Positions 1 through 64,000 of a stretch of DNA of 64,000 nucleotides are shown here, in pieces. The notes below the pieces were generated by a model. That model worked only from the letters and a program-made list of their open reading frames with translations. It was not told the origin of the DNA and made no database searches. Position 1 is the stretch's first letter. Every line of letters starts with the position of its first letter. Made by a program: the position numbers and the translations under genes. The DNA comes from Wocania arenilitoris (GTDB lineage: Bacteria > Bacteroidota > Bacteroidia > Flavobacteriales > Flavobacteriaceae): contig NZ_JAKKDU010000016.1 in the NCBI RefSeq assembly GCF_021728535.1, forward strand, positions 1 to 64,000, written 5' to 3'.

Positions 1-105
1 TTAAAAAAATGGCTACACAATAGCGTCAACAATATGAGTAATGACCTTATTAAATCCATAACGAGTAATTACCATTATACAAATGCTTTCAATACGACTT
101 TATGA
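1..105 (+). CDS. Possible C-terminal end of a gene cut by the window edge
   Basis: Frame 1 is open from the first base to a TGA at 103-105, giving 34 codons. The tail contains KKWLHNS and ends NAFNTTL. I do not recognise it. In DNA this AT-rich an open stretch of this length can occur by chance, so it is only a tentative partial gene; sequence to the left would decide. Bases 106-233 hold nothing else that I can identify. Confidence 0.3.
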   Translation, partial: LKKWLHNSVNNMSNDLIKSITSNYHYTNAFNTTL

Positions 106-233
106 ATTTAAATTGGTATTATACACGTCTTAACTTAATTGTTTAATCATAAAGAGTCAAAGATAGGGATAAGGTTGTGATATACCCAGAAGCCTAGACT
201 TCGGCAACATTGATAATCCTCTTCTTTTATTAC

Positions 234-806
234 TTAAACAAATTTCAATTTGTATTTTCCGCAAATAGTAGTAACCTTTTCCATGTCTGGTGGTCCAGCG
301 GGTAGTTCCGCTAATTCCGAAAACATACCTTCTAAACCAGCCGGAAAAATACTCAACATAGCTCGAGCTTTTTCTTCTCCGACAACTCTCCACGAATGAG
401 GTATTCCTTTAGGGCAAAAAATCAAGTCTCCTGCTTTTAAAGTTGTTGTTTTATTACCAACGCTCATTTCTACTTGACCAAACAATACTTGGAAAACTTC
501 ATCCTCATTCTCGTGAATATGTGGAGGAATTCCTATGCCTGGTTCATTGTTCTGTTCAATTAAGGTGTATTGTCCGTTGGTGTCTTCACCAGTCAACTTA
601 ATGTTTTGATTGTCTCCTAAAACATTCAATTTATTTCCTTCGTTTTGTTTAACGATTTTTGGCTTTTGTAATTTTGTAACTTCTTGTTTTGAAGGCTCAT
701 TTGTACTACTCTTCTTTAATTCAGATTTACAAGCGTTAAGCATAGGAACAATTGGCAATGCTCCTATTCCTATTGCTGTTGATTTCAAGAAATCTTTGCG
801 TTCCAT
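234..806 (-). CDS. Cupin-domain lipoprotein
   Basis: A 190-residue exported protein with one cupin beta-barrel. The N-terminus carries a basic start (MERKDFLK) and a hydrophobic stretch ending in a lipobox (LNAC, Cys26), so it is probably a membrane-anchored periplasmic lipoprotein. The leader resembles a Tat signal but lacks the second arginine. Residues 27-55 are a Ser/Lys/Glu-rich spacer. Cupin motif 1 is at about 90-110 (His96, His98, Glu101/103) and motif 2 at 126-140 (GDLIFCPKGIPHSW, His137), so a metal site is complete. Such small cupins bind metals or act as dioxygenases, isomerases or ligand sensors; the substrate cannot be read from sequence. It stands alone, with insertion-sequence debris just upstream at 835-911. 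Confidence 0.8.
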   Translation of the reverse strand: MERKDFLKSTAIGIGALPIVPMLNACKSELKKSSTNEPSKQEVTKLQKPKIVKQNEGNKLNVLGDNQNIKLTGEDTNGQYTLIEQNNEPGIGIPPHIHENEDEVFQVLFGQVEMSVGNKTTTLKAGDLIFCPKGIPHSWRVVGEEKARAMLSIFPAGLEGMFSELAELPAGPPDMEKVTTICGKYKLKFV

Positions 807-834
807 AATATTTAGTTTTGATTGGTTAGTCTAT

Positions 835-911
835 ATTGTGCCTCTTGCACAATTGCTTGTTAAATATACAGAAATTTCTTATTTTGAAGTATGCAAGGCA
901 AGAAAGAATAC
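835..911 (+). pseudogene. Left-end remnant of an insertion sequence, copy A
   Basis: Bases 835-879 match 2817-2860 closely: both have ATTG.GCC..TTGCACAAT.GCTTG followed by ATATACAGAAA. After this, 890-911 reads ATG CAA GGC AAG AAA GAA TAC (MQGKKEY), which lines up with the KQGNKIY codons at the start of the transposase fragment in copy B. I infer that both loci keep the left end and first transposase codons of the same element. Copy A is broken after about seven codons. Confidence 0.6.
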
Positions 912-1330
912 AGAGCCTCTAAATATCTATGTTTAGAATACCCTATGCGTACTGTATGTCTACAACGGTTTAGTGTATGATTTCGTTACGGAAAAATCGG
1001 AAATATTTTCCCACGTTAAAAACAAATATAATTCATTTCGTTTTTCTTTGATTCGGCAATTTATTTTTTACCTAGTTTGAGTAAATTCAGGAGTTTTCAA
1101 TTCCACAAACTTGCTAATGCATTAAAGCTAAAGTATAGATAAGGTTTCGTTTGTAATGAACTTTATCGGTTGTTAAACGAAGGTGTCAATTTTTTCTGAT
1201 AAAGTCAAATACGTAAAACAACTAGTAATTTAATTTCTATCCCAAAATTATTATGAATTGGATGACTTTAGATTTATCGCTTTTAACTTGATGATCTTTA
1301 ACTGTGGTATTTCCATTAGTATTAAAAATC
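912..1330. other. Intergenic stretch without a recognisable gene
   Basis: No open frame worth calling. The segment 950-1010 (TGTCTACAACGGTTTAG, then TTCGTTACGG and a GGAAATATTTTCC palindrome) resembles dispersed intergenic repeats I remember from other Flavobacteriaceae. The 17 bases at 1074-1090 (AGTTTGAGTAAATTCAG) recur with one change at 42320-42336. This is probably decayed repeat sequence; no function can be assigned. Confidence 0.4.
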
Positions 1331-1360
1331 AAAAAAATGGCCGAAGCTTCTTCCGACCAT
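1331..1360 (-). terminator. Rho-independent terminator of the duplicated repeat lipoprotein
   Basis: On the minus strand, ATGGTCGGAAG and CTTCGGCCAT form a stem with a three-base loop (one bulge, one G-T type change), followed directly by a run of Ts at 1331-1336. It starts 25 bases after the stop codon of the gene at 1386-2519. Confidence 0.8.
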
Positions 1361-1385
1361 CAATTTACTTTCTACTAGATTTTAT

Positions 1386-2519
1386 TTATTGGGTTATGGC
1401 TTTTAAATGTGCATATACAGGATTGCCTTGAACTGTTAATTCTACCTTTCTTTCAAAAATTTTAATTCCTTTTACATCATTCAGTTTGCCATCTGGAGCA
1501 AACGCTTTTACGCCATAAAAGTTTTCATTTTCACCGATAGCTTTTACATGAATAAGGTTTCCTGAACGGCTAATACCTTTTACATCAAGTTTAGCATCAG
1601 TTTCAGTTATAGCTTTAATGTTGTATATTTTCCCATCGGTACCTATAGCTACTATTGGAGAATATTCGTCCTTGCTATCAAGTATTTTTACAGGTAATGC
1701 ATATCCATCAACAAAAGCTTTAATATTAATAAAACTATGTTGTTTAGAATCTTGAATAGCTTTTACATCAAATTTATTGCCATCTGCATCAAAAGCTTTT
1801 ACATTTAAATTTTTACCTTCAGGAGTTACAGCTTTAATATTCCAGATAATTCTTTTAAATTCACTTTCTTTTTTCTTTTTCGACTTACCAGAAATTTCAA
1901 AATCGTCTTCGTTCGCTGCAGGATGCATTGCTTTTATATGCGCATGAATATCAACACCATTAAGTGACATCTCTCTGTCTTTAGAGTTAATTTTTATACC
2001 TTTAATGTCGTTTTGTTCTCCTGTTGGCGAAATGGCTTTAACACCATAAAACTCACCTTTTTTAGAAATTGCTTTTATAAGAACTATATTTTCAAATCTT
2101 GCAACTCCTTTTACATCTAGTTTTTCACCCTCTGGAGTTATAGCTTTTATATCGTATACGTCTCCACCATTAAAGGCTTTAATTGGCTTAAGTTTATCTT
2201 TGCTCACTAACATTTTTACAGGCAGTTTTTTATTACCAACAAAAGCTTTTACATTTAAAAAACTACTTTGATCTGAGTTTTGAATTGCTTTAATGTTTAA
2301 TAAATTACCTTCTTTATCAATGGCCTTGATATCTAATGTTGTGCCATCTGGTAATACGGCATTAACATTCCAAAGAATATCATTAACTTTTGCTATTTCT
2401 TTTGTGGTTGTTTTAGCTTTTAAAGAATCATTCTTACAGGCAGTAAACAAAAATAAAAACCCTAATAAAAACAAATAGTTAAAGACCGTTTTACTTAAAT
2501 AATGTCTTGATTTTTCCAT
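1386..2519 (-). CDS. Lipoprotein with two tandem copies of a DIKAI/NVKAF-type repeat domain
   Basis: A 377-residue lipoprotein: basic start, hydrophobic segment at about 14-26, lipobox FTAC. The mature part is two copies of one domain of about 155 residues, roughly 47-200 and 225-377, joined by a Lys-rich linker (GKSKKKKES). Each copy is built from short units of the form DxKAI..DG, such as LDIKAI, LNVKAF, LDVKGI and FYGVKAI, and each ends with a HAHIKAM or YAHLKAI motif. The regular pattern suggests a beta-repeat or solenoid fold in the periplasm or on the outer membrane. I recall single-domain lipoproteins of this kind, of unknown function, in Flavobacteriaceae; no enzyme motif is visible. 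It has its own terminator (1331-1360) and a promoter with an operator-like palindrome shared with tonB (2548-2591). Confidence 0.85.
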   Translation of the reverse strand: MEKSRHYLSKTVFNYLFLLGFLFLFTACKNDSLKAKTTTKEIAKVNDILWNVNAVLPDGTTLDIKAIDKEGNLLNIKAIQNSDQSSFLNVKAFVGNKKLPVKMLVSKDKLKPIKAFNGGDVYDIKAITPEGEKLDVKGVARFENIVLIKAISKKGEFYGVKAISPTGEQNDIKGIKINSKDREMSLNGVDIHAHIKAMHPAANEDDFEISGKSKKKKESEFKRIIWNIKAVTPEGKNLNVKAFDADGNKFDVKAIQDSKQHSFINIKAFVDGYALPVKILDSKDEYSPIVAIGTDGKIYNIKAITETDAKLDVKGISRSGNLIHVKAIGENENFYGVKAFAPDGKLNDVKGIKIFERKVELTVQGNPVYAHLKAITQ

Positions 2520-2547
2520 TGAATATAAATTTTACTTGTGTAAACAA

Positions 2548-2591
2548 TAAAAGTACAATTAAAAGGAAAGAAGAAGAATGACTTTTGTCAT
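2548..2591 (-). promoter_or_regulatory. Regulated promoter: ATGACAAAAGTCAT-N22-TACTTTTA
   Basis: Read on the minus strand, a perfect 14-base palindrome-type site ATGACAAAAGTCAT (2591-2578) is followed after exactly 22 bases by TACTTTTA (2555-2548), a near match to the Bacteroidota -7 box TAnnTTTG. The start codon follows 28 bases later. The same two elements with the same 22-base gap lie before tonB at 43433-43476. The palindrome occupies the usual -33 position, which fits an activator site; the regulator is unknown. Confidence 0.6.
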
Positions 2592-2816
2592 GTTTTAAAA
2601 ATATAGAAGAAAAAGGCTTTCATTTTAATTTAGCATCATTTGCAGTCTATATTAAAAGATTTATTGTTTTGGATAAGTGAAATTTAAGGTTTGTTTAGCC
2701 TGTTTGTACAAGAATAGTGCGTTTTTGTGTTCGATGATTTTCCGTAGGAAAATCAGAGTGACCAAATACATACTAGCCTTTTGATTTAGAATTAAACTTA
2801 AGCATTATTTTTATAC

Positions 2817-3128
2817 ATTGAGCCAGTTGCACAATGGCTTGATATATACAGAAAATTAGTATCTTATTACAAGCAAGGTAATAAGATATATCAAGAAAAG
2901 TTGTTCAACAGTTTCCAGTTGAGCACTCGAGTTCCGAGAGACAATTTTTATCGTAGATTATCAGAGGTTATGGATTTGAACTTTCTGCGTAAAGAGACGC
3001 AAATCTATTAAGGTTCATGTGGTCAAAAGAGTATAGATCCTGTTGTGTTCGTTAAATTCTTTTTGGTGGGTTATTTAGAGAACATTATAAACGACCGCAA
3101 ACTGGTACCCCATTGTAGCATGCGGATG
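2817..3128 (+). pseudogene. Transposase N-terminal fragment with IS left end, copy B
   Basis: After an IS left end shared with 835-879, the frame running through 2913 encodes a transposase-like N-terminus: QEKLFNSFQLSTRVPRDNFY, then RRLSEVMDLNFLRKETQIY, a TAA stop at 3009-3011, then GQKSIDPVVFVKFFLVGYLE and NIINDRKLVPHCSMRM. This resembles IS1182-type transposases of Bacteroidota as I remember them (GQKSIDPVVF and DRKL motifs). The expected start codon has become AAG (2871-2873), there is an in-frame stop, and similarity ends near 3128, so the gene is dead and truncated. Bases 3129-3220 hold nothing I recognise. Confidence 0.75.
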
Positions 3129-3220
3129 GAAAAATTGCATTTTGTTTTTTTGGATCTCAAAATTATGATTTACCGATTTTTAATAAAATGTGGTAAATCA
3201 CGATGCAGATTTTTCATTAA

Positions 3221-3949
3221 TTAAATATTCTTACTCGCTAATAACTTTTCAACATCCTGAATAGTAGCTCTAAACAATTTTTTATTAGGTTTTGTCATGT
3301 GTTGAGATTCTGAATATATTTCTTCTAAAATTTCTTTGGCTTCAGTTTCTTTATTTCTACTAATTAGAAATTTTGCAAGTACAAATCGTTCGTTATAAAA
3401 TGAGTAACGAATATCAATAGCTCTTAAATTAGTTTCAGCTTCTTCAAACTTATCGAGTTTTTCTAAAGCTAAACCGTACAAAAATTGTGATTTTGATTTT
3501 TTAAATTCTGGATGGTCTTTAATTTTTTCAGCGTATAAAATAACATTATCAAAATTTTTAATATTAAAATAGGCTTCAATAAGTTGTTTTATGACGTAAA
3601 AATCGTTTTGCATATTGCCTTCTATGGCTTCTAAATAGTGCGGAATAGCATTGTTATAGTCTTTAATTTCTAAAAAGGCATCAGCTAAATTAAAACGGTT
3701 TTGGTAAGTTTTAGAAAATTGAAGTTGTTTTTCTAAATCTTTAATTTTTTTGGTTGGATTAATTATATGAGTTATTTCGCTGGTAATTTTTTCAGCATCA
3801 CGTTTGTTGTAAACTTGTGTTATTAAATAGATTATAGAGCCTATAATTGGTACAAACAAAATTAAAAAGAACCAATAATATGAATTTCTATTTTTTATTA
3901 TGTGATAAAAGCAGAATACTTTAAGTGCAATTATTATATAATAAATCAT
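3221..3949 (-). CDS. Membrane-anchored TPR protein
   Basis: A 242-residue protein with two N-terminal membrane segments (about 2-18 and 23-44, separated by KNRNSY), like the short N-terminal domain seen in cardiolipin-synthase-type proteins, followed by a soluble region of tetratricopeptide-like helices. Repeats with the usual small and aromatic residues lie at about 86-112 (FNLADAFLEI...NAIPHYLEAIEG), 120-145, 155-180 and 188-220. TPR domains bind partner proteins, so it may be a scaffold at the inner membrane; no partner is evident. It follows yaaA with a four-base gap on the same strand and is probably cotranscribed with it. Confidence 0.7.
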   Translation of the reverse strand: MIYYIIIALKVFCFYHIIKNRNSYYWFFLILFVPIIGSIIYLITQVYNKRDAEKITSEITHIINPTKKIKDLEKQLQFSKTYQNRFNLADAFLEIKDYNNAIPHYLEAIEGNMQNDFYVIKQLIEAYFNIKNFDNVILYAEKIKDHPEFKKSKSQFLYGLALEKLDKFEEAETNLRAIDIRYSFYNERFVLAKFLISRNKETEAKEILEEIYSESQHMTKPNKKLFRATIQDVEKLLASKNI

Positions 3950-3953
3950 TTAG

Positions 3954-4712
3954 CTAACGTATAAAAGCAAGTTCGGTTTCTGTACTCATAGGTTCGCTAA
4001 AATTATAACCTTCATAATTAAAGCCTTTTAAATCATCTATTGTTTTTGCGTTAGTATCTATTATATAACGCGTCATGTAACCTCTAGCAAGTTTAGCAAA
4101 CGTCATAATTGTTTTGTACTCGCCGTTTTTAAAATCTTTAAAATTTGCTGTAATTACTGGTACTTTTAATGCTTTTGTATCAATAGCTTTAAAATACTCA
4201 TTACTGGCTAAATTTAAAAATAACTCGTTGTCTTCTAACTCCTCATTTAAAGCATTTGTTATGGTTTTACGCCAAAACTCATATAGGTTTTTGTTTTTTC
4301 CAACAGGAAATTTAGTTCCCATTTCTAAGCGATAAGGCAGTATTAAATCGGTAGGTTTTAATAAACCATAAAGACCAGAAATGATACGAACTGTATTTTG
4401 CAATGTTTCTACTTTTTCATTTGGAATGTTATATACATCTAAACCTCTATAAACATCACCACTAAAGGCATACACAGCTTGTCTTGCATTTTCTTTTGTA
4501 AAAGGCAATTGCCAATCTTGATTGCGCAGATAATTTAGCTGTCCTAAATTATCTGAAATATTCATGAGCTTTGATAAGTTTTTAGCAGATTTCTTTTTCA
4601 ACAATTTATTTAAACGTTCAGCTTGTTTTAAAAAACAAGCTTCGGTTGAAAGATTGATTGGTATTTCGGTTTCAAAATTTAATGACTTTGCAGGTGATAA
4701 TACTAACTTCAT
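3954..4712 (-). CDS. yaaA: Peroxide stress protein YaaA family
   Basis: A 252-residue full-length member of the YaaA (DUF328) family. Recognisable family segments are the N-terminal LSPAKSLNFE, FSGDVYRGLDVYN near the middle, YGLLKPTDLILPYRLEMGTK and the C-terminal FNYEGYNF region. In E. coli YaaA lowers free iron during hydrogen peroxide stress and the protein binds DNA; a cytoplasmic role in oxidative-stress defence is inferred here from family membership only. It lies between trmL and a TPR protein on the same strand. Whether it is transcribed from the trp region or from the 120-base gap upstream cannot be told. Confidence 0.92.
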   Translation of the reverse strand: MKLVLSPAKSLNFETEIPINLSTEACFLKQAERLNKLLKKKSAKNLSKLMNISDNLGQLNYLRNQDWQLPFTKENARQAVYAFSGDVYRGLDVYNIPNEKVETLQNTVRIISGLYGLLKPTDLILPYRLEMGTKFPVGKNKNLYEFWRKTITNALNEELEDNELFLNLASNEYFKAIDTKALKVPVITANFKDFKNGEYKTIMTFAKLARGYMTRYIIDTNAKTIDDLKGFNYEGYNFSEPMSTETELAFIR

Positions 4713-4835
4713 TTAAAATGTGTTTTATTAAACCAAATTTACAATTACTAATTTACATTTAAAATCTAAATTGGTAAATATAAATGATGGAACTATAAAT
4801 GCAACTAATACATTATTATTTAGCAAAGTTTTAAA

Positions 4836-5285
4836 CTATATGTGTTTTAAGCCTTCATAAACTACTATGCTTACTGCATTGGCTATATTCAAGCTTCTAA
4901 CATGCTTGCTGTATAAAGGAATTTTATAAACTTGGTTTGAATATTTTTCGATAATAGATTTTGGTAAACCTATAGATTCTTTTCCAAATACTAAAAACAT
5001 ATCATCCTTAAAGGGGATATCCCAGTGGTTTTTATTACCATGGCTAGATAAAAACACCATGTTAGTATTTTTGTTTACCTCAAAAAATTCATCAATATTC
5101 TCATAATAAGTAACTAATAAATGCTGCCAATAATCTAAACCAGCACGTTTTAAACGTGTGTCATCAATTTCAAATCCAAATGGTTTTACTAAATGTAGAT
5201 GAGAACCTGAAGCTAAAGCTAATCTGCCAATATTACCAGTATTGTTGGGTATTTCAGGTTCTATAAGTACAATATTTAAAGCCAT
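4836..5285 (-). CDS. trmL: tRNA (cytidine/uridine-34 2'-O)-methyltransferase TrmL
   Basis: A 149-residue SPOUT methyltransferase, the typical minimal length for TrmL. It contains the N-terminal EPEIPNNTGNIGRL motif, the FGKESIGLP loop and the knot-forming C-terminal segment with PLYSKHVRSLNIANAVSIV, which binds S-adenosylmethionine. TrmL methylates the 2'-OH of the wobble base of certain leucine tRNAs. Its start codon overlaps the end of trpA by one base, so it is translationally coupled to the trp operon; a functional link to tryptophan is not implied. About 120 bases separate its stop from yaaA. Confidence 0.93.
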   Translation of the reverse strand: MALNIVLIEPEIPNNTGNIGRLALASGSHLHLVKPFGFEIDDTRLKRAGLDYWQHLLVTYYENIDEFFEVNKNTNMVFLSSHGNKNHWDIPFKDDMFLVFGKESIGLPKSIIEKYSNQVYKIPLYSKHVRSLNIANAVSIVVYEGLKHI

Positions 5286-6049
5286 TAATCTAGAATATGC
5301 TTTACAAACGCATCTACTGATTTTGCACCATGCTTAGTCACATGCTTTACAAACGCACTTCCAATAATAGCACCTTTAGCATACTTAGTGGCTTGTGTAA
5401 ACGTCTCGTTGTTGCTTATACCAAAGCCTATTATTTGTGGGTTTTTTAAATCCATTTGTGCAATACGTTTAAAATAGTCCGTTTGCACATTACCAAAACC
5501 AGATTGTGCTCCAGTAGTACTAGCGCTGCTCACCATATAAATAAAACCGTTAGAGATAGAATCAATATATCTAATACGTTCATCGCTAGTTTGTGGTGTA
5601 ATTAAAAACACGTTAATTAAACCATACTTTTCAAAAATTTCTTGATAATGTTCATGATATACATCAACAGGTAGATCGGGGATAATTAGTCCATCTATGC
5701 CCAATTCTTGACATTTTTTACAAAATGCTTCCACACCATATTGAAACATTGGGTTAAAATACCCCATAATAATTAATGGAATAGAAACTGATTTTCTAAT
5801 ATCTTTCAACTGATTAAAAAGCACCTCAGTAGTCATTCCATTTTTTAAAGCTTGTGTAGAACTTGCTTGTATAGTTGGGCCATCGGCTAAAGGATCACTA
5901 AAAGGTAATCCAATCTCAATCATATCTACACCATTTTTTTCTAAATCTTGAATGATAGAAACTGTATCGTTAATGTTTGGATAACCTGCTGTAAAATATA
6001 TAGAAAGAAGCTTTTTGTCTTCTTTTAGTTTTTGATTTATTCTATTCAC
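5285..6049 (-). CDS. trpA: Tryptophan synthase alpha subunit
   Basis: A 254-residue TIM-barrel protein that cleaves indole-3-glycerol phosphate to indole, which is channelled to TrpB. The catalytic pair is present as Glu45 and Asp56 in EIGLPFSDPLADGP, equivalent to Glu49 and Asp60 of the enteric enzyme. The phosphate-binding loops (GFGISNNETF and GSAFVKHV regions) are also recognisable. The start is GTG, three bases after the TAA of the trpF-trpB gene; no in-frame ATG precedes it and family members begin at this point. It is the last biosynthetic gene of the operon and overlaps trmL by one base. Confidence 0.96.
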   Translation of the reverse strand: MNRINQKLKEDKKLLSIYFTAGYPNINDTVSIIQDLEKNGVDMIEIGLPFSDPLADGPTIQASSTQALKNGMTTEVLFNQLKDIRKSVSIPLIIMGYFNPMFQYGVEAFCKKCQELGIDGLIIPDLPVDVYHEHYQEIFEKYGLINVFLITPQTSDERIRYIDSISNGFIYMVSSASTTGAQSGFGNVQTDYFKRIAQMDLKNPQIIGFGISNNETFTQATKYAKGAIIGSAFVKHVTKHGAKSVDAFVKHILD

Positions 6050-6052
6050 AAT

Positions 6053-7873
6053 TTATATTTTAAAATAATCTATATAATTTTCTAAATCTTTATCACCACG
6101 TCCTGATAAACTAACAACAATTACATCATCAGGTTTAAAGGTTTTCTGTTCAAATATGGCTAGAGCATGCGAGCTTTCAATGGCAGGAATTATTCCTTCT
6201 AGTTTGCATAATTCTAGTCCAGCTTTCATAGCTTCATCATCAGTAATTGATAAAAACTCTGCTCGCTTTGTTTTACATAAATGTGCATGCATTGGGCCAA
6301 CACCAGGATAATCTAATCCAGCCGAAATGGAATATGGCTCAGTTATTTGTCCGTCGTTAGTTTGCATCAACAAAGTTTTGCAACCATGAATAATACCTTC
6401 TTTTCCTAAAACAGATGTGGCAGCACTTTCTCCAGAATCTACACCTAAGCCAGCGGCTTCAACAGCAATAATGCTAACATCTAGTTCGTGTAAGTAATGA
6501 TAATAAGTGCCCGCAGCATTACTGCCACCTCCAATACAAGCTACAATATAATCGGGGTTTTCTCGATTCTCTTGCTCTTTTAGCTGCCATTTTATTTCTT
6601 CAGAAATAACTGCTTGAAATCGGGTTACCATATCTGGATATGGATGTGGGCCAATAGCAGAACCAATAATGTAGTGCGTATTTACGGGGTTATTAATCCA
6701 ATCGCGAATAGCTTCGTTTGTGGCATCTTTTAAGGTGCGACTTCCTGATAATGCAGGTACGACTTTAGCACCAAGCATTTTCATTCTTGCCACATTTGGT
6801 GCTTGTCTTGCAATGTCAATTTCACCCATATAGACAATACATTCTAGCCCCATTAAAGCACAAACAGTTGCTGTGGCAACACCGTGTTGACCTGCTCCTG
6901 TTTCGGCAATAATTCTAGTTTTAGCTAAGCGTTTAGCCATTAGAATTTGACCAATGGTATTGTTTATTTTGTGTGCTCCAGTATGGTTTAAATCTTCGCG
7001 CTTTAAGTAAATTTTGGTATTATATTTTTCAGAAAGACGCTTCGCAAAATAGAGTGGAGAAGGGCGACCTACATAATCTTTTAAAAGTTGATCGAACTCG
7101 TTTTTAAAATCAGGTTCAGTCATTACTTTTAGATAGTTCTGGCGTAACTCTTCTACATTTGGATAGAGCATTTCTGGGATAAATGCACCTCCAAATTCGC
7201 CGTAATATCCTTTTTCGTTTACGTTGTAATTCATAATTTCTGTCATTCCTGCGAAGGCAGGAATCTGTTTAAATTTTTTTAAATCTTCAATATTTTTTAA
7301 TCCAGGTTCTATTTCAAATTTACTATTTATATCTAAAGCATAGCAATACTTTGAAGCTTCACTTTGTTGAAATTTTTTAATATCCTCAATTTGATTCAAT
7401 CCAATGCCGCCGCTTAAAAAGAATGGTGTTGTAGAAGGGTAGTTGTTTAAAACGCTCCAATCGAATGTGTATCCGTTACCTCCTGGCTGTTTACCTTTCG
7501 TATCAAAAAGAAAATAATCTACAATACCTTCATAAGGTTTTAAAACACTAAAATCGAATTCGTCTTTTATTGAGAATACTTTGAAAATTTCAATGTTTTT
7601 AGATTGTAATTCTTTACAATAGTTTGGTGATTCTTTCCCATGTAATTGAACCGCTTTTAATCCATGACGTTTAATTTTGTCAATTACAACATCTATATCA
7701 GCATCAACAAAAACTCCTGTTTTTTTTATGGATTTTGGTAATTCTGGTATTGATTCAGTATCAAAGTTTCTCGCGGAATTTTTATAAAATATAAATCCAA
7801 GATAATCAGGTTGCAATGAAGCAACTTGTTTAATATTATCTTGATATTTCATGCCGCAAACTTTCAGTTTCAT
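6053..7873 (-). CDS. trpFB: Fused phosphoribosylanthranilate isomerase - tryptophan synthase beta subunit
   Basis: One 606-residue frame joins two enzymes that are normally separate in the family. Residues 1 to about 203 are TrpF (Cys6 in [33 protein letters not shown]), which isomerises phosphoribosylanthranilate. Residues 214-606 are a complete 393-residue TrpB beginning at its own methionine ([16 protein letters not shown]), with the PLP lysine at about residue 302 (HTGAHKINN) and the phosphate loop GGGSNAAG. The join ([11 protein letters not shown]) is encoded by a perfect palindrome at 7245-7264, an intergenic-type repeat that seems to have replaced the trpF stop and put the genes in frame. 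TrpB could still start separately at 7234, so either a fusion protein or two proteins may be made. It overlaps trpC by four bases. Confidence 0.93.
7245..7264. repeat. Palindromic repeat inside the trpF-trpB join
   Basis: ATTCCTGC-GAAG-GCAGGAAT, perfect eight-base arms and a four-base loop. Its translation is the IPAFAGM-type peptide that I recognise from many spurious or extended genes formed by this class of dispersed repeat. A related copy (ATTCCC...GGGAAT in the context TCATTCCC...GGGAATCT) lies at 54673-54692. Confidence 0.8.
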
Positions 7874-8655
7874 TTTTCTAATTTATTTATAAACTCTGTT
7901 GCACTTTCTCCTGGATTATCCGTTTTCATAAAGTTTTCACCTATTAAAAAACCTTGATAGCCATAAGGTTGTAATTCTTTAATAGCTTCAATATTACTAA
8001 TGCCACTTTCTGAAACTTTTACAAAATCATCTGGAATAAGGTTGCTTAAACTTTTACTGGTGTTTAAACTAACATTAAAGGTTTTTAGGTTTCTATTATT
8101 AACACCCAACATGTCTAAACTAGGCATGACAGATTTGTTTAATTCTTCTTTGTTATGCACTTCCAAAAGTACCTCCAGATTCAAACTTTTTGCAAATTCT
8201 GAAAATTGTTTTATTTCGTCTCTAGATAGAATAGCAGCAATTAATAAAATAACGTCAGCGCCATAGGCTTTAGCTTCTAATAACTGATATTCATTAATAA
8301 TGAATTCTTTTCTTAAAAGCGGTAAATTACAGCTTGCTCGTGCAGTTAGTAGATCATCTAACGATCCTCCAAAATATTTTCCATCTGTTAAAACAGACAT
8401 GCCGCAAACACCAGCAATTTGATAGCCTTTGGCAACATCCAGAACATTTAAACTATTATTTATTACAGATTTTGAGGGAGAACGACGTTTGTGTTCTGCT
8501 ATAATTCCAGAATTGCTATTTCGTAATTTATGAGCCAATGAAACAGTTTCTCTATTGAAAAGCACAGAGCTTTCAAGTTGAGAAATTGGAATCAATCCTT
8601 TTCTAAGGTCAACTTCCTTACGTTTATCAATTATTATTTTGTCTAAAATGTTCAT
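7870..8655 (-). CDS. trpC: Indole-3-glycerol phosphate synthase
   Basis: A 261-residue single-domain TIM barrel that closes the indole ring of carboxyphenylamino-deoxyribulose phosphate. Conserved segments are present in order: [12 protein letters not shown] near residue 52, [43 protein letters not shown] and KVSESGI, which include the catalytic lysines and glutamates of the family. It overlaps trpD and trpF by four bases each (ATGA), so the three cistrons are translationally coupled. Confidence 0.96.
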
Positions 8656-9644
8656 TTGCTTAACTCAATTAAAGTATCTAAACTTTGCTTTGCTTTACCA
8701 GAAAATAACGATTCTTGTGCCAATTGAAAGCCTTCTTGATGTGAAATTTGCTTGCTAGTTGCAATAGCTAATCCTGCATTGGCGCAAACCACGTTGTTTT
8801 GTGCTTCTGTACCTTCTCCACTTATAATATCTACAAATATTTTTGCGGCATCTTCAACTGTGTTTCCTCCAAAAATAGCTTCTTGAGTTATCGTTTTTAG
8901 CCCCAAATCTTCTGGTGAGAATATTTTTTCAAAATGATTAGAAACAATTTTAGCTTTTCCAGTTAATGAAATTTCATCATAGCCATCTAAGGCATAAACA
9001 ATATTGTAGTTATGCCCAGAGTTTTGATGTAAAAAACTATAAAGTCTTAAAACTTCTAAATTAAAAACACCAAGTACATGATTTTTTGGAAATGAAGGAT
9101 TAACCAAGGGCCCCAACATGTTAAAAAAAGTCTTCACACCTAATTCTCTTCTTATTGGAGCAACATTTTTCATGGCGGGATGAAATAATGGTGCATGTAA
9201 AATACATATGCCAGCTTTATCCAAACAGCGTTTTAAAAAATCTTTATCGTTAGAAAATTTTACGCCTAAATTTTCCATAACATTTGATGAACCCGAAGTT
9301 GATGAGACACCGTAGTTACCATGTTTAGAAACATGAACACCAGCTCCAGCAGTTATAAAAGATGATAATGTGGAAATGTTGAAAGTATTTTTTCCATCGC
9401 CTCCGGTACCCACTATATCTATGGTGTTAAAATCACTAAAATCTATCGATACACAAAGTTCTAAAAGGGCATTTCTAAATCCTGTTAGTTCTTCAATAGT
9501 GATACTACGCATCATATAAACAGATAGAAAACAGGCAATTTGGCTTGGGTTGTACATATCATTTGATACGTTAACAATAATCTGTTTTGCCTCCTCTGTT
9601 GATATGGTTTCGTGGTTTATTAATCTGTTAAGAATTTCTTTCAT
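8652..9644 (-). CDS. trpD: Anthranilate phosphoribosyltransferase
   Basis: A 330-residue enzyme that transfers phosphoribose from PRPP to anthranilate. The PRPP-binding glycine-rich motif DIVGTGGDGKNTFNIST is at about 78-94, followed by KHGNYGVSSTSGSSN and the metal and anthranilate-site segments FHPAMKNVAPIRRELGVKTF and NMLGPLVNP. Length is normal for the family. It overlaps trpC by four bases and follows trpG after a 12-base gap. Confidence 0.96.
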   Translation of the reverse strand: MKEILNRLINHETISTEEAKQIIVNVSNDMYNPSQIACFLSVYMMRSITIEELTGFRNALLELCVSIDFSDFNTIDIVGTGGDGKNTFNISTLSSFITAGAGVHVSKHGNYGVSSTSGSSNVMENLGVKFSNDKDFLKRCLDKAGICILHAPLFHPAMKNVAPIRRELGVKTFFNMLGPLVNPSFPKNHVLGVFNLEVLRLYSFLHQNSGHNYNIVYALDGYDEISLTGKAKIVSNHFEKIFSPEDLGLKTITQEAIFGGNTVEDAAKIFVDIISGEGTEAQNNVVCANAGLAIATSKQISHQEGFQLAQESLFSGKAKQSLDTLIELSK

Positions 9645-9656
9645 TTTTTTCTTTAC

Positions 9657-10223
9657 CTAGTTGTTAACCCAATTTTCTAATATCTTTTTTCCGTCAGGTG
9701 TTAAAACAGATTCTGGATGGTATTGCACGCCTTTAACATCATACTCTTTATGTCTAAGAGACATGACTTGTCCGTTTGAATCAAAGGAAGTGGCTTCTAA
9801 GCTATCTGGTAAATTTGGATTTACAACCCAAGAATGGTAACGCCCAACTTCAATGTTTTTTTCTAAGTCATTAAAAATATATTCATCATCTACACTTATA
9901 GATACATTAGTTGCAACGCCATGATAAACATCATCCAAATTAACTAATGAACCTCCAAAAACTTCGCCTATAGCCTGCTGTCCTAAACAAACCCCTAATA
10001 TGCTTTTGGTTGGTGCGTATCTTTCAATAATAGCTTTTAATAAACCTGCTTCATCAGGAATTCCAGGACCTGGTGATAACACAATTTTATCAAAAGGTTC
10101 TGCATCTTCTAAAACTAATTTATCGTTTCTTAAAACGGTAACATCACAGTTTAAATCTTCTAAATAATGAACAAGATTATATGTAAAACTGTCATAATTG
10201 TCTATAACTAATACTTTTTTCAT
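9657..10223 (-). CDS. trpG: Anthranilate synthase glutaminase subunit
   Basis: A 188-residue class I glutamine amidotransferase that supplies ammonia to TrpE. The nucleophile is Cys79 in GVCLGQQAIGE, the oxyanion loop is LSPGPGIPDEAG, and the His-Glu part of the triad is in GVQYHPESVLT near the C-terminus. It starts one base after the trpE stop region. In some bacteria the same protein also serves folate synthesis with PabB; its place inside the trp operon makes anthranilate synthase the main role. Confidence 0.95.
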   Translation of the reverse strand: MKKVLVIDNYDSFTYNLVHYLEDLNCDVTVLRNDKLVLEDAEPFDKIVLSPGPGIPDEAGLLKAIIERYAPTKSILGVCLGQQAIGEVFGGSLVNLDDVYHGVATNVSISVDDEYIFNDLEKNIEVGRYHSWVVNPNLPDSLEATSFDSNGQVMSLRHKEYDVKGVQYHPESVLTPDGKKILENWVNN

Positions 10224-10224
10224 T

Positions 10225-11631
10225 TTAAATGTCTTCTGCTAATTTAATAGCTTTAGTTAATGCGCCTAATTTATTATATACTTCTTGTAACTCATCTTCT
10301 TTATTGGACTTAGAGACTAATCCTGCTCCTGCTTGCCAATTTAGTTTGTAATCTTTACTTAAAAACGTACGAATCATTATGGCGTGATTAAAGTTGCCAT
10401 CAAAATCCATAAAACCTATTGCGCCACCGTAAAATCCACGACTTGTTTTTTCGTAATCCTCAATAAGTTGCATGGCTCTGTGTTTTGGAGCACCGCTTAA
10501 AGTTCCCGCAGGAAATGTATCCGCTACCACTTGCATGGTTGAAGTTGTATCGTGTTTTATTCCTGTAACTTTACTCACTAGATGAATCACGTGCGAAAAG
10601 AATTGTACTTCTCTATAAGTTTCAACTTTTACTTGACTTCCGTGGCGGCTTAAATCATTTCTAGCCAAATCCACCAGCATCACATGTTCAGCATTTTCCT
10701 TATCATCGTTTTTTAATTTTTCGGCTAAAACCTCGTCTTTTTCGTAATCTCCAGTTCTTTTGTATGTTCCAGCAATTGGATGAATTTCGGCTAATCCGTC
10801 TTCTACAATCAATTGCGCTTCTGGCGAACTTCCAAAGATTTTAAAATCACCATAGTCAAAATAAAATAAGTAGGGTGATGGATTTATACTTCGTAAGGCA
10901 CGATAAATATTGAAATCATCGCCTGTGAATTCTTGGGAAAATCGTCTTGATAGTACCAGTTGAAATACATCACCGCGTTGACAATGTTTTTTAGCTAATT
11001 CTACATGTTCTTTAAATTCCTCATCAGTCAAATTAGACATGATGCCCCCTTTAGAATTAAACTTATAAGAAGCAAAATTCTGTACATTAATTAGTTTGTC
11101 AATTTCATCGATGTTATTTTTAGCTCCTTCATAGCAATGCGCAAAAATATAAGCTTCATTTTTAAAATGATTGATGGCTATTATGTTTTGATAAACGGCA
11201 TAGTACATGTCTGGAATAATAACTGAATTTTCTTTTTTCCCAATTTCTACATCTTCAAAATAGCGCACTGCATCATAAGCTGTATAACCAAATATACCAT
11301 TGTTGATAAATTTGAAATTATCTTCAGATTTAGTATTAAACTTCTTAGTGAAATTATAAATTTCATCTACTACATTAACACCATCTTTTATTTCTATGGA
11401 TGTTGAACTTCCATCGGGAAACGTTTCAGAAATCACTTCATTCTCTACCTTAATAGACGCAATTGGATTGAAACAGATGTACGAAAAGTTTTTATGATTT
11501 CTGTGATAGTCACCACTTTCTAATAAGATACTATTTGGGTATTTATCTCGAATTTTATAATACACTGTAACGGGTGTAATCGTATCTGTTAAGATTCGTT
11601 TGTGATGTGTATATAGACTAAATTTTTCCAT
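10225..11631 (-). CDS. trpE: Anthranilate synthase component I
   Basis: A 468-residue chorismate-using enzyme that makes anthranilate with ammonia from TrpG. The N-terminal half has SILLESGD, the region that binds feedback-inhibiting tryptophan, and the C-terminal half carries the chorismate-binding signature: FQLVLSRRF, GSSPEAQL, HPIAGTYKRTGD, ENAEHVMLVDLARND, TFPAGTLSGAPKHRAMQLI and FYGGAIGFMDFDG. It is the first structural gene of the operon. The ATG lies about 10 bases after a terminator hairpin, with a Trp-rich leader peptide upstream, so its expression is likely controlled by attenuation. Confidence 0.96.
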   Translation of the reverse strand: MEKFSLYTHHKRILTDTITPVTVYYKIRDKYPNSILLESGDYHRNHKNFSYICFNPIASIKVENEVISETFPDGSSTSIEIKDGVNVVDEIYNFTKKFNTKSEDNFKFINNGIFGYTAYDAVRYFEDVEIGKKENSVIIPDMYYAVYQNIIAINHFKNEAYIFAHCYEGAKNNIDEIDKLINVQNFASYKFNSKGGIMSNLTDEEFKEHVELAKKHCQRGDVFQLVLSRRFSQEFTGDDFNIYRALRSINPSPYLFYFDYGDFKIFGSSPEAQLIVEDGLAEIHPIAGTYKRTGDYEKDEVLAEKLKNDDKENAEHVMLVDLARNDLSRHGSQVKVETYREVQFFSHVIHLVSKVTGIKHDTTSTMQVVADTFPAGTLSGAPKHRAMQLIEDYEKTSRGFYGGAIGFMDFDGNFNHAIMIRTFLSKDYKLNWQAGAGLVSKSNKEDELQEVYNKLGALTKAIKLAEDI

Positions 11632-11641
11632 ATGTTTTATG

Positions 11642-11673
11642 AAAAAAGGCTTGTCGTGAATGACAAGCCTTTT
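11642..11673 (-). terminator. trp operon attenuator
   Basis: On the minus strand AAAAGGCTTGTC-ATTCAC-GACAAGCCTTTT forms a 12-base perfect stem with a six-base loop followed by Ts, just before trpE. The loop and 3' arm contain TTCACGA, which can pair with TCGTGAA at 11708-11714 immediately after the leader peptide stop. That alternative pairing would break the terminator, the expected antiterminator. Confidence 0.85.
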
Positions 11674-11717
11674 CGATATTTTAAGTTTAAATATACTAGG
11701 ATTTTACTTCACGAATG

Positions 11718-11765
11718 TTAGTTTCGAAAGTGCCACCACCAAGTATTATTTAAAATTGTATTCAT
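11718..11765 (-). CDS. trpL: trp leader peptide with three consecutive Trp codons
   Basis: A 15-residue reading frame (MNTILNNTWWWHFRN, stop TAA at 11720-11718) between the trp promoter and the attenuator. Three tandem TGG codons sit at positions 9-11. Stalling of ribosomes at these codons when charged tRNA-Trp is scarce would free the leader segment TCGTGAA to pair with the terminator and let transcription enter trpE. This is classical leader-peptide attenuation; the reading frame, Trp run and alternative hairpins are seen directly, the mechanism is inferred. Confidence 0.88.
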   Translation of the reverse strand: MNTILNNTWWWHFRN

Positions 11766-11784
11766 TTTTATTTTTTACTTAGGC

Positions 11785-11816
11785 CAAATATAGAAATGAA
11801 AATAGTATTACACAAA
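11785..11816 (-). promoter_or_regulatory. trp operon promoter
   Basis: Minus strand: TTTG (11816-11813), 20 bases, then TATATTTG (11792-11785). This matches the Bacteroidota housekeeping consensus TTTG-N19-21-TAnnTTTG exactly. Transcription would start near 11778, just ahead of the leader peptide ATG at 11765. Confidence 0.8.
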
Positions 11817-11981
11817 ACTTTAGTTAAATTTTTACATAAAAGTTTGTTAAACTATAATATTTGCAACAAACTATTAATTAATTTTAACCTTATGAAACTT
11901 CCATAACGAGATTTTGATGCCCAAAGAAATGATTATATGGAAGCTACATATGACCGATAAAAGCAAAATAATTGTAGACAC

Positions 11982-12530
11982 ATGAAATTAAAGATGCTAA
12001 TTATTGCCGTACTATTAATTTGTAGTTGTGCAGATAAGAATAAGGAGACAGAAGCAGCTACTCAAAACACTAAAAAGGAAGTGGTTATAACTAATAATGA
12101 GTCAAAAAAAATTGATTTAGAAGTCTATAATTTTGCAGGGTTTGAAAAGTTTTTGAGTAAAAAGGACGATAAAATTTATGTTATTAATTTTTGGGCAACT
12201 TGGTGTGCGCCATGCATAAAGGAATTACCTTATTTTGAAAAATTAAATGAAACTTATAAGAATAAAAATGTTGAAGTTATTCTGGTAAGTCTTGATTTTT
12301 CGCATTTATATGAAAAAAAATTAAAGCCATTTATTAAGAAAAAACAGCTCCAATCTAAAGTAATAGCCTTAGATGATGCAGATATGAATTCTTGGATTCC
12401 TAAAGTAAATGAAAAATGGTCAGGTTCAATACCAGCAACTGTAATTTATAAAAATGATGAACGTAAATTTTTCGAGAAATCATTTAATTACGAAGAGCTT
12501 AAAAAAGAAGTTGAAGATTTTTTTAATTAA
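11982..12530 (+). CDS. TlpA-type thioredoxin-like lipoprotein
   Basis: A 182-residue periplasmic thiol-disulfide protein. The signal peptide ends in a lipobox (ICSC, Cys16), then a charged spacer to about residue 45, then a TlpA/AhpC-type thioredoxin fold with VINFWATWCAPC (Cys75 and Cys78), a cis-proline region near IPATVIYK and a short C-terminal helix. The role is reduction of periplasmic disulfides, in cytochrome maturation or redox repair. It is followed after 11 bases by a second thioredoxin-fold protein and then by two rhodaneses, forming a thiol/sulfur-handling group. Confidence 0.85.
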   Translation: MKLKMLIIAVLLICSCADKNKETEAATQNTKKEVVITNNESKKIDLEVYNFAGFEKFLSKKDDKIYVINFWATWCAPCIKELPYFEKLNETYKNKNVEVILVSLDFSHLYEKKLKPFIKKKQLQSKVIALDDADMNSWIPKVNEKWSGSIPATVIYKNDERKFFEKSFNYEELKKEVEDFFN

Positions 12531-12541
12531 ATACTATAATT

Positions 12542-13165
12542 ATGAAAAGGATAATAAAATTAACATCTGTAATGGTTACTTTTTTCTGTTTAAGTGCTTT
12601 TACAATAATTAATTCAAACCTTGAAGAAGAAGGTTATAAAATTGGAGACCTAGCTGAAGACTTTTTACTTAAAAATATTGATGGTAATATGGTCTCGCTA
12701 TCCAATTACAAAGATGCTAAAGGATTTATCATTACGTTTACTTGTAATACATGTCCTTTTGCTGTTATGTACGAGGATAGAATTATAGCTTTAAATAACA
12801 AATATGCTAGTAAGGGTTACCCTGTAATTGCCATTATGCCAAATAATACAAATATTAAACCAGGAGATAATTTTAATGCTATGAAGCAAAGAGCTCAAGA
12901 AAAAGGCTTTACTTTCCCATATTTAATTGACGAGCAACAACATGTTTACCCTAAATTTGGCGCTACAAAAACACCGCAGATTTTTATTTTACATAAAACC
13001 CAAAAAGGTAATGTTGTTAAATATATTGGGACTATTGATGATAATTATAAGAATGCATCAGCAGTTAATACAAAATATGTTGAAGATGCTGTTGACGCTT
13101 TATTAAAAGGAAAAGAAGTTCAAGTCACAGAAACTAGAGCAATTGGCTGCTCTATTAAAATCTAA
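12542..13165 (+). CDS. Exported redoxin/thioredoxin-like protein
   Basis: A 207-residue protein with an N-terminal signal segment (about 1-24) and an AhpC/TSA-type thioredoxin fold. The redox motif is CNTC (Cys68, Cys71) in FTCNTCPFA, and KTPQIFIL carries the cis-proline. The C-terminus has a further conserved-looking cysteine in AIGCSIK. I recognise this type as the stand-alone thioredoxin-family proteins of Bacteroidota. It probably forms an operon with the TlpA-like gene before it; the substrate is unknown. Confidence 0.8.
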   Translation: MKRIIKLTSVMVTFFCLSAFTIINSNLEEEGYKIGDLAEDFLLKNIDGNMVSLSNYKDAKGFIITFTCNTCPFAVMYEDRIIALNNKYASKGYPVIAIMPNNTNIKPGDNFNAMKQRAQEKGFTFPYLIDEQQHVYPKFGATKTPQIFILHKTQKGNVVKYIGTIDDNYKNASAVNTKYVEDAVDALLKGKEVQVTETRAIGCSIKI

Positions 13166-13458
13166 AAATTAAACGTTTATTTTCGCTTTCGCAGAAAACT
13201 AAATATTTTAAAGCCAGAGTTATGTACTTTGGTTTTTTTAATTCAACTTATCTTAACTTTTTGTGTTTAACCGAAAATGAATTAAAATTTATCCATAAGA
13301 GGCGCTTTTTGAAATGCATAGCAGCGATACGAATAAGAAAAGTAACAAAATATGGATGCATTTTGGCCATTTTTCAGGAAATAGAAAAAGTCAAGATGAG
13401 TTCATTCATTATTTATTCAGATGTGTTAAATTTGTAAAAATAAATTTCAAATAAAAAA

Positions 13459-13776
13459 ATGGAACATTTAAGTCAAGAAGAATGGGTGTCTAAACTAGAG
13501 AAAGATGATAATGCCGTTATTATAGATGTAAGGACTGATGATGAGGTGTCAGAGGGTATTATTGCTAACGCTATTCATATAGATATTTATAAAGGGCAAG
13601 AATTTGTTAATGAGATTGAAGAGCTAGATAAAAATAAGAGCTACTACGTATATTGTAGATCTGGGAATAGAAGTGGACAAGCTTGTAGCATAATGAGTCA
13701 ATTAGGTTTTGAAAATGCCTATAACCTTGAAGGTGGAATTTTAGAATGGGAGGGTGACCTTGTAGATTTAGACTAA
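13459..13776 (+). CDS. Cytoplasmic rhodanese-domain protein
   Basis: A 105-residue single rhodanese domain. DVRTDDEV and the active loop CRSGNRS (Cys66) are both present, so the persulfide-carrying cysteine is intact; YNLEGGILEW closes the fold. No signal peptide, so it acts in the cytoplasm, probably passing sulfane sulfur or taking part in thiol chemistry. A second, exported rhodanese begins seven bases after its stop. The 293-base gap before it (13166-13458) has no convincing gene. Confidence 0.87.
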   Translation: MEHLSQEEWVSKLEKDDNAVIIDVRTDDEVSEGIIANAIHIDIYKGQEFVNEIEELDKNKSYYVYCRSGNRSGQACSIMSQLGFENAYNLEGGILEWEGDLVDLD

Positions 13777-13783
13777 AAAACAT

Positions 13784-14179
13784 ATGAAACAAATATTAGT
13801 TTTAATACTATTATTAATTTCGATACTTGTAATCTTTAGTTGTAGTAAGAGATTACCAAGTAAAGCTAAATTGATTTCTGCAGAAGACATGCAAAGCCTT
13901 TTGAAACAAGATAGTGTACTATTAATAGATGTTAGAACACCAAAAGAGTTTAATGCAGGCCATATTAAAAATGCTTTAAACATTAATTTTTTTGCACCTA
14001 CATTTACTGAAGATATAAAAGCAATAGATAAAGAAAAACCTGTTATTCTCTACTGTCGTTCAGGAAAAAGAAGTGCTAAAAGTGCTAAAAAATTTATTGA
14101 AGCTGGTTTTACAGATTTATACAACTTAGATGGTGGAATAATTAAATGGAAACTGGAAGGTTTTAATATAGAAAAGTAA
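13784..14179 (+). CDS. Rhodanese-domain lipoprotein
   Basis: A 131-residue lipoprotein version of the preceding gene. The hydrophobic leader ends in IFSC (lipobox, Cys20), and the rhodanese domain carries DVRTPKEFNAGHI and CRSGKRSAKSA (active Cys91), ending with NLDGGIIKW. It would work at the periplasmic face of the membrane. The tandem of a cytoplasmic and an exported rhodanese behind two thioredoxin-like genes suggests related sulfur or thiol duties in both compartments; this is inference from neighbours. Confidence 0.87.
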   Translation: MKQILVLILLLISILVIFSCSKRLPSKAKLISAEDMQSLLKQDSVLLIDVRTPKEFNAGHIKNALNINFFAPTFTEDIKAIDKEKPVILYCRSGKRSAKSAKKFIEAGFTDLYNLDGGIIKWKLEGFNIEK

Positions 14180-14351
14180 AATACTTTATATTGCATTTTA
14201 TGCATTTGAAAGGGTATTTTGTACTTAATAATTATTTCAACTTCTTTTTTTGGTACTTTACCTTTTTTATTTTTTAGCATAGTTCTTTTTTTTTACTTTT
14301 ATACTGATATGTTTAAATAGTACTAAAAAAAACTACCTAAGAGAAAAAGTT

Positions 14352-14663
14352 ATGGGAAACGGTGTGATAATATTGTCGATAATAGCATTATTATTTTTAA
14401 GTATTTATGGATTTACTTACGGATCGATTGCTTTAGCTAAAGTTAAGCAAAAGAAGGCTGAAAAAAAGGCTTTAATGCTTGAAGAAATTAGGCTTGAAGA
14501 AAGAAAAAGAAGACAAGCTATTAGAGATGAAAAGTTAAAAGAGCAAAATAAAAGACGCGAAGAAATTAAACGCGAACTTAAATTGCTTGAAGAAAAGAAA
14601 CTCAATAATGAGAGATTAAATGCTATGCGAGTTGAGAAAATGAAAGAGAAAAAAGTAAGTTAA
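14352..14663 (+). CDS. Small membrane protein with charged coiled coil
   Basis: A 103-residue protein of unknown function. Residues 4-28 form one membrane helix and residues 32-100 are almost entirely Lys, Glu, Arg and Leu with heptad character, predicting a long cytoplasmic coiled coil. The ATG follows a purine-rich stretch and a near -7 box (TACTTTTA at 14296-14303). No family recognised. It ends just before a perfect palindromic terminator shared with the opposing gene. Confidence 0.6.
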   Translation: MGNGVIILSIIALLFLSIYGFTYGSIALAKVKQKKAEKKALMLEEIRLEERKRRQAIRDEKLKEQNKRREEIKRELKLLEEKKLNNERLNAMRVEKMKEKKVS

Positions 14664-14680
14664 AAATATATTACAAATAT

Positions 14681-14722
14681 AAAAAAGCGCAGTACTTTAA
14701 ATTTAAAGTACTGCGCTTTTTT
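14681..14722. terminator. Bidirectional terminator, perfect 42-base palindrome
   Basis: AAAAAAGCGCAGTACTTTAAA followed at once by its exact reverse complement: 21-base arms without a spacer. The A and T runs at the ends make it work in both directions, between the converging genes at 14352-14663 (plus) and 14740-15579 (minus). Confidence 0.9.
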
Positions 14723-14739
14723 ATTGGTTATAAAGGGTC

Positions 14740-15579
14740 TTAGTTATTTTCTCTTTTTTGAATTTTTGAGGTGTTTTCAAATTTGTTAATAGTTATTTTA
14801 GGGTTACCGTATAAATAAAGCCCACTAGAACCAGATAAAGAAACCGTAATATTGTCTGTAATTTCTAGCGTCGCATCGCTTGAAGTTTCCGAAAAAAGAT
14901 TACAGTTTTTTACAGTAAAATTTTTGCCGTTAAATTGTGAGTTATTATCTGTTCTTAAAAGTAAATCGTCACTATGTCCCTCAATTTTAGCGTTAGTACG
15001 TTGGTATAAATCGGCAACTAAAATTGGGGAATAAATTAAAGCTTCTAATTTACTGTAGCCATTTAAAACTATTTTGGTACTATCGGCAGTTAAATTAAGT
15101 TTAACTTTAGATTTATCTAGACTTTCAATATTAAAGTTGTTAGATTCTATAGTTAATGAAGCTTTAGAGTTTCCTATAGTTTTTAAACTGCCATTTTTTA
15201 ATTCCATAGTAGCTAACGATAGTATTTCACTATTTTCTCTAGTTTCAATATGAGTTAAAAAATCATCATAGCTTACTTTTATATTTAACCTTTTTTTTGA
15301 TACTATTCTTTTAGTTTTATTAAATGAAAGGACGCTATCTCTCACATTAAAAGTGATAAATTCATGAAGATTATCATCAGTTTCTATTTCGACTGAAGGT
15401 GTTTTACTGTATATAATTTCAATTTCGAAATCTTCATCAACAATAATAGTATGAAAAGCGTCTATTGGAGTTTGTGTTATGGTTACATTTCTGTTGCCTT
15501 TAACCTTTTCCATTTTTTGAGCTTGTACTAAAATACAGGCGCTAAATAAGAAAATAAAAGGAAGGGCTTTATTTTTCAT
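14740..15579 (-). CDS. GIN-domain (DUF2807) exported protein
   Basis: A 279-residue protein with a signal peptide (cleavage likely after VQA at about 20) and a right-handed beta-helix-like GIN domain: FHTIIVDEDFEIEI at the start, DDNLHEFI and LSFNKTKR, then a series of short Asn/Ser/Thr-rich strands to SGSSGLYLYGNPKI. Such proteins are annotated as putative auto-transporter adhesins, but their role is not established. It is the last gene of a minus-strand envelope group (GIN, GIN, PspC, PadR). Confidence 0.82.
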   Translation of the reverse strand: MKNKALPFIFLFSACILVQAQKMEKVKGNRNVTITQTPIDAFHTIIVDEDFEIEIIYSKTPSVEIETDDNLHEFITFNVRDSVLSFNKTKRIVSKKRLNIKVSYDDFLTHIETRENSEILSLATMELKNGSLKTIGNSKASLTIESNNFNIESLDKSKVKLNLTADSTKIVLNGYSKLEALIYSPILVADLYQRTNAKIEGHSDDLLLRTDNNSQFNGKNFTVKNCNLFSETSSDATLEITDNITVSLSGSSGLYLYGNPKITINKFENTSKIQKRENN

Positions 15580-15672
15580 TTTATTTTGGATTAATTGTTT
15601 TGATAAGCTGTATCAATTATTTAGACACATTAGAAGACCTAAAGTCACTAACAATTATTACTTATAAATTAA

Positions 15673-15710
15673 AAACCACCCCAAACTACAATTGTAGTTT
15701 AGAATGGTTT
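15673..15710 (-). terminator. Terminator of the second GIN gene
   Basis: AAACTACAATTGTAGTTT (15683-15700) is a perfect palindrome, flanked by AAACCA (15673-15678) and TGGTTT (15705-15710), which extend the stem. Minus-strand reading ends in GGTTTTTAATTT. It lies just after the gene at 15746-16483. Confidence 0.75.
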
Positions 15711-15745
15711 ATAAATTGGTTGGCTATTTTGAGCTTGGTTGTTTC

Positions 15746-16483
15746 TTACTGTTTTATAACACTACCAGACGAACTCTTATTTTTATTTACTTTTTCTGGG
15801 TTTCCATAGTACTTTATATCGCCACCACTGGATGCGCTTGCAGTAAGTTCTTTTGAAGTGTTTACAGTAATATCTGCTCCACTTGTAGCTTTTACTTGAC
15901 TTGATTCTGCAACTAGATTAGCTGCTTTAATATCGCTACCACTTGTAGCTTCAGCAATTAATCTTCCTGTTTTACCAGATAGTTTTAAATCGCTGCCACT
16001 GGTAGATTTGCACTCAAGCGTTGAAGTGCTAACCTCTAATTTCATATCGCTTCCACTGGTTGATTTTAATTTTAAATGATTTGCATTAATTGTATTTGTA
16101 GAATAAACATCGCTACCACTTGTTGAAGTTATTGCCGAAATATCTTTAAAGCTTAGCATTATTTTTTTTGAAGATGCTCTACCAATATTTTTACTTGTAT
16201 GAATTTTTAAAACACCATCAACAACTTCGGTTAAAATAAGTTCATGAAGATTTTCATCAGCTTCAACAGTTATACTTTCACTGTTAGCTTGTGTTAAGTA
16301 TACATCTAAACCTTCAGTAGCTTTAATAGCTGAAAATGATTCGGTGATATTTCGTTCTTCAATTTGCACATTACCATTACCACGAACTCCAGAGTTCATG
16401 TTAATATCAAAATTGCAGGAAAATAAAGTTAGGCTTAATATTGCAAGTAATGTGGCTACTATAATTTTTGTTAGTGTTGTCAT
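15746..16483 (-). CDS. GIN-domain lipoprotein with STSGSD repeats
   Basis: A 245-residue lipoprotein (lipobox LFSC near residue 23) of the DUF2807 type: FSAIKATEGLDVYL and DENLHELI at the start of the domain, then a beta-helix in which the turn motif STSGSD (or ATSGSD, ATSGAD, ASSGGD) returns about every 18-20 residues six times, ending in YYGNPEKV. The regular repeat is what one expects of stacked rungs. It shares the domain but little detail with the gene after it. Function unknown; probably an outer-membrane or periplasmic structural or adhesion protein, possibly under control of the PadR regulator upstream. Confidence 0.85.
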   Translation of the reverse strand: MTTLTKIIVATLLAILSLTLFSCNFDINMNSGVRGNGNVQIEERNITESFSAIKATEGLDVYLTQANSESITVEADENLHELILTEVVDGVLKIHTSKNIGRASSKKIMLSFKDISAITSTSGSDVYSTNTINANHLKLKSTSGSDMKLEVSTSTLECKSTSGSDLKLSGKTGRLIAEATSGSDIKAANLVAESSQVKATSGADITVNTSKELTASASSGGDIKYYGNPEKVNKNKSSSGSVIKQ

Positions 16484-16590
16484 AATTGTTTGTTTAGATT
16501 GATTTTATTTTTTATAATTCAAATATCTACAATGTTTAAATCAATATTTAACTTAAATATCCGAATTGTCGATTTTTAATGATGAGTTGT

Positions 16591-18411
16591 TTATTGGTTC
16601 TCTTTAGATTTTATTGAAATACCATCGCCATCAATGTTTACATTAATATCATCTCCATGGGCTTTTACTCCGTTTTTATCAATTTTTAAACTAGAGCTGT
16701 CTACAGTTACCTTTAAACCTTTTTCATTTATTTTTAAACTAGAATCTTCACCTTTCACATCAACATCTATTTTATAATCTTCTTCCTTTTCTTCAACAGG
16801 GCAGTTTAAGCACTCCGTTTTATCTTCTAGAATTCTCAAGTAATTGTTAGTGTTATGGTATGTAACAATAGTTCCTTTAGAATTATGATAGTAAAAAAAC
16901 GTTTTCGAGTTTTCGTGGCATTTTATAACACTACCTTCAGGTAAATATAAAGTGAGTACTATCTCTTGATCGCTAAATTTATTACTAGAATCAGTTGTGA
17001 AATAAGAATCTAAAAGTAGCATATCATCTTTTAAAGCATAATTATAGTTTATGTTTTTGGCACGTTCTATAGCTTTTTCATAACTTCTACCATCTGCACT
17101 TCTATCAATACTTAAGGTAGCTAAAGAGTCTGTAGTAGATTTAACTATAATAGTAATGTCAGATGAGTAAATAGTTTTATCCCCATTTTCGTTATGAATA
17201 AGTTTAAACGATTCTCTATGTCTGTTTCCTCCATTATTATACAAATCGTTGCCTACCATTTTTAAATTTATAGTATCGTTTGCAGTAATTTGCAACTCCT
17301 TTTTTTCTATAACACGTTCATCAAAAGCATGTTCGCTAGCTTGTCTTACACCTACTACAACTAATCCGATAATAGAGATTAACCACACACCTAATAGTGT
17401 GAATTTTGCAATATTACCAATCGATTTTAAGTTGTTGATTAGAATCTTTAAACCTAAATAGAATAGGAAAAAGAATGGAATACCAATTGCAAAAAGTGTT
17501 AGAAGTGAAGCTAACCAAATAGGAGTGTTACCTGCATTAGCAATATTAGCATAGTCTAACCAAGGGATGTGTATTATATCTACCACACCAACTGAAAACA
17601 ATGTAACTATTAAGGCGATAAGTGTCGTTGCACCTACTATCATTAATATAATACCAATAAACTTTGCAAATATTTTAAAGAAGAACATTATGACTTCTCC
17701 AATGGTATCAAAAAAAGTTCTTGACGACGATTTTATTTTATTGCCTTGTTTTTGAAAATCTACTTTTTTTGCAGCATCCGATACCGAATCTGTTACATTT
17801 TTGGCAACATCACTTACGGTTTCAGTTACATTTTCAAAGCCGTCTTTAATTTTTTTTTCGATGTTGCTAATGTTAACAGGTTCACCTGTCATCATTATTT
17901 TTTCCGAAGTCGTTTTAGCCTCAGGTACTAAAATCCAAAGTAATATGTATAATAGAATTCCTGTACCAGCACCAAATATTAAAATTATCCAAGCTAAACG
18001 TACCCATAGCACATCTATTCCAAAATAATGCCCTATTCCAGATGATACACCACCTATGTATGAGTTATCAGTATCTCTAAATAATTTTTTAGATGCTGTA
18101 GTTTTTCTTTTATAAGTCTGTTGAGGTTCATCTTCAAAAATCTCGTCATCTACCAGATAATCTTCAGGTTGCCCCATTATGGTAATCACTTCGTCTACTT
18201 CTTTAATACGTATAACTTGTTTATCGTTTTGCACACGTTCGTTAAAGAGTTCTGCTATACGAGCTTCAATGTCTGATATAATTTCAGAACGACCTTGAGA
18301 GTCTGTAAATGAACGTTTTATAGCCTCAAGATAGCGTTGCAATTTTAAGTATGCATCCTCATCTATATGAAAAAATATACCTGCTAAATTTATGTTGACT
18401 GTTTTATTCAT
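16591..18411 (-). CDS. PspC-domain membrane protein
   Basis: A 606-residue envelope stress-type protein. Residues 1-90 are a soluble region (NKTVNINLAGIFFHIDEDAY...IMGQPEDY). The PspC domain follows at about 105-160 (KLFRDTDNSYIGGVSSGIGHYFGI and a membrane helix), then an amphipathic stretch with VTETVSDVAKNV repeats, three to four further membrane helices (about 235-365), and a large extracytoplasmic domain whose end has beta-strand repeats (SSLKINEKGLKV, SSLKIDKNGVKA). Its ATG overlaps the padR stop by four bases, so a PadR-type repressor and this protein are co-translated, a frequent pairing in Bacteroidota. Confidence 0.87.
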   Translation of the reverse strand: MNKTVNINLAGIFFHIDEDAYLKLQRYLEAIKRSFTDSQGRSEIISDIEARIAELFNERVQNDKQVIRIKEVDEVITIMGQPEDYLVDDEIFEDEPQQTYKRKTTASKKLFRDTDNSYIGGVSSGIGHYFGIDVLWVRLAWIILIFGAGTGILLYILLWILVPEAKTTSEKIMMTGEPVNISNIEKKIKDGFENVTETVSDVAKNVTDSVSDAAKKVDFQKQGNKIKSSSRTFFDTIGEVIMFFFKIFAKFIGIILMIVGATTLIALIVTLFSVGVVDIIHIPWLDYANIANAGNTPIWLASLLTLFAIGIPFFFLFYLGLKILINNLKSIGNIAKFTLLGVWLISIIGLVVVGVRQASEHAFDERVIEKKELQITANDTINLKMVGNDLYNNGGNRHRESFKLIHNENGDKTIYSSDITIIVKSTTDSLATLSIDRSADGRSYEKAIERAKNINYNYALKDDMLLLDSYFTTDSSNKFSDQEIVLTLYLPEGSVIKCHENSKTFFYYHNSKGTIVTYHNTNNYLRILEDKTECLNCPVEEKEEDYKIDVDVKGEDSSLKINEKGLKVTVDSSSLKIDKNGVKAHGDDINVNIDGDGISIKSKENQ

Positions 18412-18749
18412 TTTTTTGTTGTTTTTTGGCTTGTTACTATAGTTACTGCGTTGTGTAATTCGCTCCAGGTCGTGTTTAATTCTTTTAAAAACAATTTCCC
18501 TGTTTCTGTTAATCCGTAATATTTACGCGGTGGTCCAGAGGTAGATTCTTCCCATCTGTAATTTAAAAGACCTGCGTTTTTAAGTCGTGTTAGTAGTGGG
18601 TAAATTGTACCTTCTACAACAAGCAGCTTTGCGTCTTTAAGGGTGCCTAAAATCTCTGCTACATATGCATCGTCGTCTTTTAAGACTGATAGTATGCAGA
18701 ATTCTAATACGCCTTTACGCATTTGTGCTTTTGTGTTTTCTATCTTCAT
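18408..18749 (-). CDS. PadR-family transcriptional regulator
   Basis: A 113-residue winged-helix repressor. MRKGVLEFCILSVL, YVAEILGTL, VVEGTIYPLLTRLKNAGLL and GPPRKYYGLTETGK are the family's characteristic segments. The C-terminal dimerisation helix is short, as in the small PadR group. It overlaps the PspC gene by four bases and probably controls this envelope cluster; the ligand is unknown. Confidence 0.92.
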   Translation of the reverse strand: MKIENTKAQMRKGVLEFCILSVLKDDDAYVAEILGTLKDAKLLVVEGTIYPLLTRLKNAGLLNYRWEESTSGPPRKYYGLTETGKLFLKELNTTWSELHNAVTIVTSQKTTKK

Positions 18750-18841
18750 ATTCTAAAGCGTTTTAATATTATGAAACTGTTCATTTTTTGATTGATTTTT
18801 GATGATTTATTATTGATTAATTTTATTATTTTTTAATTCGG

Positions 18842-18922
18842 GCGTTACCCTCTGGGTCGGGCTTTTCGTTACAAGTCCTCGCTCGTGCCTCGCTGTGGGC
18901 TTTCCACTGCAATCCCTAACGC
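18842..18922. repeat. GC-rich dispersed intergenic element
   Basis: A GC-rich island in AT-rich spacer DNA. It is bounded by GCGTTA (18842-18847) and TAACGC (18917-18922) as inverted ends and contains ACCC-TCT-GGGT, GTCGGGCTTTTCG, and GGGCTTTCCACTGCAATCCC. I recall similar elements (GGGCGTTACCC...GGGTCGGGCTTTCCGC...TAACGC) in many Flavobacteriaceae spacers; their function is unknown to me. It separates the DUF4870 gene from padR. Confidence 0.6.
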
Positions 18923-18964
18923 GGACTAATCTGCCTTTTTAGTGTGCAATGCATAGTCATAATG

Positions 18965-19411
18965 CTATTTTAAAAAGTTAATAGTTAACGGATAATGATA
19001 TATTTCGCCATCTCTAGCTTTTAAACTTGCAATTACAATAAAAACAAGCTCTAAAATAAAACCTATAATAGCAAAAGCTCCTAGCGTACCGCCTATATAA
19101 AGTAGTGGTGATGGTTCTCCTATATTAATATGAAAATCATGAAACCCATTAAAATCTATAAAGTCTAAACCGCTAAAAATTTTAAAAATAAAAAACGGAA
19201 TTGTAAGCGTTCCTAAAATAATAGCATATAATAAAATACTTATTTGAAAATTTATAGCCTGTTTGCCATGTGTATCTATAAACTCAGATTTATCTTTATT
19301 AGTAACCCATAATATTATAGGGCCAATAAAGTTTCCAAACGGTATTAAAAACCTACTAAAGGTTGATAAATGAATAAAAGTAGCGATGTTTTTTTGATGA
19401 TTGTCTAACAT
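18965..19411 (-). CDS. DUF4870-type membrane protein
   Basis: A 148-residue integral membrane protein with a Tic20-like layout: ATFIHLSTFSRFLIPFGNFI near the start, helices at about 25-36, 52-78, 98-125, and the conserved DTHGKQAINFQI and AxxAxxGExYHYPLTI-type end (LKARDGEIYHYPLTINF). The function of the family is not established. A -7 box TATATTTG lies at 19448-19441 upstream. It is the first gene of the minus-strand group that contains PadR, PspC and GIN proteins, though a repeat element separates it from padR. Confidence 0.82.
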   Translation of the reverse strand: MLDNHQKNIATFIHLSTFSRFLIPFGNFIGPIILWVTNKDKSEFIDTHGKQAINFQISILLYAIILGTLTIPFFIFKIFSGLDFIDFNGFHDFHINIGEPSPLLYIGGTLGAFAIIGFILELVFIVIASLKARDGEIYHYPLTINFLK

Positions 19412-19543
19412 GATTTTAAAACATATAATAGTTTCTTATGCAAATATATGTCTAAAAAAAGGTATTATGTTACGCATAGTACTAAAAATTAACAAAAATT
19501 TAACAAATTGATATGTCAATTATTTTCAATAATTTTGATTAAA

Positions 19544-20011
19544 ATGAATTACAAAATGAAGTTAACACCTAGTAAAATAAATACATTCAACATTTTTAAG
19601 CTGCCAGCAGTTTTCTTAATGGGAGTTAGAGTTAAATCTATTAATAATAAAGCGTGTATAGTTACTGTAAAACATAGATGGATTAATCAAAACCCATTTA
19701 AATCTTTATTTTGGGCGGTACAAGGTATGGCTGCAGAACTTACAACAGGTGCTATTGTTATGGCTAAAATTCAAGAAAGTGGAAAAAAGGTTTCTATGTT
19801 AGTGACTTCCAATAATGCCACCTTTACTAAAAAGGCAACGGGCAGAATAACCTTTGTTTGTAACGATGGAGAACTAATAGATAAGGCGTTGCAAAAAACT
19901 ATAGAAACTGGTGAAGGGCAAACCATTTGGATGAAATCTGTAGGAACTAACAAAGAAGGAGTAGTGGTTTCAACCTTTAATTTTGAGTGGAGTGTTAGAG
20001 TAAAGCAATAG
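19544..20011 (+). CDS. DUF4442 hot-dog-fold protein
   Basis: A protein of 155 residues starting at ATG 19544 (MNYKMKLTPSK); a longer frame with a TTG at 19508 exists but adds an unlikely leader. The body has MGVRVKSINNKACIVTVKHR, the NPFKSLFWAVQGMAAELTTG helix and FVCNDGELIDKAL, which fit the DUF4442 acyl-CoA thioesterase-like hot-dog family. Substrate unknown. It is followed 134 bases later by a TIGR00266 gene on the same strand. Confidence 0.8.
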   Translation: MNYKMKLTPSKINTFNIFKLPAVFLMGVRVKSINNKACIVTVKHRWINQNPFKSLFWAVQGMAAELTTGAIVMAKIQESGKKVSMLVTSNNATFTKKATGRITFVCNDGELIDKALQKTIETGEGQTIWMKSVGTNKEGVVVSTFNFEWSVRVKQ

Positions 20012-20033
20012 GCATATAAGGTATATAACGTTT

Positions 20034-20061
20034 CACTTAGCGTCTTAGCAACTTTGCGAGA
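20034..20061. repeat. Short AGCG-type spacer repeat
   Basis: CACTTAGCGTCTTAGCAACTTTGCGAG between the DUF4442 and TIGR00266 genes. It resembles the 'cttagcg...tttgcg' sequences I recall scattered through spacers of Flavobacteriaceae. No second copy was noticed in this window, so the call rests on memory. Confidence 0.3.
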
Positions 20062-20144
20062 TTTTTTTTGGAATTTAAAGGTTGAAATTTGTAACAAAAT
20101 CCTAAACAAATCAACATATAAACAAATTAACAAAAAATAATAAA

Positions 20145-20945
20145 ATGACAGCACACGAAGTAGATTATAGAATATATGGCGAAGAAATGCAATATGTAGA
20201 AATAGAACTTGACCCACAAGAAGGTGTAGTAGCCGAAGCGGGTAGTTTTATGATGATGGACGATGGTATTAAAATGGAAACCATTTTTGGCGATGGCTCT
20301 CAAAAAGACACAGGCTTTTTAGGGAAAATTTTAGGTGCTGGAAAACGTATACTAACTGGCGAAAGTTTATTTATGACAGCTTTTTATAATGATTTAGTTG
20401 GTAAACGCAATGTCTCTTTCGCATCACCGTATCCTGGGAAAATTATTCCGATTGATTTAACCGAATTTGGAGGTAAATTTATTTGTCAAAAAGATGCTTT
20501 TCTATGTGCAGCAAAAGGCGTTAGTGTAGGTATTGAGTTTTCAAAAAAATTAGGACGAGGTTTATTTGGTGGCGAAGGTTTTATTATGCAAAAGCTAGAA
20601 GGTGATGGTATGGCGTTTGTACATGCTGGCGGCACAATGGCTCGAAAAGAATTACAAGCCGGAGAAACACTTCGTGTAGATACAGGCTGTATTGTTGGTT
20701 TTGATCAAACAGTAGATTACGATATTGAGTTTGTAGGCGGTATTAAAAACACCATTTTTGGAGGTGAAGGTTTGTTTTTTGCTAAGCTACAAGGTCCAGG
20801 AACTGTTTATGTGCAATCGTTACCATTTAGTAGGTTAGCAGGACGTGTTTTAGCAAGTGCTCCGAGAGGTGGTGGTAAAGATAAAGGCGAGGGTAGTGTG
20901 CTTGGTGGTTTAGGCGATTTATTAGGTGGGGATAATAGATTTTAA
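20145..20945 (+). CDS. TIGR00266 / AIM24-family protein
   Basis: A 266-residue protein of the TIGR00266 (AIM24-like) family, a double-layered beta-barrel related to tryptophan-RNA-binding-attenuator-like folds. Typical segments are [50 protein letters not shown] and [20 protein letters not shown], and the glycine-rich tail [17 protein letters not shown]. It is cytoplasmic with no signal peptide. The function of the bacterial family is unknown. Confidence 0.92.
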
Positions 20946-21070
20946 GTGTTAAATTTTCTTTAATTTACCAAAAAAATACAATTTTTTATTAACTTTATAT
21001 GTTTAATAAAATATACGAAGCTTATACAAAAATCTACTTTTAATTTAAACCAATAATCCTAATAGTAATT

Positions 21071-21268
21071 ATGGCGAGAGCAATGCTAGAGTACACCAAA
21101 ACAGTACTAAAAAAAGTAAGTTTTGATACGACGTTGTTTTGCAAAGAAGTACAAAAGGCAGTAAACCGATTGCTACCTTACGAGATTGAAGAGCTTAAAC
21201 TTTTTATTCATTCTCTAGTGCAGCAGAACCCAGAATTAAATCAATGTTTAATTTATTTAAAAGTATAA
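21071..21268 (+). CDS. Small conserved-type hypothetical protein
   Basis: A 65-residue protein (MARAMLEYTKTVLKKVSF..., then KAVNRLLPYEIEELKLFI). It is helical, without membrane segments or cysteine pairs. I recall similar short proteins in Flavobacteriaceae but no function. It has good context for a real gene: an ATG after an A-rich leader and a strong terminator directly after the stop. Confidence 0.65.
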   Translation: MARAMLEYTKTVLKKVSFDTTLFCKEVQKAVNRLLPYEIEELKLFIHSLVQQNPELNQCLIYLKV

Positions 21269-21274
21269 AAAAGA

Positions 21275-21296
21275 AGCGACCATCGGTCGCTTTTTT
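21275..21296. terminator. Bidirectional terminator between small gene and oxyR
   Basis: AGCGACC-ATC-GGTCGCT with A-rich and T-rich flanks (AAAAAAGA before, TTTTTT after). It serves the plus-strand gene ending at 21268 and the minus-strand oxyR ending at 21301. Confidence 0.88.
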
Positions 21297-21300
21297 AGTT

Positions 21301-22245
21301 CTATTTGTTTGAAGAAATTGGACTAATTATTTCTACATTTTGAAAAGCGATTGCACCACGAATAATGCCTGAGATAACGTCTTGTAAAGCTTCAATAATT
21401 TGCATTTTTAATTCGCTTTTGTGGTATATTAAACTAACTTCTCTTGCTGGAGTTGGTTCATTAAAATAGTGTAGGTTTTCTTTTTCTTTTTCTTTTATAT
21501 CTAAAGTGTGTAAATAAGGTAAAAGCGTCATGCCTAAACCTTCGTTCGATAATTTTATAAGTGTTTCTATACTGCCACTTTCTAATTGAAATTGGTCATC
21601 TGTATGATTTTTAAAAGCTTTACAAAGATTAATTACGCCATCTCTAAAACAATGTCCGTCTTCAAGGAGTAACATATCACCAATATCTAAATCTGACACA
21701 TTAATCTTTTTGTTGTTATATAAACGATGACCTTTAGGAATGTAACTTACAAAGGGCTCAAAATAAAGTACACGTTCTTTAATTATTTCGTTTTCAAGTG
21801 GCGTTGCAGCTATGGCTGCATCTAAATGACCTTCTGTAATACGCTCTATAATTTCTTCAGTTGTTAATTCTTCAATTTTAAGCTTTACTTTAGGGTGCTT
21901 TTTTATAAAAGATTTTAAAAACATGGGTAATAAAGTTGGCATAATAGTAGGGATAATTCCTAATTTAAACTCGCCACCAATAAACCCTTTTTGCTGATCT
22001 ACAATATCTTGAATTCTATATGATTCGTTAACAATATTTCTAGCTTGATTAACAATTTTTCTACCAACTTCGGTAAGTTCAATGGGTTTTTTGCTTCTAT
22101 CAAATATTTGAACTTCAAGCTGATCTTCAAGTTTTTGAATCTGCATACTTAGCGTGGGTTGTGTAACAAAACATTTTTCAGCAGCTTTGGTGAAGTTTTG
22201 ATTTTCGGCTACAGCCAAAACGTAATATAATTGGGTAATTGTCAT
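21301..22245 (-). CDS. oxyR: OxyR-type LysR hydrogen peroxide regulator
   Basis: A 314-residue LysR regulator starting at ATG 22245 (MTITQLYYVLAVAENQ); a TTG nine bases upstream is less likely. The N-terminal helix-turn-helix is at 16-40 (NFTKAAEKCFVTQPTLSMQI). The substrate domain carries the redox pair Cys199 and Cys208 in DGHCFRDGVINLCKAF, the same numbering as in E. coli OxyR, so peroxide sensing by disulfide formation is strongly indicated. It is divergent from dps, a classic OxyR target, with a T-N11-A type site in the shared gap. Confidence 0.93.
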   Translation of the reverse strand: MTITQLYYVLAVAENQNFTKAAEKCFVTQPTLSMQIQKLEDQLEVQIFDRSKKPIELTEVGRKIVNQARNIVNESYRIQDIVDQQKGFIGGEFKLGIIPTIMPTLLPMFLKSFIKKHPKVKLKIEELTTEEIIERITEGHLDAAIAATPLENEIIKERVLYFEPFVSYIPKGHRLYNNKKINVSDLDIGDMLLLEDGHCFRDGVINLCKAFKNHTDDQFQLESGSIETLIKLSNEGLGMTLLPYLHTLDIKEKEKENLHYFNEPTPAREVSLIYHKSELKMQIIEALQDVISGIIRGAIAFQNVEIISPISSNK

Positions 22246-22277
22246 AAGTATCAATTTAGGCTATAAAAATATAAAAA

Positions 22278-22296
22278 CTATCAATAAAACTTATAG
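22278..22296. promoter_or_regulatory. Possible OxyR/LysR box between oxyR and dps
   Basis: CTAT-N11-ATAG (CTAT at 22278-22281, ATAG at 22293-22296) is an inverted repeat with the T-N11-A core of LysR-type sites, in the 96-105 bases between divergent oxyR and dps. A -7 box for dps, TAATTTTG, lies at 22318-22325, with no matching TTTG at -33, as expected for an activator-dependent promoter. Confidence 0.4.
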
Positions 22297-22350
22297 AAAC
22301 TACTGTTAATTATAAATTAATTTTGTTGTGAACAATAAAACAAACATAAA

Positions 22351-22824
22351 ATGACACTCAATAGTTTAGGATTAGACACAAAAAAAACAAAAGAAATAGC
22401 AACAGATTTAAATCATTTACTTGCAAACTTTCAAATATATTATCAGAATTTAAGAGGTATTCATTGGAATATTAAAGGAAAACGTTTTTTTGATTTGCAT
22501 GTAAAGTTTGAAGAGTTATACACAGATGCTAATATTAAAGTTGATGAAATAGCAGAAAGAGTATTAACATTAGGCGAAACTCCATTACATACTTTTGAGG
22601 ATTATACCGCGGTTGCACAAGTTCCTGTTGGCAAGAATATATCTAAAGACGATTTATCGGTACGTTTAATCGTTGATTCTTTAACGGAACTTTTAAAAAT
22701 TGAAAGATTAATTTTAGATAAGTCTGGTGATGCAAATGATGAAGGAACAAACTCTATGATGAGCGATTTTATTACCGAACAAGAAAAGACTATTTGGATG
22801 ATGAATGCTTGGTTAGATGAGTAA
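22351..22824 (+). CDS. dps: Dps-family DNA-protecting ferritin
   Basis: A 157-residue four-helix ferritin-like protein. The dimer-interface ferroxidase residues are all present with E. coli spacing: His38 (GIHWN), His50 (FFDLH), Asp65 and Glu69 (VDEIAER). Dps oxidises and stores iron using peroxide and protects DNA during oxidative stress or starvation. It is divergent from oxyR and probably activated by it. The C-terminus ends soon after the last helix (TIWMMNAWLDE), without a basic tail. Confidence 0.95.
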   Translation: MTLNSLGLDTKKTKEIATDLNHLLANFQIYYQNLRGIHWNIKGKRFFDLHVKFEELYTDANIKVDEIAERVLTLGETPLHTFEDYTAVAQVPVGKNISKDDLSVRLIVDSLTELLKIERLILDKSGDANDEGTNSMMSDFITEQEKTIWMMNAWLDE

Positions 22825-22995
22825 TTCCATTTTGCCAAAATTTTATGTTGATACTTAACATAGTCTCAATTTACAGAAATACTATTTTCATTTGGAAGTT
22901 TTTAATCTAGTTATTTTAGTATTAAATTTTATTTTCAATTTAGTTTTTGAAATGTAAGAATATAATTCTAAATTAGAATAATATTTTTATATTGT

Positions 22996-25737
22996 ATGAA
23001 GAGAATAGTTTTAATCTTTTTTATAGTTTTTTCGTCTTTCAAGGTTTTTTCTCAATGGGTTCATACTGGAGGTCCATATGGAGGCTATACTAATGAGTTG
23101 GTTGAAGCAGGAACATTTTTAGTTCTTAACACTGGTAATGGAGGCATATATAGGTCTGCAAATAATGGAGATACATGGGAATGGAGTAGCTATGGGTTAC
23201 CTTGTAATTATGGAGTTACTGCTCTTGTTGAGAATGAAGGAATATTATATGCTGCTATTGGTGTAAACGGCATATATAAGTCGTTAAATAATGGGTTATC
23301 ATGGTCACCAACAAATATAGGAATAGAGGATAAGACATTTTATTCCTTGTTTGTAATTGGTGACAATATATATGCCGGAAATTCTGAAGGTGGCGTGTAT
23401 TTCTCTCCTAATAGTGGAGAAAGTTGGCTAAATAAAAGTAATGGTATTTCAGATTTTAGAGCCCAGACATTCGAAGTGTTTAACTCCAAAGTTTATATAG
23501 GTGGCGCTACTTTTTCTTTAAGTCCATCAAGAGTTTTATATGAAACATCTGATGGTGGAGATACATGGACAAATGTTAGTGTTCCTAATATTGGGAGTAA
23601 TGGTATAAGTTCAATGGTAGTAAAAAATAATATACTTTATGTTGGTAATGACAATACTGTTTATAAATCTACAGATCTTCTTTCTTGGAATAATACAACT
23701 ATAAATAGCAATGCAACTATTGTTAATATGGGAGCAACTGCAACTGCTGTTTATGCAACAACATCCTTTGGACGATATTTTTATTCAGAGGATGATGGTG
23801 TAACGTGGAATTTGATTCAAAATATTAATGATAATACTTTTGCTAATCATTTATATTTTTCTGCAGATAAGATTATTATGAGTACTTATCGAGGGCTTTA
23901 TAAGTCTACCAATATGGGACAGTCTTGGTCTGAAAGTAATGTTGGAATAGCAGCCCAACAAATTGAGTCTTTAAATTATAATAGTAATTATCTTTTTGCA
24001 GGTACAGATAATCAAGGAGTTTATAGAACTGCAGATGGAGGAGTAACTTGGTCAAATGTAAGTAATGGATTAAATGCTTTGAATTCACAAACTGTTACAG
24101 ATATTGTTGTTGTAGGTGAAGATTTGTATTTAGCAACAGGAGGAGGAGTTTATTCCTCAACTGATGATGGGGCTAGTTGGGTTAGAAAATTTAACCCAGG
24201 AATTAATAAATCTGCTCAAGCACTTGATTATGATGACGGTGTTTTTGTAACAGCTGTTAACGGTAATGGAGTTTATATTTCTCAAGATATGGGTTCATCA
24301 TGGGTTTTAGTAAATACTAATGGTATAAATATAGATACAAGTTACGAAAGTATAATTATTAAGGGTAATACCATTGTTGTTAGTACAGCTGATTCGGAAA
24401 TATTTGTTTCAGAAGATTTAGGGAGTAACTGGAAAAACGTTTCTATTCCTATTGGTTTTTTTATTGCAAGTGATTTTGAATTTGAAAACAATAGATTATA
24501 TGTTGCAACAACGCAGGGTTTATATTTCAGTGATAACTTAGGAAATAACTGGCAAAGGATTAGTTTTCCATTAGAAATTTATGATTTAATTATAGATTCT
24601 GATAAAATATATGTAGCAACAAGCTCAGGAATTTATGTAATTTCTGAAAATTATAATACCTGGGATTCACTTTGTGACGGTTTAGGGCTACAGTTTACAA
24701 ATCAACTTTTAATAAAAGAAGATGTGATTTACGCTGGAACATATAACTCTGGGGTATGGAAACGTTTTAAAGTTGAAGGTGACTTACCTGTAGAAGAAGA
24801 TGATTTAACTATTGGTAATAACATTATAAACTTATGCCCAAATAATTCGCCTGTAAATTTGTTTACAGAAATTGGATTATCTGAAGATATAGAAGGTCTA
24901 TGGACACCTGAATTATCAAGTGGAACAGGAATATTTAATCCCTCAAGTGATTTAGCAGGTATTTATAAATTCACATACCTGAATGATATTTGTGGTTGTG
25001 AAGCTTATTCAAAAGTTCAAATTTCATTTAATGGTCTTGGAGCTGGGACTAGTAAGGATTTAGCTATTTGTAAGAGTAGTGAATCTATAGATTTAATAGA
25101 AAAACTAGGGGAAAATGTAGACCCAAATGGAATTTGGTACCCAAGTTTAATCAGTCAATCTAATATTTTTGACCCATTGCAAGACTCAGAAGGAAGCTAT
25201 ACCTATACTGTTCAAAATAATTGTGGAATATCTACAGCAGTATTGAATATATCTTTGTTTGATTCAGTTGAAACACCTGATTACAAAATAAATATTTCTG
25301 AATTCTCTAATTCTAATTCATTGAGTATTGATGTTAATTCTGGGTCTCAATATGAATATTCCCTCGATGGAATAAATTTTCAAATTTCTAACACTTTTTC
25401 TAATTTACCAGGAGGTAATTATACGGTTTACGGAAAAGAAATCAATGGTTGTGGTGAATTTCAAGAGGAGGTTTATATATTAAGTTACCCAAGATATTTT
25501 ACTCCAAATGGAGATGGAGTTAACGATGTTTGGAATATTAAAGGTATTTCTGATAATAATTATGACCTGCTAATATTTGATAGATTTGGAAAGCTTTTAA
25601 AAACAATATATGGTGTAAATAATTATGGGTGGGATGGAGTTTTTAAAGGAAATCCATTACCTGCTACAGATTATTGGTTTAAAGTTTTATTTTATGATGG
25701 AAAACAGAAATTAGGGCATTTTGCTTTAAAAAGATAA
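22996..25737 (+). CDS. Secreted beta-propeller protein with gliding/T9SS C-terminal domain
   Basis: A 913-residue secreted protein: signal peptide (about 1-19, KVFSQ), then roughly residues 20-595 with eleven or so Asp-box-like units, such as SANNGDTW, SLNNGLSW, TSDGGDTW, SEDDGVTW, STDDGASW and SEDLGSNW, each followed by strands like LYVGN or IYAGT. These build one or two sortilin/BNR-like propellers. Residues 600-830 look like Ig/SprB-type linker domains with few cysteines (NNIINLCPNN, CGCEAYSKV). The end, YFTPNGDGVNDVWNIKGI to LGHFALKR, is the gliding-motility-associated C-terminal domain (CHU_C type) that directs export by the type IX secretion system. The binding target is unknown. No T9SS machinery genes lie in this window. 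Confidence 0.9.
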   Translation: MKRIVLIFFIVFSSFKVFSQWVHTGGPYGGYTNELVEAGTFLVLNTGNGGIYRSANNGDTWEWSSYGLPCNYGVTALVENEGILYAAIGVNGIYKSLNNGLSWSPTNIGIEDKTFYSLFVIGDNIYAGNSEGGVYFSPNSGESWLNKSNGISDFRAQTFEVFNSKVYIGGATFSLSPSRVLYETSDGGDTWTNVSVPNIGSNGISSMVVKNNILYVGNDNTVYKSTDLLSWNNTTINSNATIVNMGATATAVYATTSFGRYFYSEDDGVTWNLIQNINDNTFANHLYFSADKIIMSTYRGLYKSTNMGQSWSESNVGIAAQQIESLNYNSNYLFAGTDNQGVYRTADGGVTWSNVSNGLNALNSQTVTDIVVVGEDLYLATGGGVYSSTDDGASWVRKFNPGINKSAQALDYDDGVFVTAVNGNGVYISQDMGSSWVLVNTNGINIDTSYESIIIKGNTIVVSTADSEIFVSEDLGSNWKNVSIPIGFFIASDFEFENNRLYVATTQGLYFSDNLGNNWQRISFPLEIYDLIIDSDKIYVATSSGIYVISENYNTWDSLCDGLGLQFTNQLLIKEDVIYAGTYNSGVWKRFKVEGDLPVEEDDLTIGNNIINLCPNNSPVNLFTEIGLSEDIEGLWTPELSSGTGIFNPSSDLAGIYKFTYLNDICGCEAYSKVQISFNGLGAGTSKDLAICKSSESIDLIEKLGENVDPNGIWYPSLISQSNIFDPLQDSEGSYTYTVQNNCGISTAVLNISLFDSVETPDYKINISEFSNSNSLSIDVNSGSQYEYSLDGINFQISNTFSNLPGGNYTVYGKEINGCGEFQEEVYILSYPRYFTPNGDGVNDVWNIKGISDNNYDLLIFDRFGKLLKTIYGVNNYGWDGVFKGNPLPATDYWFKVLFYDGKQKLGHFALKR

Positions 25738-25769
25738 ATTTGATTAATGATGTTTTTATTATAAACAAG

Positions 25770-26543
25770 ATGCAAAAACTAAAGTTTTCTTTATTAATAA
25801 TTGCAATATTATTCTCTTGTAGAACAATTAAAAATGATGATTGGCAAGTATTATTTAATGGTAAAGATTTAAAGGGTTGGGTTACTAAAATACATCATCA
25901 TGATTTTAATGACAACTACGCAAATACTTTTAGAGTAGTTGATAACAAAATACAAGTGAATTACGATGATTATGATAAGTTTAATGAGCGTTATGGTCAT
26001 TTATTTTACAACAAACCATTTTCATCATATCATTTAAAATTTGAATATAAGTTTACCAATCAATGGCTGGAAGATGCACCTAGCTATACATACAGAAATA
26101 GTGGTATTATGTTCCATTCTCAAGACCCTAAAACAATTTTAAAAGAACAAGATTGGCCAATTTCAGTAGAGTATCAAACTTTAGCTGAAGAGTTAGAAGG
26201 GGATCCTAGACCAACTGGTAATATGTGTTCTCCGGGTACCGAGGTATTTTTTAATAACGAAATGGATCCACGACATTGTATTAGGTCTAGTTCTCAAACT
26301 TACAAGTGGGATGAGTGGGTTAAAGGAGATTTAATAGTTTATAAAGATTCTTTAGTTATACATAAAGTAAATGGAGAAGAAGTGCTTAGGTATACCAAAC
26401 CACAAATAGGTGGTGGAGTTACAAATGGATTTAATCCCGATATTAAAACAGACGGAAAGTTACTTACCAGTGGATATATTGCCTTGCAATCTGAAGGGCA
26501 AGGTATTGAATTTAGAAATATTAAGATTAAAGAGTTCAATTAA
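25770..26543 (+). CDS. DUF1080 (3-keto-disaccharide hydrolase-type) lipoprotein
   Basis: A 257-residue lipoprotein starting at ATG 25770 (MQKLKFSLLI), lipobox LFSC near residue 17; a TTG further upstream gives no sensible leader. The DUF1080 domain (concanavalin-like sandwich) shows WQVLFNGKDLKGWVTK, NSGIMFHSQ, PISVEYQTL, the CSPGTEVFF/PRHCIRSSS cysteine pair and a closing SEGQGIEFRNIKIK. Family members act on 3-keto glycosides, hydrolysing or cleaving glycosidic bonds after oxidation at C3. It faces a minus-strand operon of cytochrome and DUF1501/DUF1553 proteins; DUF1080 and those genes often occur together. Confidence 0.85.
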   Translation: MQKLKFSLLIIAILFSCRTIKNDDWQVLFNGKDLKGWVTKIHHHDFNDNYANTFRVVDNKIQVNYDDYDKFNERYGHLFYNKPFSSYHLKFEYKFTNQWLEDAPSYTYRNSGIMFHSQDPKTILKEQDWPISVEYQTLAEELEGDPRPTGNMCSPGTEVFFNNEMDPRHCIRSSSQTYKWDEWVKGDLIVYKDSLVIHKVNGEEVLRYTKPQIGGGVTNGFNPDIKTDGKLLTSGYIALQSEGQGIEFRNIKIKEFN

Positions 26544-26559
26544 TCAACTAATTTCTCTA

Positions 26560-27933
26560 TTATTTTGATTCCGAAATAATATTTAGTTGAGGATGAGTTT
26601 TTGATAATGCCTCAATTTTAGAAGAGGTAACCTTCGTTTTCCAAACATATAAATTTTTCAAAGTTTTTAATTCAGTTAAGTCTTTTAAACCCTCGTCAGT
26701 TATATATGTGTTATACAAGTTTATTATTTCTACGTTTTTTAGAACTTTTAAAGCTTTAAGACCTTCATCTGTAATTTTATTAGAATGAATATTTAACCTT
26801 GTTAGATTTTTTAATTGAGAAATAGATTTTAAATGCGAATCATTCAGATTGCAATTTTTTACTTTAAGCCATGTTATTTGTTCTTTAGCCGTTTCTAATG
26901 CCTTAATGTTTTCTTCAGAAATACTATCACCTTTATAAATAACAGAAATCATATTACTATTCTCTCCCATAAAATCAACTTCAAAATTGTTTTTTTCTAA
27001 ACTGGAAATAGACTTAGTACTGAGCTCGTCGACTTTAACTTTTTCATAAAATGACTTTTCATTAAAATCTAAATTAAAATCTCTTTGCAAAATTCTAATA
27101 ATATTTTTGTCTAATTCTTTTTCTTCCGAAAATTTAATTAAGCTATCTGCTCCTTTTTTCATCCACCATTCAATAATTTGAATTTCACCAAAAGTAAGCG
27201 GAGTTCCTCGAGGGGGCATAAATTTTTTATGTTCTTTAGGTAATGTTACTCTATTTAAAAACTCACTTTCAAGTGGTTTTTTCGTGTTAATTACTAATCC
27301 ATTTTTACTGCCGTCAATGAGTTCTTTATAGTTGGTCAATAACAAGCCACCTTCTTTTTTGTTAGAGTTGTGACAACTAACACACTTGTCGTTTAGAATA
27401 GGTTGAATGATATCTTGAAACACAGAAATTGAATCTTCAGGTATTGTTTTAAAGTTTATTGTTTTGTCTTGTGATTTTGTGCCAGAAATTAGTTTAATAA
27501 AATTAGGAGCATAATGTGTTAAATAACTATCTCCATGTGTAAGACTGCCGCCTAAATGACCTGATACTGAAATTAAAACTAGTATAAATATAAGTGTCCA
27601 TGAAAAAACTTTTTTGTTTAATTTAAACCTATTTGTTTTTAATAGCCAACCAAAAAATGACAGTATTGTAACAAAAACGCCAAGCCATTTATGCCAAAAA
27701 AGTGTATTGGGGTTATAATCACCTTGTAATGATAAAAGCCAGCCAATAGCAACAGATCCAATAGAAGCAATGGTACCCCAAAGTAGTGTAAAAGCAATTG
27801 CTGGATTTATATCGAACTTTTTATTTTTTATTGAAAAAAGTTGTAATAGTCCTGCCATAAACAAAAAGCCTATTGGTAAATGAACTATTAAAGGATGAAA
27901 CCTGCCTAAAAATGTAATTAAATTGTCTTCCAT
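26560..27933 (-). CDS. Membrane c-type cytochrome with leucine-rich repeat tail
   Basis: A 457-residue protein with three parts. Residues 1-145 hold four membrane helices with the conserved start FHPLIVHLPIGFLFMAG. A cytochrome-type domain follows at about 170-245 with a single haem motif CVSCH in NDKCVSCHNSNKKEGGLLL. The C-terminal 180 residues include leucine-rich repeats (LKNLTRLNIHSNKITDEGLK, LKNVEIINLYNTYITDEGL). This layout is known from Planctomycetes and Flavobacteriia. Its stop side faces the DUF1080 gene, and it follows the DUF1501 gene by three bases, so it is the last gene of a three-gene operon. Its role as an electron-transfer partner is inferred. Confidence 0.85.
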   Translation of the reverse strand: MEDNLITFLGRFHPLIVHLPIGFLFMAGLLQLFSIKNKKFDINPAIAFTLLWGTIASIGSVAIGWLLSLQGDYNPNTLFWHKWLGVFVTILSFFGWLLKTNRFKLNKKVFSWTLIFILVLISVSGHLGGSLTHGDSYLTHYAPNFIKLISGTKSQDKTINFKTIPEDSISVFQDIIQPILNDKCVSCHNSNKKEGGLLLTNYKELIDGSKNGLVINTKKPLESEFLNRVTLPKEHKKFMPPRGTPLTFGEIQIIEWWMKKGADSLIKFSEEKELDKNIIRILQRDFNLDFNEKSFYEKVKVDELSTKSISSLEKNNFEVDFMGENSNMISVIYKGDSISEENIKALETAKEQITWLKVKNCNLNDSHLKSISQLKNLTRLNIHSNKITDEGLKALKVLKNVEIINLYNTYITDEGLKDLTELKTLKNLYVWKTKVTSSKIEALSKTHPQLNIISESK

Positions 27934-27936
27934 TTT

Positions 27937-29385
27937 TTATGATAAAATATCTTTTACAACATTACCGCTAACATCAGTTAACCTGAATCTCCGTCCTTGG
28001 TGTTTATATATTAAGCGTTCATGGTCCACACCCATTAAATGTAATAGTGTTGCTTGAAAATCATGTACGTGTACTGGATTTTCAACTATATTGTACCCAA
28101 AATCGTCAGTAGCTCCATAAACCATTCCTTTTTTTACGCCAGCTCCAGCCATAAAAAGGGTAAAGCATTTTGGGTGATGATCTCTTCCGTAATTGGTTGC
28201 AGAAAGCGCACCTTGGGAGTAATTTGTTCTTCCAAATTCTCCACCCCAAATAACCAACGTGTCCTCTAACAACCCGCGTTGTTTTAAATCTTTAATTAAT
28301 GCGGCTGTTGGTTGGTCTGTTTCTTTACATTGATTACGTAATTCTTCTGGTAATCCTCCATGATGATCCCAACCTTGATGGTAAAGTTGAATAAACTTTA
28401 CATCACGCTCTACAAGTCTTCTTGCAAGTAAACAATTAGCAGCATAGGTTCCAGGAATTTTGCTGTCTGGTCCGTACATATCATAAATATGTTCAGGCTC
28501 ACCTTCGGTATTCATAATTTCTGGTACCGAGGTTTGCATGCGGAATGCCATTTCATATTGAGACATACGTGCTTTAATTTCTGGGTCTTCTAACTTATTA
28601 TACTGTAATTGTTGTAATTTATTAAGGTGGTCTAATTGATTTTTTCTACTTTCAGAGGAGATTCCTGGAGGATTTTGTAAAAATAGTACAGGGTCTTTTC
28701 CAGCCCTGAATTGTGTGCCTTGATGTTCAGATGGTAAGAATCCATTTCCCCATAATCGTGAATAAAGGGGTTGACCTTTTTTGTCTTTAGTAACTAAAAC
28801 TACAAAATTTGGCAGGTTTTCATTATCAGAACCCAAACCATAGCTTATCCATGAACCAATTGATGGTCTTCCAGAAAACTGAGAACCTGTTTGCATAAAA
28901 GTAACGGCAGGGTCATGATTAATAGCTTCTGTGTACATGGATTTTACGAAACATAATTCATCCGATATTTCTGCTATATGAGGCATTCTATCACTTATCC
29001 AAGCACCACTTTGGCCATGTTGTTTAAATTTGAAAATAGAACCAGCTAGAGGGAATGATGTTTGTCCTGCTGTCATTCCTGTTAAACGCTGTCCATTCCT
29101 AATGCTTTCAGGTAATTCTTGCCCATTCATTTTTATTAATAAGGGCTTATAGTCAAATAAATCTAATTGAGATGGTGCACCACTTTGAAACAAATAAATA
29201 ACACGCTTAACTTTTGGTGGAAAATGAGATTTTTCTAAGATAGGATCTCCGTTAGGCCCTAACAAGGTAGATGCTCCCATTTGCATAGGATTCATTAAAG
29301 AACTAAGCGCAACTGCTCCTAGACCCAATGATGTTTTATTGAGAAAGTCTCTTCGAGAATAATTTTTATTATGATTATTGCACAT
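27937..29385 (-). CDS. DUF1501 protein with Tat signal
   Basis: A 482-residue exported protein of the DUF1501 family, a sulfatase/alkaline-phosphatase-like fold. The twin-arginine signal SRRDFLNKTSLG at 10-21 is clear, so it is exported folded. Conserved parts include RVIYLFQSGAPSQLDLFDYKP, GQTSFPLAGS, the DHHPKCFTLFMAGAGVK region and the tail VDHERLIYKHQGRRFRL. The enzymatic activity of the family is not established. It sits three bases from the genes on either side and is almost always paired with a DUF1553 cytochrome protein, as here. Confidence 0.9.
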   Translation of the reverse strand: MCNNHNKNYSRRDFLNKTSLGLGAVALSSLMNPMQMGASTLLGPNGDPILEKSHFPPKVKRVIYLFQSGAPSQLDLFDYKPLLIKMNGQELPESIRNGQRLTGMTAGQTSFPLAGSIFKFKQHGQSGAWISDRMPHIAEISDELCFVKSMYTEAINHDPAVTFMQTGSQFSGRPSIGSWISYGLGSDNENLPNFVVLVTKDKKGQPLYSRLWGNGFLPSEHQGTQFRAGKDPVLFLQNPPGISSESRKNQLDHLNKLQQLQYNKLEDPEIKARMSQYEMAFRMQTSVPEIMNTEGEPEHIYDMYGPDSKIPGTYAANCLLARRLVERDVKFIQLYHQGWDHHGGLPEELRNQCKETDQPTAALIKDLKQRGLLEDTLVIWGGEFGRTNYSQGALSATNYGRDHHPKCFTLFMAGAGVKKGMVYGATDDFGYNIVENPVHVHDFQATLLHLMGVDHERLIYKHQGRRFRLTDVSGNVVKDILS

Positions 29386-29388
29386 AAA

Positions 29389-32300
29389 TTATCTTTTAGT
29401 ATACATTTCGTCCATATTAAATAAGGTGTTTGCAACCATAGTCATAGCAGCGATTTCGCTAACTGGATATTCTTTTGGAATTTTATAATCTCCAACTGAT
29501 AAATATTCTAAGGCTTTATCATTATTTTCTGTAAACTTGGATAATTCAACGGAATATAAATTACTCATTATTTCTAGTTCTTTATTACTTGGTTTTCTAC
29601 TTAAGGTTAGTAAAAATCCAATTTCAAGTTGACTTTTTAATGAAACACCACCTTCTTTTTTCATGCGATAAGCAAGTGCTTTTGCTGTTTCTACAAATTG
29701 CGGATCATTCAGTAATGATAACGCCTGTAAAGGAGTATTCGTTTTTTCTCTGAATACAATGCAATTCTCTCTACCAGGCATATCAAAAATTTCCATGTAT
29801 GGTGGAGGAGAGGTTCTTTTGTTAAAAGTGTACATGCTTTTTCTGTATTGCTTATCATCATGGTCTTGAACAAAATAGAGTAAGTCTTTAGAAAAATTTC
29901 CTTTTTCTATCCAAAGTCCTTTTGGTTGATAGGGTTTAGCACTTTTGCCTCCAACTTTAGTGTTTATCAGCCCGCTTGCTTTTAAAGCAATATCTCTAAT
30001 AAACTCTGCCTGTAACCTGTAAGATGGTGCTCTAGCTAAAAGTAAATTGTCAGGGTCTAATTCTCGTAAGGACTTTGAGGTTTTTGATGATTGACCATAC
30101 GTATTACTCATAACCATCTTTTTAATTAATTTACGTAAATCCCAACCAGATTCAATAAAATCTATTGCTAACCAATCTAATAATTTTGCATGAGTAGGAA
30201 GTGCGCCTTGATTTCCAAAATCGTTCATGGTAGTAACTAAACCTTGGCCGAAAATTAATTGCCAATATCGATTTACCGCTACTCTTGCTGCAAGTGGATT
30301 TTTAGAATCGAATAACCATTGGCTTAATCCTAATCTATCTTTAGAGTATTCATTGATATTCTCAGAAATATGAGTTGGAGTACCTCTTTCTACTTCTTGT
30401 CCGTAGTTATCATACTCACCTCTATGTAAAATATAAGTTTGTCGTTGCTTTGGCATTTCCTCCATTACCATAATTTCCTTAACAGTATCTAAGGCTTTTA
30501 GTTTATCATTTCTTAGCTCTTTTAAATTTGCAGATAGTTTTAAATAATTCTTTTCAAAAGGTTTATAAGCAAAATTATCTTGACTTGCTTTTGATTGTTG
30601 GTAAACATATGAAACTTGTTTAGTAGGTATTTCAAAATCGTAAATTGATAATTCGTCAATTTTCCCTTGAAAAATACCATTATCTCCTGTTTGTACTCTT
30701 AAAGATTTTCCTATTACCAAATTCTTTTTCGCATTTGGAATCATGCTTTTATACAACCGACTATACTCAATGCTTTGATTCACATCTTTTCCGTTTAGGT
30801 AAACATGTAGCCCATTAGCACTTTTAGATCCATCATATGTCATTAATATATGCGTCCATTTATTTAATGGAATGGTGTCTTTGGTTTTTATGTGAATATA
30901 GTTATTAGGTAAAGCACTTATTAAGCGCGATGATACTTGTCCGTTTGATTCTATGTAAAGATCCCAACCTCGGTAAAGTTCATGTTTAACACTAGAGTTT
31001 CCAATTACCGTCATAGTTTTTGTTGGAATCAGTTTGTCAATATAAACCCAAACCGATACAGAAAAAGCATCGGCAATTTGAAAAGGAGCTAAGCTTGTAA
31101 TGTTTATTTGATCGTATTGATTATCAAAAATTGCTGATTTACCCTTTATTCCAGTATCTAAAGTTAATTTAGAACTAACTGTTGTTTTATTATTTCCATC
31201 TAAAATTTTCTTTTTCTTATTTGAAGAAATGCTCTCAAATGAGTGATGCAATACAGGTTTAGCTTTTTTAAATCGTTCTGAATTTTTAAAATCAGATTCA
31301 GAGAGGAAAGACTTTTTAAATTCTTTTTCTAAGATTTCTAAAGAATCAATTTTATACTGAATGCCATCGGTAATACTATCTAATTTATCGTCTGTTAAAA
31401 GCAATAATGGTCCAGAATTTCCATCGTTGCTAGTCATTCCTAATTCTTTTATATTGTTAAAGTAGGCAAACAATTGAAAATAATCTTTTTGAGTTATTGG
31501 GTCGAATTTATGGTCGTGGCATTTAGCACATTCCATAGTTAAACCCAAAAATGCAGTTCCAAAAGTATTTGTTCTATTAGTTACGTAATCAACTCTAAAC
31601 TCTTCATCAATAGCACCACCTTCTGCTGTGGTTGGGTGATTTCTATTAAAGGCTGTTGCTAATTTTTGTCTCTTGGTAGCATTTGGTACTAAATCTCCTG
31701 CTAATTGTTCTGTAACAAACTCATTATAGGGTTTATTATTATAAAACGCATCAATTACCCAATCCCTCCATTGCCACATCATTCTTGCTCCATCTGCATG
31801 ATATCCATGTGAATCACTATATCTTGCAACATCAAGCCACTCTAGGGTTAGCCTTTCTGCATGGTCTATAGAGTTTAGCATTGTATCAACTAATTTTTCA
31901 TAAGCATTTGGATTTGTGTCATTTAAAAATGAATTTATTTCTTCAATAGTTGGAGGTATGCCTCTTAAGTCTAAAGAAAGTCTTCTTAATAATTGTTGCT
32001 TATTTGCTGGTTTATTGGGCTTTATTTTTTTCTCCTGAAGCTTAGCATAAATAAATTGATCAATTTCATTGGAAACTTCCCAAGGTAGCGAATCTGGTAA
32101 TTCGGGAAGTTTGGGAGGAATAAAAGCCCAGTGCTTTTTCCATTCAGCACCTTGTTCAACCCATTTTATAAGAATGGCTTTTTCTCTTGGGTTTAACTCT
32201 AAATGAGCCTCTGGAGGAGGCATTAATAAATTGGGGTCTTTACTTAGTATACGTTTAATAGATTCACTTTTACTTAAACTTCCTGGTTTAAAAGCAAAAT

Positions 32301-32574
32301 TGCCATTACTAGATTTTTTATAAAGACCTTCGGGTAAATCAAATCTTAAATCTGCTTCTCTAGCATTTTTGTCTGGTCCGTGACACGAGTAACATTTATC
32401 AGATAATATAGGTTTTACATCAATATTAAAATCAATATTATTTGGTAATTCTCGATATGGTATGTCTACGTATTCTGGTATGTTCTTCTTGCATCCTACA
32501 AATATTAGAAAAACAAAAGTCATAACTAGAATGATTTTAATACTTAGTAATTTACCAGTAAAAAAGGAAAGCAT
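29389..32574 (-). CDS. DUF1549/DUF1553 planctomycete-type cytochrome lipoprotein with LamG domain
   Basis: About 1061 residues from ATG 32574; a TTG 24 bases upstream overlaps the -7 box and is unlikely. The leader ends in a lipobox (FVGC). A cytochrome domain with CYSCH (NDKCYSCHGPD type) is at about 55-140, DUF1549 at about 165-380 (LEWLDVARYSDSHGYHADG, with a second CxxCH in CAKCHD), a LamG/concanavalin-like domain at about 440-650 (FSVSVWVYID, WTHILMTYDGS) and DUF1553 at about 720-1010 (NRYWQLIFGQGLVTT, RLQAEFIRDIALKASG, NTPLQALSLLNDPQFVE). It is probably surface-exposed and involved in oxidising or binding a carbohydrate, with electrons passed to the partner cytochrome; function is inferred from context. 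Confidence 0.88.
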   Translation of the reverse strand: MLSFFTGKLLSIKIILVMTFVFLIFVGCKKNIPEYVDIPYRELPNNIDFNIDVKPILSDKCYSCHGPDKNAREADLRFDLPEGLYKKSSNGNFAFKPGSLSKSESIKRILSKDPNLLMPPPEAHLELNPREKAILIKWVEQGAEWKKHWAFIPPKLPELPDSLPWEVSNEIDQFIYAKLQEKKIKPNKPANKQQLLRRLSLDLRGIPPTIEEINSFLNDTNPNAYEKLVDTMLNSIDHAERLTLEWLDVARYSDSHGYHADGARMMWQWRDWVIDAFYNNKPYNEFVTEQLAGDLVPNATKRQKLATAFNRNHPTTAEGGAIDEEFRVDYVTNRTNTFGTAFLGLTMECAKCHDHKFDPITQKDYFQLFAYFNNIKELGMTSNDGNSGPLLLLTDDKLDSITDGIQYKIDSLEILEKEFKKSFLSESDFKNSERFKKAKPVLHHSFESISSNKKKKILDGNNKTTVSSKLTLDTGIKGKSAIFDNQYDQINITSLAPFQIADAFSVSVWVYIDKLIPTKTMTVIGNSSVKHELYRGWDLYIESNGQVSSRLISALPNNYIHIKTKDTIPLNKWTHILMTYDGSKSANGLHVYLNGKDVNQSIEYSRLYKSMIPNAKKNLVIGKSLRVQTGDNGIFQGKIDELSIYDFEIPTKQVSYVYQQSKASQDNFAYKPFEKNYLKLSANLKELRNDKLKALDTVKEIMVMEEMPKQRQTYILHRGEYDNYGQEVERGTPTHISENINEYSKDRLGLSQWLFDSKNPLAARVAVNRYWQLIFGQGLVTTMNDFGNQGALPTHAKLLDWLAIDFIESGWDLRKLIKKMVMSNTYGQSSKTSKSLRELDPDNLLLARAPSYRLQAEFIRDIALKASGLINTKVGGKSAKPYQPKGLWIEKGNFSKDLLYFVQDHDDKQYRKSMYTFNKRTSPPPYMEIFDMPGRENCIVFREKTNTPLQALSLLNDPQFVETAKALAYRMKKEGGVSLKSQLEIGFLLTLSRKPSNKELEIMSNLYSVELSKFTENNDKALEYLSVGDYKIPKEYPVSEIAAMTMVANTLFNMDEMYTKR

Positions 32575-32595
32575 TTCAAGATAATTTAACAAAGC

Positions 32596-32603
32596 CAAAT
32601 ATA
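32596..32603 (-). promoter_or_regulatory. Promoter -7 box of the cytochrome/DUF1501/DUF1553 operon
   Basis: Minus strand TATATTTG fits TAnnTTTG, 21 bases upstream of ATG 32574, and supports that start. A TA repeat and a 13-base inverted repeat (AATTAAAATTAAA at 32613-32625, TTTAATTTTAATT at 32639-32651) lie directly upstream; the latter may be an operator or just AT-rich sequence. Confidence 0.45.
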
Positions 32604-32651
32604 TATATATATAATTAAAATTAAATTATGCTTTTTTGTTTAATTTTAATT

Positions 32652-33262
32652 AATTAAAGGTTATGTAAAGGTGTTTTTTAACTTTTATATAAAAGATTTT
32701 ATTTTTGTTTATAACATTGATTCATATTTTATTAAGCCCAAATCAGGTATTAAAAAAGATATTACACCCAATTACACATTAAAATGAGCTAAAAAGGGTT
32801 TATATAATTTTTGATTATAAGCAATCGATTTTATGATTTCAATGTTTAAGTTATTATTAAAAAAATCATATAGTCATTGTTTTACGTTATCAAGGGTTTC
32901 GAACACATTGTTTTTGTAGTGTTATTCACCATGAATACCAAAGCGGGAGAGTTGTAAAAAGTTCAACCTTCCTTTTATGCTAATAAACAGCATGAAGACT
33001 TCCAGTAAAAAATCATATTGCCATTTATTTATCGGTTTCATTTTGTCAAGTATCGTTTTTATATGATATTTATACTGTGATTTCTCCTTGTAAATCAATG
33101 TAATAGTCTTTTGAGATAAACTATTAATTTATTGAATATCAAAGGGTTGGCTTGGTTTTTTAATTACTTTTTTCGGTTTGTTTTACTGATTTTCAATTGT
33201 TTAAATAAAATCTTAACGGACTATTGTAGAACATTAAGTTAAAAAGGCTACTAGGTTATTAA
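32652..33262. other. Long intergenic stretch with transposase debris
   Basis: About 610 bases without an intact gene. The only thing recognised is the transposase fragment at 32874-33041 on the minus strand. The rest, including 32652-32870 and 33045-33260, is AT-rich and carries no clear frame, hairpin or promoter that I can support. Confidence 0.6.
32874..33041 (-). pseudogene. N-terminal fragment of a transposase
   Basis: From ATG 33041 the frame reads MKPINKWQYDFLLEVFMLFI, SIKGRLNFLQLSRFGIHGE, then TAA where family members have Gln, then HYKNN. The segment LFISIKGRLNFLQLSRFG is the start of a DDE transposase family I recall from Bacteroidota (KGRINFLQL-RFG). After HYKNN similarity fades and a second stop follows at 32876-32874. 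It is a different element from the one at 2817-3128. Confidence 0.65.
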
Positions 33263-33970
33263 TCAATCAATAATCTCAACATTTCTAATAAAGACGTTTT
33301 TATCAGGCCAATCTCCATCATCTGTTTCAACTGCAGCTATTTTGTCAACAACAGCCATCCCTTTAATTACTTTTCCAAATACAGTATAATCACCATTTAA
33401 AAAATGAGCTCCCCCTTTTTGGCAAACAATAAAAAACTCAAAAGGAGAGGCTAATTTGTGCGGATTATCAATTTCTCCACTTGGCATAGAAATAACACCG
33501 CGGTCGTGTTTAAACCCTTTTTTTGTATCTGTTGGTAGTAAATACTTTCCAATATCAGCTCGTTTTCTGGCGGTCTTTCTATCATCACTATTACCACCCT
33601 GAATTATAAAATTATCAATAACACGATAAAATTGTGTGCCATTAAAATATTTTTGCTTTGTTAAAAAAATAAAGTTAGAGCGGTGATACAAAGTTTCGTT
33701 GTACAATAAAATGTCAATAGTGCCAAAGTCTGTAGTAATACGCACTTTGTTTTCTTTATGCTTTTTGTTGTAATCTTGAAAAAAATACATTGCATTTTTA
33801 TCATTTAGTTTAGGGTATTTGCGTTCTTGTTCTTCGGTAATTACAACAGGTTTAACTTTCTTTTTAGTTGAAGTTGTTTTAGGAGGCTCAGAAATATTTT
33901 TCTTTTTAGATTGTTTATCTTTACAATTCAAAAAAAGAAAAAAAACTAGAAGCAATAATTTAAAGTGCAT
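33263..33970 (-). CDS. Cyclophilin-type peptidyl-prolyl isomerase lipoprotein
   Basis: About 235 residues from ATG 33970 (MHFKLLLLVFF, lipobox LNC near residue 16); a longer frame upstream would bury the signal peptide. After a Lys-rich spacer the cyclophilin domain begins near residue 70: VRITTDFGTIDILLYNE, NFIFLTKQKYFNGTQFYRVI, FIIQGGNSDD, the GVISMPSGE and FFIVCQKGGAHFLNGDYTVF segments and VFIRNVEI. Catalytic Arg and Phe-Gln equivalents (FYRVI, FIIQGG) are present. It would catalyse proline isomerisation of folding proteins in the periplasm. Divergent from the esterase at 34085. Confidence 0.88.
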   Translation of the reverse strand: MHFKLLLLVFFLFLNCKDKQSKKKNISEPPKTTSTKKKVKPVVITEEQERKYPKLNDKNAMYFFQDYNKKHKENKVRITTDFGTIDILLYNETLYHRSNFIFLTKQKYFNGTQFYRVIDNFIIQGGNSDDRKTARKRADIGKYLLPTDTKKGFKHDRGVISMPSGEIDNPHKLASPFEFFIVCQKGGAHFLNGDYTVFGKVIKGMAVVDKIAAVETDDGDWPDKNVFIRNVEIID

Positions 33971-34084
33971 TTTAATAATTTTAAAATCGATATCAAAAGT
34001 AAAGATTATACAAACATTAAACAATTTGAAAAAAAATGACTTGTTTTTTTGTGACAAGTGAATTGGAAATATATAATTACTCTT

Positions 34085-34957
34085 ATGGCACTCATAAAAA
34101 TAAATAAAGTACCAGTTGTATTATTAACTTTTATTAGCCTTTTTTTTACATCGTTAAACATTGCTCAATCTATGGAAACTATATATTTATGGGCTAACCA
34201 AGTGCCTAATGAAATAAATAAAAAACATGATGCCGTTAAAACTGAAAACACCAGTGGAAATGTAACTAGACTAACAAATGTAACTAACCCTGTTTTAGAA
34301 GTTTTTAAACCAGATACAACAACAAATAATGGGGCAGGTGTAATTATTTGCCCAGGTGGAGGCTATCATATTTTGGCAATTGATTTAGAAGGCTATGAAG
34401 TTGCTAAATGGCTAAATAAGTTGGGTTTTACAGCGTTTGTGTTGCAATACAGAGTGCCAGAAAATAGGCTAGGAGCTTTAAACGATATACAAAGAGCTAT
34501 TAAAGTTGTTAGGAGCAAATCAAAATTATACAATATAAATCCAGATAAAATAGGTGTTTTGGGTTTTTCAGCTGGCGGAAGTTTAGCGGCAAGGGCTTCT
34601 ACCAATTTTAATAACGAAACATATAGTAAATTTGATGAAATTGATAATGAATCGTGTAAACCAGATTTTGCAGTACTCGTATATCCAGCTTATTTAAATA
34701 ATGGTAATAACAATACGATAACACCAGAATTAACAATAACTAACCAAACACCACCAATGTTTATTTTTGCGACTGCCGATGATGCTTATTCAAACAAAGG
34801 TTCTTTAGTGTTGTCAAAAGCACTTATGGATTCTAAAATACCTGTAGAACTTCATCTTTTGCCTTCAGGTGGTCATGGATACGGATTAAGAAAAGGAAAT
34901 ATAGCTGCAGAAACATGGCCGGTTTTGGTTGAAAAATGGCTTAAAAAAAGCATTTAA
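34085..34957 (+). CDS. Secreted alpha/beta hydrolase (acetyl-ester hydrolase type)
   Basis: About 290 residues from ATG 34085 (MALIKINKVPVV), signal peptide to about residue 28 (NIAQS). The alpha/beta hydrolase domain has the oxyanion loop CPGGGYHILA, the nucleophile elbow GFSAGG, the acid in ATADDAYS and the histidine in SGGHGYGLR. This pattern is typical of BD-FAE/acetyl-xylan-esterase-like enzymes that remove acetyl groups from plant or algal polysaccharides; the substrate here is inferred. A GTG at 34058 is a less likely start. A Nudix gene follows after 17 bases. Confidence 0.87.
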   Translation: MALIKINKVPVVLLTFISLFFTSLNIAQSMETIYLWANQVPNEINKKHDAVKTENTSGNVTRLTNVTNPVLEVFKPDTTTNNGAGVIICPGGGYHILAIDLEGYEVAKWLNKLGFTAFVLQYRVPENRLGALNDIQRAIKVVRSKSKLYNINPDKIGVLGFSAGGSLAARASTNFNNETYSKFDEIDNESCKPDFAVLVYPAYLNNGNNNTITPELTITNQTPPMFIFATADDAYSNKGSLVLSKALMDSKIPVELHLLPSGGHGYGLRKGNIAAETWPVLVEKWLKKSI

Positions 34958-34974
34958 TAATCGCTTTTATTTGT

Positions 34975-35616
34975 ATGAATTTTGATAAATTTTTAAAATC
35001 TATATCAGCCATAGAAAATATACCGCTTCCAGCCGAAGCATCTCACCTTAAAATGGTACCACCATTTCGTAGGGAATTATTACGTCAACAAAAAAATGCT
35101 ATTAAAAATGCTAAAGAAGCTGGTGTTATAGCTTTGTTTTATCCGAATAAAGACTTTAAAGCAACCCTAGTTTTAATTTTAAGAAAAACCTATAATGGTG
35201 TGCATTCAGCACAAGTAGGGTTTCCTGGCGGTAAGTTAGAACTTGAAGATAATTCGTTGCAAGATGCTGCAGTTAGGGAAACTTTTGAGGAAATAGGTGT
35301 GCCCATAAAAGATATAGAAGTTGTAAAAAAATTAACCCAAGTTTATATACCGCCAAGTAATTTTTATGTGCAATCGTTTATTGCGATTTCTTATAAAACG
35401 CCAAAATTTATTAAGCAAGAAGATGAAGTTGAAGCCATTATAGAAGTAGATTTACTACATTTTTTAGACGATAATCTACTTATTACAAAAAAAGTTTCAA
35501 CATCCTATAGTGTTGATGTTGAGGTGCCTGCTTTTAAATTAAATAATTATACAGTTTGGGGAGCTACTGCAATGATACTTAGCGAAATTAAAGATATGTT
35601 AAAGCAAATCATGTAG
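34975..35616 (+). CDS. Nudix hydrolase, CoA pyrophosphatase type
   Basis: A 213-residue cytoplasmic Nudix enzyme. The box reads FPGGKLELEDNSLQDAAV followed by RETFEEIG, with the spacing of NudL-type CoA pyrophosphatases, and the PPFRRELL and QVGFPGGK segments support that group. It would split CoA or acyl-CoA into 4'-phosphopantetheine and 3',5'-ADP. It ends 59 bases before the acyltransferase gene on the same strand; the two could share a transcript, although a -7 box (TACATTTG, 35631-35638) sits between them. Confidence 0.88.
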   Translation: MNFDKFLKSISAIENIPLPAEASHLKMVPPFRRELLRQQKNAIKNAKEAGVIALFYPNKDFKATLVLILRKTYNGVHSAQVGFPGGKLELEDNSLQDAAVRETFEEIGVPIKDIEVVKKLTQVYIPPSNFYVQSFIAISYKTPKFIKQEDEVEAIIEVDLLHFLDDNLLITKKVSTSYSVDVEVPAFKLNNYTVWGATAMILSEIKDMLKQIM

Positions 35617-35675
35617 TTTGCAAGATTTATTACATTTGTAGCAACTAACTAACCAATTGATTTGACGCGTGATTT

Positions 35676-36473
35676 ATGGGATTATTTAAAAAAAATCCAT
35701 TCGGACATATACTTTTTGTAAAAAAATGGCTTATTAGAATACTCGGAGTTATAACGCACAGACGTTTTAGAGGCTTCAATGAGTTACAAATAGAAGGCTC
35801 TGAAATTATTAAAGCCTTGCCAGATACAAACGTACTATTTATTTCAAATCATCAAACCTATTTTGCCGATGTGGTATCTATGTTTCATGTATTTAACGCG
35901 AGTTTAAGTGGTCGTGTAGACTCTATAAAAAATGTTGGCTATCTATGGAATCCTAAGCTCAACATTTATTATGTAGCAGCTAAAGAAACCATGAAATCGG
36001 GATTATTGCCAAAAATTCTAGCTTATGTAGGGTCTGTTAGTATAGAGCGGACTTGGAGAGCAGAAGGAAAAGATATTAATAGACAGGTTAAAATGAGTGA
36101 TATCTCAAATATTGGAAAAGCACTCGATGATGGTTGGGTAATTACGTTTCCGCAAGGTACAACAACACCCTTTAAGCCTATTCGTAAAGGTACAGCGCAT
36201 ATCATTAAACGTTATAAACCTATTGTTGTACCTATTGTTATAGATGGGTTTAGAAGGTCTTTTGATAAAAAAGGATTGCGTATAAAAAAGAAAAATATAC
36301 TTCAGAGTTTTGAAATAAAACAGCCTTTAGATATCGATTATGATAATGAGTCTATAAATGAGATTGTTGAAAAAATAGAATATGCTATCGAGCAACACCC
36401 GTCTTTTTTAAAAGTTATTTCTCAAAAAGAGTTAGAAGCTTTAGAAGCATTAAATAAAAAGCGTGAGTGGTAA
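35676..36473 (+). CDS. 1-acylglycerol-3-phosphate acyltransferase-like protein
   Basis: A 265-residue PlsC-type acyltransferase with NHQTYFAD at 58-65 and the FPQGTTTPFKPIRKGTAHI block at about 154-172, the EGT-type substrate motif. It probably acylates a lysophospholipid or related lipid at the inner membrane. The first motif is unusual: His59 and Asp65 are separated by five residues instead of the usual four (HX4D), although the surrounding sequence is clearly homologous. I believe this variant is common in a Bacteroidota subgroup. Confidence 0.82.
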   Translation: MGLFKKNPFGHILFVKKWLIRILGVITHRRFRGFNELQIEGSEIIKALPDTNVLFISNHQTYFADVVSMFHVFNASLSGRVDSIKNVGYLWNPKLNIYYVAAKETMKSGLLPKILAYVGSVSIERTWRAEGKDINRQVKMSDISNIGKALDDGWVITFPQGTTTPFKPIRKGTAHIIKRYKPIVVPIVIDGFRRSFDKKGLRIKKKNILQSFEIKQPLDIDYDNESINEIVEKIEYAIEQHPSFLKVISQKELEALEALNKKREW

Positions 36474-36504
36474 CTCTTAAATAGGTAAACTTGTTTGATT
36501 TTGA

Positions 36505-37098
36505 ATGAAAGGGATAGTAAAAGCAAATACTGTTGATAAATATTTATGTTCTATTCGTTTTCAAATAGTAAAGCTAGTTGAGTCTAATTCTACAGTAATA
36601 GAATATGGTTGTGGGAACGGAGATTTACTCTTTAAACTGTCTGTAAAAATTAAAGAAGGAATTGGTGTCGATAAATCTAAACAACTAATATCATTTGCTA
36701 AAAATCAAGTAATTGAAAACCAAATAAAGAATCTTGAATTTAGATTATTAGATGTATTGCAAGATGCTTATTCGGTGCCAAAGATGGACTATTCTATAGT
36801 AAGTCTTCTATTTCATATTCTACCATGGGAAAAATCGGTTGAGTTAGTTGAAAAACTTATAGCGACATCAGAAACAATAATTATTTGTGGTTTCTGTAAA
36901 CCAAATAACATAAAACAAAAAATACTTCTATGGTGCGACCAAAGATTCACAGGACATTATTCTAACTTTTTAAATTATAGTAGAAATGGATTCACAGAAG
37001 GACTACTGAATTCAATAAAGCATATAAAATATAATAAGATAGATACGTTTGATCCTGTTATTAAAATTTATAAAATTACAAAAGAGGACATTAATTAG
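36505..37098 (+). CDS. Class I SAM-dependent methyltransferase
   Basis: A 197-residue Rossmann-fold methyltransferase. Motif I is VIEYGCGNGDLLFKL near residue 31, with GIGVDKSKQLI as the acidic ribose-binding strand and DYSIVSLLFHILPW as motif IV. No substrate-binding domain is recognisable, so the target is unknown. It starts 31 bases after the acyltransferase gene, which suggests cotranscription. Confidence 0.75.
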   Translation: MKGIVKANTVDKYLCSIRFQIVKLVESNSTVIEYGCGNGDLLFKLSVKIKEGIGVDKSKQLISFAKNQVIENQIKNLEFRLLDVLQDAYSVPKMDYSIVSLLFHILPWEKSVELVEKLIATSETIIICGFCKPNNIKQKILLWCDQRFTGHYSNFLNYSRNGFTEGLLNSIKHIKYNKIDTFDPVIKIYKITKEDIN

Positions 37099-37222
37099 AT
37101 GCATTCAAGTTTAAACAAGCCTTTTTGTTTTTCTTCAAACACAGTTAATAACTCCTAATAAATCCCTTTTTAAAACCACACCAAAATAGCTATTTTGCAC
37201 TTTTGTTTTAAAAAAGAATAAA

Positions 37223-39514
37223 GTGAAAGTCTGTATCGCAGAAAAACCTAGTGTAGCCCGCGAAATTGCCTCTGTTTTAGGTGCAAATACAAAACACGAT
37301 GGGTATTATGAAGGCAATGGTTATGCGGTAACCTATACTTTTGGGCACTTATGTACGCTTAAAGAGCCTAATGATTATAAATCTTATTGGAAAAGTTGGG
37401 ACTTAAATAACTTGCCTATGTTGCCTGAAAAGTTTGAAACTAAAGTGGTTGCAAACTCGGGAATTCAAAAGCAATTCAAAATTGTAAAAAGTCTATTCGA
37501 TAAAGCCGAAGTGGTTATAAATTGTGGTGATGCGGGGCAAGAAGGGGAGCTCATTCAACGTTGGGTAATGAATGAAGCTAATTATAAAGGCGAAGTACAG
37601 CGCTTATGGATTTCGTCGTTAACTACCGAAGCTATTAAAGAAGGTTTCCAAAATCTAAAACCAGCAACAGATTACGATAATTTATATTATGCAGGATTTT
37701 CTAGAGCCATTGGAGATTGGCTTTTAGGAATGAACGCCACTAGATTATACACTGTAAAACATGGTGGTTACAAACAAGTATTATCTGTTGGTCGTGTGCA
37801 AACACCAACGTTGGCTATGGTTGTTAATCGTTTTAAAGAAATAGAAAATTTTAAACCACAACCGTATTGGGAATTACAAACACTTTATAGAAATACACTT
37901 TTTAGTTATGAAGAGGGGCGCTTTCTTAAAAAGGAAGATGGCGAAGCTTTGTCAAATAAAGTAAAAGAAAGTAATTTTGAGATTGAATCTATTACCAAAA
38001 AGAAAGGAAAAGAATACGCCCCTAAACTCTTCGATTTAACAGGCTTGCAAGTGTATTGTAATACGAAATTTGGATTTTCGGCAGATGAAACCCTAAAGAT
38101 TGTTCAGAGGTTGTACGAGCAAAAGGTAGTTACTTACCCTAGAGTAGATACTACGTTTTTACCAAATGATGTATATCCTAAAGTTGCAGGTATTCTTCAA
38201 AAGCTAACAAATTATTCAAAACTAACGCAGCCACTTTTAGGAAAAAAAATAAAAAAGTCTTCCAAAGTTTTTAATGATAAAAAAGTGACTGATCACCATG
38301 CGATTATTCCAACGGGGATTCAAATTAATTTGCAATACAACCAGCAACAAGTTTACGATATTATTGTAAAACGGTTTATTGCTGTTTTTTATGATGAATG
38401 TATTGTGTCAAATACCACGGTTTTAGGTAGTGCTTCAAAAGTAGTTTTTAAAACCACGGGAAAAGAAATTTTGGAAAAAGGTTGGCGTATCGTATTTGAA
38501 AATCCAAATGCAAAAGAAAAAGAATCTGGGATTTTACCAGCTTTTGAAAAGGGAGAAAAGGGGCCGCATGAACCCTCGTTTTTAGAAAAAGAAACCAAAC
38601 CACCAAACCAGTTTACAGAAGCCTCTTTGCTACGTGCTATGGAAACAGCAGGAAAGCAAGTTGATGACGAAGAATTACGCGATTTAATGAAAGAAAATGG
38701 TATTGGAAGACCATCTACACGGGCTAATATTATTGAAACCCTTTTTAAAAGAAAATATATAAAACGCAATAAAAAGCAGGTGTTGCCAACGATTACTGGT
38801 ATTCAGTTGATTGGCACGATTCAAAATAAACTACTAAAATCTGCAGAATTAACAGGCTCGTGGGAAAAACAATTAAAGGATATTGAAAAGGGCGAGTTTA
38901 GCGCAGGTGCCTTTATAAAAAACATGAAACGTATGGTTGATGCTTTGGTGTACGAAGTGCGTAGCGAAACCAAACGTGCCAATATTTCGCAGGCTACAGT
39001 AATTAAAAATAGAACTGCAAAAACTGCAGCAGTAAAACAAGCAGGAATTGTTGCAGAGGGTTGCCCTAAATGTAAAAAAGGACAACTTTTAAAAGGAAAT
39101 ACAGCCTATGGCTGCAATGCTTATAAATTAGGTTGTGATTTTGTGTTGCCTTTTAAGTTTTTAGATAAAAAAATTTCTGAAAAACAGTTTGTTAGGCTGC
39201 TAAAAAAAGGAAGTACAGTTAATTTGAAAGGCTTTAAAACAGAAACAGGAACTGTTGAAGGTTTGTTGCGTTTTGATAATGATTTTAAATTAAAATTAGA
39301 ACCCAAAAAAACTTCTACTAAAGGGAAAACAGACGAATTATTTTGTCCTAAATGTAAAAAAGGAACCATTATAAAAGGTAAAACTGCCTATGGTTGTACT
39401 GGTTATAAAACGGGATGTGATTTTAAAATGACTTTTGATGCTGTAAGAGAAAAAATAAACGGACAAGCACCTACAAAAGAGCTTGTACATAAAATTTTAA
39501 ATGGAAGCGTTTAA
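37223..39514 (+). CDS. topB: DNA topoisomerase III
   Basis: A 763-residue type IA topoisomerase that relaxes and decatenates DNA through a 5'-phosphotyrosine. The Toprim domain opens with KVCIAEKPSVAREIASVLG and has NCGDAGQEGELI. The gate region contains SVGRVQTPTLAMVV and the active tyrosine, about residue 305, in VTYPRVDTTFLP. Two C-terminal zinc-ribbon-like repeats follow (CPKCKKG...YGCNAYKLGCDF and CPKCKKG...YGCTGYKTGCDF). The start is GTG; no better ATG precedes it. The stop overlaps the next gene by 14 bases. Confidence 0.94.
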   Translation: MKVCIAEKPSVAREIASVLGANTKHDGYYEGNGYAVTYTFGHLCTLKEPNDYKSYWKSWDLNNLPMLPEKFETKVVANSGIQKQFKIVKSLFDKAEVVINCGDAGQEGELIQRWVMNEANYKGEVQRLWISSLTTEAIKEGFQNLKPATDYDNLYYAGFSRAIGDWLLGMNATRLYTVKHGGYKQVLSVGRVQTPTLAMVVNRFKEIENFKPQPYWELQTLYRNTLFSYEEGRFLKKEDGEALSNKVKESNFEIESITKKKGKEYAPKLFDLTGLQVYCNTKFGFSADETLKIVQRLYEQKVVTYPRVDTTFLPNDVYPKVAGILQKLTNYSKLTQPLLGKKIKKSSKVFNDKKVTDHHAIIPTGIQINLQYNQQQVYDIIVKRFIAVFYDECIVSNTTVLGSASKVVFKTTGKEILEKGWRIVFENPNAKEKESGILPAFEKGEKGPHEPSFLEKETKPPNQFTEASLLRAMETAGKQVDDEELRDLMKENGIGRPSTRANIIETLFKRKYIKRNKKQVLPTITGIQLIGTIQNKLLKSAELTGSWEKQLKDIEKGEFSAGAFIKNMKRMVDALVYEVRSETKRANISQATVIKNRTAKTAAVKQAGIVAEGCPKCKKGQLLKGNTAYGCNAYKLGCDFVLPFKFLDKKISEKQFVRLLKKGSTVNLKGFKTETGTVEGLLRFDNDFKLKLEPKKTSTKGKTDELFCPKCKKGTIIKGKTAYGCTGYKTGCDFKMTFDAVREKINGQAPTKELVHKILNGSV

Positions 39515-40088
39515 AGTAAATCATAAACATTTTATTATTTACAAACCTTATGGGTATTTAAGCCAGTTTATTAGTAATGCTAATAAACAACGCAATAAAA
39601 AATTTCTTGGAGAGCTTTATAATTTTCCTGAAAACGCCATGGCAATTGGTCGTTTAGACGAAAAATCGGAAGGGTTGTTATTAATCACTACAGATGGTAA
39701 AATGAGCGATTTTGTAAATAGTCAAAAAGTAGAAAAGGAATATTATGCACAAGTTGATGGTGATATTTCTACAAAAGTGATTGAGCAATTAAAGTTAGGT
39801 GTTAAAATTGGTTTTAATGGCACAAAGTATAAAACAAAACCCTGTAAGGTTTTTAAATTGAGTGATATACCAGATTTACCGAAGCGTTCTAAAAAAATTA
39901 GAGATGGAAGGCATGGTCCAACATCTTGGATATCAATTACGTTAAACGAAGGGAAGTTTCGTCAAGTTAGAAAAATGACATCAGCAGTTGGGTTTCCTAC
40001 ATTGCGACTAGTTAGAATTAGAGTTGGTAATATTAACCTTGGCGCGATGCAAGTTGGCGATGTTATTGAAGTTGATGAGTTCTTTTAA
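39501..40088 (+). CDS. RluE/RsuA-family rRNA pseudouridine synthase
   Basis: A 195-residue enzyme that converts a specific rRNA uridine to pseudouridine. The catalytic aspartate lies in AIGRLDEKSEGLLLITTDG, followed by KVEKEYYAQVDG and the C-terminal NEGKFRQVRKMTSAVGFPTL block; there is no S4 domain, as in RluE. The ATG lies inside the end of topB (14-base overlap), so the two are translationally coupled. Its tail overlaps the converging gene at 40085 by four bases. The exact rRNA position cannot be read. Confidence 0.9.
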   Translation: MEAFKVNHKHFIIYKPYGYLSQFISNANKQRNKKFLGELYNFPENAMAIGRLDEKSEGLLLITTDGKMSDFVNSQKVEKEYYAQVDGDISTKVIEQLKLGVKIGFNGTKYKTKPCKVFKLSDIPDLPKRSKKIRDGRHGPTSWISITLNEGKFRQVRKMTSAVGFPTLRLVRIRVGNINLGAMQVGDVIEVDEFF

Positions 40089-40726
40089 GTTTCTAATCGT
40101 TTAAGTTCTTTGTAATTTCTATTTAAGTGCTTTAATAAAATGCCATAAATTAACCAGTAAAACAATAGCAAAATACCAATTACAGTAGCCAAAATTAAAA
40201 TGCTAACAATAATAATAGCTGCATAAAATTTAAAAACCTCTCCATTTGCTGATGCTTGTTGTAGTTTGGTTCCAATATCTGCATCATGATTTAGCGTGTA
40301 TGATGCCCCTAGAATAGTACCAATAACAAGAGAAGCTAAATTGAATATAACATAATATTTTACTGTTTTTCTTGTTTTTAAAATATTCTCCATTAAGGCT
40401 TTTGAGTTGTCTGTTGCAGATATGTTTTTGTAATTTTTATAGAATAAATAAAAGAAATATATAAGAATTAGATAGCTAACAATGGTTATTGGAATTAATA
40501 TATGATCCATATTTAATTCTTCCATTTTTCCAGATAAAGATGAGCCTTTGAAAAACAAAGAAATAATTATCCAAAAGGCGAATTCAAGTAAGCTTATAAT
40601 AAAGATCCATTTTACAATGGAAGACGATTTTTTTAATATCATCTTATAAATTTCATCATAAGATAATTTAGGAAACTTATTATCATCCTTTTTCCAATCT
40701 TTTTTTAATAAATCTAATTCATCCAT
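40085..40726 (-). CDS. Four-helix membrane protein paired with an ECF sigma factor
   Basis: A 213-residue membrane protein with a charged cytoplasmic N-terminus (MDELDLLKKDWKKDD) and four hydrophobic segments at about 36-58, 75-95, 120-142 and 165-192. It starts four bases after the ECF sigma gene. Such small membrane partners frequently act as anti-sigma factors in Bacteroidota; no anti-sigma domain is recognisable here, so that role is only inferred from position and topology. Confidence 0.65.
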   Translation of the reverse strand: MDELDLLKKDWKKDDNKFPKLSYDEIYKMILKKSSSIVKWIFIISLLEFAFWIIISLFFKGSSLSGKMEELNMDHILIPITIVSYLILIYFFYLFYKNYKNISATDNSKALMENILKTRKTVKYYVIFNLASLVIGTILGASYTLNHDADIGTKLQQASANGEVFKFYAAIIIVSILILATVIGILLLFYWLIYGILLKHLNRNYKELKRLET

Positions 40727-40730
40727 AATG

Positions 40731-41225
40731 TTACGGATTTAGTATGGTTCTTAGTTTTGTTTTAATTCTATTCATCTTCACACGCGCATTTACTTCACTA
40801 ATACCTAATGTTTCACTTATTTCTTTATAATCTTTGTCTTCCAAATACAAGAAAACAAGGGCTTTTTCAATGTCATTTAACCTATGTACCGCTTTGTAAA
40901 GCACTTTTAACTGTTGTTCTTCGGTGTCATCATAATCTTCAGCCTTTATTTTAAACTCAACGCCTTCAAAATTTTGAGTGCTTATTCGGCGTTTCGATTT
41001 TCTGTAAAGTGTAATTGCTGTATTTAATCCAACACGATACATCCAAGTGCTAAATTTAGCATCACCACGAAATTTCGGGTAGGCTTTCCAAAGTTGTATG
41101 GTTATCTCTTGAAATAAATCGTTATGTGCATCGTAATTATTAGTATACAAACGGCAAACTTTGTGTACAATATTTTGATGCTTTTCTAGCAATTCAACAA
41201 AACTATGTTCTAGTTCTTTATTCAA
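40731..41225 (-). CDS. ECF-type RNA polymerase sigma factor
   Basis: A 164-residue sigma factor with region 2 (DAHNDLFQEITIQLWKAYPK, FSTWMYRVGLNTAI) and region 4 (LEDKDYKEISETLGISEVNA and RVKMNRIKTKLR). It starts at a TTG: the in-frame codon upstream is a stop, no ATG occurs until mid-domain, and family members begin at the same residue. This weak start may keep its level low. It is followed by the four-helix membrane protein, probably its regulator. I see no FecR domain at this locus. Confidence 0.88.
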   Translation of the reverse strand: MNKELEHSFVELLEKHQNIVHKVCRLYTNNYDAHNDLFQEITIQLWKAYPKFRGDAKFSTWMYRVGLNTAITLYRKSKRRISTQNFEGVEFKIKAEDYDDTEEQQLKVLYKAVHRLNDIEKALVFLYLEDKDYKEISETLGISEVNARVKMNRIKTKLRTILNP

Positions 41226-41312
41226 TTTGATGGTTTAGTTACACATGTAAGTAGCTTAAACATTTAAAATGTTACAGCAACTTAAAACAATATTTTTAAT
41301 TACAGAAAAAAA

Positions 41313-41981
41313 TCAAAATTGTTTTTTAATGCCAAAAACAATAAATAATTGAGCAATTGAGTAGGTAAACATAATACTAATGTTTGAAAAAGGCAATGGA
41401 CTATAAAATTTATTTAGCGCCAATAAACTATCTGAAGTTATAAAAAAAAGGGCACCTAAAAAAACTAAAATAAAACTGTTTTTTGGCACACTTCCCTCTC
41501 TGTAAAAGGCTGTAATTGCCATTAATAAAATAACTAACATGTACACAACAACAGGTAATAATAAATCGCCTACTCCATCCTTTAAAAAATAAAATAAAGT
41601 TGTTGCATAAATGAGTAAAAAAACAGAGAAATAAAATATATTTTTTGAGTTGTTTTTATGCTTCAAAAAAATTAAAATATACATAATATGCGCTATTAAA
41701 AATGCAACCAAACCACTTGCAAGAAAGGTAACAGATATGGTGTCAAACATTAAAAGCACGTCGCCAAACAATGAAAATGTTAATGCTAAAAGCGTTAACC
41801 ATTTTGTTTTTGCATCGAGATGTTTGCAATACTTTAAAAAGAATAAAATAAGAGATAATAAAATTAAAGGTTTTGTAAAATAATGATACGTGGTTAAACT
41901 TTTAAACGACACACAAATTAATTCTGCAATAACAATAATTGAGAAAATTAATGCGAATATTTTTTCTTTTTTGCTGAGCAT
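41313..41981 (-). CDS. YhhN-family lysoplasmalogenase
   Basis: A 222-residue membrane protein with about seven to eight helices. TYHYFTKPLILLSL, LTFSLFGDVLLMFD and FFITSDSLLALNKF contain the conserved Lys and Asp residues of the YhhN/TMEM86 family, which hydrolyse the vinyl-ether bond of lysoplasmalogens. The bacterial role is uncertain. Single gene, on the minus strand after the sigma pair. Confidence 0.85.
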   Translation of the reverse strand: MLSKKEKIFALIFSIIVIAELICVSFKSLTTYHYFTKPLILLSLILFFLKYCKHLDAKTKWLTLLALTFSLFGDVLLMFDTISVTFLASGLVAFLIAHIMYILIFLKHKNNSKNIFYFSVFLLIYATTLFYFLKDGVGDLLLPVVVYMLVILLMAITAFYREGSVPKNSFILVFLGALFFITSDSLLALNKFYSPLPFSNISIMFTYSIAQLFIVFGIKKQF

Positions 41982-42514
41982 TTAATAATCAATTTATTCA
42001 AATATATTCAATTCATCATTAAAATTTTACAATTCGGTTAGATTTAGTTTTTTCAAAACAAGTTAGTTTTCAGCTCAAATTATTATAAACAGAAAAGTTG
42101 CAATTCTTTTTTGTTGGTTTCTTTTGGACAATTAGTGAGGATAAAAAGAGTAATAGTTAGATAATTTGTAGGGTTTGTTTAACGGTTTGACATTAAGCGT
42201 AGTAAGATAGAAATTAAAACTTGCTTTTCGGTTAAATTATTGGCAAGTAAAATTTTTTTGGGTCAAGTAAATCGGCCCTTATTACACTTATGCATTGTTG
42301 TTATGTTGTTGTTTCTAAAAGTTTGAGTAAATTTAGTAAGTGTTTTGTAGCCCAGACAAACTAAACTTACATTGTAATTTTCACTAAGTATTTACTCGTT
42401 ATAAATAAGTTGTTGCTAAAGTCTAATTTTTTGATTCAATTGAGTTTATCTCTTAATATTAAATAAGTTAATGTGTGTTGTTTTTACTTTTAAAATACTA
42501 TTTTTTGAAGAGAT
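41982..42514. other. Intergenic stretch with repeat-like sequence
   Basis: No gene found in about 530 bases. Bases 42180-42360 include AACGGTTTGACATTAAGCG, TTATGCATTGTTGTTATG and the 17-base sequence AGTTTGAGTAAATTTAG (42320-42336) also found with one change at 1074-1090, so it is probably another degraded dispersed repeat. Confidence 0.4.
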
Positions 42515-43306
42515 TTATAAACCATTGAAAGTAAATATAAGATGTATTGTTCTATCATTCGCACCAAATGAGTAATGTCCACTAGCTATATACTCATTAT
42601 TTGAATTTCCTCCAATAGAAATCAATCTAAATTGAGTTGAATTATACGGTATAATAACAGCACTACTATAATAGCCACTTGCTGTATTTATATTTACTGT
42701 TGTTGGTAATGCATAAGCACCTACAATACTGTTGCTAAGTACACTAGTACCCGTATATGTTGTATGTTTAGCAGTGTCAAATTGTAATCCATTAGGTAGT
42801 GTAAAAAGGTAAGTGCCACTACCGTTTGATGCTCCAGAATTGGAGTCAGCTGCATATATCATTTTAACCTCTATTTCTCCATTAGGAAGAATGCGATGAC
42901 TAGCTATATCAAATTGACGAGTAGTAGCTTTTGTTGGATTTGTACCTGTACTAGATATTTGGAACCCTGCAGAATCATTTACCCAACTACCTGTACCACT
43001 TGTATTAATACGATTCCAAGCATTAGCATCCCAATAATAAAATCCCTTTATATAACCGTTAACCGAATCATCCACTGTTAAATATACTAATTGACCATTT
43101 TGAGAGCCTGAGACACCTAATGAATTTACGCGAGGCACTAAAACACCATCAGAACCAGTAACAGCTCCTAAGTGGTTAGTAGCTCTAATGTCTAGTGTAG
43201 TTTGTGGTGTGGTTGTACCAATACCAACTTGAGCAAAGGTTAAGTTAGATATTGCTATTAACATTATTGTTATAAATGTATTTATAACTTCTAATTTTTT
43301 ACACAT
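42515..43306 (-). CDS. Secreted protein with tail-fibre-like N-terminus
   Basis: A 263-residue exported protein: signal peptide to about residue 25 (LTFAQ), then VGIGTTTPQTTLDI, the conserved opening found in many Bacteroidota surface proteins related to phage tail-fibre or structural repeats, then a YWDANAWNRINTSG segment and a beta-rich C-terminal domain (MIYAADSNSGASNGSG, IHLIFTFNGL). No enzyme motif. Probably a surface or secreted structural protein. Divergent from tonB with a 191-base gap. Confidence 0.75.
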   Translation of the reverse strand: MCKKLEVINTFITIMLIAISNLTFAQVGIGTTTPQTTLDIRATNHLGAVTGSDGVLVPRVNSLGVSGSQNGQLVYLTVDDSVNGYIKGFYYWDANAWNRINTSGTGSWVNDSAGFQISSTGTNPTKATTRQFDIASHRILPNGEIEVKMIYAADSNSGASNGSGTYLFTLPNGLQFDTAKHTTYTGTSVLSNSIVGAYALPTTVNINTASGYYSSAVIIPYNSTQFRLISIGGNSNNEYIASGHYSFGANDRTIHLIFTFNGL

Positions 43307-43432
43307 CTTTAAAATATTTTGATCTTTATACTATTTGTTTCTTAATATAATGATGTTAAGCGTTAATCAAATTTAATTAATTTTTCTTACATAATCATGT
43401 TCTTTAAGCTCTTATTTAAAGTTAAGCTTAAC

Positions 43433-43476
43433 ATGACAAAAGTCATAGTATTTGGCTTGATATTAATATACTTTTA
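43433..43476 (+). promoter_or_regulatory. Regulated promoter of tonB: ATGACAAAAGTCAT-N22-TACTTTTA
   Basis: ATGACAAAAGTCAT at 43433-43446, exactly 22 bases, then TACTTTTA at 43469-43476, then 21 bases to the tonB ATG. Identical elements and gap occur at 2591-2548 on the minus strand. The 22-base spacers differ in sequence, so it is the elements and geometry that are kept. Confidence 0.6.
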
Positions 43477-43497
43477 GAAGTATAAAATGTGTGAGTC

Positions 43498-44226
43498 ATG
43501 AAACCTAAAAAGAATCCAGAATTAGAGATAGGACGCCATAGTAGCCTGTACTTTGCTATAGGTTTAAATGTGATGCTGTTTTTGTCTTGGCAAGCTTTAG
43601 AGTATAAAACTTACGATAAAGAACTTGTAACTATTGATGTGTTAAGTATTGATGAGGAATTAGATGAAGATATTCCTATTGTTAATATTGATGCACCACC
43701 ACCACCGCCACCACCCGCTGTAATACAAGAAGCTATTACAATTGTTGAAGATGTAGAAGAAGTTGAAGAAACTATAATTGAAAGTACCGAAGCAAACCAA
43801 TCTGATGCTCTTGAAGAACGTATTGTAGCCGTTAGCGATGTTGATGTTGAAGAAGTAGAAGAAGATGTTGAAGTGCCATTTGCAGCCATTGAGAATGTTC
43901 CTGTTTTTCCGGGTTGTGAAGGTCAACCAAAGAAAAAAATGAAAGATTGTTTTCAGAAAAAAATTCAAGAGCACATTGTAAAGAATTTTAAATACCCAGA
44001 CGTTGCTTTAGATATGAGTATACAAGGTCGAGTGTCTGTAATATTTGTTATAGATTCTAAAGGGCATACAACCAATGTAAGGTCAAGAGGTCCAGATAAG
44101 GTCTTAGAAACCGAAGCCGAAAGAATTATTGGCTTACTACCAAAAATGACACCTGGTAATCAACGTGGCAAACCTGTAAAAGTAAGTTATGCTGTACCTA
44201 TATTTTTTAAGCTATATGAAAGATAA
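43498..44226 (+). CDS. tonB: TonB-family energy transducer
   Basis: A 242-residue TonB-like protein. One N-terminal membrane helix (SSLYFAIGLNVMLFLSWQAL, about 14-33) anchors it in the inner membrane, a proline run (DAPPPPPPPAVI) and an acidic spacer rich in Glu and Val (VEDVEEVEETI) cross the periplasm, and the C-terminal TonB domain follows (FPGCEGQPKKKMKDCFQKKI, FKYPDVALDMSIQGRVSVIF, GNQRGKPVKVSYAVPIFFKL). It would pass proton-motive energy to outer-membrane receptors. ExbB/ExbD are not in the window. Confidence 0.92.
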   Translation: MKPKKNPELEIGRHSSLYFAIGLNVMLFLSWQALEYKTYDKELVTIDVLSIDEELDEDIPIVNIDAPPPPPPPAVIQEAITIVEDVEEVEETIIESTEANQSDALEERIVAVSDVDVEEVEEDVEVPFAAIENVPVFPGCEGQPKKKMKDCFQKKIQEHIVKNFKYPDVALDMSIQGRVSVIFVIDSKGHTTNVRSRGPDKVLETEAERIIGLLPKMTPGNQRGKPVKVSYAVPIFFKLYER

Positions 44227-44257
44227 AAAGGCTTATTAAATGGTTTTATATCAATGT

Positions 44258-44294
44258 AAAAAAAGGCGCCCTATTTTTTTAGGTTGCCTTTTTT
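44258..44294 (+). terminator. tonB terminator
   Basis: AAAAAAGGCGCCCTA, loop TTTTTT, TAGGTTGCCTTTTTT: a stem with one mismatch and one G-T pair followed by Ts, about 30 bases after the tonB stop. Confidence 0.75.
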
Positions 44295-44380
44295 AGTTTT
44301 AATTTTACCTATTAACGTAAGTTCAATATAATTTATCTTTAAAATGCCTGTCATTCATCAAATTAATTGTCTATGTCAGG

Positions 44381-44442
44381 TTGAGCGCAGTCGAAACCTA
44401 AAAAGAATTCTAGTTTTTGAAAAACCTTTCGACTGCGCTCAA
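44381..44442. repeat. Inverted repeat with 16-base arms (GAGCGCAGTCGA type)
   Basis: TTGAGCGCAGTCGAAA (44381-44396) and TTTCGACTGCGCTCAA (44427-44442) are perfect reverse complements with a 30-base spacer. TTGTC and GACAA farther out extend the symmetry. This sequence is one I recognise as widely dispersed in flavobacterial spacers (CAGGTTGAGCGCAGTCGAAACC). The remainder of 44295-44622 holds no gene. Confidence 0.7.
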
Positions 44443-44622
44443 GGAGACAACTGTTAATTTATTGGCAATTTATATGAATACATAAAATTATTGTATCGAA
44501 CTCAAGTTAATTAATAATTACAGAATAACATTTCATCCCTAAATAATAACAATTTGGCAAGTCGGTTTTTAAATAATCGAGCTTTTGCTTGATATTTGCT
44601 TCATAATTAAAAAATAATATCA

Positions 44623-45048
44623 ATGAAACATCTAATTATAATAATCTATTTAATTTTTATAAATATAACTATGGGGTTTGCACAAGAAGATAGTGTAAAC
44701 GAGATAGTAGTAAATATTTCGAATTTAAGTAGTAATAAAGGCCAAGTTTTAGTGGGGCTTTACAACACTGAAAAAAGTTTTTTAGGAAATGGGTTTAAAT
44801 ATTTTAAAACTAAAATAGAAAACAATAGTTGTAAAGTTGTTTTTAAAGATATTCCAAATGGTACTTATGCCATTTCGTTTTATCACGATGAAAACGAAAA
44901 CAATAAAATGGATACTAATTTTATAGGTATTCCTAAAGAAGATTATGGTTGCTCAAACAATGCTAAGGGTTTTATGGGACCACCAAGATGGAAAGACGCA
45001 AAATTCCAAATTCATAACGAAACAATCACACAAAATATTAAACTTTAA
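44623..45048 (+). CDS. DUF2141 exported protein
   Basis: A 141-residue protein with a signal peptide (about 1-20, GFAQ) and a DUF2141 beta-sandwich: INISNLSSNKGQVLVGLYN-type opening (NISNLSSNKGQVLVGLYNTE), FKDIPNGTYAISFYHDEN, NKMDTNFIGIPKEDYGCSNN and PPRWKDAKF. The family is found across Bacteroidota with unknown function. A broken gene follows after 12 bases on the same strand and was probably cotranscribed with it. Confidence 0.87.
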   Translation: MKHLIIIIYLIFINITMGFAQEDSVNEIVVNISNLSSNKGQVLVGLYNTEKSFLGNGFKYFKTKIENNSCKVVFKDIPNGTYAISFYHDENENNKMDTNFIGIPKEDYGCSNNAKGFMGPPRWKDAKFQIHNETITQNIKL

Positions 45049-45060
45049 AAAAGAGAAAAA

Positions 45061-45343
45061 ATGAAACATTTAATAATCATAGCAACACTTTTAGTGTCTG
45101 GAATAGTATCAGCTCAGAGTAATTAAGAAAAAGGCATGCAAAAAGCATTTCAGCTTTAGGGAAGTAATCAATCAACTGAAGCATCAAATTTATTTGAACG
45201 TATTGCAAAAGCAGAACCAGATAATTGGTTACCACTATATTATATATTACGCAGCACAAATTAATATTGTTACTAGTTTTGGCGAAAAGGATGTAGAAAA
45301 ACTTTCAGCACAACTTAAAAAAGCACAAAATTTAATTTATTAA
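45061..45343 (+). pseudogene. Decayed exported TPR-like gene
   Basis: Begins with an intact signal peptide (MKHLIIIATLLVSGIVSAQS), then meets TAA where a tyrosine is expected and TAG where a tryptophan is expected (AFQL*GSNQ). It then reads SNLFERIAKAEPDNWLPLYY, and a 7-base tandem duplication, TATATTA twice at 45236-45249, shifts the frame. The next frame continues AAQINIVTSFGEKDVEKLSAQ and stops at 45341-45343. I recall intact flavobacterial relatives (KAFELWG...LFERIA...NWLPYYYAAQ) that are clearly longer, so the 3' half is also lost. Confidence 0.8.
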
Positions 45344-45414
45344 CTAGTGTGTTTTGTAACAAAAAGCAAAGGCTTACGTCAAATAATTGAATCATCAATT
45401 AAATAAATCAATAC

Positions 45415-45573
45415 ATGAGTATCTGGAGAGTTTTGCTTTCAATTATTTGTCCGCCTTTAGCAGTTATAGATAAGGGTTGTGGCTCTATATTAATCACTTT
45501 TTTATTATGGCTTTGTGGCTGGGTACCCGGTGTTATTGCTGCGCTGGTTATTATTAATAATCCAAATCGATAA
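45415..45573 (+). CDS. YqaE/Pmp3-family small membrane protein
   Basis: A 52-residue protein with two membrane helices: SIWRVLLSIICPPLAVID at the start and a glycine/tryptophan-rich second helix with LWLCGWVPGVIAALVII, ending NNPNR. This is the layout of the YqaE/Pmp3 proteolipids linked to membrane potential and stress in other organisms. It lies 72 bases after the pseudogene and 30 bases before lipB, on the same strand. Confidence 0.85.
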   Translation: MSIWRVLLSIICPPLAVIDKGCGSILITFLLWLCGWVPGVIAALVIINNPNR

Positions 45574-45588
45574 CATATAAAAATATCG

Positions 45589-45596
45589 TAATTTTG
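45589..45596 (+). promoter_or_regulatory. lipB -7 promoter box, possibly leaderless
   Basis: TAATTTTG fits TAnnTTTG and ends six bases before the lipB ATG at 45603, so transcription would begin at or next to the start codon. No TTTG is seen at the -33 position. Confidence 0.4.
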
Positions 45597-45602
45597 CACT
45601 CT

Positions 45603-46325
45603 ATGAATAAGACAATAGAACTGCAAGATTTAGGCAATAAAGACTACAAACAAACTTGGGATTACCAAGAGCAGTTGTTTAAAGGCATTGTAGATACTAA
45701 AATTAAAAACAGACGAGAAGATGCTGGGTTAGAAACTAAAAACTATTTTTTGTTTGTAGAGCATCCGCATGTTTATACCTTGGGTAAGAGTGGCGACTTT
45801 TCTAATTTACTTGTTTCAGAAACCGAATTAAAAGAAAAAAACGCCACCTTTTATAAAGTAAATAGAGGAGGAGATATAACCTATCATGGTCCTGGGCAAG
45901 TAGTTGGTTACCCTATTTTAGACTTAGATAATTTTTTTACCGATATACATAAATATCTACGCTTTTTAGAAGAAATGATAATTTTAACCCTTGCCGAATA
46001 CGGTTTAAAAGCTGAAAGAAGTAAAGGCGAAACAGGTGTTTGGTTAGATGTTGGAACACCATTTGCCCGTAAAATTTGCGCCATGGGTGTACGTGCTAGT
46101 CGATGGGTAACTATGCATGGTTTTGCACTTAATGTAAACGCTAATTTGGGCTATTTTGACCTTATGATACCTTGTGGTATTCGAGGTAAGGCGGTTACTT
46201 CTTTAAATGTAGAACTTGGTGTAAAAGAAGTTTCTATGGAAGAAGTAAAAGAAAAATTGCTAAAACATTTTAAAGCACTTTTTGAAGCTAAGCTTATAAA
46301 AAATGAAAATAAAGCGCTTTTTTAA
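45603..46325 (+). CDS. lipB: Lipoyl(octanoyl) transferase
   Basis: A 240-residue enzyme from ATG 45603 (MNKTIELQDLGNKDYK) that moves octanoyl groups from acyl carrier protein to lipoyl domains. Family blocks: FVEHPHVYTLGKSGD, KVNRGGDITYHGPGQVVGYP, GVWLDV, KICAMGVRASRWVTMHGFAL with the active-site lysine, and MIPCGIRGKAVTSL with the catalytic cysteine. The length is normal. The nearby -7 box supports this start over a TTG nine bases upstream. Confidence 0.95.
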   Translation: MNKTIELQDLGNKDYKQTWDYQEQLFKGIVDTKIKNRREDAGLETKNYFLFVEHPHVYTLGKSGDFSNLLVSETELKEKNATFYKVNRGGDITYHGPGQVVGYPILDLDNFFTDIHKYLRFLEEMIILTLAEYGLKAERSKGETGVWLDVGTPFARKICAMGVRASRWVTMHGFALNVNANLGYFDLMIPCGIRGKAVTSLNVELGVKEVSMEEVKEKLLKHFKALFEAKLIKNENKALF

Positions 46326-46340
46326 AATACTGCTATTAGT

Positions 46341-46715
46341 ATGCTTATTCCTTTATCAATGATTCTTACTGGTTTTTTAAGTATTATTTATCATATAAAA
46401 ACTTTAAAACATTATAGTTTGAATTTTGTTTATAAAGATTTTAAGGATGCTGTTTTATGGATAGGTAACTTACTCTTAGCTATATCTATTTTTACAATGG
46501 CTTTCTTTATGTTGTTTGCTATATATAGTCTTAATGAAGTAGACTTAAGCTTCGAATTTATTTATATGTTTATTTTTTGTGGTATTATTTTATTACTAGG
46601 AGTAACGCTAATTTTGGAAGAAAGATTATTATATAGAAAATATGTTTTTTTTAAAGAACAATCCAGAATAAATAAGATTGATGATATTTCAGGCCATAAG
46701 GGTGATAATCTTTAA
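46341..46715 (+). CDS. Small membrane protein of unknown function
   Basis: A 124-residue protein with three hydrophobic segments (about 2-18, 38-62, 72-92) and a charged C-terminal tail (EERLLYRKYVFFKEQSRINK). No family recognised. It starts 15 bases after the lipB stop, so it may be cotranscribed, but nothing ties its role to lipoylation. Confidence 0.55.
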   Translation: MLIPLSMILTGFLSIIYHIKTLKHYSLNFVYKDFKDAVLWIGNLLLAISIFTMAFFMLFAIYSLNEVDLSFEFIYMFIFCGIILLLGVTLILEERLLYRKYVFFKEQSRINKIDDISGHKGDNL

Positions 46716-46732
46716 GTTTTTAGCACAAGACT

Positions 46733-48193
46733 CTAGTCGTAATTACCAAGAGGCTTCTTTTTAGAATAATTAATGCCTAAATCGTTAGTTCTTACTTCTT
46801 TTAGTTTTTTTGCTAATTTCTTTTTAAACTTCACCACAACTTTGGCATAATTTGGATTGTGGGCTAAATTGGTAAACTGTTTTGGGTCGTTTTCCATATC
46901 AAAAAGCTCCATACCTGCTGAAGCATCTTCGTTGTATTGAATATAAGCCCATTTATCATCTCGTAATAAAAAGGTTTTCCCGCCTTGCGATACACTAAAT
47001 GCCATATCTCTAACTTTCTTTTTAGGCTTATCAATGGTTTTTACTAAGCTTTTTCCTTGTATGTGTTTTGAAGGTTTTAAACCTGCTAATTCAGAAATGG
47101 TTGGATATAAATCAATCAGCTCTACAAACGAGTTGCAAACAGCTGCTTTTTTACCAGGAACCTTTATAATCAATGGAACTCTAACCGATTCTTCATGTAA
47201 ACTCACTTTCATCCAAAAATTATGCTCGCCTAAATGAAACCCATGATCGGAAGTGAAAATAACAATGGTATTAGCTTCTAAACCTTCATCTTTAAGTGTT
47301 TTTAATACTTTGCCTACTTGCGCATCCATATACGATACCGATGCATAATAGGCAGCAATTGCTTTTTTTTCTTGTTCTAAATTCATTTGTGCGTTAACAC
47401 TAGTAACGTAATTAATACCTCGTTTTGGTATATCGTCCCAATCGCCATCAACTTTTTTGGGTAGTGTTACCTCGCTAAACGGATAGGGTTCAAAATACGG
47501 TTTAGGTGCCACAAAAGGTACATGAGGACGCACAAAACCAACAGCTAAAAAGAAAGGTTCGTTTTTGTGTTTTTTAATAAGTTCTGAGACTTTTTTAGCT
47601 GTTTTTCCATCTGAGTGAACTAAATCATCGCCGTCAGCTTTTACAATAGTCATAACATTTCCGCCTTTTCTTTCAATTTTCCCATCAGGGTTTCCTTGAA
47701 CCAATTCTGCATCACCAATGGCTTTCCATTCAGGTCCTTGACTGTTAAAACGTTCAGTCCATGAGGCTTCATCATCTTGTCCGTTCGAGCCTGTTTCAAT
47801 ATCAATAGGAACACCCATATGATAAATTTTACTCACTCTAGCTGTATAATAGCCATTGTCTTTAAATAATTGAGACCATGTTTTTCTTTCGTTTCCAATA
47901 TTTTTTCTACCACTTACATAGCCAAAAGTAGTGGTGGCGTTTGGGTAGTAACCCGACATAAAAGACGCTCGAGATGGCCCACAAACAGGATATTGCGTAT
48001 AAGCTTTAGTGTATTTAACACCTTCTGAAGCAAGTTTATCAATGTTTGGTGTATGGCATGCTTTATTTTCGTAAGATGAGACTGCGGTTGCTGTTAAATC
48101 ATCAGAAATAATAAACAGTATGTTTGGTTTTTTGTTTTGAGAAAATATGGTTATACTGAATAAAAAGAGTAAAAGAAAGGTGAGTTGTTTCAT
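46733..48193 (-). CDS. Secreted formylglycine-dependent sulfatase
   Basis: A 486-residue sulfatase with a signal peptide (about 1-19, TIFSQ). The modification motif is CGPSRASF at Cys71 (C-x-P-S-R), to be converted to formylglycine. Metal ligands are seen in ISDDLTA (Asp31, Asp32), VIFTSDHGFHLGEH and the SYENKACHTPNIDKLA segment. It resembles iduronate-2-sulfatase-like S1 enzymes, which in marine Bacteroidota remove sulfate from algal polysaccharides; the actual glycan is unknown. It stands alone here, not in a polysaccharide locus. The maturase is not in this window. Confidence 0.92.
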   Translation of the reverse strand: MKQLTFLLLFLFSITIFSQNKKPNILFIISDDLTATAVSSYENKACHTPNIDKLASEGVKYTKAYTQYPVCGPSRASFMSGYYPNATTTFGYVSGRKNIGNERKTWSQLFKDNGYYTARVSKIYHMGVPIDIETGSNGQDDEASWTERFNSQGPEWKAIGDAELVQGNPDGKIERKGGNVMTIVKADGDDLVHSDGKTAKKVSELIKKHKNEPFFLAVGFVRPHVPFVAPKPYFEPYPFSEVTLPKKVDGDWDDIPKRGINYVTSVNAQMNLEQEKKAIAAYYASVSYMDAQVGKVLKTLKDEGLEANTIVIFTSDHGFHLGEHNFWMKVSLHEESVRVPLIIKVPGKKAAVCNSFVELIDLYPTISELAGLKPSKHIQGKSLVKTIDKPKKKVRDMAFSVSQGGKTFLLRDDKWAYIQYNEDASAGMELFDMENDPKQFTNLAHNPNYAKVVVKFKKKLAKKLKEVRTNDLGINYSKKKPLGNYD

Positions 48194-48392
48194 GTTTATT
48201 AGCAGGTTAATTTAGCTGTATTTATAAAGTTTTGTTTCAATAAACTTTATAGAATGTTATACAAATTTCGTTTTTTTTTATAATTTCAAGTTATTAAACC
48301 CACATTATGCTTTAGAGATTAGAATTGTTAATTTTAAAATTTCACAAAGCATTGATGTGTAGTTCATTGTAATGCATCTTTCTATTGCATAA

Positions 48393-48548
48393 TTCAGGTT
48401 AAAAGACTTTTGGGCAACGGAGTCCTCCTTTAGGTTCATTATGGTGGCTTATAATCTTATGAGTTTGTTTAGGTATAGAAAGATGTTAAAGATAGCTTTA
48501 TCTACGCAAAAAAAGACCTTGGATGGACGGATTATTCTCCCAAATTAA
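48393..48548 (+). pseudogene. C-terminal transposase fragment (IS4/IS1380-like)
   Basis: The frame from 48393 reads FRLKDFWATESSFRFIMVAY followed by NLMSLFRYRKMLKIALSTQK and stops at 48546-48548. FWAT-(E)-SFRFIMVAYNLMSLFR is a C-terminal motif I recall from IS1380/IS4-type transposases of Bacteroidota. The catalytic part is missing. TGCATAATTC-GGTT-like sequences lie on both sides (48387 and 48580 regions), possibly the remains of element ends. Otherwise the spacer 48194-48655 contains no gene. Confidence 0.65.
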
Positions 48549-48655
48549 TAATTTAAGCCCACCTTTTGTTTATTCCTAATGCATAATTCGGGTTTAAATA
48601 TTGAATAGCATTTTTAGTATTAGATTAAAAAACGAGTGAAAAGTTTAAATTATAT

Positions 48656-51013
48656 TTAAAAATTAACCCGAATGCTAACGTTTGGTGTAATACCTAAGGA
48701 TTGGTTTTCTACTTTGTTAACCATATTATCAGAATCTAAAGTGTAGTAGGCGTTAATTATGTTTTTCTGATTAAAAATATTCCATATTGAAGCACCAACA
48801 ATAGCACGCGCCGTGTCTGAAACATCGAAAGCGTAGGTTGCAGAACAATCTGCACGCAAATAATCGTCTAAGTTACTATCGTTAGGTGAGGCGTATGTAA
48901 TAACATTGTCATCTGGATTGTCATTTGCGTAATCTGGTAACGTAGTAGGTTTTCCAGAGTGCCAATTTAAACCCAATGCAAGCTTAACATCATTATAGGT
49001 GTAAACTCCAGAAAGCGATATAGCATGACGAATATCGGCATTGTTAGGAAACGGATTGCCATTATTTAAATCTGGAAATGTGTAATCGTTTTTACTGTAA
49101 GAATAACTTAGCCATGTGCTAACAACATTGTTAAACTGTTTGTTTACCAAAAAGTCGATGCCTTTAATTTGATAGCTACCAACACTATTTACAAATTGAT
49201 ATTGGTTTTGAAACCCTTGACTACGCGTAGTAATACCATCCACCTTTTTGAGATAACCTTCGGCACTAATTAGTAATTTATTTTTGTTGAAATGAATACC
49301 CGCTGAAGCTTGCTTGCTTTTTAAAATAGGAACGGGATAAATATTTTTGTTATTTATAACTTCAGTATCTGTTTCATTATTAGATAATATCCAACGTCGG
49401 TTTTCAATACCTAAAAAATCATTTTGCAAATCGATGATTTGAGTTGTAGTTTGACTTTTAAGTTCACCTAATAACTCAAGCCTGAAATTATTTAAAAAGC
49501 GTTGACTAAAGCTTAATCGAGGCTCAAAAAGCGTTGTGCTAAAATTTGGAAAGTAGTTTACTCGATTACCAAGATTTAATTTGGTTTTAGCATCGTTTGA
49601 TAAAAACGCCCCTTCTACATAAAGTGAATGACTGCGAACAACATCTTTAATATAACTTCTGAAAATAGGATTGTTAACATCTTCTAAATTACTAATGCCT
49701 ACTTCAATAAATTGATAGCCACCATTAAATTTAAAATTACTGTTGGGCTTGTAATTTATATCTAGTTTTGCTGAGCCATCAATAACTTTGTTTTCTTGAA
49801 TTAAGCGTTGTTGATTTATAACATCAAAATTAGTAGCATCCAAATCGTATTTGGTAACATAAACTTGTGCTGTAGTTGAAAGATTTGAGCTCCAATCTCT
49901 TGTATACGAAAACCCAAATGCTGAGTTTTGCTGAGATAATTTGCTGTTTAAAGCTTCATTTCTATCATTAATATTGGCTTGTTCTTCGTAATCTAATTTA
50001 TTATTTGCATTAAAAAAATGAAGTCTTATTTTATCTTTTTCTGTAATATCGTATAAGAATTTTGCGGTTATATCATAAAAATAAAACGATTCATTTTTAT
50101 CGATAGCATCATCATTTAAGCTAAAATTTGTTAAATCGGAATCTTGAAAAACACGTTTTTTATAAAGGTCGTAAGTTGGTGTGGTTACTAAATCTGTAAC
50201 CGAACGACGTGTAGAAATTTGCAATTCGGTATTATGAGTTAATGGAATTTTAGCAAAAACATCGGCATTTATTAAATTAAATCCACCACCAGCTTTAAAA
50301 GTGTTATCAATTTCATTGGGCATTTGCATATCAATAATACTAGAAATACCATCACCATACTTTGCTGGTGTGCCGTTTTTTGAAACGTTAACTTGTTTTG
50401 TAGTGTATGGATTAAAAGCCGAAATTAATCCGAAAAAATGCCCCGATTGATACATTTTAATACCATCCCAAAGCAATAAATTCTGATCGTGTGTGCCACC
50501 GCGAATATTAATGTTAGACACAGTTTCATCAATACTTAAAACTCCAGGAAGCGACTGTATGGTTTGTAAGACATCGGGTTCTATTAACCCTGGAAGTATC
50601 CCAAAGGTTTCGGGTTTTATAGTAACTTTACCATCATTTAATTTTGTAATACCAGTGGTTAAGTAATTAGTTATTATAACTTCGTCTAGCCGTTGTGTAT
50701 TGGTAAACGATTTATCTCTTTTACGTGCTTTTATGGCAATAAATCGATTATTTAATAACTCAAAATCTAGTTTAGTTTCTTTTTTTAGAAAATCTAATAC
50801 CGCTTCTAGCGTTAAATTTTCGTCTGGAATAGCTGTTTTTTTATCTTTAATAGTAGCATCAGCATAAGAAAAACTAATGTTGTATCTGGTTTCAATAATT
50901 TTTAAAACTATGGCAAGAGTCTGTTTTTCTTTTTGAACAGTTTGAGAACTTAAAGTCAAAATATTCAAAAAAAACAATAGTATAAAGATAGAAAGTGTAC
51001 CTTTTCTACTCAC
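48656..51013 (-). CDS. FecA-type TonB-dependent receptor with STN domain
   Basis: A 785-residue outer-membrane receptor. A signal peptide (about 1-24, TLSSQ) is followed by an STN signalling domain (about 30-95, IVLKIIETRYNISFSYADAT), the extension expected for receptors that talk to a FecR anti-sigma. The plug begins with LDEVIITNYL and has LIEPDVLQTIQSLPGVLSI and NINIRGGTHDQNLLLWDGI; the barrel ends with a C-terminal aromatic strand (VSIRVNF). It lacks the carboxypeptidase-like domain of SusC proteins. The start is GTG, overlapping the fecR stop by eight bases. The ligand is unknown. Confidence 0.9.
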   Translation of the reverse strand: MSRKGTLSIFILLFFLNILTLSSQTVQKEKQTLAIVLKIIETRYNISFSYADATIKDKKTAIPDENLTLEAVLDFLKKETKLDFELLNNRFIAIKARKRDKSFTNTQRLDEVIITNYLTTGITKLNDGKVTIKPETFGILPGLIEPDVLQTIQSLPGVLSIDETVSNINIRGGTHDQNLLLWDGIKMYQSGHFFGLISAFNPYTTKQVNVSKNGTPAKYGDGISSIIDMQMPNEIDNTFKAGGGFNLINADVFAKIPLTHNTELQISTRRSVTDLVTTPTYDLYKKRVFQDSDLTNFSLNDDAIDKNESFYFYDITAKFLYDITEKDKIRLHFFNANNKLDYEEQANINDRNEALNSKLSQQNSAFGFSYTRDWSSNLSTTAQVYVTKYDLDATNFDVINQQRLIQENKVIDGSAKLDINYKPNSNFKFNGGYQFIEVGISNLEDVNNPIFRSYIKDVVRSHSLYVEGAFLSNDAKTKLNLGNRVNYFPNFSTTLFEPRLSFSQRFLNNFRLELLGELKSQTTTQIIDLQNDFLGIENRRWILSNNETDTEVINNKNIYPVPILKSKQASAGIHFNKNKLLISAEGYLKKVDGITTRSQGFQNQYQFVNSVGSYQIKGIDFLVNKQFNNVVSTWLSYSYSKNDYTFPDLNNGNPFPNNADIRHAISLSGVYTYNDVKLALGLNWHSGKPTTLPDYANDNPDDNVITYASPNDSNLDDYLRADCSATYAFDVSDTARAIVGASIWNIFNQKNIINAYYTLDSDNMVNKVENQSLGITPNVSIRVNF

Positions 51014-51902
51014 GCTTTAATGTTATAGAATTATTGTCTTTACTATGTGTTAAGTGTAAAGGTACGGTAATGTTTTTTATTGCAACATCAATATTGTTAT
51101 GAGGGAAACCAACAGTAACGAGCTCATCAGAATTTATATTTAAAAGCGTAATATTTACATGATATTGTCTTTCAAATTCTGCAATAACTTCTTTAAAAGG
51201 AAGACTTTTAAATTGACTTTCGTTATTTAACCACGAAGGTGTTAAGCGATTTTCTTTTTCTTTAGCAATTATTTTCCCATCGATAATTAAAAAACTGTCA
51301 CCAGGTTTTAATTTGGTTTCTTGGGTGTTGTATGTAACGCCAACTAATCCTTCGTAGCAAATAACCTCAAAATAATTGTCCCGTTGTTTTACATTAAATT
51401 GAGTACCATAAACCGTTACGGTTCCTGATTTTGTAATAACATTAAATGTAGAGCCTTTGGCAACTTTAAAAAAAGCTTCGCCATTAAGTTCTACTTCGCG
51501 CTCTTGTTTCCAATCTTTTTTATTAAATACTAACAACGATTTAGCATTAAGCGAAACACTTGAAGCGTCTGGTAATTCTATAGTAGTTTTTTGAGCAAAT
51601 TGAGTAGTAATAGTAGTATCTAAAGTGGTTGTGTAATAGTATAAACTAAAACAAACAGCAAGTATAGCGGCAACACGCATTAATGGTTTTATCCAATGTG
51701 TAGTTTGCTTTTTAGTGCTTTTAATTTTAGATAATACCTTATCTAACTCTGCCGAAGTATTATAATCTTCAGCCTTAAAAGCTTGCAAGCTGTTATTTAA
51801 CTTCGCTAAATCATCGTAATCTTCAAGGTTTTTAAATGCCTCAAATTCCTGATCATTTAGATCGTTATTTAACCATTTCGATATGAGTTCTTCTCTATTC
51901 AT
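51006..51902 (-). CDS. FecR-family anti-sigma factor
   Basis: A 298-residue single-pass membrane protein. A cytoplasmic N-terminus (about 1-68) is followed by a membrane helix (about 71-92, PLMRVAAILAVCFSLYYY) and a periplasmic FecR domain (IELPDASSVSLNAKSLLVF, NGEAFFKVAKGSTFNVITKSG, VYGTQFNVKQRDNYF, YEGLVGVTY, then a C-terminal secretin-like part, PFKEVIAEFERQYHVNIT). It relays the receptor STN signal to the sigma factor encoded 133 bases upstream. A bipartite sigma-type promoter (51950-51921) lies just before it. Confidence 0.92.
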   Translation of the reverse strand: MNREELISKWLNNDLNDQEFEAFKNLEDYDDLAKLNNSLQAFKAEDYNTSAELDKVLSKIKSTKKQTTHWIKPLMRVAAILAVCFSLYYYTTTLDTTITTQFAQKTTIELPDASSVSLNAKSLLVFNKKDWKQEREVELNGEAFFKVAKGSTFNVITKSGTVTVYGTQFNVKQRDNYFEVICYEGLVGVTYNTQETKLKPGDSFLIIDGKIIAKEKENRLTPSWLNNESQFKSLPFKEVIAEFERQYHVNITLLNINSDELVTVGFPHNNIDVAIKNITVPLHLTHSKDNNSITLKRE

Positions 51903-51920
51903 GATTTCGTATTCAATTAT

Positions 51921-51950
51921 ATAACAGTTAACTTTTATTTTTTCCTACCC
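51921..51950 (-). promoter_or_regulatory. Putative ECF promoter of fecR-receptor operon
   Basis: Minus strand GGGTAGGAA (51950-51942), 14 bases, CTGTTATA (51927-51920). The same pair with the same 14-base gap occurs at 52632-52662 before the divergent lipoprotein. It sits between sigma and fecR, so sigma would drive fecR and the receptor but not itself. Confidence 0.65.
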
Positions 51951-52035
51951 TTGTTTTTAAAAAAGTTCAAAATTTAATATTTAACGTTCAAGATTATGCT
52001 GTTTGATTTTGAATTTTAAACTCAAAATATTGAAC

Positions 52036-52551
52036 TTAAAGTTCCTTAATATCTTCCCTTAATTTTTTCAAAGCACCATAAATACGTTTTTCAACCGCTT
52101 TGGTCGAGATGTCTAAAAGTTCAGCAATTTCTTTAAAACGCTTTCCTTCAACTCTATTCATCATAAAAGCTACGCGCTGTGGTTCGGTTAAATTAGCTAA
52201 GGCTTTTTGTAACTTGTCATTATACTCTGCTTCCTGCATTAAAAATTCAGGGCTTTCGTTGGTAGACATTTTGGGTTTTGTTTGCTGGTGTTTTAATACC
52301 ACTTTTTGGTGCGCTGCTTCATTCAACATTAAATTATTTGCGGTAGTAAACACAAAACTTTTTGCTTTATCAGGCGAAATTTTGGCACAGTTTTGCCAAA
52401 GCTTAATAAAAGCTTCCTGCACTTTATCTTTTGGGTTTAACAATGCACCAAACTTATAGTATAAAAAGTTATGCAAATCCTTAGAGTGTTTATTAAATAT
52501 GGAAGAAAAAAGGCGTTCCTCGCAAATATTATTGTGTAATTGTTTACCCAT
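52036..52551 (-). CDS. FecI-like ECF sigma factor
   Basis: A 171-residue sigma factor: region 2 at about 15-85 (SIFNKHSKDLHNFLYYKFG, KVQEAFIKLWQNCAKI, SFVFTTANNLMLNEA) and region 4 at about 110-165 (LANLTEPQRVAFMMNRVEGK, FKEIAELLDISTKAVEKRI). It is encoded upstream of fecR and the TonB receptor and divergent from an acidic repeat lipoprotein. Its likely targets are the two GGGTAGGAA-N14-CTGTT promoters nearby. Confidence 0.92.
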   Translation of the reverse strand: MGKQLHNNICEERLFSSIFNKHSKDLHNFLYYKFGALLNPKDKVQEAFIKLWQNCAKISPDKAKSFVFTTANNLMLNEAAHQKVVLKHQQTKPKMSTNESPEFLMQEAEYNDKLQKALANLTEPQRVAFMMNRVEGKRFKEIAELLDISTKAVEKRIYGALKKLREDIKEL

Positions 52552-52631
52552 TGTAATTGGTGCTTAATGCTACTAAAATACCTTTTTTGGAGTTTAGATT
52601 TTGATTTTTTTTGGAATTTTTTTGATGTTGA

Positions 52632-52662
52632 GGGTAGGAATTTTTAAAGTTATCCTGTTTTA
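52632..52662 (+). promoter_or_regulatory. Putative ECF promoter of the acidic repeat lipoprotein
   Basis: GGGTAGGAA (52632-52640), 14 bases, CTGTTTTA (52655-52662), then 37 bases to ATG 52700. It matches the fecR promoter at 51950-51920 in both elements and spacing, and the spacers also share TAAA-GTTA. Confidence 0.65.
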
Positions 52663-52699
52663 TATTCAAAATGCTATGTTTAACCCAAATTTTAATATC

Positions 52700-54463
52700 A
52701 TGAAAACTAAATTAAAATCATTATTACTATTACCTTTTTTTGCCCTTTTAATGTTGACGTCTTGTCAAGAGGAAGTTGTAGATATAACACTTCCAGCAGA
52801 GACTGAAGCACAAACGCTTACTGCCAATGCTCCTCTAACTGCTTTAATAACTGCGACGTCTTATAAGGACGGGTCAAAAGATAACATCCTTGATAATGCC
52901 AGTTGTTTGTCTGTTGAATTACCTGTTACTGTAGTTGTTAACGGACTTGAAATAATTATAGATTCTGAAGAAGACTATAAAGTTATTGAAGCTATTTTTA
53001 AGCAGTTTGACGATGACGACGATCGTTTACAATTCATTTTCCCAATTACAATTGTTACTACAGAGTACGATGATATTGTAATTAATAATGCCAATCAATT
53101 AAAAGAATTTGTTGATGAGTGTAGAGGAGAAAATGAAGAAGATGACGATATAGAATGTATCGATTTTAAATACCCAATTTCTTTTTCGGTATACGATGCT
53201 AACTTTCAAGTTATTGATGTTGTTGAAATTGAAAACGACAGACAATTACACAAATTTATTAAGCGTGTTAGAGAAGAATCTGGATTTTTCGCAAGCCTTA
53301 ACTTTCCTGTAACTATGGTTTTAGCTGATGGTACAGAAATAGTTGTAAATAATAACCAAGAGTTAGAAAGAACCATAAATGAAGCTAAAGATGCTTGTGA
53401 TGAAGATGATGATAACGATTATGGTGATGACGATTTTACAAAAGAACGTTTAGACGAATATTTAAAAATTTGCCCATGGGTAGTGCATGAGTTTAAAAGA
53501 AACAATCAAGATAACACTGCTGAGTATAAAGAGTATGCTTTAAACTTTAAAGAAGATGGTGTTGTAAGAATGCGTGCTAGAAATGGCGATGTATTAACAG
53601 GTACTTGGAGTACTCGTGTAACTGATAGAGGTGCGCTTTTAAAATTAGAATTTGATACGCTTGCAGACTTTACTTTAGAATGGGTTGTTTACGATATTGA
53701 GTATGGTAAAATTAAACTATACGAAGTTGGTGGAAACAGAATAATTATGAAGAAAAACTGTGATGTAGTTATCAATATTACTAAAGAGCGTATAGAAAAC
53801 TATTTAAAAGAATGTTTATGGAGAGTTACTAGATTAGAAGTTGATGGTAACGATAATGAAAAAGATTATATAGGAACACCATTAAAGTTCTTTAATGATA
53901 ATGTTGTGAAAATTAGAGTAAACGGAGAGTTTGTACAAGGTACTTACGAGATAGCGGTGACTAATAACAGATTCTTTTTACAAATCTTTTTAGACGATAG
54001 ACCTAATTTAAAATTAGAATGGTTAATTACCTTCTTAGAGCCAGGTTTAATTAAATTAGAGTCTGAAGATAACAGAATGGTGTTAAAAAGACATTGCCCT
54101 GATGGAGATGATGATATAAACTTTATTGGTGATGTACTTATAACAGGACAATGGGAAGTAGCTTTGTATAAAGATGATGGAGTAGATGAAACACAAGATT
54201 ACTTAATGTACACTATTGATTTCTTAGAAAACGGATGGATAAAAGTAACCGATCCTAATAACGGAATTATTGATGGTTCATGGTTAACTTACAGAAGTGA
54301 CGGACTTTTAAAACTAGCACTTAATTTTGGATTAGAGGCACCTTTTAATGAGTTTAATGATAGATGGAAAATTGTTGAAGTAACTCAAACACGTATAGAG
54401 CTTAAAGATGTTAGTGGTGGTAATGGCTCTGAAGATATATTAGTCCTTGAGAAAAAAGAATAA
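52700..54463 (+). CDS. Acidic lipoprotein with four short and three long repeats
   Basis: 587 residues from ATG 52700 (MKTKLKSLLLL), chosen because the promoter lies upstream of it and because a lipobox (LTSC) follows a clean signal segment. Residues about 55-230 hold four units of about 45 residues beginning LPVTVVV, FPITIVT, YPISFSV and FPVTMVL, each with a strand like DGTEIVVNN and a helix like NQLKEFVDEC. Linkers are Asp/Glu-rich (FDDDDDR, EENEEDDD-like, DACDEDDDNDYGDDD), which could bind calcium. Three lipocalin-like units of about 110-120 residues follow, each with a Trp near its start (CPWVVHEF, CLWRVTRL, GQWEVALY) and a GTW/GTYE/GSW turn. I do not know its function. It is divergent from fecI/fecR/receptor and shares their promoter type. 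Confidence 0.82.
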   Translation: MKTKLKSLLLLPFFALLMLTSCQEEVVDITLPAETEAQTLTANAPLTALITATSYKDGSKDNILDNASCLSVELPVTVVVNGLEIIIDSEEDYKVIEAIFKQFDDDDDRLQFIFPITIVTTEYDDIVINNANQLKEFVDECRGENEEDDDIECIDFKYPISFSVYDANFQVIDVVEIENDRQLHKFIKRVREESGFFASLNFPVTMVLADGTEIVVNNNQELERTINEAKDACDEDDDNDYGDDDFTKERLDEYLKICPWVVHEFKRNNQDNTAEYKEYALNFKEDGVVRMRARNGDVLTGTWSTRVTDRGALLKLEFDTLADFTLEWVVYDIEYGKIKLYEVGGNRIIMKKNCDVVINITKERIENYLKECLWRVTRLEVDGNDNEKDYIGTPLKFFNDNVVKIRVNGEFVQGTYEIAVTNNRFFLQIFLDDRPNLKLEWLITFLEPGLIKLESEDNRMVLKRHCPDGDDDINFIGDVLITGQWEVALYKDDGVDETQDYLMYTIDFLENGWIKVTDPNNGIIDGSWLTYRSDGLLKLALNFGLEAPFNEFNDRWKIVEVTQTRIELKDVSGGNGSEDILVLEKKE

Positions 54464-54535
54464 TTATGTTTTTGGTGAAAAGGAAACTCAGCTTTTTCGG
54501 TTGGTTAGGTTAATTATTGATTAGGTTTCCTTTAT

Positions 54536-54573
54536 AAAAGCTGTCAAACTCTAAGTTTTGACAGCTTTTTTTT
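54536..54573 (+). terminator. Terminator after the acidic lipoprotein
   Basis: AAAAGCTGTCAAA (54536-54548) and TTTGACAGCTTTT (54557-54569) form a 13-base stem with an eight-base loop, followed by Ts. A second inverted repeat AGGAAAC...GTTTCCT (54481-54531) precedes it. Confidence 0.85.
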
Positions 54574-54672
54574 ATTCTCTTTTTTATAGTTTGTCACTTC
54601 TACAATACGCCCTAAATCATTAAATCGAAAATATTTTCTTCAGTTTTTTACTGAAGTAACAATTAATTTGTC

Positions 54673-54692
54673 ATTCCCATGAAAACGGGAAT
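54673..54692. repeat. Small palindromic repeat, relative of the trpF-trpB linker element
   Basis: ATTCCC-ATGAAAAC-GGGAAT in the context GTCATTCCC...GGGAATCT. The element at 7245-7264 has the same context GTCATTCC...GGAATCT. Here it lies in a normal intergenic position, upstream of ffh. Confidence 0.6.
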
Positions 54693-54722
54693 CTATCTAA
54701 AAGAAAAAACAAAATAATTCTT

Positions 54723-54730
54723 TACTTTTG
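54723..54730 (+). promoter_or_regulatory. ffh -7 promoter box
   Basis: TACTTTTG matches TAnnTTTG, 48 bases before the ffh ATG. No TTTG is found at -33, so the call is moderate. Confidence 0.4.
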
Positions 54731-54778
54731 CAGCTTGATTCATAGGATAAATCTATACTTAAAATTTCAACAAAAATT

Positions 54779-56107
54779 ATGTTTAATAATTTAAGCGATA
54801 AATTAGATAAAGCCTTACACGTTCTTAAGGGGCACGGTAGTATTACAGAAGTAAATGTAGCCGAAACTTTAAAAGAAGTACGTCGCGCATTGTTGGATGC
54901 CGATGTTAACTTTAAAATAGCTAAAGAATTTACCAATAGAGTTAAAGAAAAAGCTTTAGGTCAAAACGTATTAACTACGTTACAACCTGGACAACTTATG
55001 GTAAAGATTGTTAAAGACGAGCTAACCGAACTTATGGGTGGCGATGCCGAAGGTATTAACCTTTCTAGTACACCAAGTGTTATTTTAATGTCGGGTTTAC
55101 AAGGTTCTGGTAAGACTACATTTTCAGGAAAACTAGCAAATTATCTTAAAAATAAAAAAACTAAAAAACCACTTTTAGTAGCTTGTGATGTATATCGTCC
55201 TGCTGCGATAGACCAATTACATGTTGTTGGAGAGCAAATAAACGTTGAGGTTTTTAGCGATAGAGGAAACAACGATCCTGTTGCCATTGCACAAGCAGGT
55301 GTTGCCCATGCTAAAGCTAACGGATTTAATGTGGTTATTATAGATACCGCTGGTCGTTTAGCTGTTGATGAGGTCATGATGACCGAAATATCTAACATTC
55401 ATAAAGCCATTCAACCGCAAGAAACGTTGTTTGTTGTAGATTCTATGACAGGGCAAGATGCTGTAAACACTGCAAAGGCCTTTAACGATACCTTAAATTT
55501 TGATGGTGTTATTCTAACTAAATTAGATGGTGATACCCGCGGTGGAGCTGCTATTTCTATTAAATCTGTAGTTAATAAACCCATTAAGTTTATTGGTACA
55601 GGAGAAAAAATGGAAGCTATTGATGTGTTCTATCCATCACGTATGGCAGACCGTATTCTCGGAATGGGTGATGTGGTATCGTTAGTAGAACGCGCGCAAG
55701 AGCAATTTGATGAGGTTGAAGCTAGAAAACTTCAAAAGAAAATAGCGAAAAACCAGTTTGGATTTGATGATTTCTTAAAACAGATTCAACAAATTAAGAA
55801 AATGGGGAATATGAAAGATCTTGTCGGTATGATTCCAGGTGCTGGAAAAATGATGAAAGATGTTGATATTGATGATGATGCTTTTAAAGGTATTGAAGCT
55901 ATTATTCATTCAATGACACCAAAAGAAAGAAGTAATCCTTCTGTTATCAATGCGAGTAGAAAAAAGCGTATTGGTAAAGGTTCGGGTACATCTGTTCAGC
56001 AAGTTAATCAGTTGCTCAAGCAATTCAATCAAATGAGTAAAATGATGAAAATGATGCAAGGTGGTGGCGGTAAAAAAATGATGCAAATGATGAAGAATAT
56101 GCGCTAG
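54779..56107 (+). CDS. ffh: Signal recognition particle protein Ffh
   Basis: A 442-residue SRP GTPase that binds signal sequences of nascent membrane proteins and targets ribosomes to FtsY. The N domain is at 1-95, the G domain has SGLQGSGKTTFSGKL, the CDVYRPAAIDQL insertion box, DTAGRL and LTKLDGDTRGGAA, and the methionine-rich M domain begins near 325 and ends in MMKMMQGGGGKKMMQMM. Length is normal. A hexamer repeat begins four bases after the stop codon. Confidence 0.97.
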   Translation: MFNNLSDKLDKALHVLKGHGSITEVNVAETLKEVRRALLDADVNFKIAKEFTNRVKEKALGQNVLTTLQPGQLMVKIVKDELTELMGGDAEGINLSSTPSVILMSGLQGSGKTTFSGKLANYLKNKKTKKPLLVACDVYRPAAIDQLHVVGEQINVEVFSDRGNNDPVAIAQAGVAHAKANGFNVVIIDTAGRLAVDEVMMTEISNIHKAIQPQETLFVVDSMTGQDAVNTAKAFNDTLNFDGVILTKLDGDTRGGAAISIKSVVNKPIKFIGTGEKMEAIDVFYPSRMADRILGMGDVVSLVERAQEQFDEVEARKLQKKIAKNQFGFDDFLKQIQQIKKMGNMKDLVGMIPGAGKMMKDVDIDDDAFKGIEAIIHSMTPKERSNPSVINASRKKRIGKGSGTSVQQVNQLLKQFNQMSKMMKMMQGGGGKKMMQMMKNMR

Positions 56108-56111
56108 TTTA

Positions 56112-56171
56112 CAGTCTCAGTCTCAGTCTCAGTCTCAGTCTCAGTCTCAGTCTCAGTCTCAGTCTCAGTCT
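56112..56171. repeat. Hexanucleotide microsatellite (CAGTCT)10
   Basis: Ten perfect copies of CAGTCT followed by a degenerate CAGTTT, filling most of the 85 bases between the ffh stop and the four-helix-bundle gene. Repeats of this type (ACTGAGACTG on the other strand) are prone to slippage, and similar ACTG-rich arrays flank the gene on its other side. Confidence 0.95.
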
Positions 56172-56192
56172 CAGTTTGCAGTTAAAAGAAAT

Positions 56193-56567
56193 ATGGATTT
56201 TAAACAATTATTGGCTTACAAAAAGGCATTTGATTTAGCAATGGATATTTTTGAAATATCGAAACCCTTTCCGAAAGAAGAAACCTATTCTTTAACAGAT
56301 CAAATAAGAAGAAGTTTACGTTCAGTATGTGCAAATATCTCGGAAGCTTATTGGAAAAGAAGGTATCCAAAACATTTTATTAGTAAATTGACTGATGCAG
56401 ATGAAGAAAACTCTGAAACTAACACATGGCTAGATTTTGCATCGTCTTGTAACTATATTTCGTCTAGAGATTACGCAAAATATATAGAAAAAAGTAAAGA
56501 AGTAGGGAAGCTAATAAATTATATGATTAACAACCCAGATAAATTTGGAGTAAAAACTGAAAACTAA
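56193..56567 (+). CDS. Four-helix-bundle protein (23S rRNA intervening-sequence protein type)
   Basis: A 124-residue all-helical protein of the S23/TIGR02436 family: KQLLAYKKAFDLAMDIFEIS, TYSLTDQIRRSLRSVCANIS, EAYWKRRY and SKLTDADEENSETNTWLDFA. Relatives are encoded in intervening sequences inside 23S rRNA genes, and elsewhere as stand-alone genes or as accessory proteins of diversity-generating retroelements. Here it is stand-alone between ffh and folD, bracketed by a CAGTCT array and by a 49-base tandem repeat that begins at its own stop codon. It looks like an inserted cassette; the function is unknown. Confidence 0.88.
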   Translation: MDFKQLLAYKKAFDLAMDIFEISKPFPKEETYSLTDQIRRSLRSVCANISEAYWKRRYPKHFISKLTDADEENSETNTWLDFASSCNYISSRDYAKYIEKSKEVGKLINYMINNPDKFGVKTEN

Positions 56568-56662
56568 TTATAAGCATGAGTAAGTTAGCAGAGTAAGAGC
56601 TGCGACTGAAAATTAATTATAAGCATGAGTAAGTTAGCAGAGTAAGAGCTGCGACTGAAAAC
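56565..56662. repeat. Two tandem copies of a 49-base unit
   Basis: Unit TAATTATAAGCATGAGTAAG-TTAGCAGAGTAAGAGCTGCG-ACTGAAAAT at 56565-56613 repeats at 56614-56662 with one difference (final base). A further CTGCGACTGAAAACT follows. Copy 1 starts exactly at the TAA stop of the four-helix gene. The unit ends in the same ACTGAAA-type sequence as the other flank. Confidence 0.93.
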
Positions 56663-56683
56663 TGCGACTGAAAACTATTTAGT

Positions 56684-57562
56684 ATGACAATTTTAGACGG
56701 AAAAAAAACAAGCAATGAGATTAAAGAAGAAATAGCTAATCATGTTAGTTCTATGATTTTAAAAGGCGAAAGAGTGCCACATCTTGCTGCAATTTTGGTA
56801 GGTTCTGATGGAGCGAGTATGACTTACGTTAATGCTAAAGTAAAAGCTTGTAAACTTGTTGGGTTTAACTCTACGCTTATTGAATTACCAGAATACACTT
56901 CCGAAGAAGATTTGCTTGAAAAGATTAACGAATTAAACACAAATGATGATATTGATGGTTTTATAGTACAGCTGCCTTTACCAGAACAAATTGATGAGCA
57001 AAAGGTTTTAATGGCTGTTAATCCAGAAAAGGATGTTGACGGATTTCATCCTGTAAATGTTGGAAGAATGGCTTTAGATTTGCCAACTTTCTTGCCAGCA
57101 ACACCATACGGCATTATGGAATTATTGGAGCGTTATCAAATAGAAACTTCTGGAAAAAATGTTGTTGTGATGGGGCGTAGTCACATTGTTGGTCGTCCAA
57201 TGAGTATATTGATGAGTCAGAAACGAAAAGCAGGCGATGCAACCGTAACTGTTGTACATAGCCGTTCAAAAAACTTATCACAAATAACTAAAGAAGCTGA
57301 TATAATTGTTGCGGCCATTGGAATTTCAGAATTTTTAACTGGCGATATGGTAAAAGAAGATGTTGTAATTATTGATGTTGGCATTACTCGTGTTCCAGAT
57401 GCAACCAAGAAAAATGGCTACAGATTGGCAGGCGATGTACATTTTGAAAGTGTAAGTAAAAAAGCCAGTTACATTACTCCTGTTCCTGGTGGTGTTGGTC
57501 CAATGACGATTGCCATGCTACTTAAAAACACGTTATTAGCAAGAGAGAAGCATGTAATTTAA
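56684..57562 (+). CDS. folD: Bifunctional methylenetetrahydrofolate dehydrogenase/cyclohydrolase
   Basis: A 292-residue enzyme that interconverts 5,10-methylene-, methenyl- and 10-formyl-tetrahydrofolate. The catalytic Tyr and Lys are in TYVNAKVKACKLVGF, the substrate loop is DGFIVQLPLPEQ, and the NADP-binding site has VVMGRSHIVGRPMS and VHSRSK; TPVPGGVGPMTIAMLL closes the active site. It starts 22 bases after the 49-base tandem repeats, so its promoter may have been altered by the cassette between ffh and folD. Confidence 0.96.
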   Translation: MTILDGKKTSNEIKEEIANHVSSMILKGERVPHLAAILVGSDGASMTYVNAKVKACKLVGFNSTLIELPEYTSEEDLLEKINELNTNDDIDGFIVQLPLPEQIDEQKVLMAVNPEKDVDGFHPVNVGRMALDLPTFLPATPYGIMELLERYQIETSGKNVVVMGRSHIVGRPMSILMSQKRKAGDATVTVVHSRSKNLSQITKEADIIVAAIGISEFLTGDMVKEDVVIIDVGITRVPDATKKNGYRLAGDVHFESVSKKASYITPVPGGVGPMTIAMLLKNTLLAREKHVI

Positions 57563-57662
57563 AACTCGCCTTAGATTTAATCAATATTGTAAGTTTTTTT
57601 TCTCTAAAAGCATTTTTGTTTAAAAAATTTCTTCATTAATTAATATAAATTTAACATTGTGT

Positions 57663-57670
57663 TATATTTG
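57663..57670 (+). promoter_or_regulatory. -7 promoter box of the second ECF sigma gene
   Basis: TATATTTG fits TAnnTTTG, ten bases before ATG 57681, so the leader would be very short. No TTTG is seen about 20 bases upstream. Confidence 0.4.
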
Positions 57671-57680
57671 TTTTTAATTA

Positions 57681-58289
57681 ATGACTCTTACAAAAGAAAA
57701 TATAGTAGCAGAAGAAGATTATTGGGCAAAGTTTGTTGATGGGGATAAAAGCGCTTTTACTCACATTTACAATTTTAATATAGATGCTTTGTTTTCATAT
57801 GGAATGAAGCTACATCCAGATAGGGATTTTGTTAAAGATTGTATCCAAGATGTTTTTTTGGATGTTTTTGAACATAGAAACAAACTGTCTACACCAAGAA
57901 GCGTTAAGCATTATTTGTTTGTGGTTTTGAAAAGAACTATGTTTAAAAAACTTAAAAAAGAAAGTAAAAAAGAGAGTTTATCTGAATTTGAAAAATTATC
58001 TTTTATTACAGATTATAATATTGAATCTATAACTATAGATAAAGAAGATCAAATCTATAAAAAGAAGCTTGTTAATCAAATAGTAAAAGAACTTACACCC
58101 AAACAACAAGAAATATTATATTTAAGATTTACAAAAGATTTTGACTATAAAGAAATTTCTGAAATTATTGATATCGATCATAATTCGGTTCGCAAGCAAG
58201 TTTATAGGGCTATTAAAAAATTAAGAAAGCACGATGTTTTTAAAGACGTTATTAAAATTCTAATATTATACGCTTTGTCAAATAACTAA
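57681..58289 (+). CDS. ECF sigma factor of the SusCD module
   Basis: A 202-residue sigma factor: region 2 (FTHIYNFNIDALFSYGMKLH, RDFVKDCIQDVFLDVFEHR, VKHYLFVVLKRTMFKKL) and region 4 (LTPKQQEILYLRFTKDFDYK, EISEIIDIDHNSVRKQVYRA). It belongs to the Bacteroidota group that pairs with FecR-like anti-sigmas and SusC receptors, and heads such a module here. It is separated from fecR by 119 bases that include a possible sigma-specific promoter. Confidence 0.92.
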   Translation: MTLTKENIVAEEDYWAKFVDGDKSAFTHIYNFNIDALFSYGMKLHPDRDFVKDCIQDVFLDVFEHRNKLSTPRSVKHYLFVVLKRTMFKKLKKESKKESLSEFEKLSFITDYNIESITIDKEDQIYKKKLVNQIVKELTPKQQEILYLRFTKDFDYKEISEIIDIDHNSVRKQVYRAIKKLRKHDVFKDVIKILILYALSNN

Positions 58290-58356
58290 GTCTTAATTTA
58301 ATTTCTATTTGTTTTATTTTTAGTAAGTTATATTTTTTTTGAAAAAAATATATAAA

Positions 58357-58366
58357 AACTGTCCAC
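58357..58366 (+). promoter_or_regulatory. Possible ECF promoter -35 element before the second fecR
   Basis: AACTGTCCAC lies about 43 bases before the fecR ATG, after a T-rich tract. I recall CTGTCC-type elements upstream of FecR/SusC operons controlled by ECF factors in Bacteroidota. It differs from the GGGTAGGAA element of the other module. No matching -10 was defined. Confidence 0.35.
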
Positions 58367-58408
58367 AAATAATTTATTTCTACCACTATATATTAAATAA
58401 AAGAAAAT

Positions 58409-59620
58409 ATGGAGCCTTATTCAAGGTATTTAGAAGACAAATCTTTTTTAGACTGGGTTTATAGCCCAACCCCCGAAAGTGATAGCTTTTGGAAATCTTA
58501 TATAAAAGAACATCCAGAAGAAAAAGAAACAATGTATACTTTAAAAAGCATATTAGTTAGTTTAAAAACTAGTGATGCTATTATATCTAATAAGGAAAAG
58601 CAAGAAATACTTCAACGTATTTTAAACCAAACTGGTAATATAAAGCCGAAGCAAATAAAAAGATTACCAAGCCTAGTAAAAAAGTATTATAAATATGCGG
58701 CCGTATTTGTAATTATCATTATTGGAAGTGTTTTTATTAATAAAAATTTTATTGAAAATAAAAAGCTGCCATTTAGTGATGTTGACTTAACAGCTCTAGA
58801 TTCTTTAACCAGTACGCAGTTAAATCTTGCAACTGGAGAACAATTTTTAATAAAAGAGACGAAATCAACAATTGAGTACAATAGTTTAGGGAATATAATT
58901 CTGAACCAAAATGATACTATAAATAATAATATTGCATACTCAAAAGGAGAAGAAGAATTTTTAAATACTTTAATAATTCCATACGGCAGACATAGTAAAA
59001 TTACACTTTCTGATGGAACAGTTGCCCATCTTAATGCCGGAACTCAATTTGTTTTTCCAGAAAAATTTGTTGGAGATAAAAGAATAGTGTTTTTATCTGG
59101 CGAAGCTTTTTTTGAGGTAGCTTCCAATAAAGCAAAGCCATTTATAGTAAAAACTATTGTAGAAGAATTATCTGTAGAAGTTTTAGGAACTAAATTTAAT
59201 GTATCTGCTTATCCTACAGATAAAGAGGTTTTAACAGTTTTAACAGAAGGTAAAGTTAATGTTGTTGAAGACTATATTTTAAATGACAAAAAAACAATTT
59301 TAAAACCAGGCCAATTAGCAACTTGGAATAAAGAGAATGAGGATATAAAAGTAAAACACGTAAACACTGATAATTATACATTATGGACTCGGGGATTGTT
59401 GTATTTTGAAAGTGAACCAATGGTAAATGTTATAAAAAAGCTAGAACGTTTTTATAATATAGAATTAATATTTGAAGAATCATCAAATAAATTAGTTAAT
59501 ACAAACATAAGCGGGAAATTAGACTTAAACGATAATTTGCAGCGAACACTTGATAACTTAATTGCCACAGCAGAATTTAATTTCGAAAAAATAAATAATA
59601 GAAAATATATGATAAAATAG
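58409..59620 (+). CDS. FecR-family anti-sigma factor of the SusCD module
   Basis: A 403-residue single-pass protein: cytoplasmic N-terminus (about 1-88), membrane helix (about 90-110, YAAVFVIIIIGSVFI) and periplasmic part with a FecR domain (about 190-300: IPYGRHSKITLSDGTVAHLN, LSGEAFFEVASNKAKPFIVK, VEVLGTKFNVSAYPTD) and a C-terminal STN-binding-like domain (YFESEPMVNVIKKLERFYNI). It would couple substrate sensing by the SusC receptor to its sigma factor. The gap to susC contains two strong hairpins. Confidence 0.92.
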   Translation: MEPYSRYLEDKSFLDWVYSPTPESDSFWKSYIKEHPEEKETMYTLKSILVSLKTSDAIISNKEKQEILQRILNQTGNIKPKQIKRLPSLVKKYYKYAAVFVIIIIGSVFINKNFIENKKLPFSDVDLTALDSLTSTQLNLATGEQFLIKETKSTIEYNSLGNIILNQNDTINNNIAYSKGEEEFLNTLIIPYGRHSKITLSDGTVAHLNAGTQFVFPEKFVGDKRIVFLSGEAFFEVASNKAKPFIVKTIVEELSVEVLGTKFNVSAYPTDKEVLTVLTEGKVNVVEDYILNDKKTILKPGQLATWNKENEDIKVKHVNTDNYTLWTRGLLYFESEPMVNVIKKLERFYNIELIFEESSNKLVNTNISGKLDLNDNLQRTLDNLIATAEFNFEKINNRKYMIK

Positions 59621-59628
59621 AAAAAAAA

Positions 59629-59681
59629 CCAGAGAATGCGCCAACACTCTCTGGCTAATAGAATCTGTTGTAACAACAGAT
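59629..59681 (+). promoter_or_regulatory. Two hairpins between fecR and susC
   Basis: CCAGAGA...TCTCTGG (59629-59635 and 59648-59654) and ATCTGTTG-TAA-CAACAGAT (59663-59681, perfect eight-base stem). Neither is followed by a good T run, so they are not simple terminators. They could be a leader RNA structure that stabilises or tunes the susC message, or a processing site separating fecR from susC. Confidence 0.5.
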
Positions 59682-59710
59682 ATTGTTTAATTAATAAACC
59701 AATCAAATTT

Positions 59711-62700
59711 ATGAAAAAAAAACAGGTTTTCCATAATTCACTAATGAATTATAGGAAGAAAGCTCTACTAGTGATGAAATGTCTTAGCTTATTTTTAGTG
59801 TTATTCTCATTTTATTCTTTCACAGATTTATATTCACAGAATACTAAACTAAAAATCGACCTAAAAGAAGCTTCTTTAATCGATATGATTAAAGAGATTG
59901 AGAAGCAAAGCGAGTTTGTCTTTATTTACAACGATGAAATTTTACCTGAGTTAAAAAGGGTAAGAGGGGATATTCAATTCAAAAACAGATCAATTTATAA
60001 GGTTTTAGATAGAGTGTTAGATGCAAATAAACTAGTCTATTCTATAAACGAAAGGCAGGTTATCTTGAATAAAAATACTTTATTTAATAGTCCTGTTAAT
60101 TCACAGCAAAGTGTTATTTCTGGAACAGTAAAAGACGAAGCTGGAGTACCCTTGGCTGGAGTTAATATTATAAAAGTTGGTACTTCAACAGGAACTCAAT
60201 CAGATTTTGATGGAAATTTTTCAATCAATGCAGAAAATGGAGATCAATTAACTTTCTCTTATGTTGGTATGGAAACACTTACTGTAACTATTAGTACTAA
60301 TGAGACTATAAATGTTACTTTGCTTGAAGATATTGAGAGCTTAGATGAAGTAGTAGTAACTTCTTTAGGAATTACTAAAGAGAAACGAGCTATAGGGTAT
60401 GCCACATCTATAATTAAATCAGAAGAGCTTGTAAAAACAGGAACACCAAATGTTGCAACTGCATTATACGGTAAAGCACCAGGTGTTCGAATTGCAGCTA
60501 CTTCTGGAGGATCTACAAGTGCTGTTAATGTTCAAATTAGAGGTTTAGGATCGATAACAGGTAGCACTCAGCCGCTAATAGTAGTTGATGGGATTCCAAT
60601 ACGTAATGAAGACGTTAGTAACAATAATTATTGGGCAGACCAAAGGATAAGAGGTAATGGTCTTTTAGATATTAACCCAGAAGATATTGAGAATATTTCA
60701 ATATTGAAAGGAGCTTCTGCTGCTGCGTTGTATGGTAATGAGGCTTTAAATGGAGTGGTTTTAATAACAACTAAAAGCGGTAAAGGAGTTAAAAAAGGTC
60801 TCGGAATAAGTTTTAATAGTACATATACTGTCGATAAGGCAGCTTATTTTCCTAGATATCAAAATGTAAGAGGACCAGGTTATCCTGTATACTTAGCTGA
60901 TGCAGGACAGGATGAAGATATGTGGTTGTATTATGATGTAGACGGAGATGGTATTGAAGAAACACGCAGACCTATAGGTACATCAGTTAATTTTGGGCCT
61001 AAGTTTGATGGACAACCTGCATTATCTTGGACAGGAGAAGTAATTCCTTATAAAGCTCAAAATGGACCAAAAGGGTTATTTCAAGAAGCTCACAATTTCA
61101 TGAATAATTTTTCTATTGTTAATACATCTGATAAACATAACTTGAGATTTTCTTACACTCGTCAAGATAATGAAGGTTTAACTTTAAATACTGAGAATGA
61201 TAAAAACATATTTAATTTAAATACAAGTTTTAATTGGAATGATGATTTAAAAACAGATGTGCTTATCAATTATATTAACTCTACAGTAAAGAACAGACCA
61301 TATTCTATAGACCGCTTAACTAATAACTTTGGAGGTATGATGACTCGCTTTGATAGTGGTAATTGGTATCATCAATATTATAAAACAAGTCTAGGTTATC
61401 GTTTTGTAACAGGTAATAATGAAAGTTTAACACCAGACGAAAATTTAAGAATTACAGGCTATAGAGGCGATGTGTTAGATTTTGCTTGGCGTGTTAACGA
61501 ACATAAATATGAAGAAAATACAGATCGTATTATAGCCAGTATAACACAGCATTGGAATATTACTGATGAAATAAAACTTAGGGGAAGGTTTGCTACAGAT
61601 TATACAGCATTTCAGTCACAAAATAAGCACTCTTCTACACGTCCTTTAATTTATGATCCATCAGGATATTACTCTATTGCAAATAGTATTAATAAAATTG
61701 TGTATGGTGATATTCTTTTAAGTTATGACAAATCACTTACTAAAGATTTAAGCTTAAAACTAATGGCTGGTTATACTGCTGATAAACAGACTTTTTTTCA
61801 AACTAGTAGGGGTACTAGAGGGGGTCTGAGTGTTGAAAACTGGTTTTCGCTTTCATCATCTACTGATACTCCAAATTCGGGTAGTAATGAGTGGTCTATG
61901 GTTAAAGATGCTTTTCTTGGAACTGTTAATTTGGATTATAAGAATTATTTGTTTGTTGAAGCAACAGTTCGTCGAGATCGTACATCTACTATGAACCCAA
62001 ATAATAACACCTTTTATTATCCATCAATTAATTCTGGTTTTGTGTTTTCAGACGCTTTTGAAGTGCCAGATTTTATTTCTTTTGGTAAACTTCGAGCGTC
62101 CTGGGGTAAAGTAGGGAACTTTCCATCTAGATATCTTGCAAATATTGCATACCAACAAAATACGCTTGGTTCCCAAGGAGGAGGGTCTGTAATATACACA
62201 ACGCTTCCAACTTCAGCAGGAAACGATGCTATAAAGTCTGAAACGCAACGTGAATTCGAGTTTGGTTTAGAACTTAGATTATTTAAAGGAGTTTTAGGGC
62301 TAGATATGGCCTACTACGATTCAAGGCTTGAAGATCAAATATTACCATTATCATTACCAAATTCATCAGGGGCTAATTCAGTATTGACTAACATTGGAAC
62401 TATGAGAAATAAAGGTATTGAGATTGGTATTAATGCTACTCCTATTTCAACTGCAAATTTTACATGGGATACTGGAATTAATTTTGCTCATAACAAGAAT
62501 ATGGTTGAATCTTTAGCACCAGGTTTAGAGGAGTTAGTTCATGCTAATTTTGATGGTAGTGCAGCTTTGTTAAAGTCAGAACCCGGAGAACCTGTAGGGG
62601 TATTCTATACTCACCCAGTTGCAACCGATGATAATGGTAACAAAATAGTTGATCCTAATGGACTCTACAAAGTAGACCCAGATAAGTGGGAAAAGGTTGG

Positions 62701-63361
62701 TAGTGCTCAGCCAAAAGCGGTAGGAGGCTTTAGTAATTTCTTTACTTATAAAAACTTCTCTTTAAGTGCTTTAGTTGATTTTAGAATTGGTGGATATGTA
62801 ATGCCAACAGCATTAAACTGGATGACAAGTCGAGGTTTAACTGAGGAAAGTTTATGGGCTATGGATGCTGAACATGGAGGGCTTTCGTGGTATGAAGATT
62901 CAAATGGAGATAGGTATTTAATAAATGCTGGTACTACACAAGGTCCTAACGGAGAAGTTGTCTACGATAATGGTATTGTTTTAGATGGAGTTAAGGCTGA
63001 TGGTACACCTAACGATTATATAACATCTAACCCAGAATATTTTTTAACAGTATATAATTGGGGTGGTCCACAATACAGTCCAAATACGCGTTATGACTTG
63101 TATATTAAGGAAAACACTTATTTTAAAATGCGTGAACTTGCTTTGTCTTATGAATTTCCTAAGGATGTAGTTAAGAAGCTCGGTTTTCAAAATTTACAGT
63201 TGTCGGTATTTGGAAGAAATTTATTCTATTTCTATAGAACAATAAAAGATATGGATGCAGAACAGTTAACAGCTGGCTCTAAATGGAACCAAAATGTAAG
63301 TAATGCAGGAACAAACCCTGCTAGTAGAACGTTTGGATTAAGTTTACGAGCTAAACTCTAA
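59711..63361 (+). CDS. susC: SusC/RagA-family TonB-linked outer-membrane transporter
   Basis: About 1216 residues from ATG 59711 (MKKKQVFHNS); an upstream ATG lies inside the hairpin region and gives no signal peptide. After the signal segment comes an STN domain (about 45-115, LIDMIKEIEKQSEFVFIYND), then a carboxypeptidase-like domain (about 135-215, ISGTVKDEAGVPLAGVNIIK), the TonB-box-like LDEVVVTSLGI, the plug (NVATALYGKAPGVRIAATSG, NVQIRGLGSI) and a 22-strand-type barrel ending in RTFGLSLRAKL. STN shows it signals to FecR. It takes up an oligosaccharide or peptide with the SusD partner downstream; the ligand cannot be read. Confidence 0.94.
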   Translation: MKKKQVFHNSLMNYRKKALLVMKCLSLFLVLFSFYSFTDLYSQNTKLKIDLKEASLIDMIKEIEKQSEFVFIYNDEILPELKRVRGDIQFKNRSIYKVLDRVLDANKLVYSINERQVILNKNTLFNSPVNSQQSVISGTVKDEAGVPLAGVNIIKVGTSTGTQSDFDGNFSINAENGDQLTFSYVGMETLTVTISTNETINVTLLEDIESLDEVVVTSLGITKEKRAIGYATSIIKSEELVKTGTPNVATALYGKAPGVRIAATSGGSTSAVNVQIRGLGSITGSTQPLIVVDGIPIRNEDVSNNNYWADQRIRGNGLLDINPEDIENISILKGASAAALYGNEALNGVVLITTKSGKGVKKGLGISFNSTYTVDKAAYFPRYQNVRGPGYPVYLADAGQDEDMWLYYDVDGDGIEETRRPIGTSVNFGPKFDGQPALSWTGEVIPYKAQNGPKGLFQEAHNFMNNFSIVNTSDKHNLRFSYTRQDNEGLTLNTENDKNIFNLNTSFNWNDDLKTDVLINYINSTVKNRPYSIDRLTNNFGGMMTRFDSGNWYHQYYKTSLGYRFVTGNNESLTPDENLRITGYRGDVLDFAWRVNEHKYEENTDRIIASITQHWNITDEIKLRGRFATDYTAFQSQNKHSSTRPLIYDPSGYYSIANSINKIVYGDILLSYDKSLTKDLSLKLMAGYTADKQTFFQTSRGTRGGLSVENWFSLSSSTDTPNSGSNEWSMVKDAFLGTVNLDYKNYLFVEATVRRDRTSTMNPNNNTFYYPSINSGFVFSDAFEVPDFISFGKLRASWGKVGNFPSRYLANIAYQQNTLGSQGGGSVIYTTLPTSAGNDAIKSETQREFEFGLELRLFKGVLGLDMAYYDSRLEDQILPLSLPNSSGANSVLTNIGTMRNKGIEIGINATPISTANFTWDTGINFAHNKNMVESLAPGLEELVHANFDGSAALLKSEPGEPVGVFYTHPVATDDNGNKIVDPNGLYKVDPDKWEKVGSAQPKAVGGFSNFFTYKNFSLSALVDFRIGGYVMPTALNWMTSRGLTEESLWAMDAEHGGLSWYEDSNGDRYLINAGTTQGPNGEVVYDNGIVLDGVKADGTPNDYITSNPEYFLTVYNWGGPQYSPNTRYDLYIKENTYFKMRELALSYEFPKDVVKKLGFQNLQLSVFGRNLFYFYRTIKDMDAEQLTAGSKWNQNVSNAGTNPASRTFGLSLRAKL

Positions 63362-63398
63362 TTTGTAAGAAATGAATAATTTTAAAAGTTTAAAAAAG

Positions 63399-64000
63399 AT
63401 GAAGAAACATATTTATATAATATTAATAGCAATTTCATTGGTGTTTATTGGTTGCCAAGAGTCTGAGTTTGCTGATAATTACACTCACCCTAATAAAATA
63501 GGTGAAACAACTGTACCAAAGCAGTTTACAGGTGTTTTAAGGGCTAATCTAGATTATGTGTTGCCCAATTACAGAAACTACTTTGTAGTATTGAGAACCA
63601 CTTTATTGCGTTGGACACAAGCTGCAGGTTGGATTAATAGCCTAAGTCAATATCAAGTAGGGGCTGCAAGTGTTGATGACCAATGGAATAACTATTATAC
63701 AATGTTTACTCAGTATAGAGAACTAGAAAAAGTATATAGCACACTTACAGTCGAAGAACAACAAAAGCTTAGAATTTATTGGTTAGCAGCAAGTATTTAT
63801 GTGTATGATCATACACAAGATATGGTAGATTTATTTGGATATATACCTTTTTCTGAAGCTGGTAAATTAAGCCAAAATGGAGGCGATTATTTAGCGTCAT
63901 TACCTGCTTATGACTCTTCTCAAACTATTTACACAAAAATGCTAGATGATTTAAAAGCTATAGCAGATGAATTAAATAGTATTTCGATAGATAGTGCAAC
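63399..64000 (+). CDS. susD: SusD/RagB-family nutrient-binding lipoprotein (3' end beyond window)
   Basis: Partial: about 200 residues from ATG 63399 (MKKHIYIILIAIS, lipobox FIGC); an ATG 27 bases upstream is also possible. The sequence has NTHPNKIGE-like (YTHPNKIGETTVPKQFTG), LRTTLLRWTQAAGW, NNYYTMFTQYRELEKV, WLAASIYVYDHTQDMVDLFG and YIPFSEAGKLSQNGGDYLAS, fitting the SusD-like subgroup that forms the outer-membrane lid of SusC. Starts 37 bases after susC and surely shares its transcript. The C-terminal half lies outside the window. Confidence 0.9.
   Translation, partial: MKKHIYIILIAISLVFIGCQESEFADNYTHPNKIGETTVPKQFTGVLRANLDYVLPNYRNYFVVLRTTLLRWTQAAGWINSLSQYQVGAASVDDQWNNYYTMFTQYRELEKVYSTLTVEEQQKLRIYWLAASIYVYDHTQDMVDLFGYIPFSEAGKLSQNGGDYLASLPAYDSSQTIYTKMLDDLKAIADELNSISIDSA

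Follow-up and report, generated by a model that had tools for sequence, protein, structure and literature searches.

Class II activators such as CRP and FNR classically bind at a position centered 41.5 bases upstream of the transcription start. FNR class II promoters of E. coli and Aliivibrio contain TGA and TCA half-site cores that flank four bases and are centered at −41.5; their targets function in low-oxygen metabolism. In rhizobia, microoxic control is exerted by FixLJ-FixK2, in which a two-component system provides the input to Crp/Fnr-family control of cbb3 oxidase, hemN, and denitrification genes. MalR-type Crp/Fnr homologs have been proposed for the Flavobacteriales and assigned to carbon sensing through a Bacteroides MalR matrix (PMC8510549). 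The sigma-A −7 box of Flavobacterium psychrophilum, TAnnTTTG, spans −12 to −5, and oxygen limitation induces cbb3 oxidase and heme synthesis in this species (PMC9723704). We found no described Fnr box or regulon for Bacteroidota or Flavobacteriaceae in the open-access literature, which is not proof that none has been published.

Paired sites upstream of a lipoprotein gene and tonB

The window analyzed here, a 64-kb stretch of DNA, contains the arrangement ATGACAAAAGTCAT-N22-TACTTTTA letter for letter at two locations: 2591–2548 on the minus strand, upstream of a lipoprotein gene, and 43433–43476 on the plus strand, upstream of tonB. Both occurrences had been reported in the initial annotation and proved exact. 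At the first, an Fnr-type box (ATGACAAAAGTCAT; 2578–2591, minus strand) that is evident from the sequence and kept upstream of orthologs has a predicted position of −48 to −35 with its center at −41.5. It is separated by a 22-base spacer (2556–2577), which comparison of sites indicates to be fixed in length and variable in sequence, from the −7 box TACTTTTA (2548–2555), the Bacteroidota sigma-A element located at −12 to −5 (PMC9723704). The position of the −7 box places the predicted transcription start near 2543. The target of this box (1386–2519, minus strand) encodes a lipoprotein of 377 amino acids in which Pfam recognizes two copies of DUF7486 (PF24307), a largely beta repeat in which IKAI/VKG motifs are abundant. 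When its predicted structure (pTM 0.43, mostly beta) was compared with the PDB, TM-scores were about 0.2 or lower among the matches listed. Relatives of the lipoprotein are present in 16 of 199 Flavobacteriaceae genomes; further DUF7486 relatives were observed in some metagenome-assembled genomes labeled Saprospiraceae and Planctomycetes (labels as given).

The second site, on the plus strand, has the same organization. The box ATGACAAAAGTCAT (43433–43446; again predicted at −48 to −35 and centered at −41.5), which is kept upstream of tonB orthologs, is followed by a 22-base spacer (43447–43468), the −7 box TACTTTTA (43469–43476; positioned according to PMC9723704), and a predicted start near 43481. 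The target gene (43498–44226) encodes a TonB-type energy transducer of 242 amino acids (TonB_C, PF03544; Pfam). An inverted repeat, GAGCGCAGTCGAAA ... TTTCGACTGCGCTC, lies 3′ of tonB at 44375–44445 and resembles a dispersed flavobacterial repeat.

With starts predicted from the reported position of the F. psychrophilum element (PMC9723704), a −7 box at −12 to −5 and a spacer of 22 bases together set the 14-bp dyad between −48 and −35, such that its center falls at −41.5, as at class II promoters. The initial suggestion that the palindrome stands in place of the −33 element is therefore borne out by the geometry, and the −33 element would be dispensable because the dyad occupies the position of a class II activator.

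Could the matching pair be a coincidence among the many 14-mers of an AT-rich window? A first-order Markov simulation yields 0.022 palindromes and 0.00013 composites expected per 64-kb window, compared with two composites observed. ATGACN4GTCAT occurs just three times in the 3.49-Mb genome; the third copy, on contig C33, has a −7-like box (TACTTTCG) at the same 22-base distance and lies 62 bp upstream of hemN. Exact 14-mers often recur in AT-rich DNA, and a shuffle test that allowed one mismatch, in which three matches were found, was not significant by itself, with 15 of 100 shuffles reaching three. The argument from the exact 14-mer would thus be weak support if taken alone. Because the composite pattern was picked after the sites had been seen, the case rests on conservation as an independent test.

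Conservation of the site and its spacing

Among 32 tonB orthologs from about 29 genera, 30 have, in the 200 bp upstream, MTGAY-N4-RTCAK, a gap of 22 bases, and TAnnTTTR; the reversed control gave no matches. In three congeners, the tonB ortholog is preceded by ATGAYAAATGTCAT-N22-TAATTTTA at an unchanged distance from the ATG. A tonB paralog served as a negative control, and the box was found in none of its four copies. The N22 composite also precedes 39 of 55 DUF7486 lipoprotein loci, which were drawn from Algibacter, Hyunsoonleella, Aquimarina, Kordia, Maribacter, Lutimonas, and others, with no matches in the reversed control of these 55 loci. The gap at the lipoprotein loci measures 22 in 39 matches and another length in one. 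In a set of 199 Flavobacteriaceae genomes, which with few exceptions represent different genera, the strict N22 form produced 1258 matches that are spread over 156 genomes, compared with 13 in the reversed control. When the gap was left free to vary from 8 to 36, 77 of 108 family matches fell at 22.

The initial annotation had held the composite to be hard to explain by chance and had named a lack of conservation upstream of orthologs as a result that should overturn it. Such a lack was looked for, and what emerged was conservation of the site across many genera, a fixed gap of 22, and zero control matches at the orthologous loci. Together with the excess over the reversed control across the family, these findings leave coincidence with a negligible probability, and we regard that reading as already refuted by the conservation upstream of orthologs. 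The strict motif ATGAC-N4-GTCAT fared less well: it is too narrow and was dropped because orthologs vary at the Y/R and M/K positions. The real site is approximately MTGAY-N4-RTCAK, after which a gap of exactly 22 bases leads to a Bacteroidota −7 box; the ATGACAAAAGTCAT pair is one example of it. The same site at the same spacing before both genes is common to dozens of related bacteria.

A candidate Fnr-type regulator and its regulon

The two sites very probably serve an Fnr-type regulator as class II activator sites, and the best candidate for this regulator in the genome is an Fnr homolog of 225 amino acids. This Crp/Fnr protein is encoded on contig C33 (224147–224824) adjacent to the cbb3 oxidase cluster and contains cNMP-binding (PF00027) and HTH_Crp_2 (PF13545) domains, both above the Pfam cut-off. 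Its best NCBIfam match is Fnr PRK11161, to which it scores 86 bits, below the cut-off of 228. PRK11161 models a proteobacterial subfamily, so that falling below its cut-off bars the name of a PRK11161-type Fnr rather than an Fnr-like role. The score against the curated FixK model, 60.9 bits, is also below the cut-off (300). In a HMMER alignment, C4, C7, and C106 of the homolog correspond to C20, C23, and C122 of FNR (E. coli numbering). The position of the E. coli ligand C29 lacks a cysteine, which implies that the cluster ligands differ or that the cluster is absent. Six cysteines (C4, C7, C29, C53, C59, and C106 in the numbering of the homolog) are invariant in 30 of 30 genera, as checked in 30 of 119 Fnr orthologs. 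The recognition helix, TESAIR, contains E191 and R195, which align with FNR E209 and R213 and are invariant in 30 genera.

The likeness to FNR of E. coli and Aliivibrio therefore comprises half-site cores over N4, the center at −41.5, low-oxygen metabolism targets, cysteines that match those of FNR at three of the four ligand positions, and an E/R recognition helix. The differences are that the outer bases of the site are M/K here and T/A there, that the promoters considered here carry the Bacteroidota −7 box TAnnTTTR, that the cysteine at the C29 position is missing, and that tonB and the DUF7486 lipoprotein are among the targets.

A relaxed search of the whole genome with ATGAYN4RTCAT-N20-24-TAnnTTTD returned ten matches at nine palindromes, compared with two matches in the reversed control. 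In addition to the DUF7486 lipoprotein gene and tonB, the targets are pta-ackA (gap of 23), a cytochrome c lipoprotein encoded by the first gene of the nosZ operon, the cbb3 oxidase cluster, a CBS-domain protein (gap of 20), a putative SLC13-like transporter (by reading of the sequence), a thioredoxin-like protein, and a 230-amino acid gene divergent from a tilS-like gene. Palindromes outside this list precede hemN and fnr itself. The sites are unequal in soundness, as illustrated by the gaps at the CBS-domain and pta genes; a site very similar to that of pta, also with a gap of 23, was seen in a congener. The initial guess of a CRP/FNR-like regulator was right. A regulon that links the surface lipoprotein to TonB-dependent transport had also been predicted, and both genes are indeed members, with conserved sites. 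The notion of an envelope-specific regulon did not survive: because the other members include the cbb3 oxidase, hemN, the nosZ operon, pta-ackA, fnr, and a few more, the lipoprotein and tonB are very probably part of a general Fnr regulon for low oxygen. It is tempting to guess that they joined it so that iron or heme uptake, or energization of the outer membrane, is raised as low-oxygen heme enzymes are made.

From the sequence we infer oxygen sensing by the C33 homolog, binding to the box, activation, and autorepression, with oxygen as the signal. In this model, Fnr would assemble an Fe-S cluster and dimerize when oxygen falls. The dimer would bind MTGAY-N4-RTCAK centered at −41.5 and contact RNA polymerase, thereby standing in for the missing −33 element, and transcription would start about five bases past the −7 box. 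The promoter of fnr differs from the 22-bp activating spacing found elsewhere: in this genome and, overall, in 20 of 29 genera, exactly 8 bp separate the box from the −7 box, about 50 bp upstream of fnr. Fnr bound there, centered at about −27.5, would stand in the way of polymerase. The position fits autorepression, because the bound regulator would cover the core promoter.

Two other accounts of the signal and the reader were weighed against oxygen sensing by the C33 homolog. The box may be read by an Fnr-family activator that responds to nitric oxide, redox state, or a metabolite, for example through cysteines that act as thiol switches. The nosZ operon among the targets would suit such a signal, as would the non-cysteine residue at the third N-terminal position. 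We nonetheless judge it unlikely, since low-oxygen control is typical of the cbb3 oxidase, hemN, and pta-ackA, C4, C7, and C106 align with FNR ligands, and F. psychrophilum induces cbb3 oxidase and heme synthesis upon oxygen limitation (PMC9723704). Alternatively, a different protein could recognize the dyad, for example the genome's other Crp-family protein, which adjoins YeeE/YedE-like genes on contig C37 and has cNMP-binding and HTH_Crp domains as well. That assignment is highly improbable: the recognition helix of the C37 protein differs (SRVVISR), its locus has no box, and the number of boxes per genome tracks C33-type Fnr and REC-Fnr genes instead. MalR-type proteins (PMC8510549) resemble the C33 protein in being Crp/Fnr homologs of the same order; they are set apart by description, in that the box and targets reported here point to low-oxygen control.

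REC-Fnr proteins and a possible exchange of sensors

Some box-rich genomes are without a close Fnr ortholog and encode proteins of 350–370 amino acids that combine receiver, cNMP-binding, and Crp-type HTH domains (REC-Fnr). Where examined, their genes adjoin a histidine kinase (PAS-type by inspection), often near uspA-like genes. The REC-Fnr recognition helix, ATExxIRxLS, is nearly that of Fnr. REC-Fnr was detected in at least 85 of 199 Flavobacteriaceae genomes in a search that scored up to ten candidates per genome. Genomes were classified by cut-offs of our own choosing (E ≤ 1e-45 for an Fnr ortholog and E ≤ 1e-100 for REC-Fnr). The mean number of boxes per genome was 13.3 with both regulators (n = 48), 5.0 with Fnr only (n = 71), 6.2 with REC-Fnr only (n = 37), and 0.8 with neither (n = 43); the corresponding medians were 13, 4, 5, and 0. 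Each regulator class differed from the class with neither (Mann-Whitney p ~1e-12), a value that ignores relatedness; the counts are not independent because the genomes are related by descent. Exceptions occurred in both directions. Four genomes with 2–18 boxes had no regulator detected, three of them being under 90% complete, and eight genomes with a regulator had zero strict boxes.

In REC-Fnr-only genomes, boxes lie upstream of hemN, of a cytochrome gene of the nosZ-operon type, and of uspA genes. At tonB, the exact box was found in one of these genomes, and a variant altered at the outer base (CTGAY), again with N22, in three more. In genome G103, the sole homolog detected with the Fnr query is a REC-Fnr; the genome contains nine boxes nonetheless. 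At six of seven fnr loci without the palindrome, fnr has a REC-Fnr gene as a neighbor no more than about 1 kb away (G112, G063, G161, G136, G073, and G123). The boxes in REC-Fnr-only genomes suggest, as the simplest reading, a swap of sensor over an unchanged regulon, with REC-Fnr as a putative DNA-binding protein. We lean, with some reserve, toward a model in which Flavobacteriaceae keep one low-oxygen regulon and its promoter geometry while exchanging the sensor, which may be Fnr, REC-Fnr beside a histidine kinase, or both, often as near neighbors, all reading MTGAY-N4-RTCAK-N22. A two-component system that feeds into Crp/Fnr-family regulation of cbb3, hemN, and denitrification genes would be a feature shared with FixLJ-FixK2. 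Unlike in that system, a single protein in Flavobacteriaceae combines the receiver with the Crp/Fnr part, and this protein and a cysteine-type Fnr appear to use a common box.

The mechanism is of a known kind; what is new is the membership of tonB and the DUF7486 lipoprotein, the fixed spacings of 22 and 8, and the apparent swap of sensors. These findings provide a large, ecologically important family with a low-oxygen regulon of exact promoter geometry, and they place the TonB energy supply and an uncharacterized lipoprotein under probable respiratory control. They also suggest how a Bacteroidota promoter without a −33 element becomes activated, and they point to what may be a natural example of a regulon that is conserved while its sensor is exchanged.
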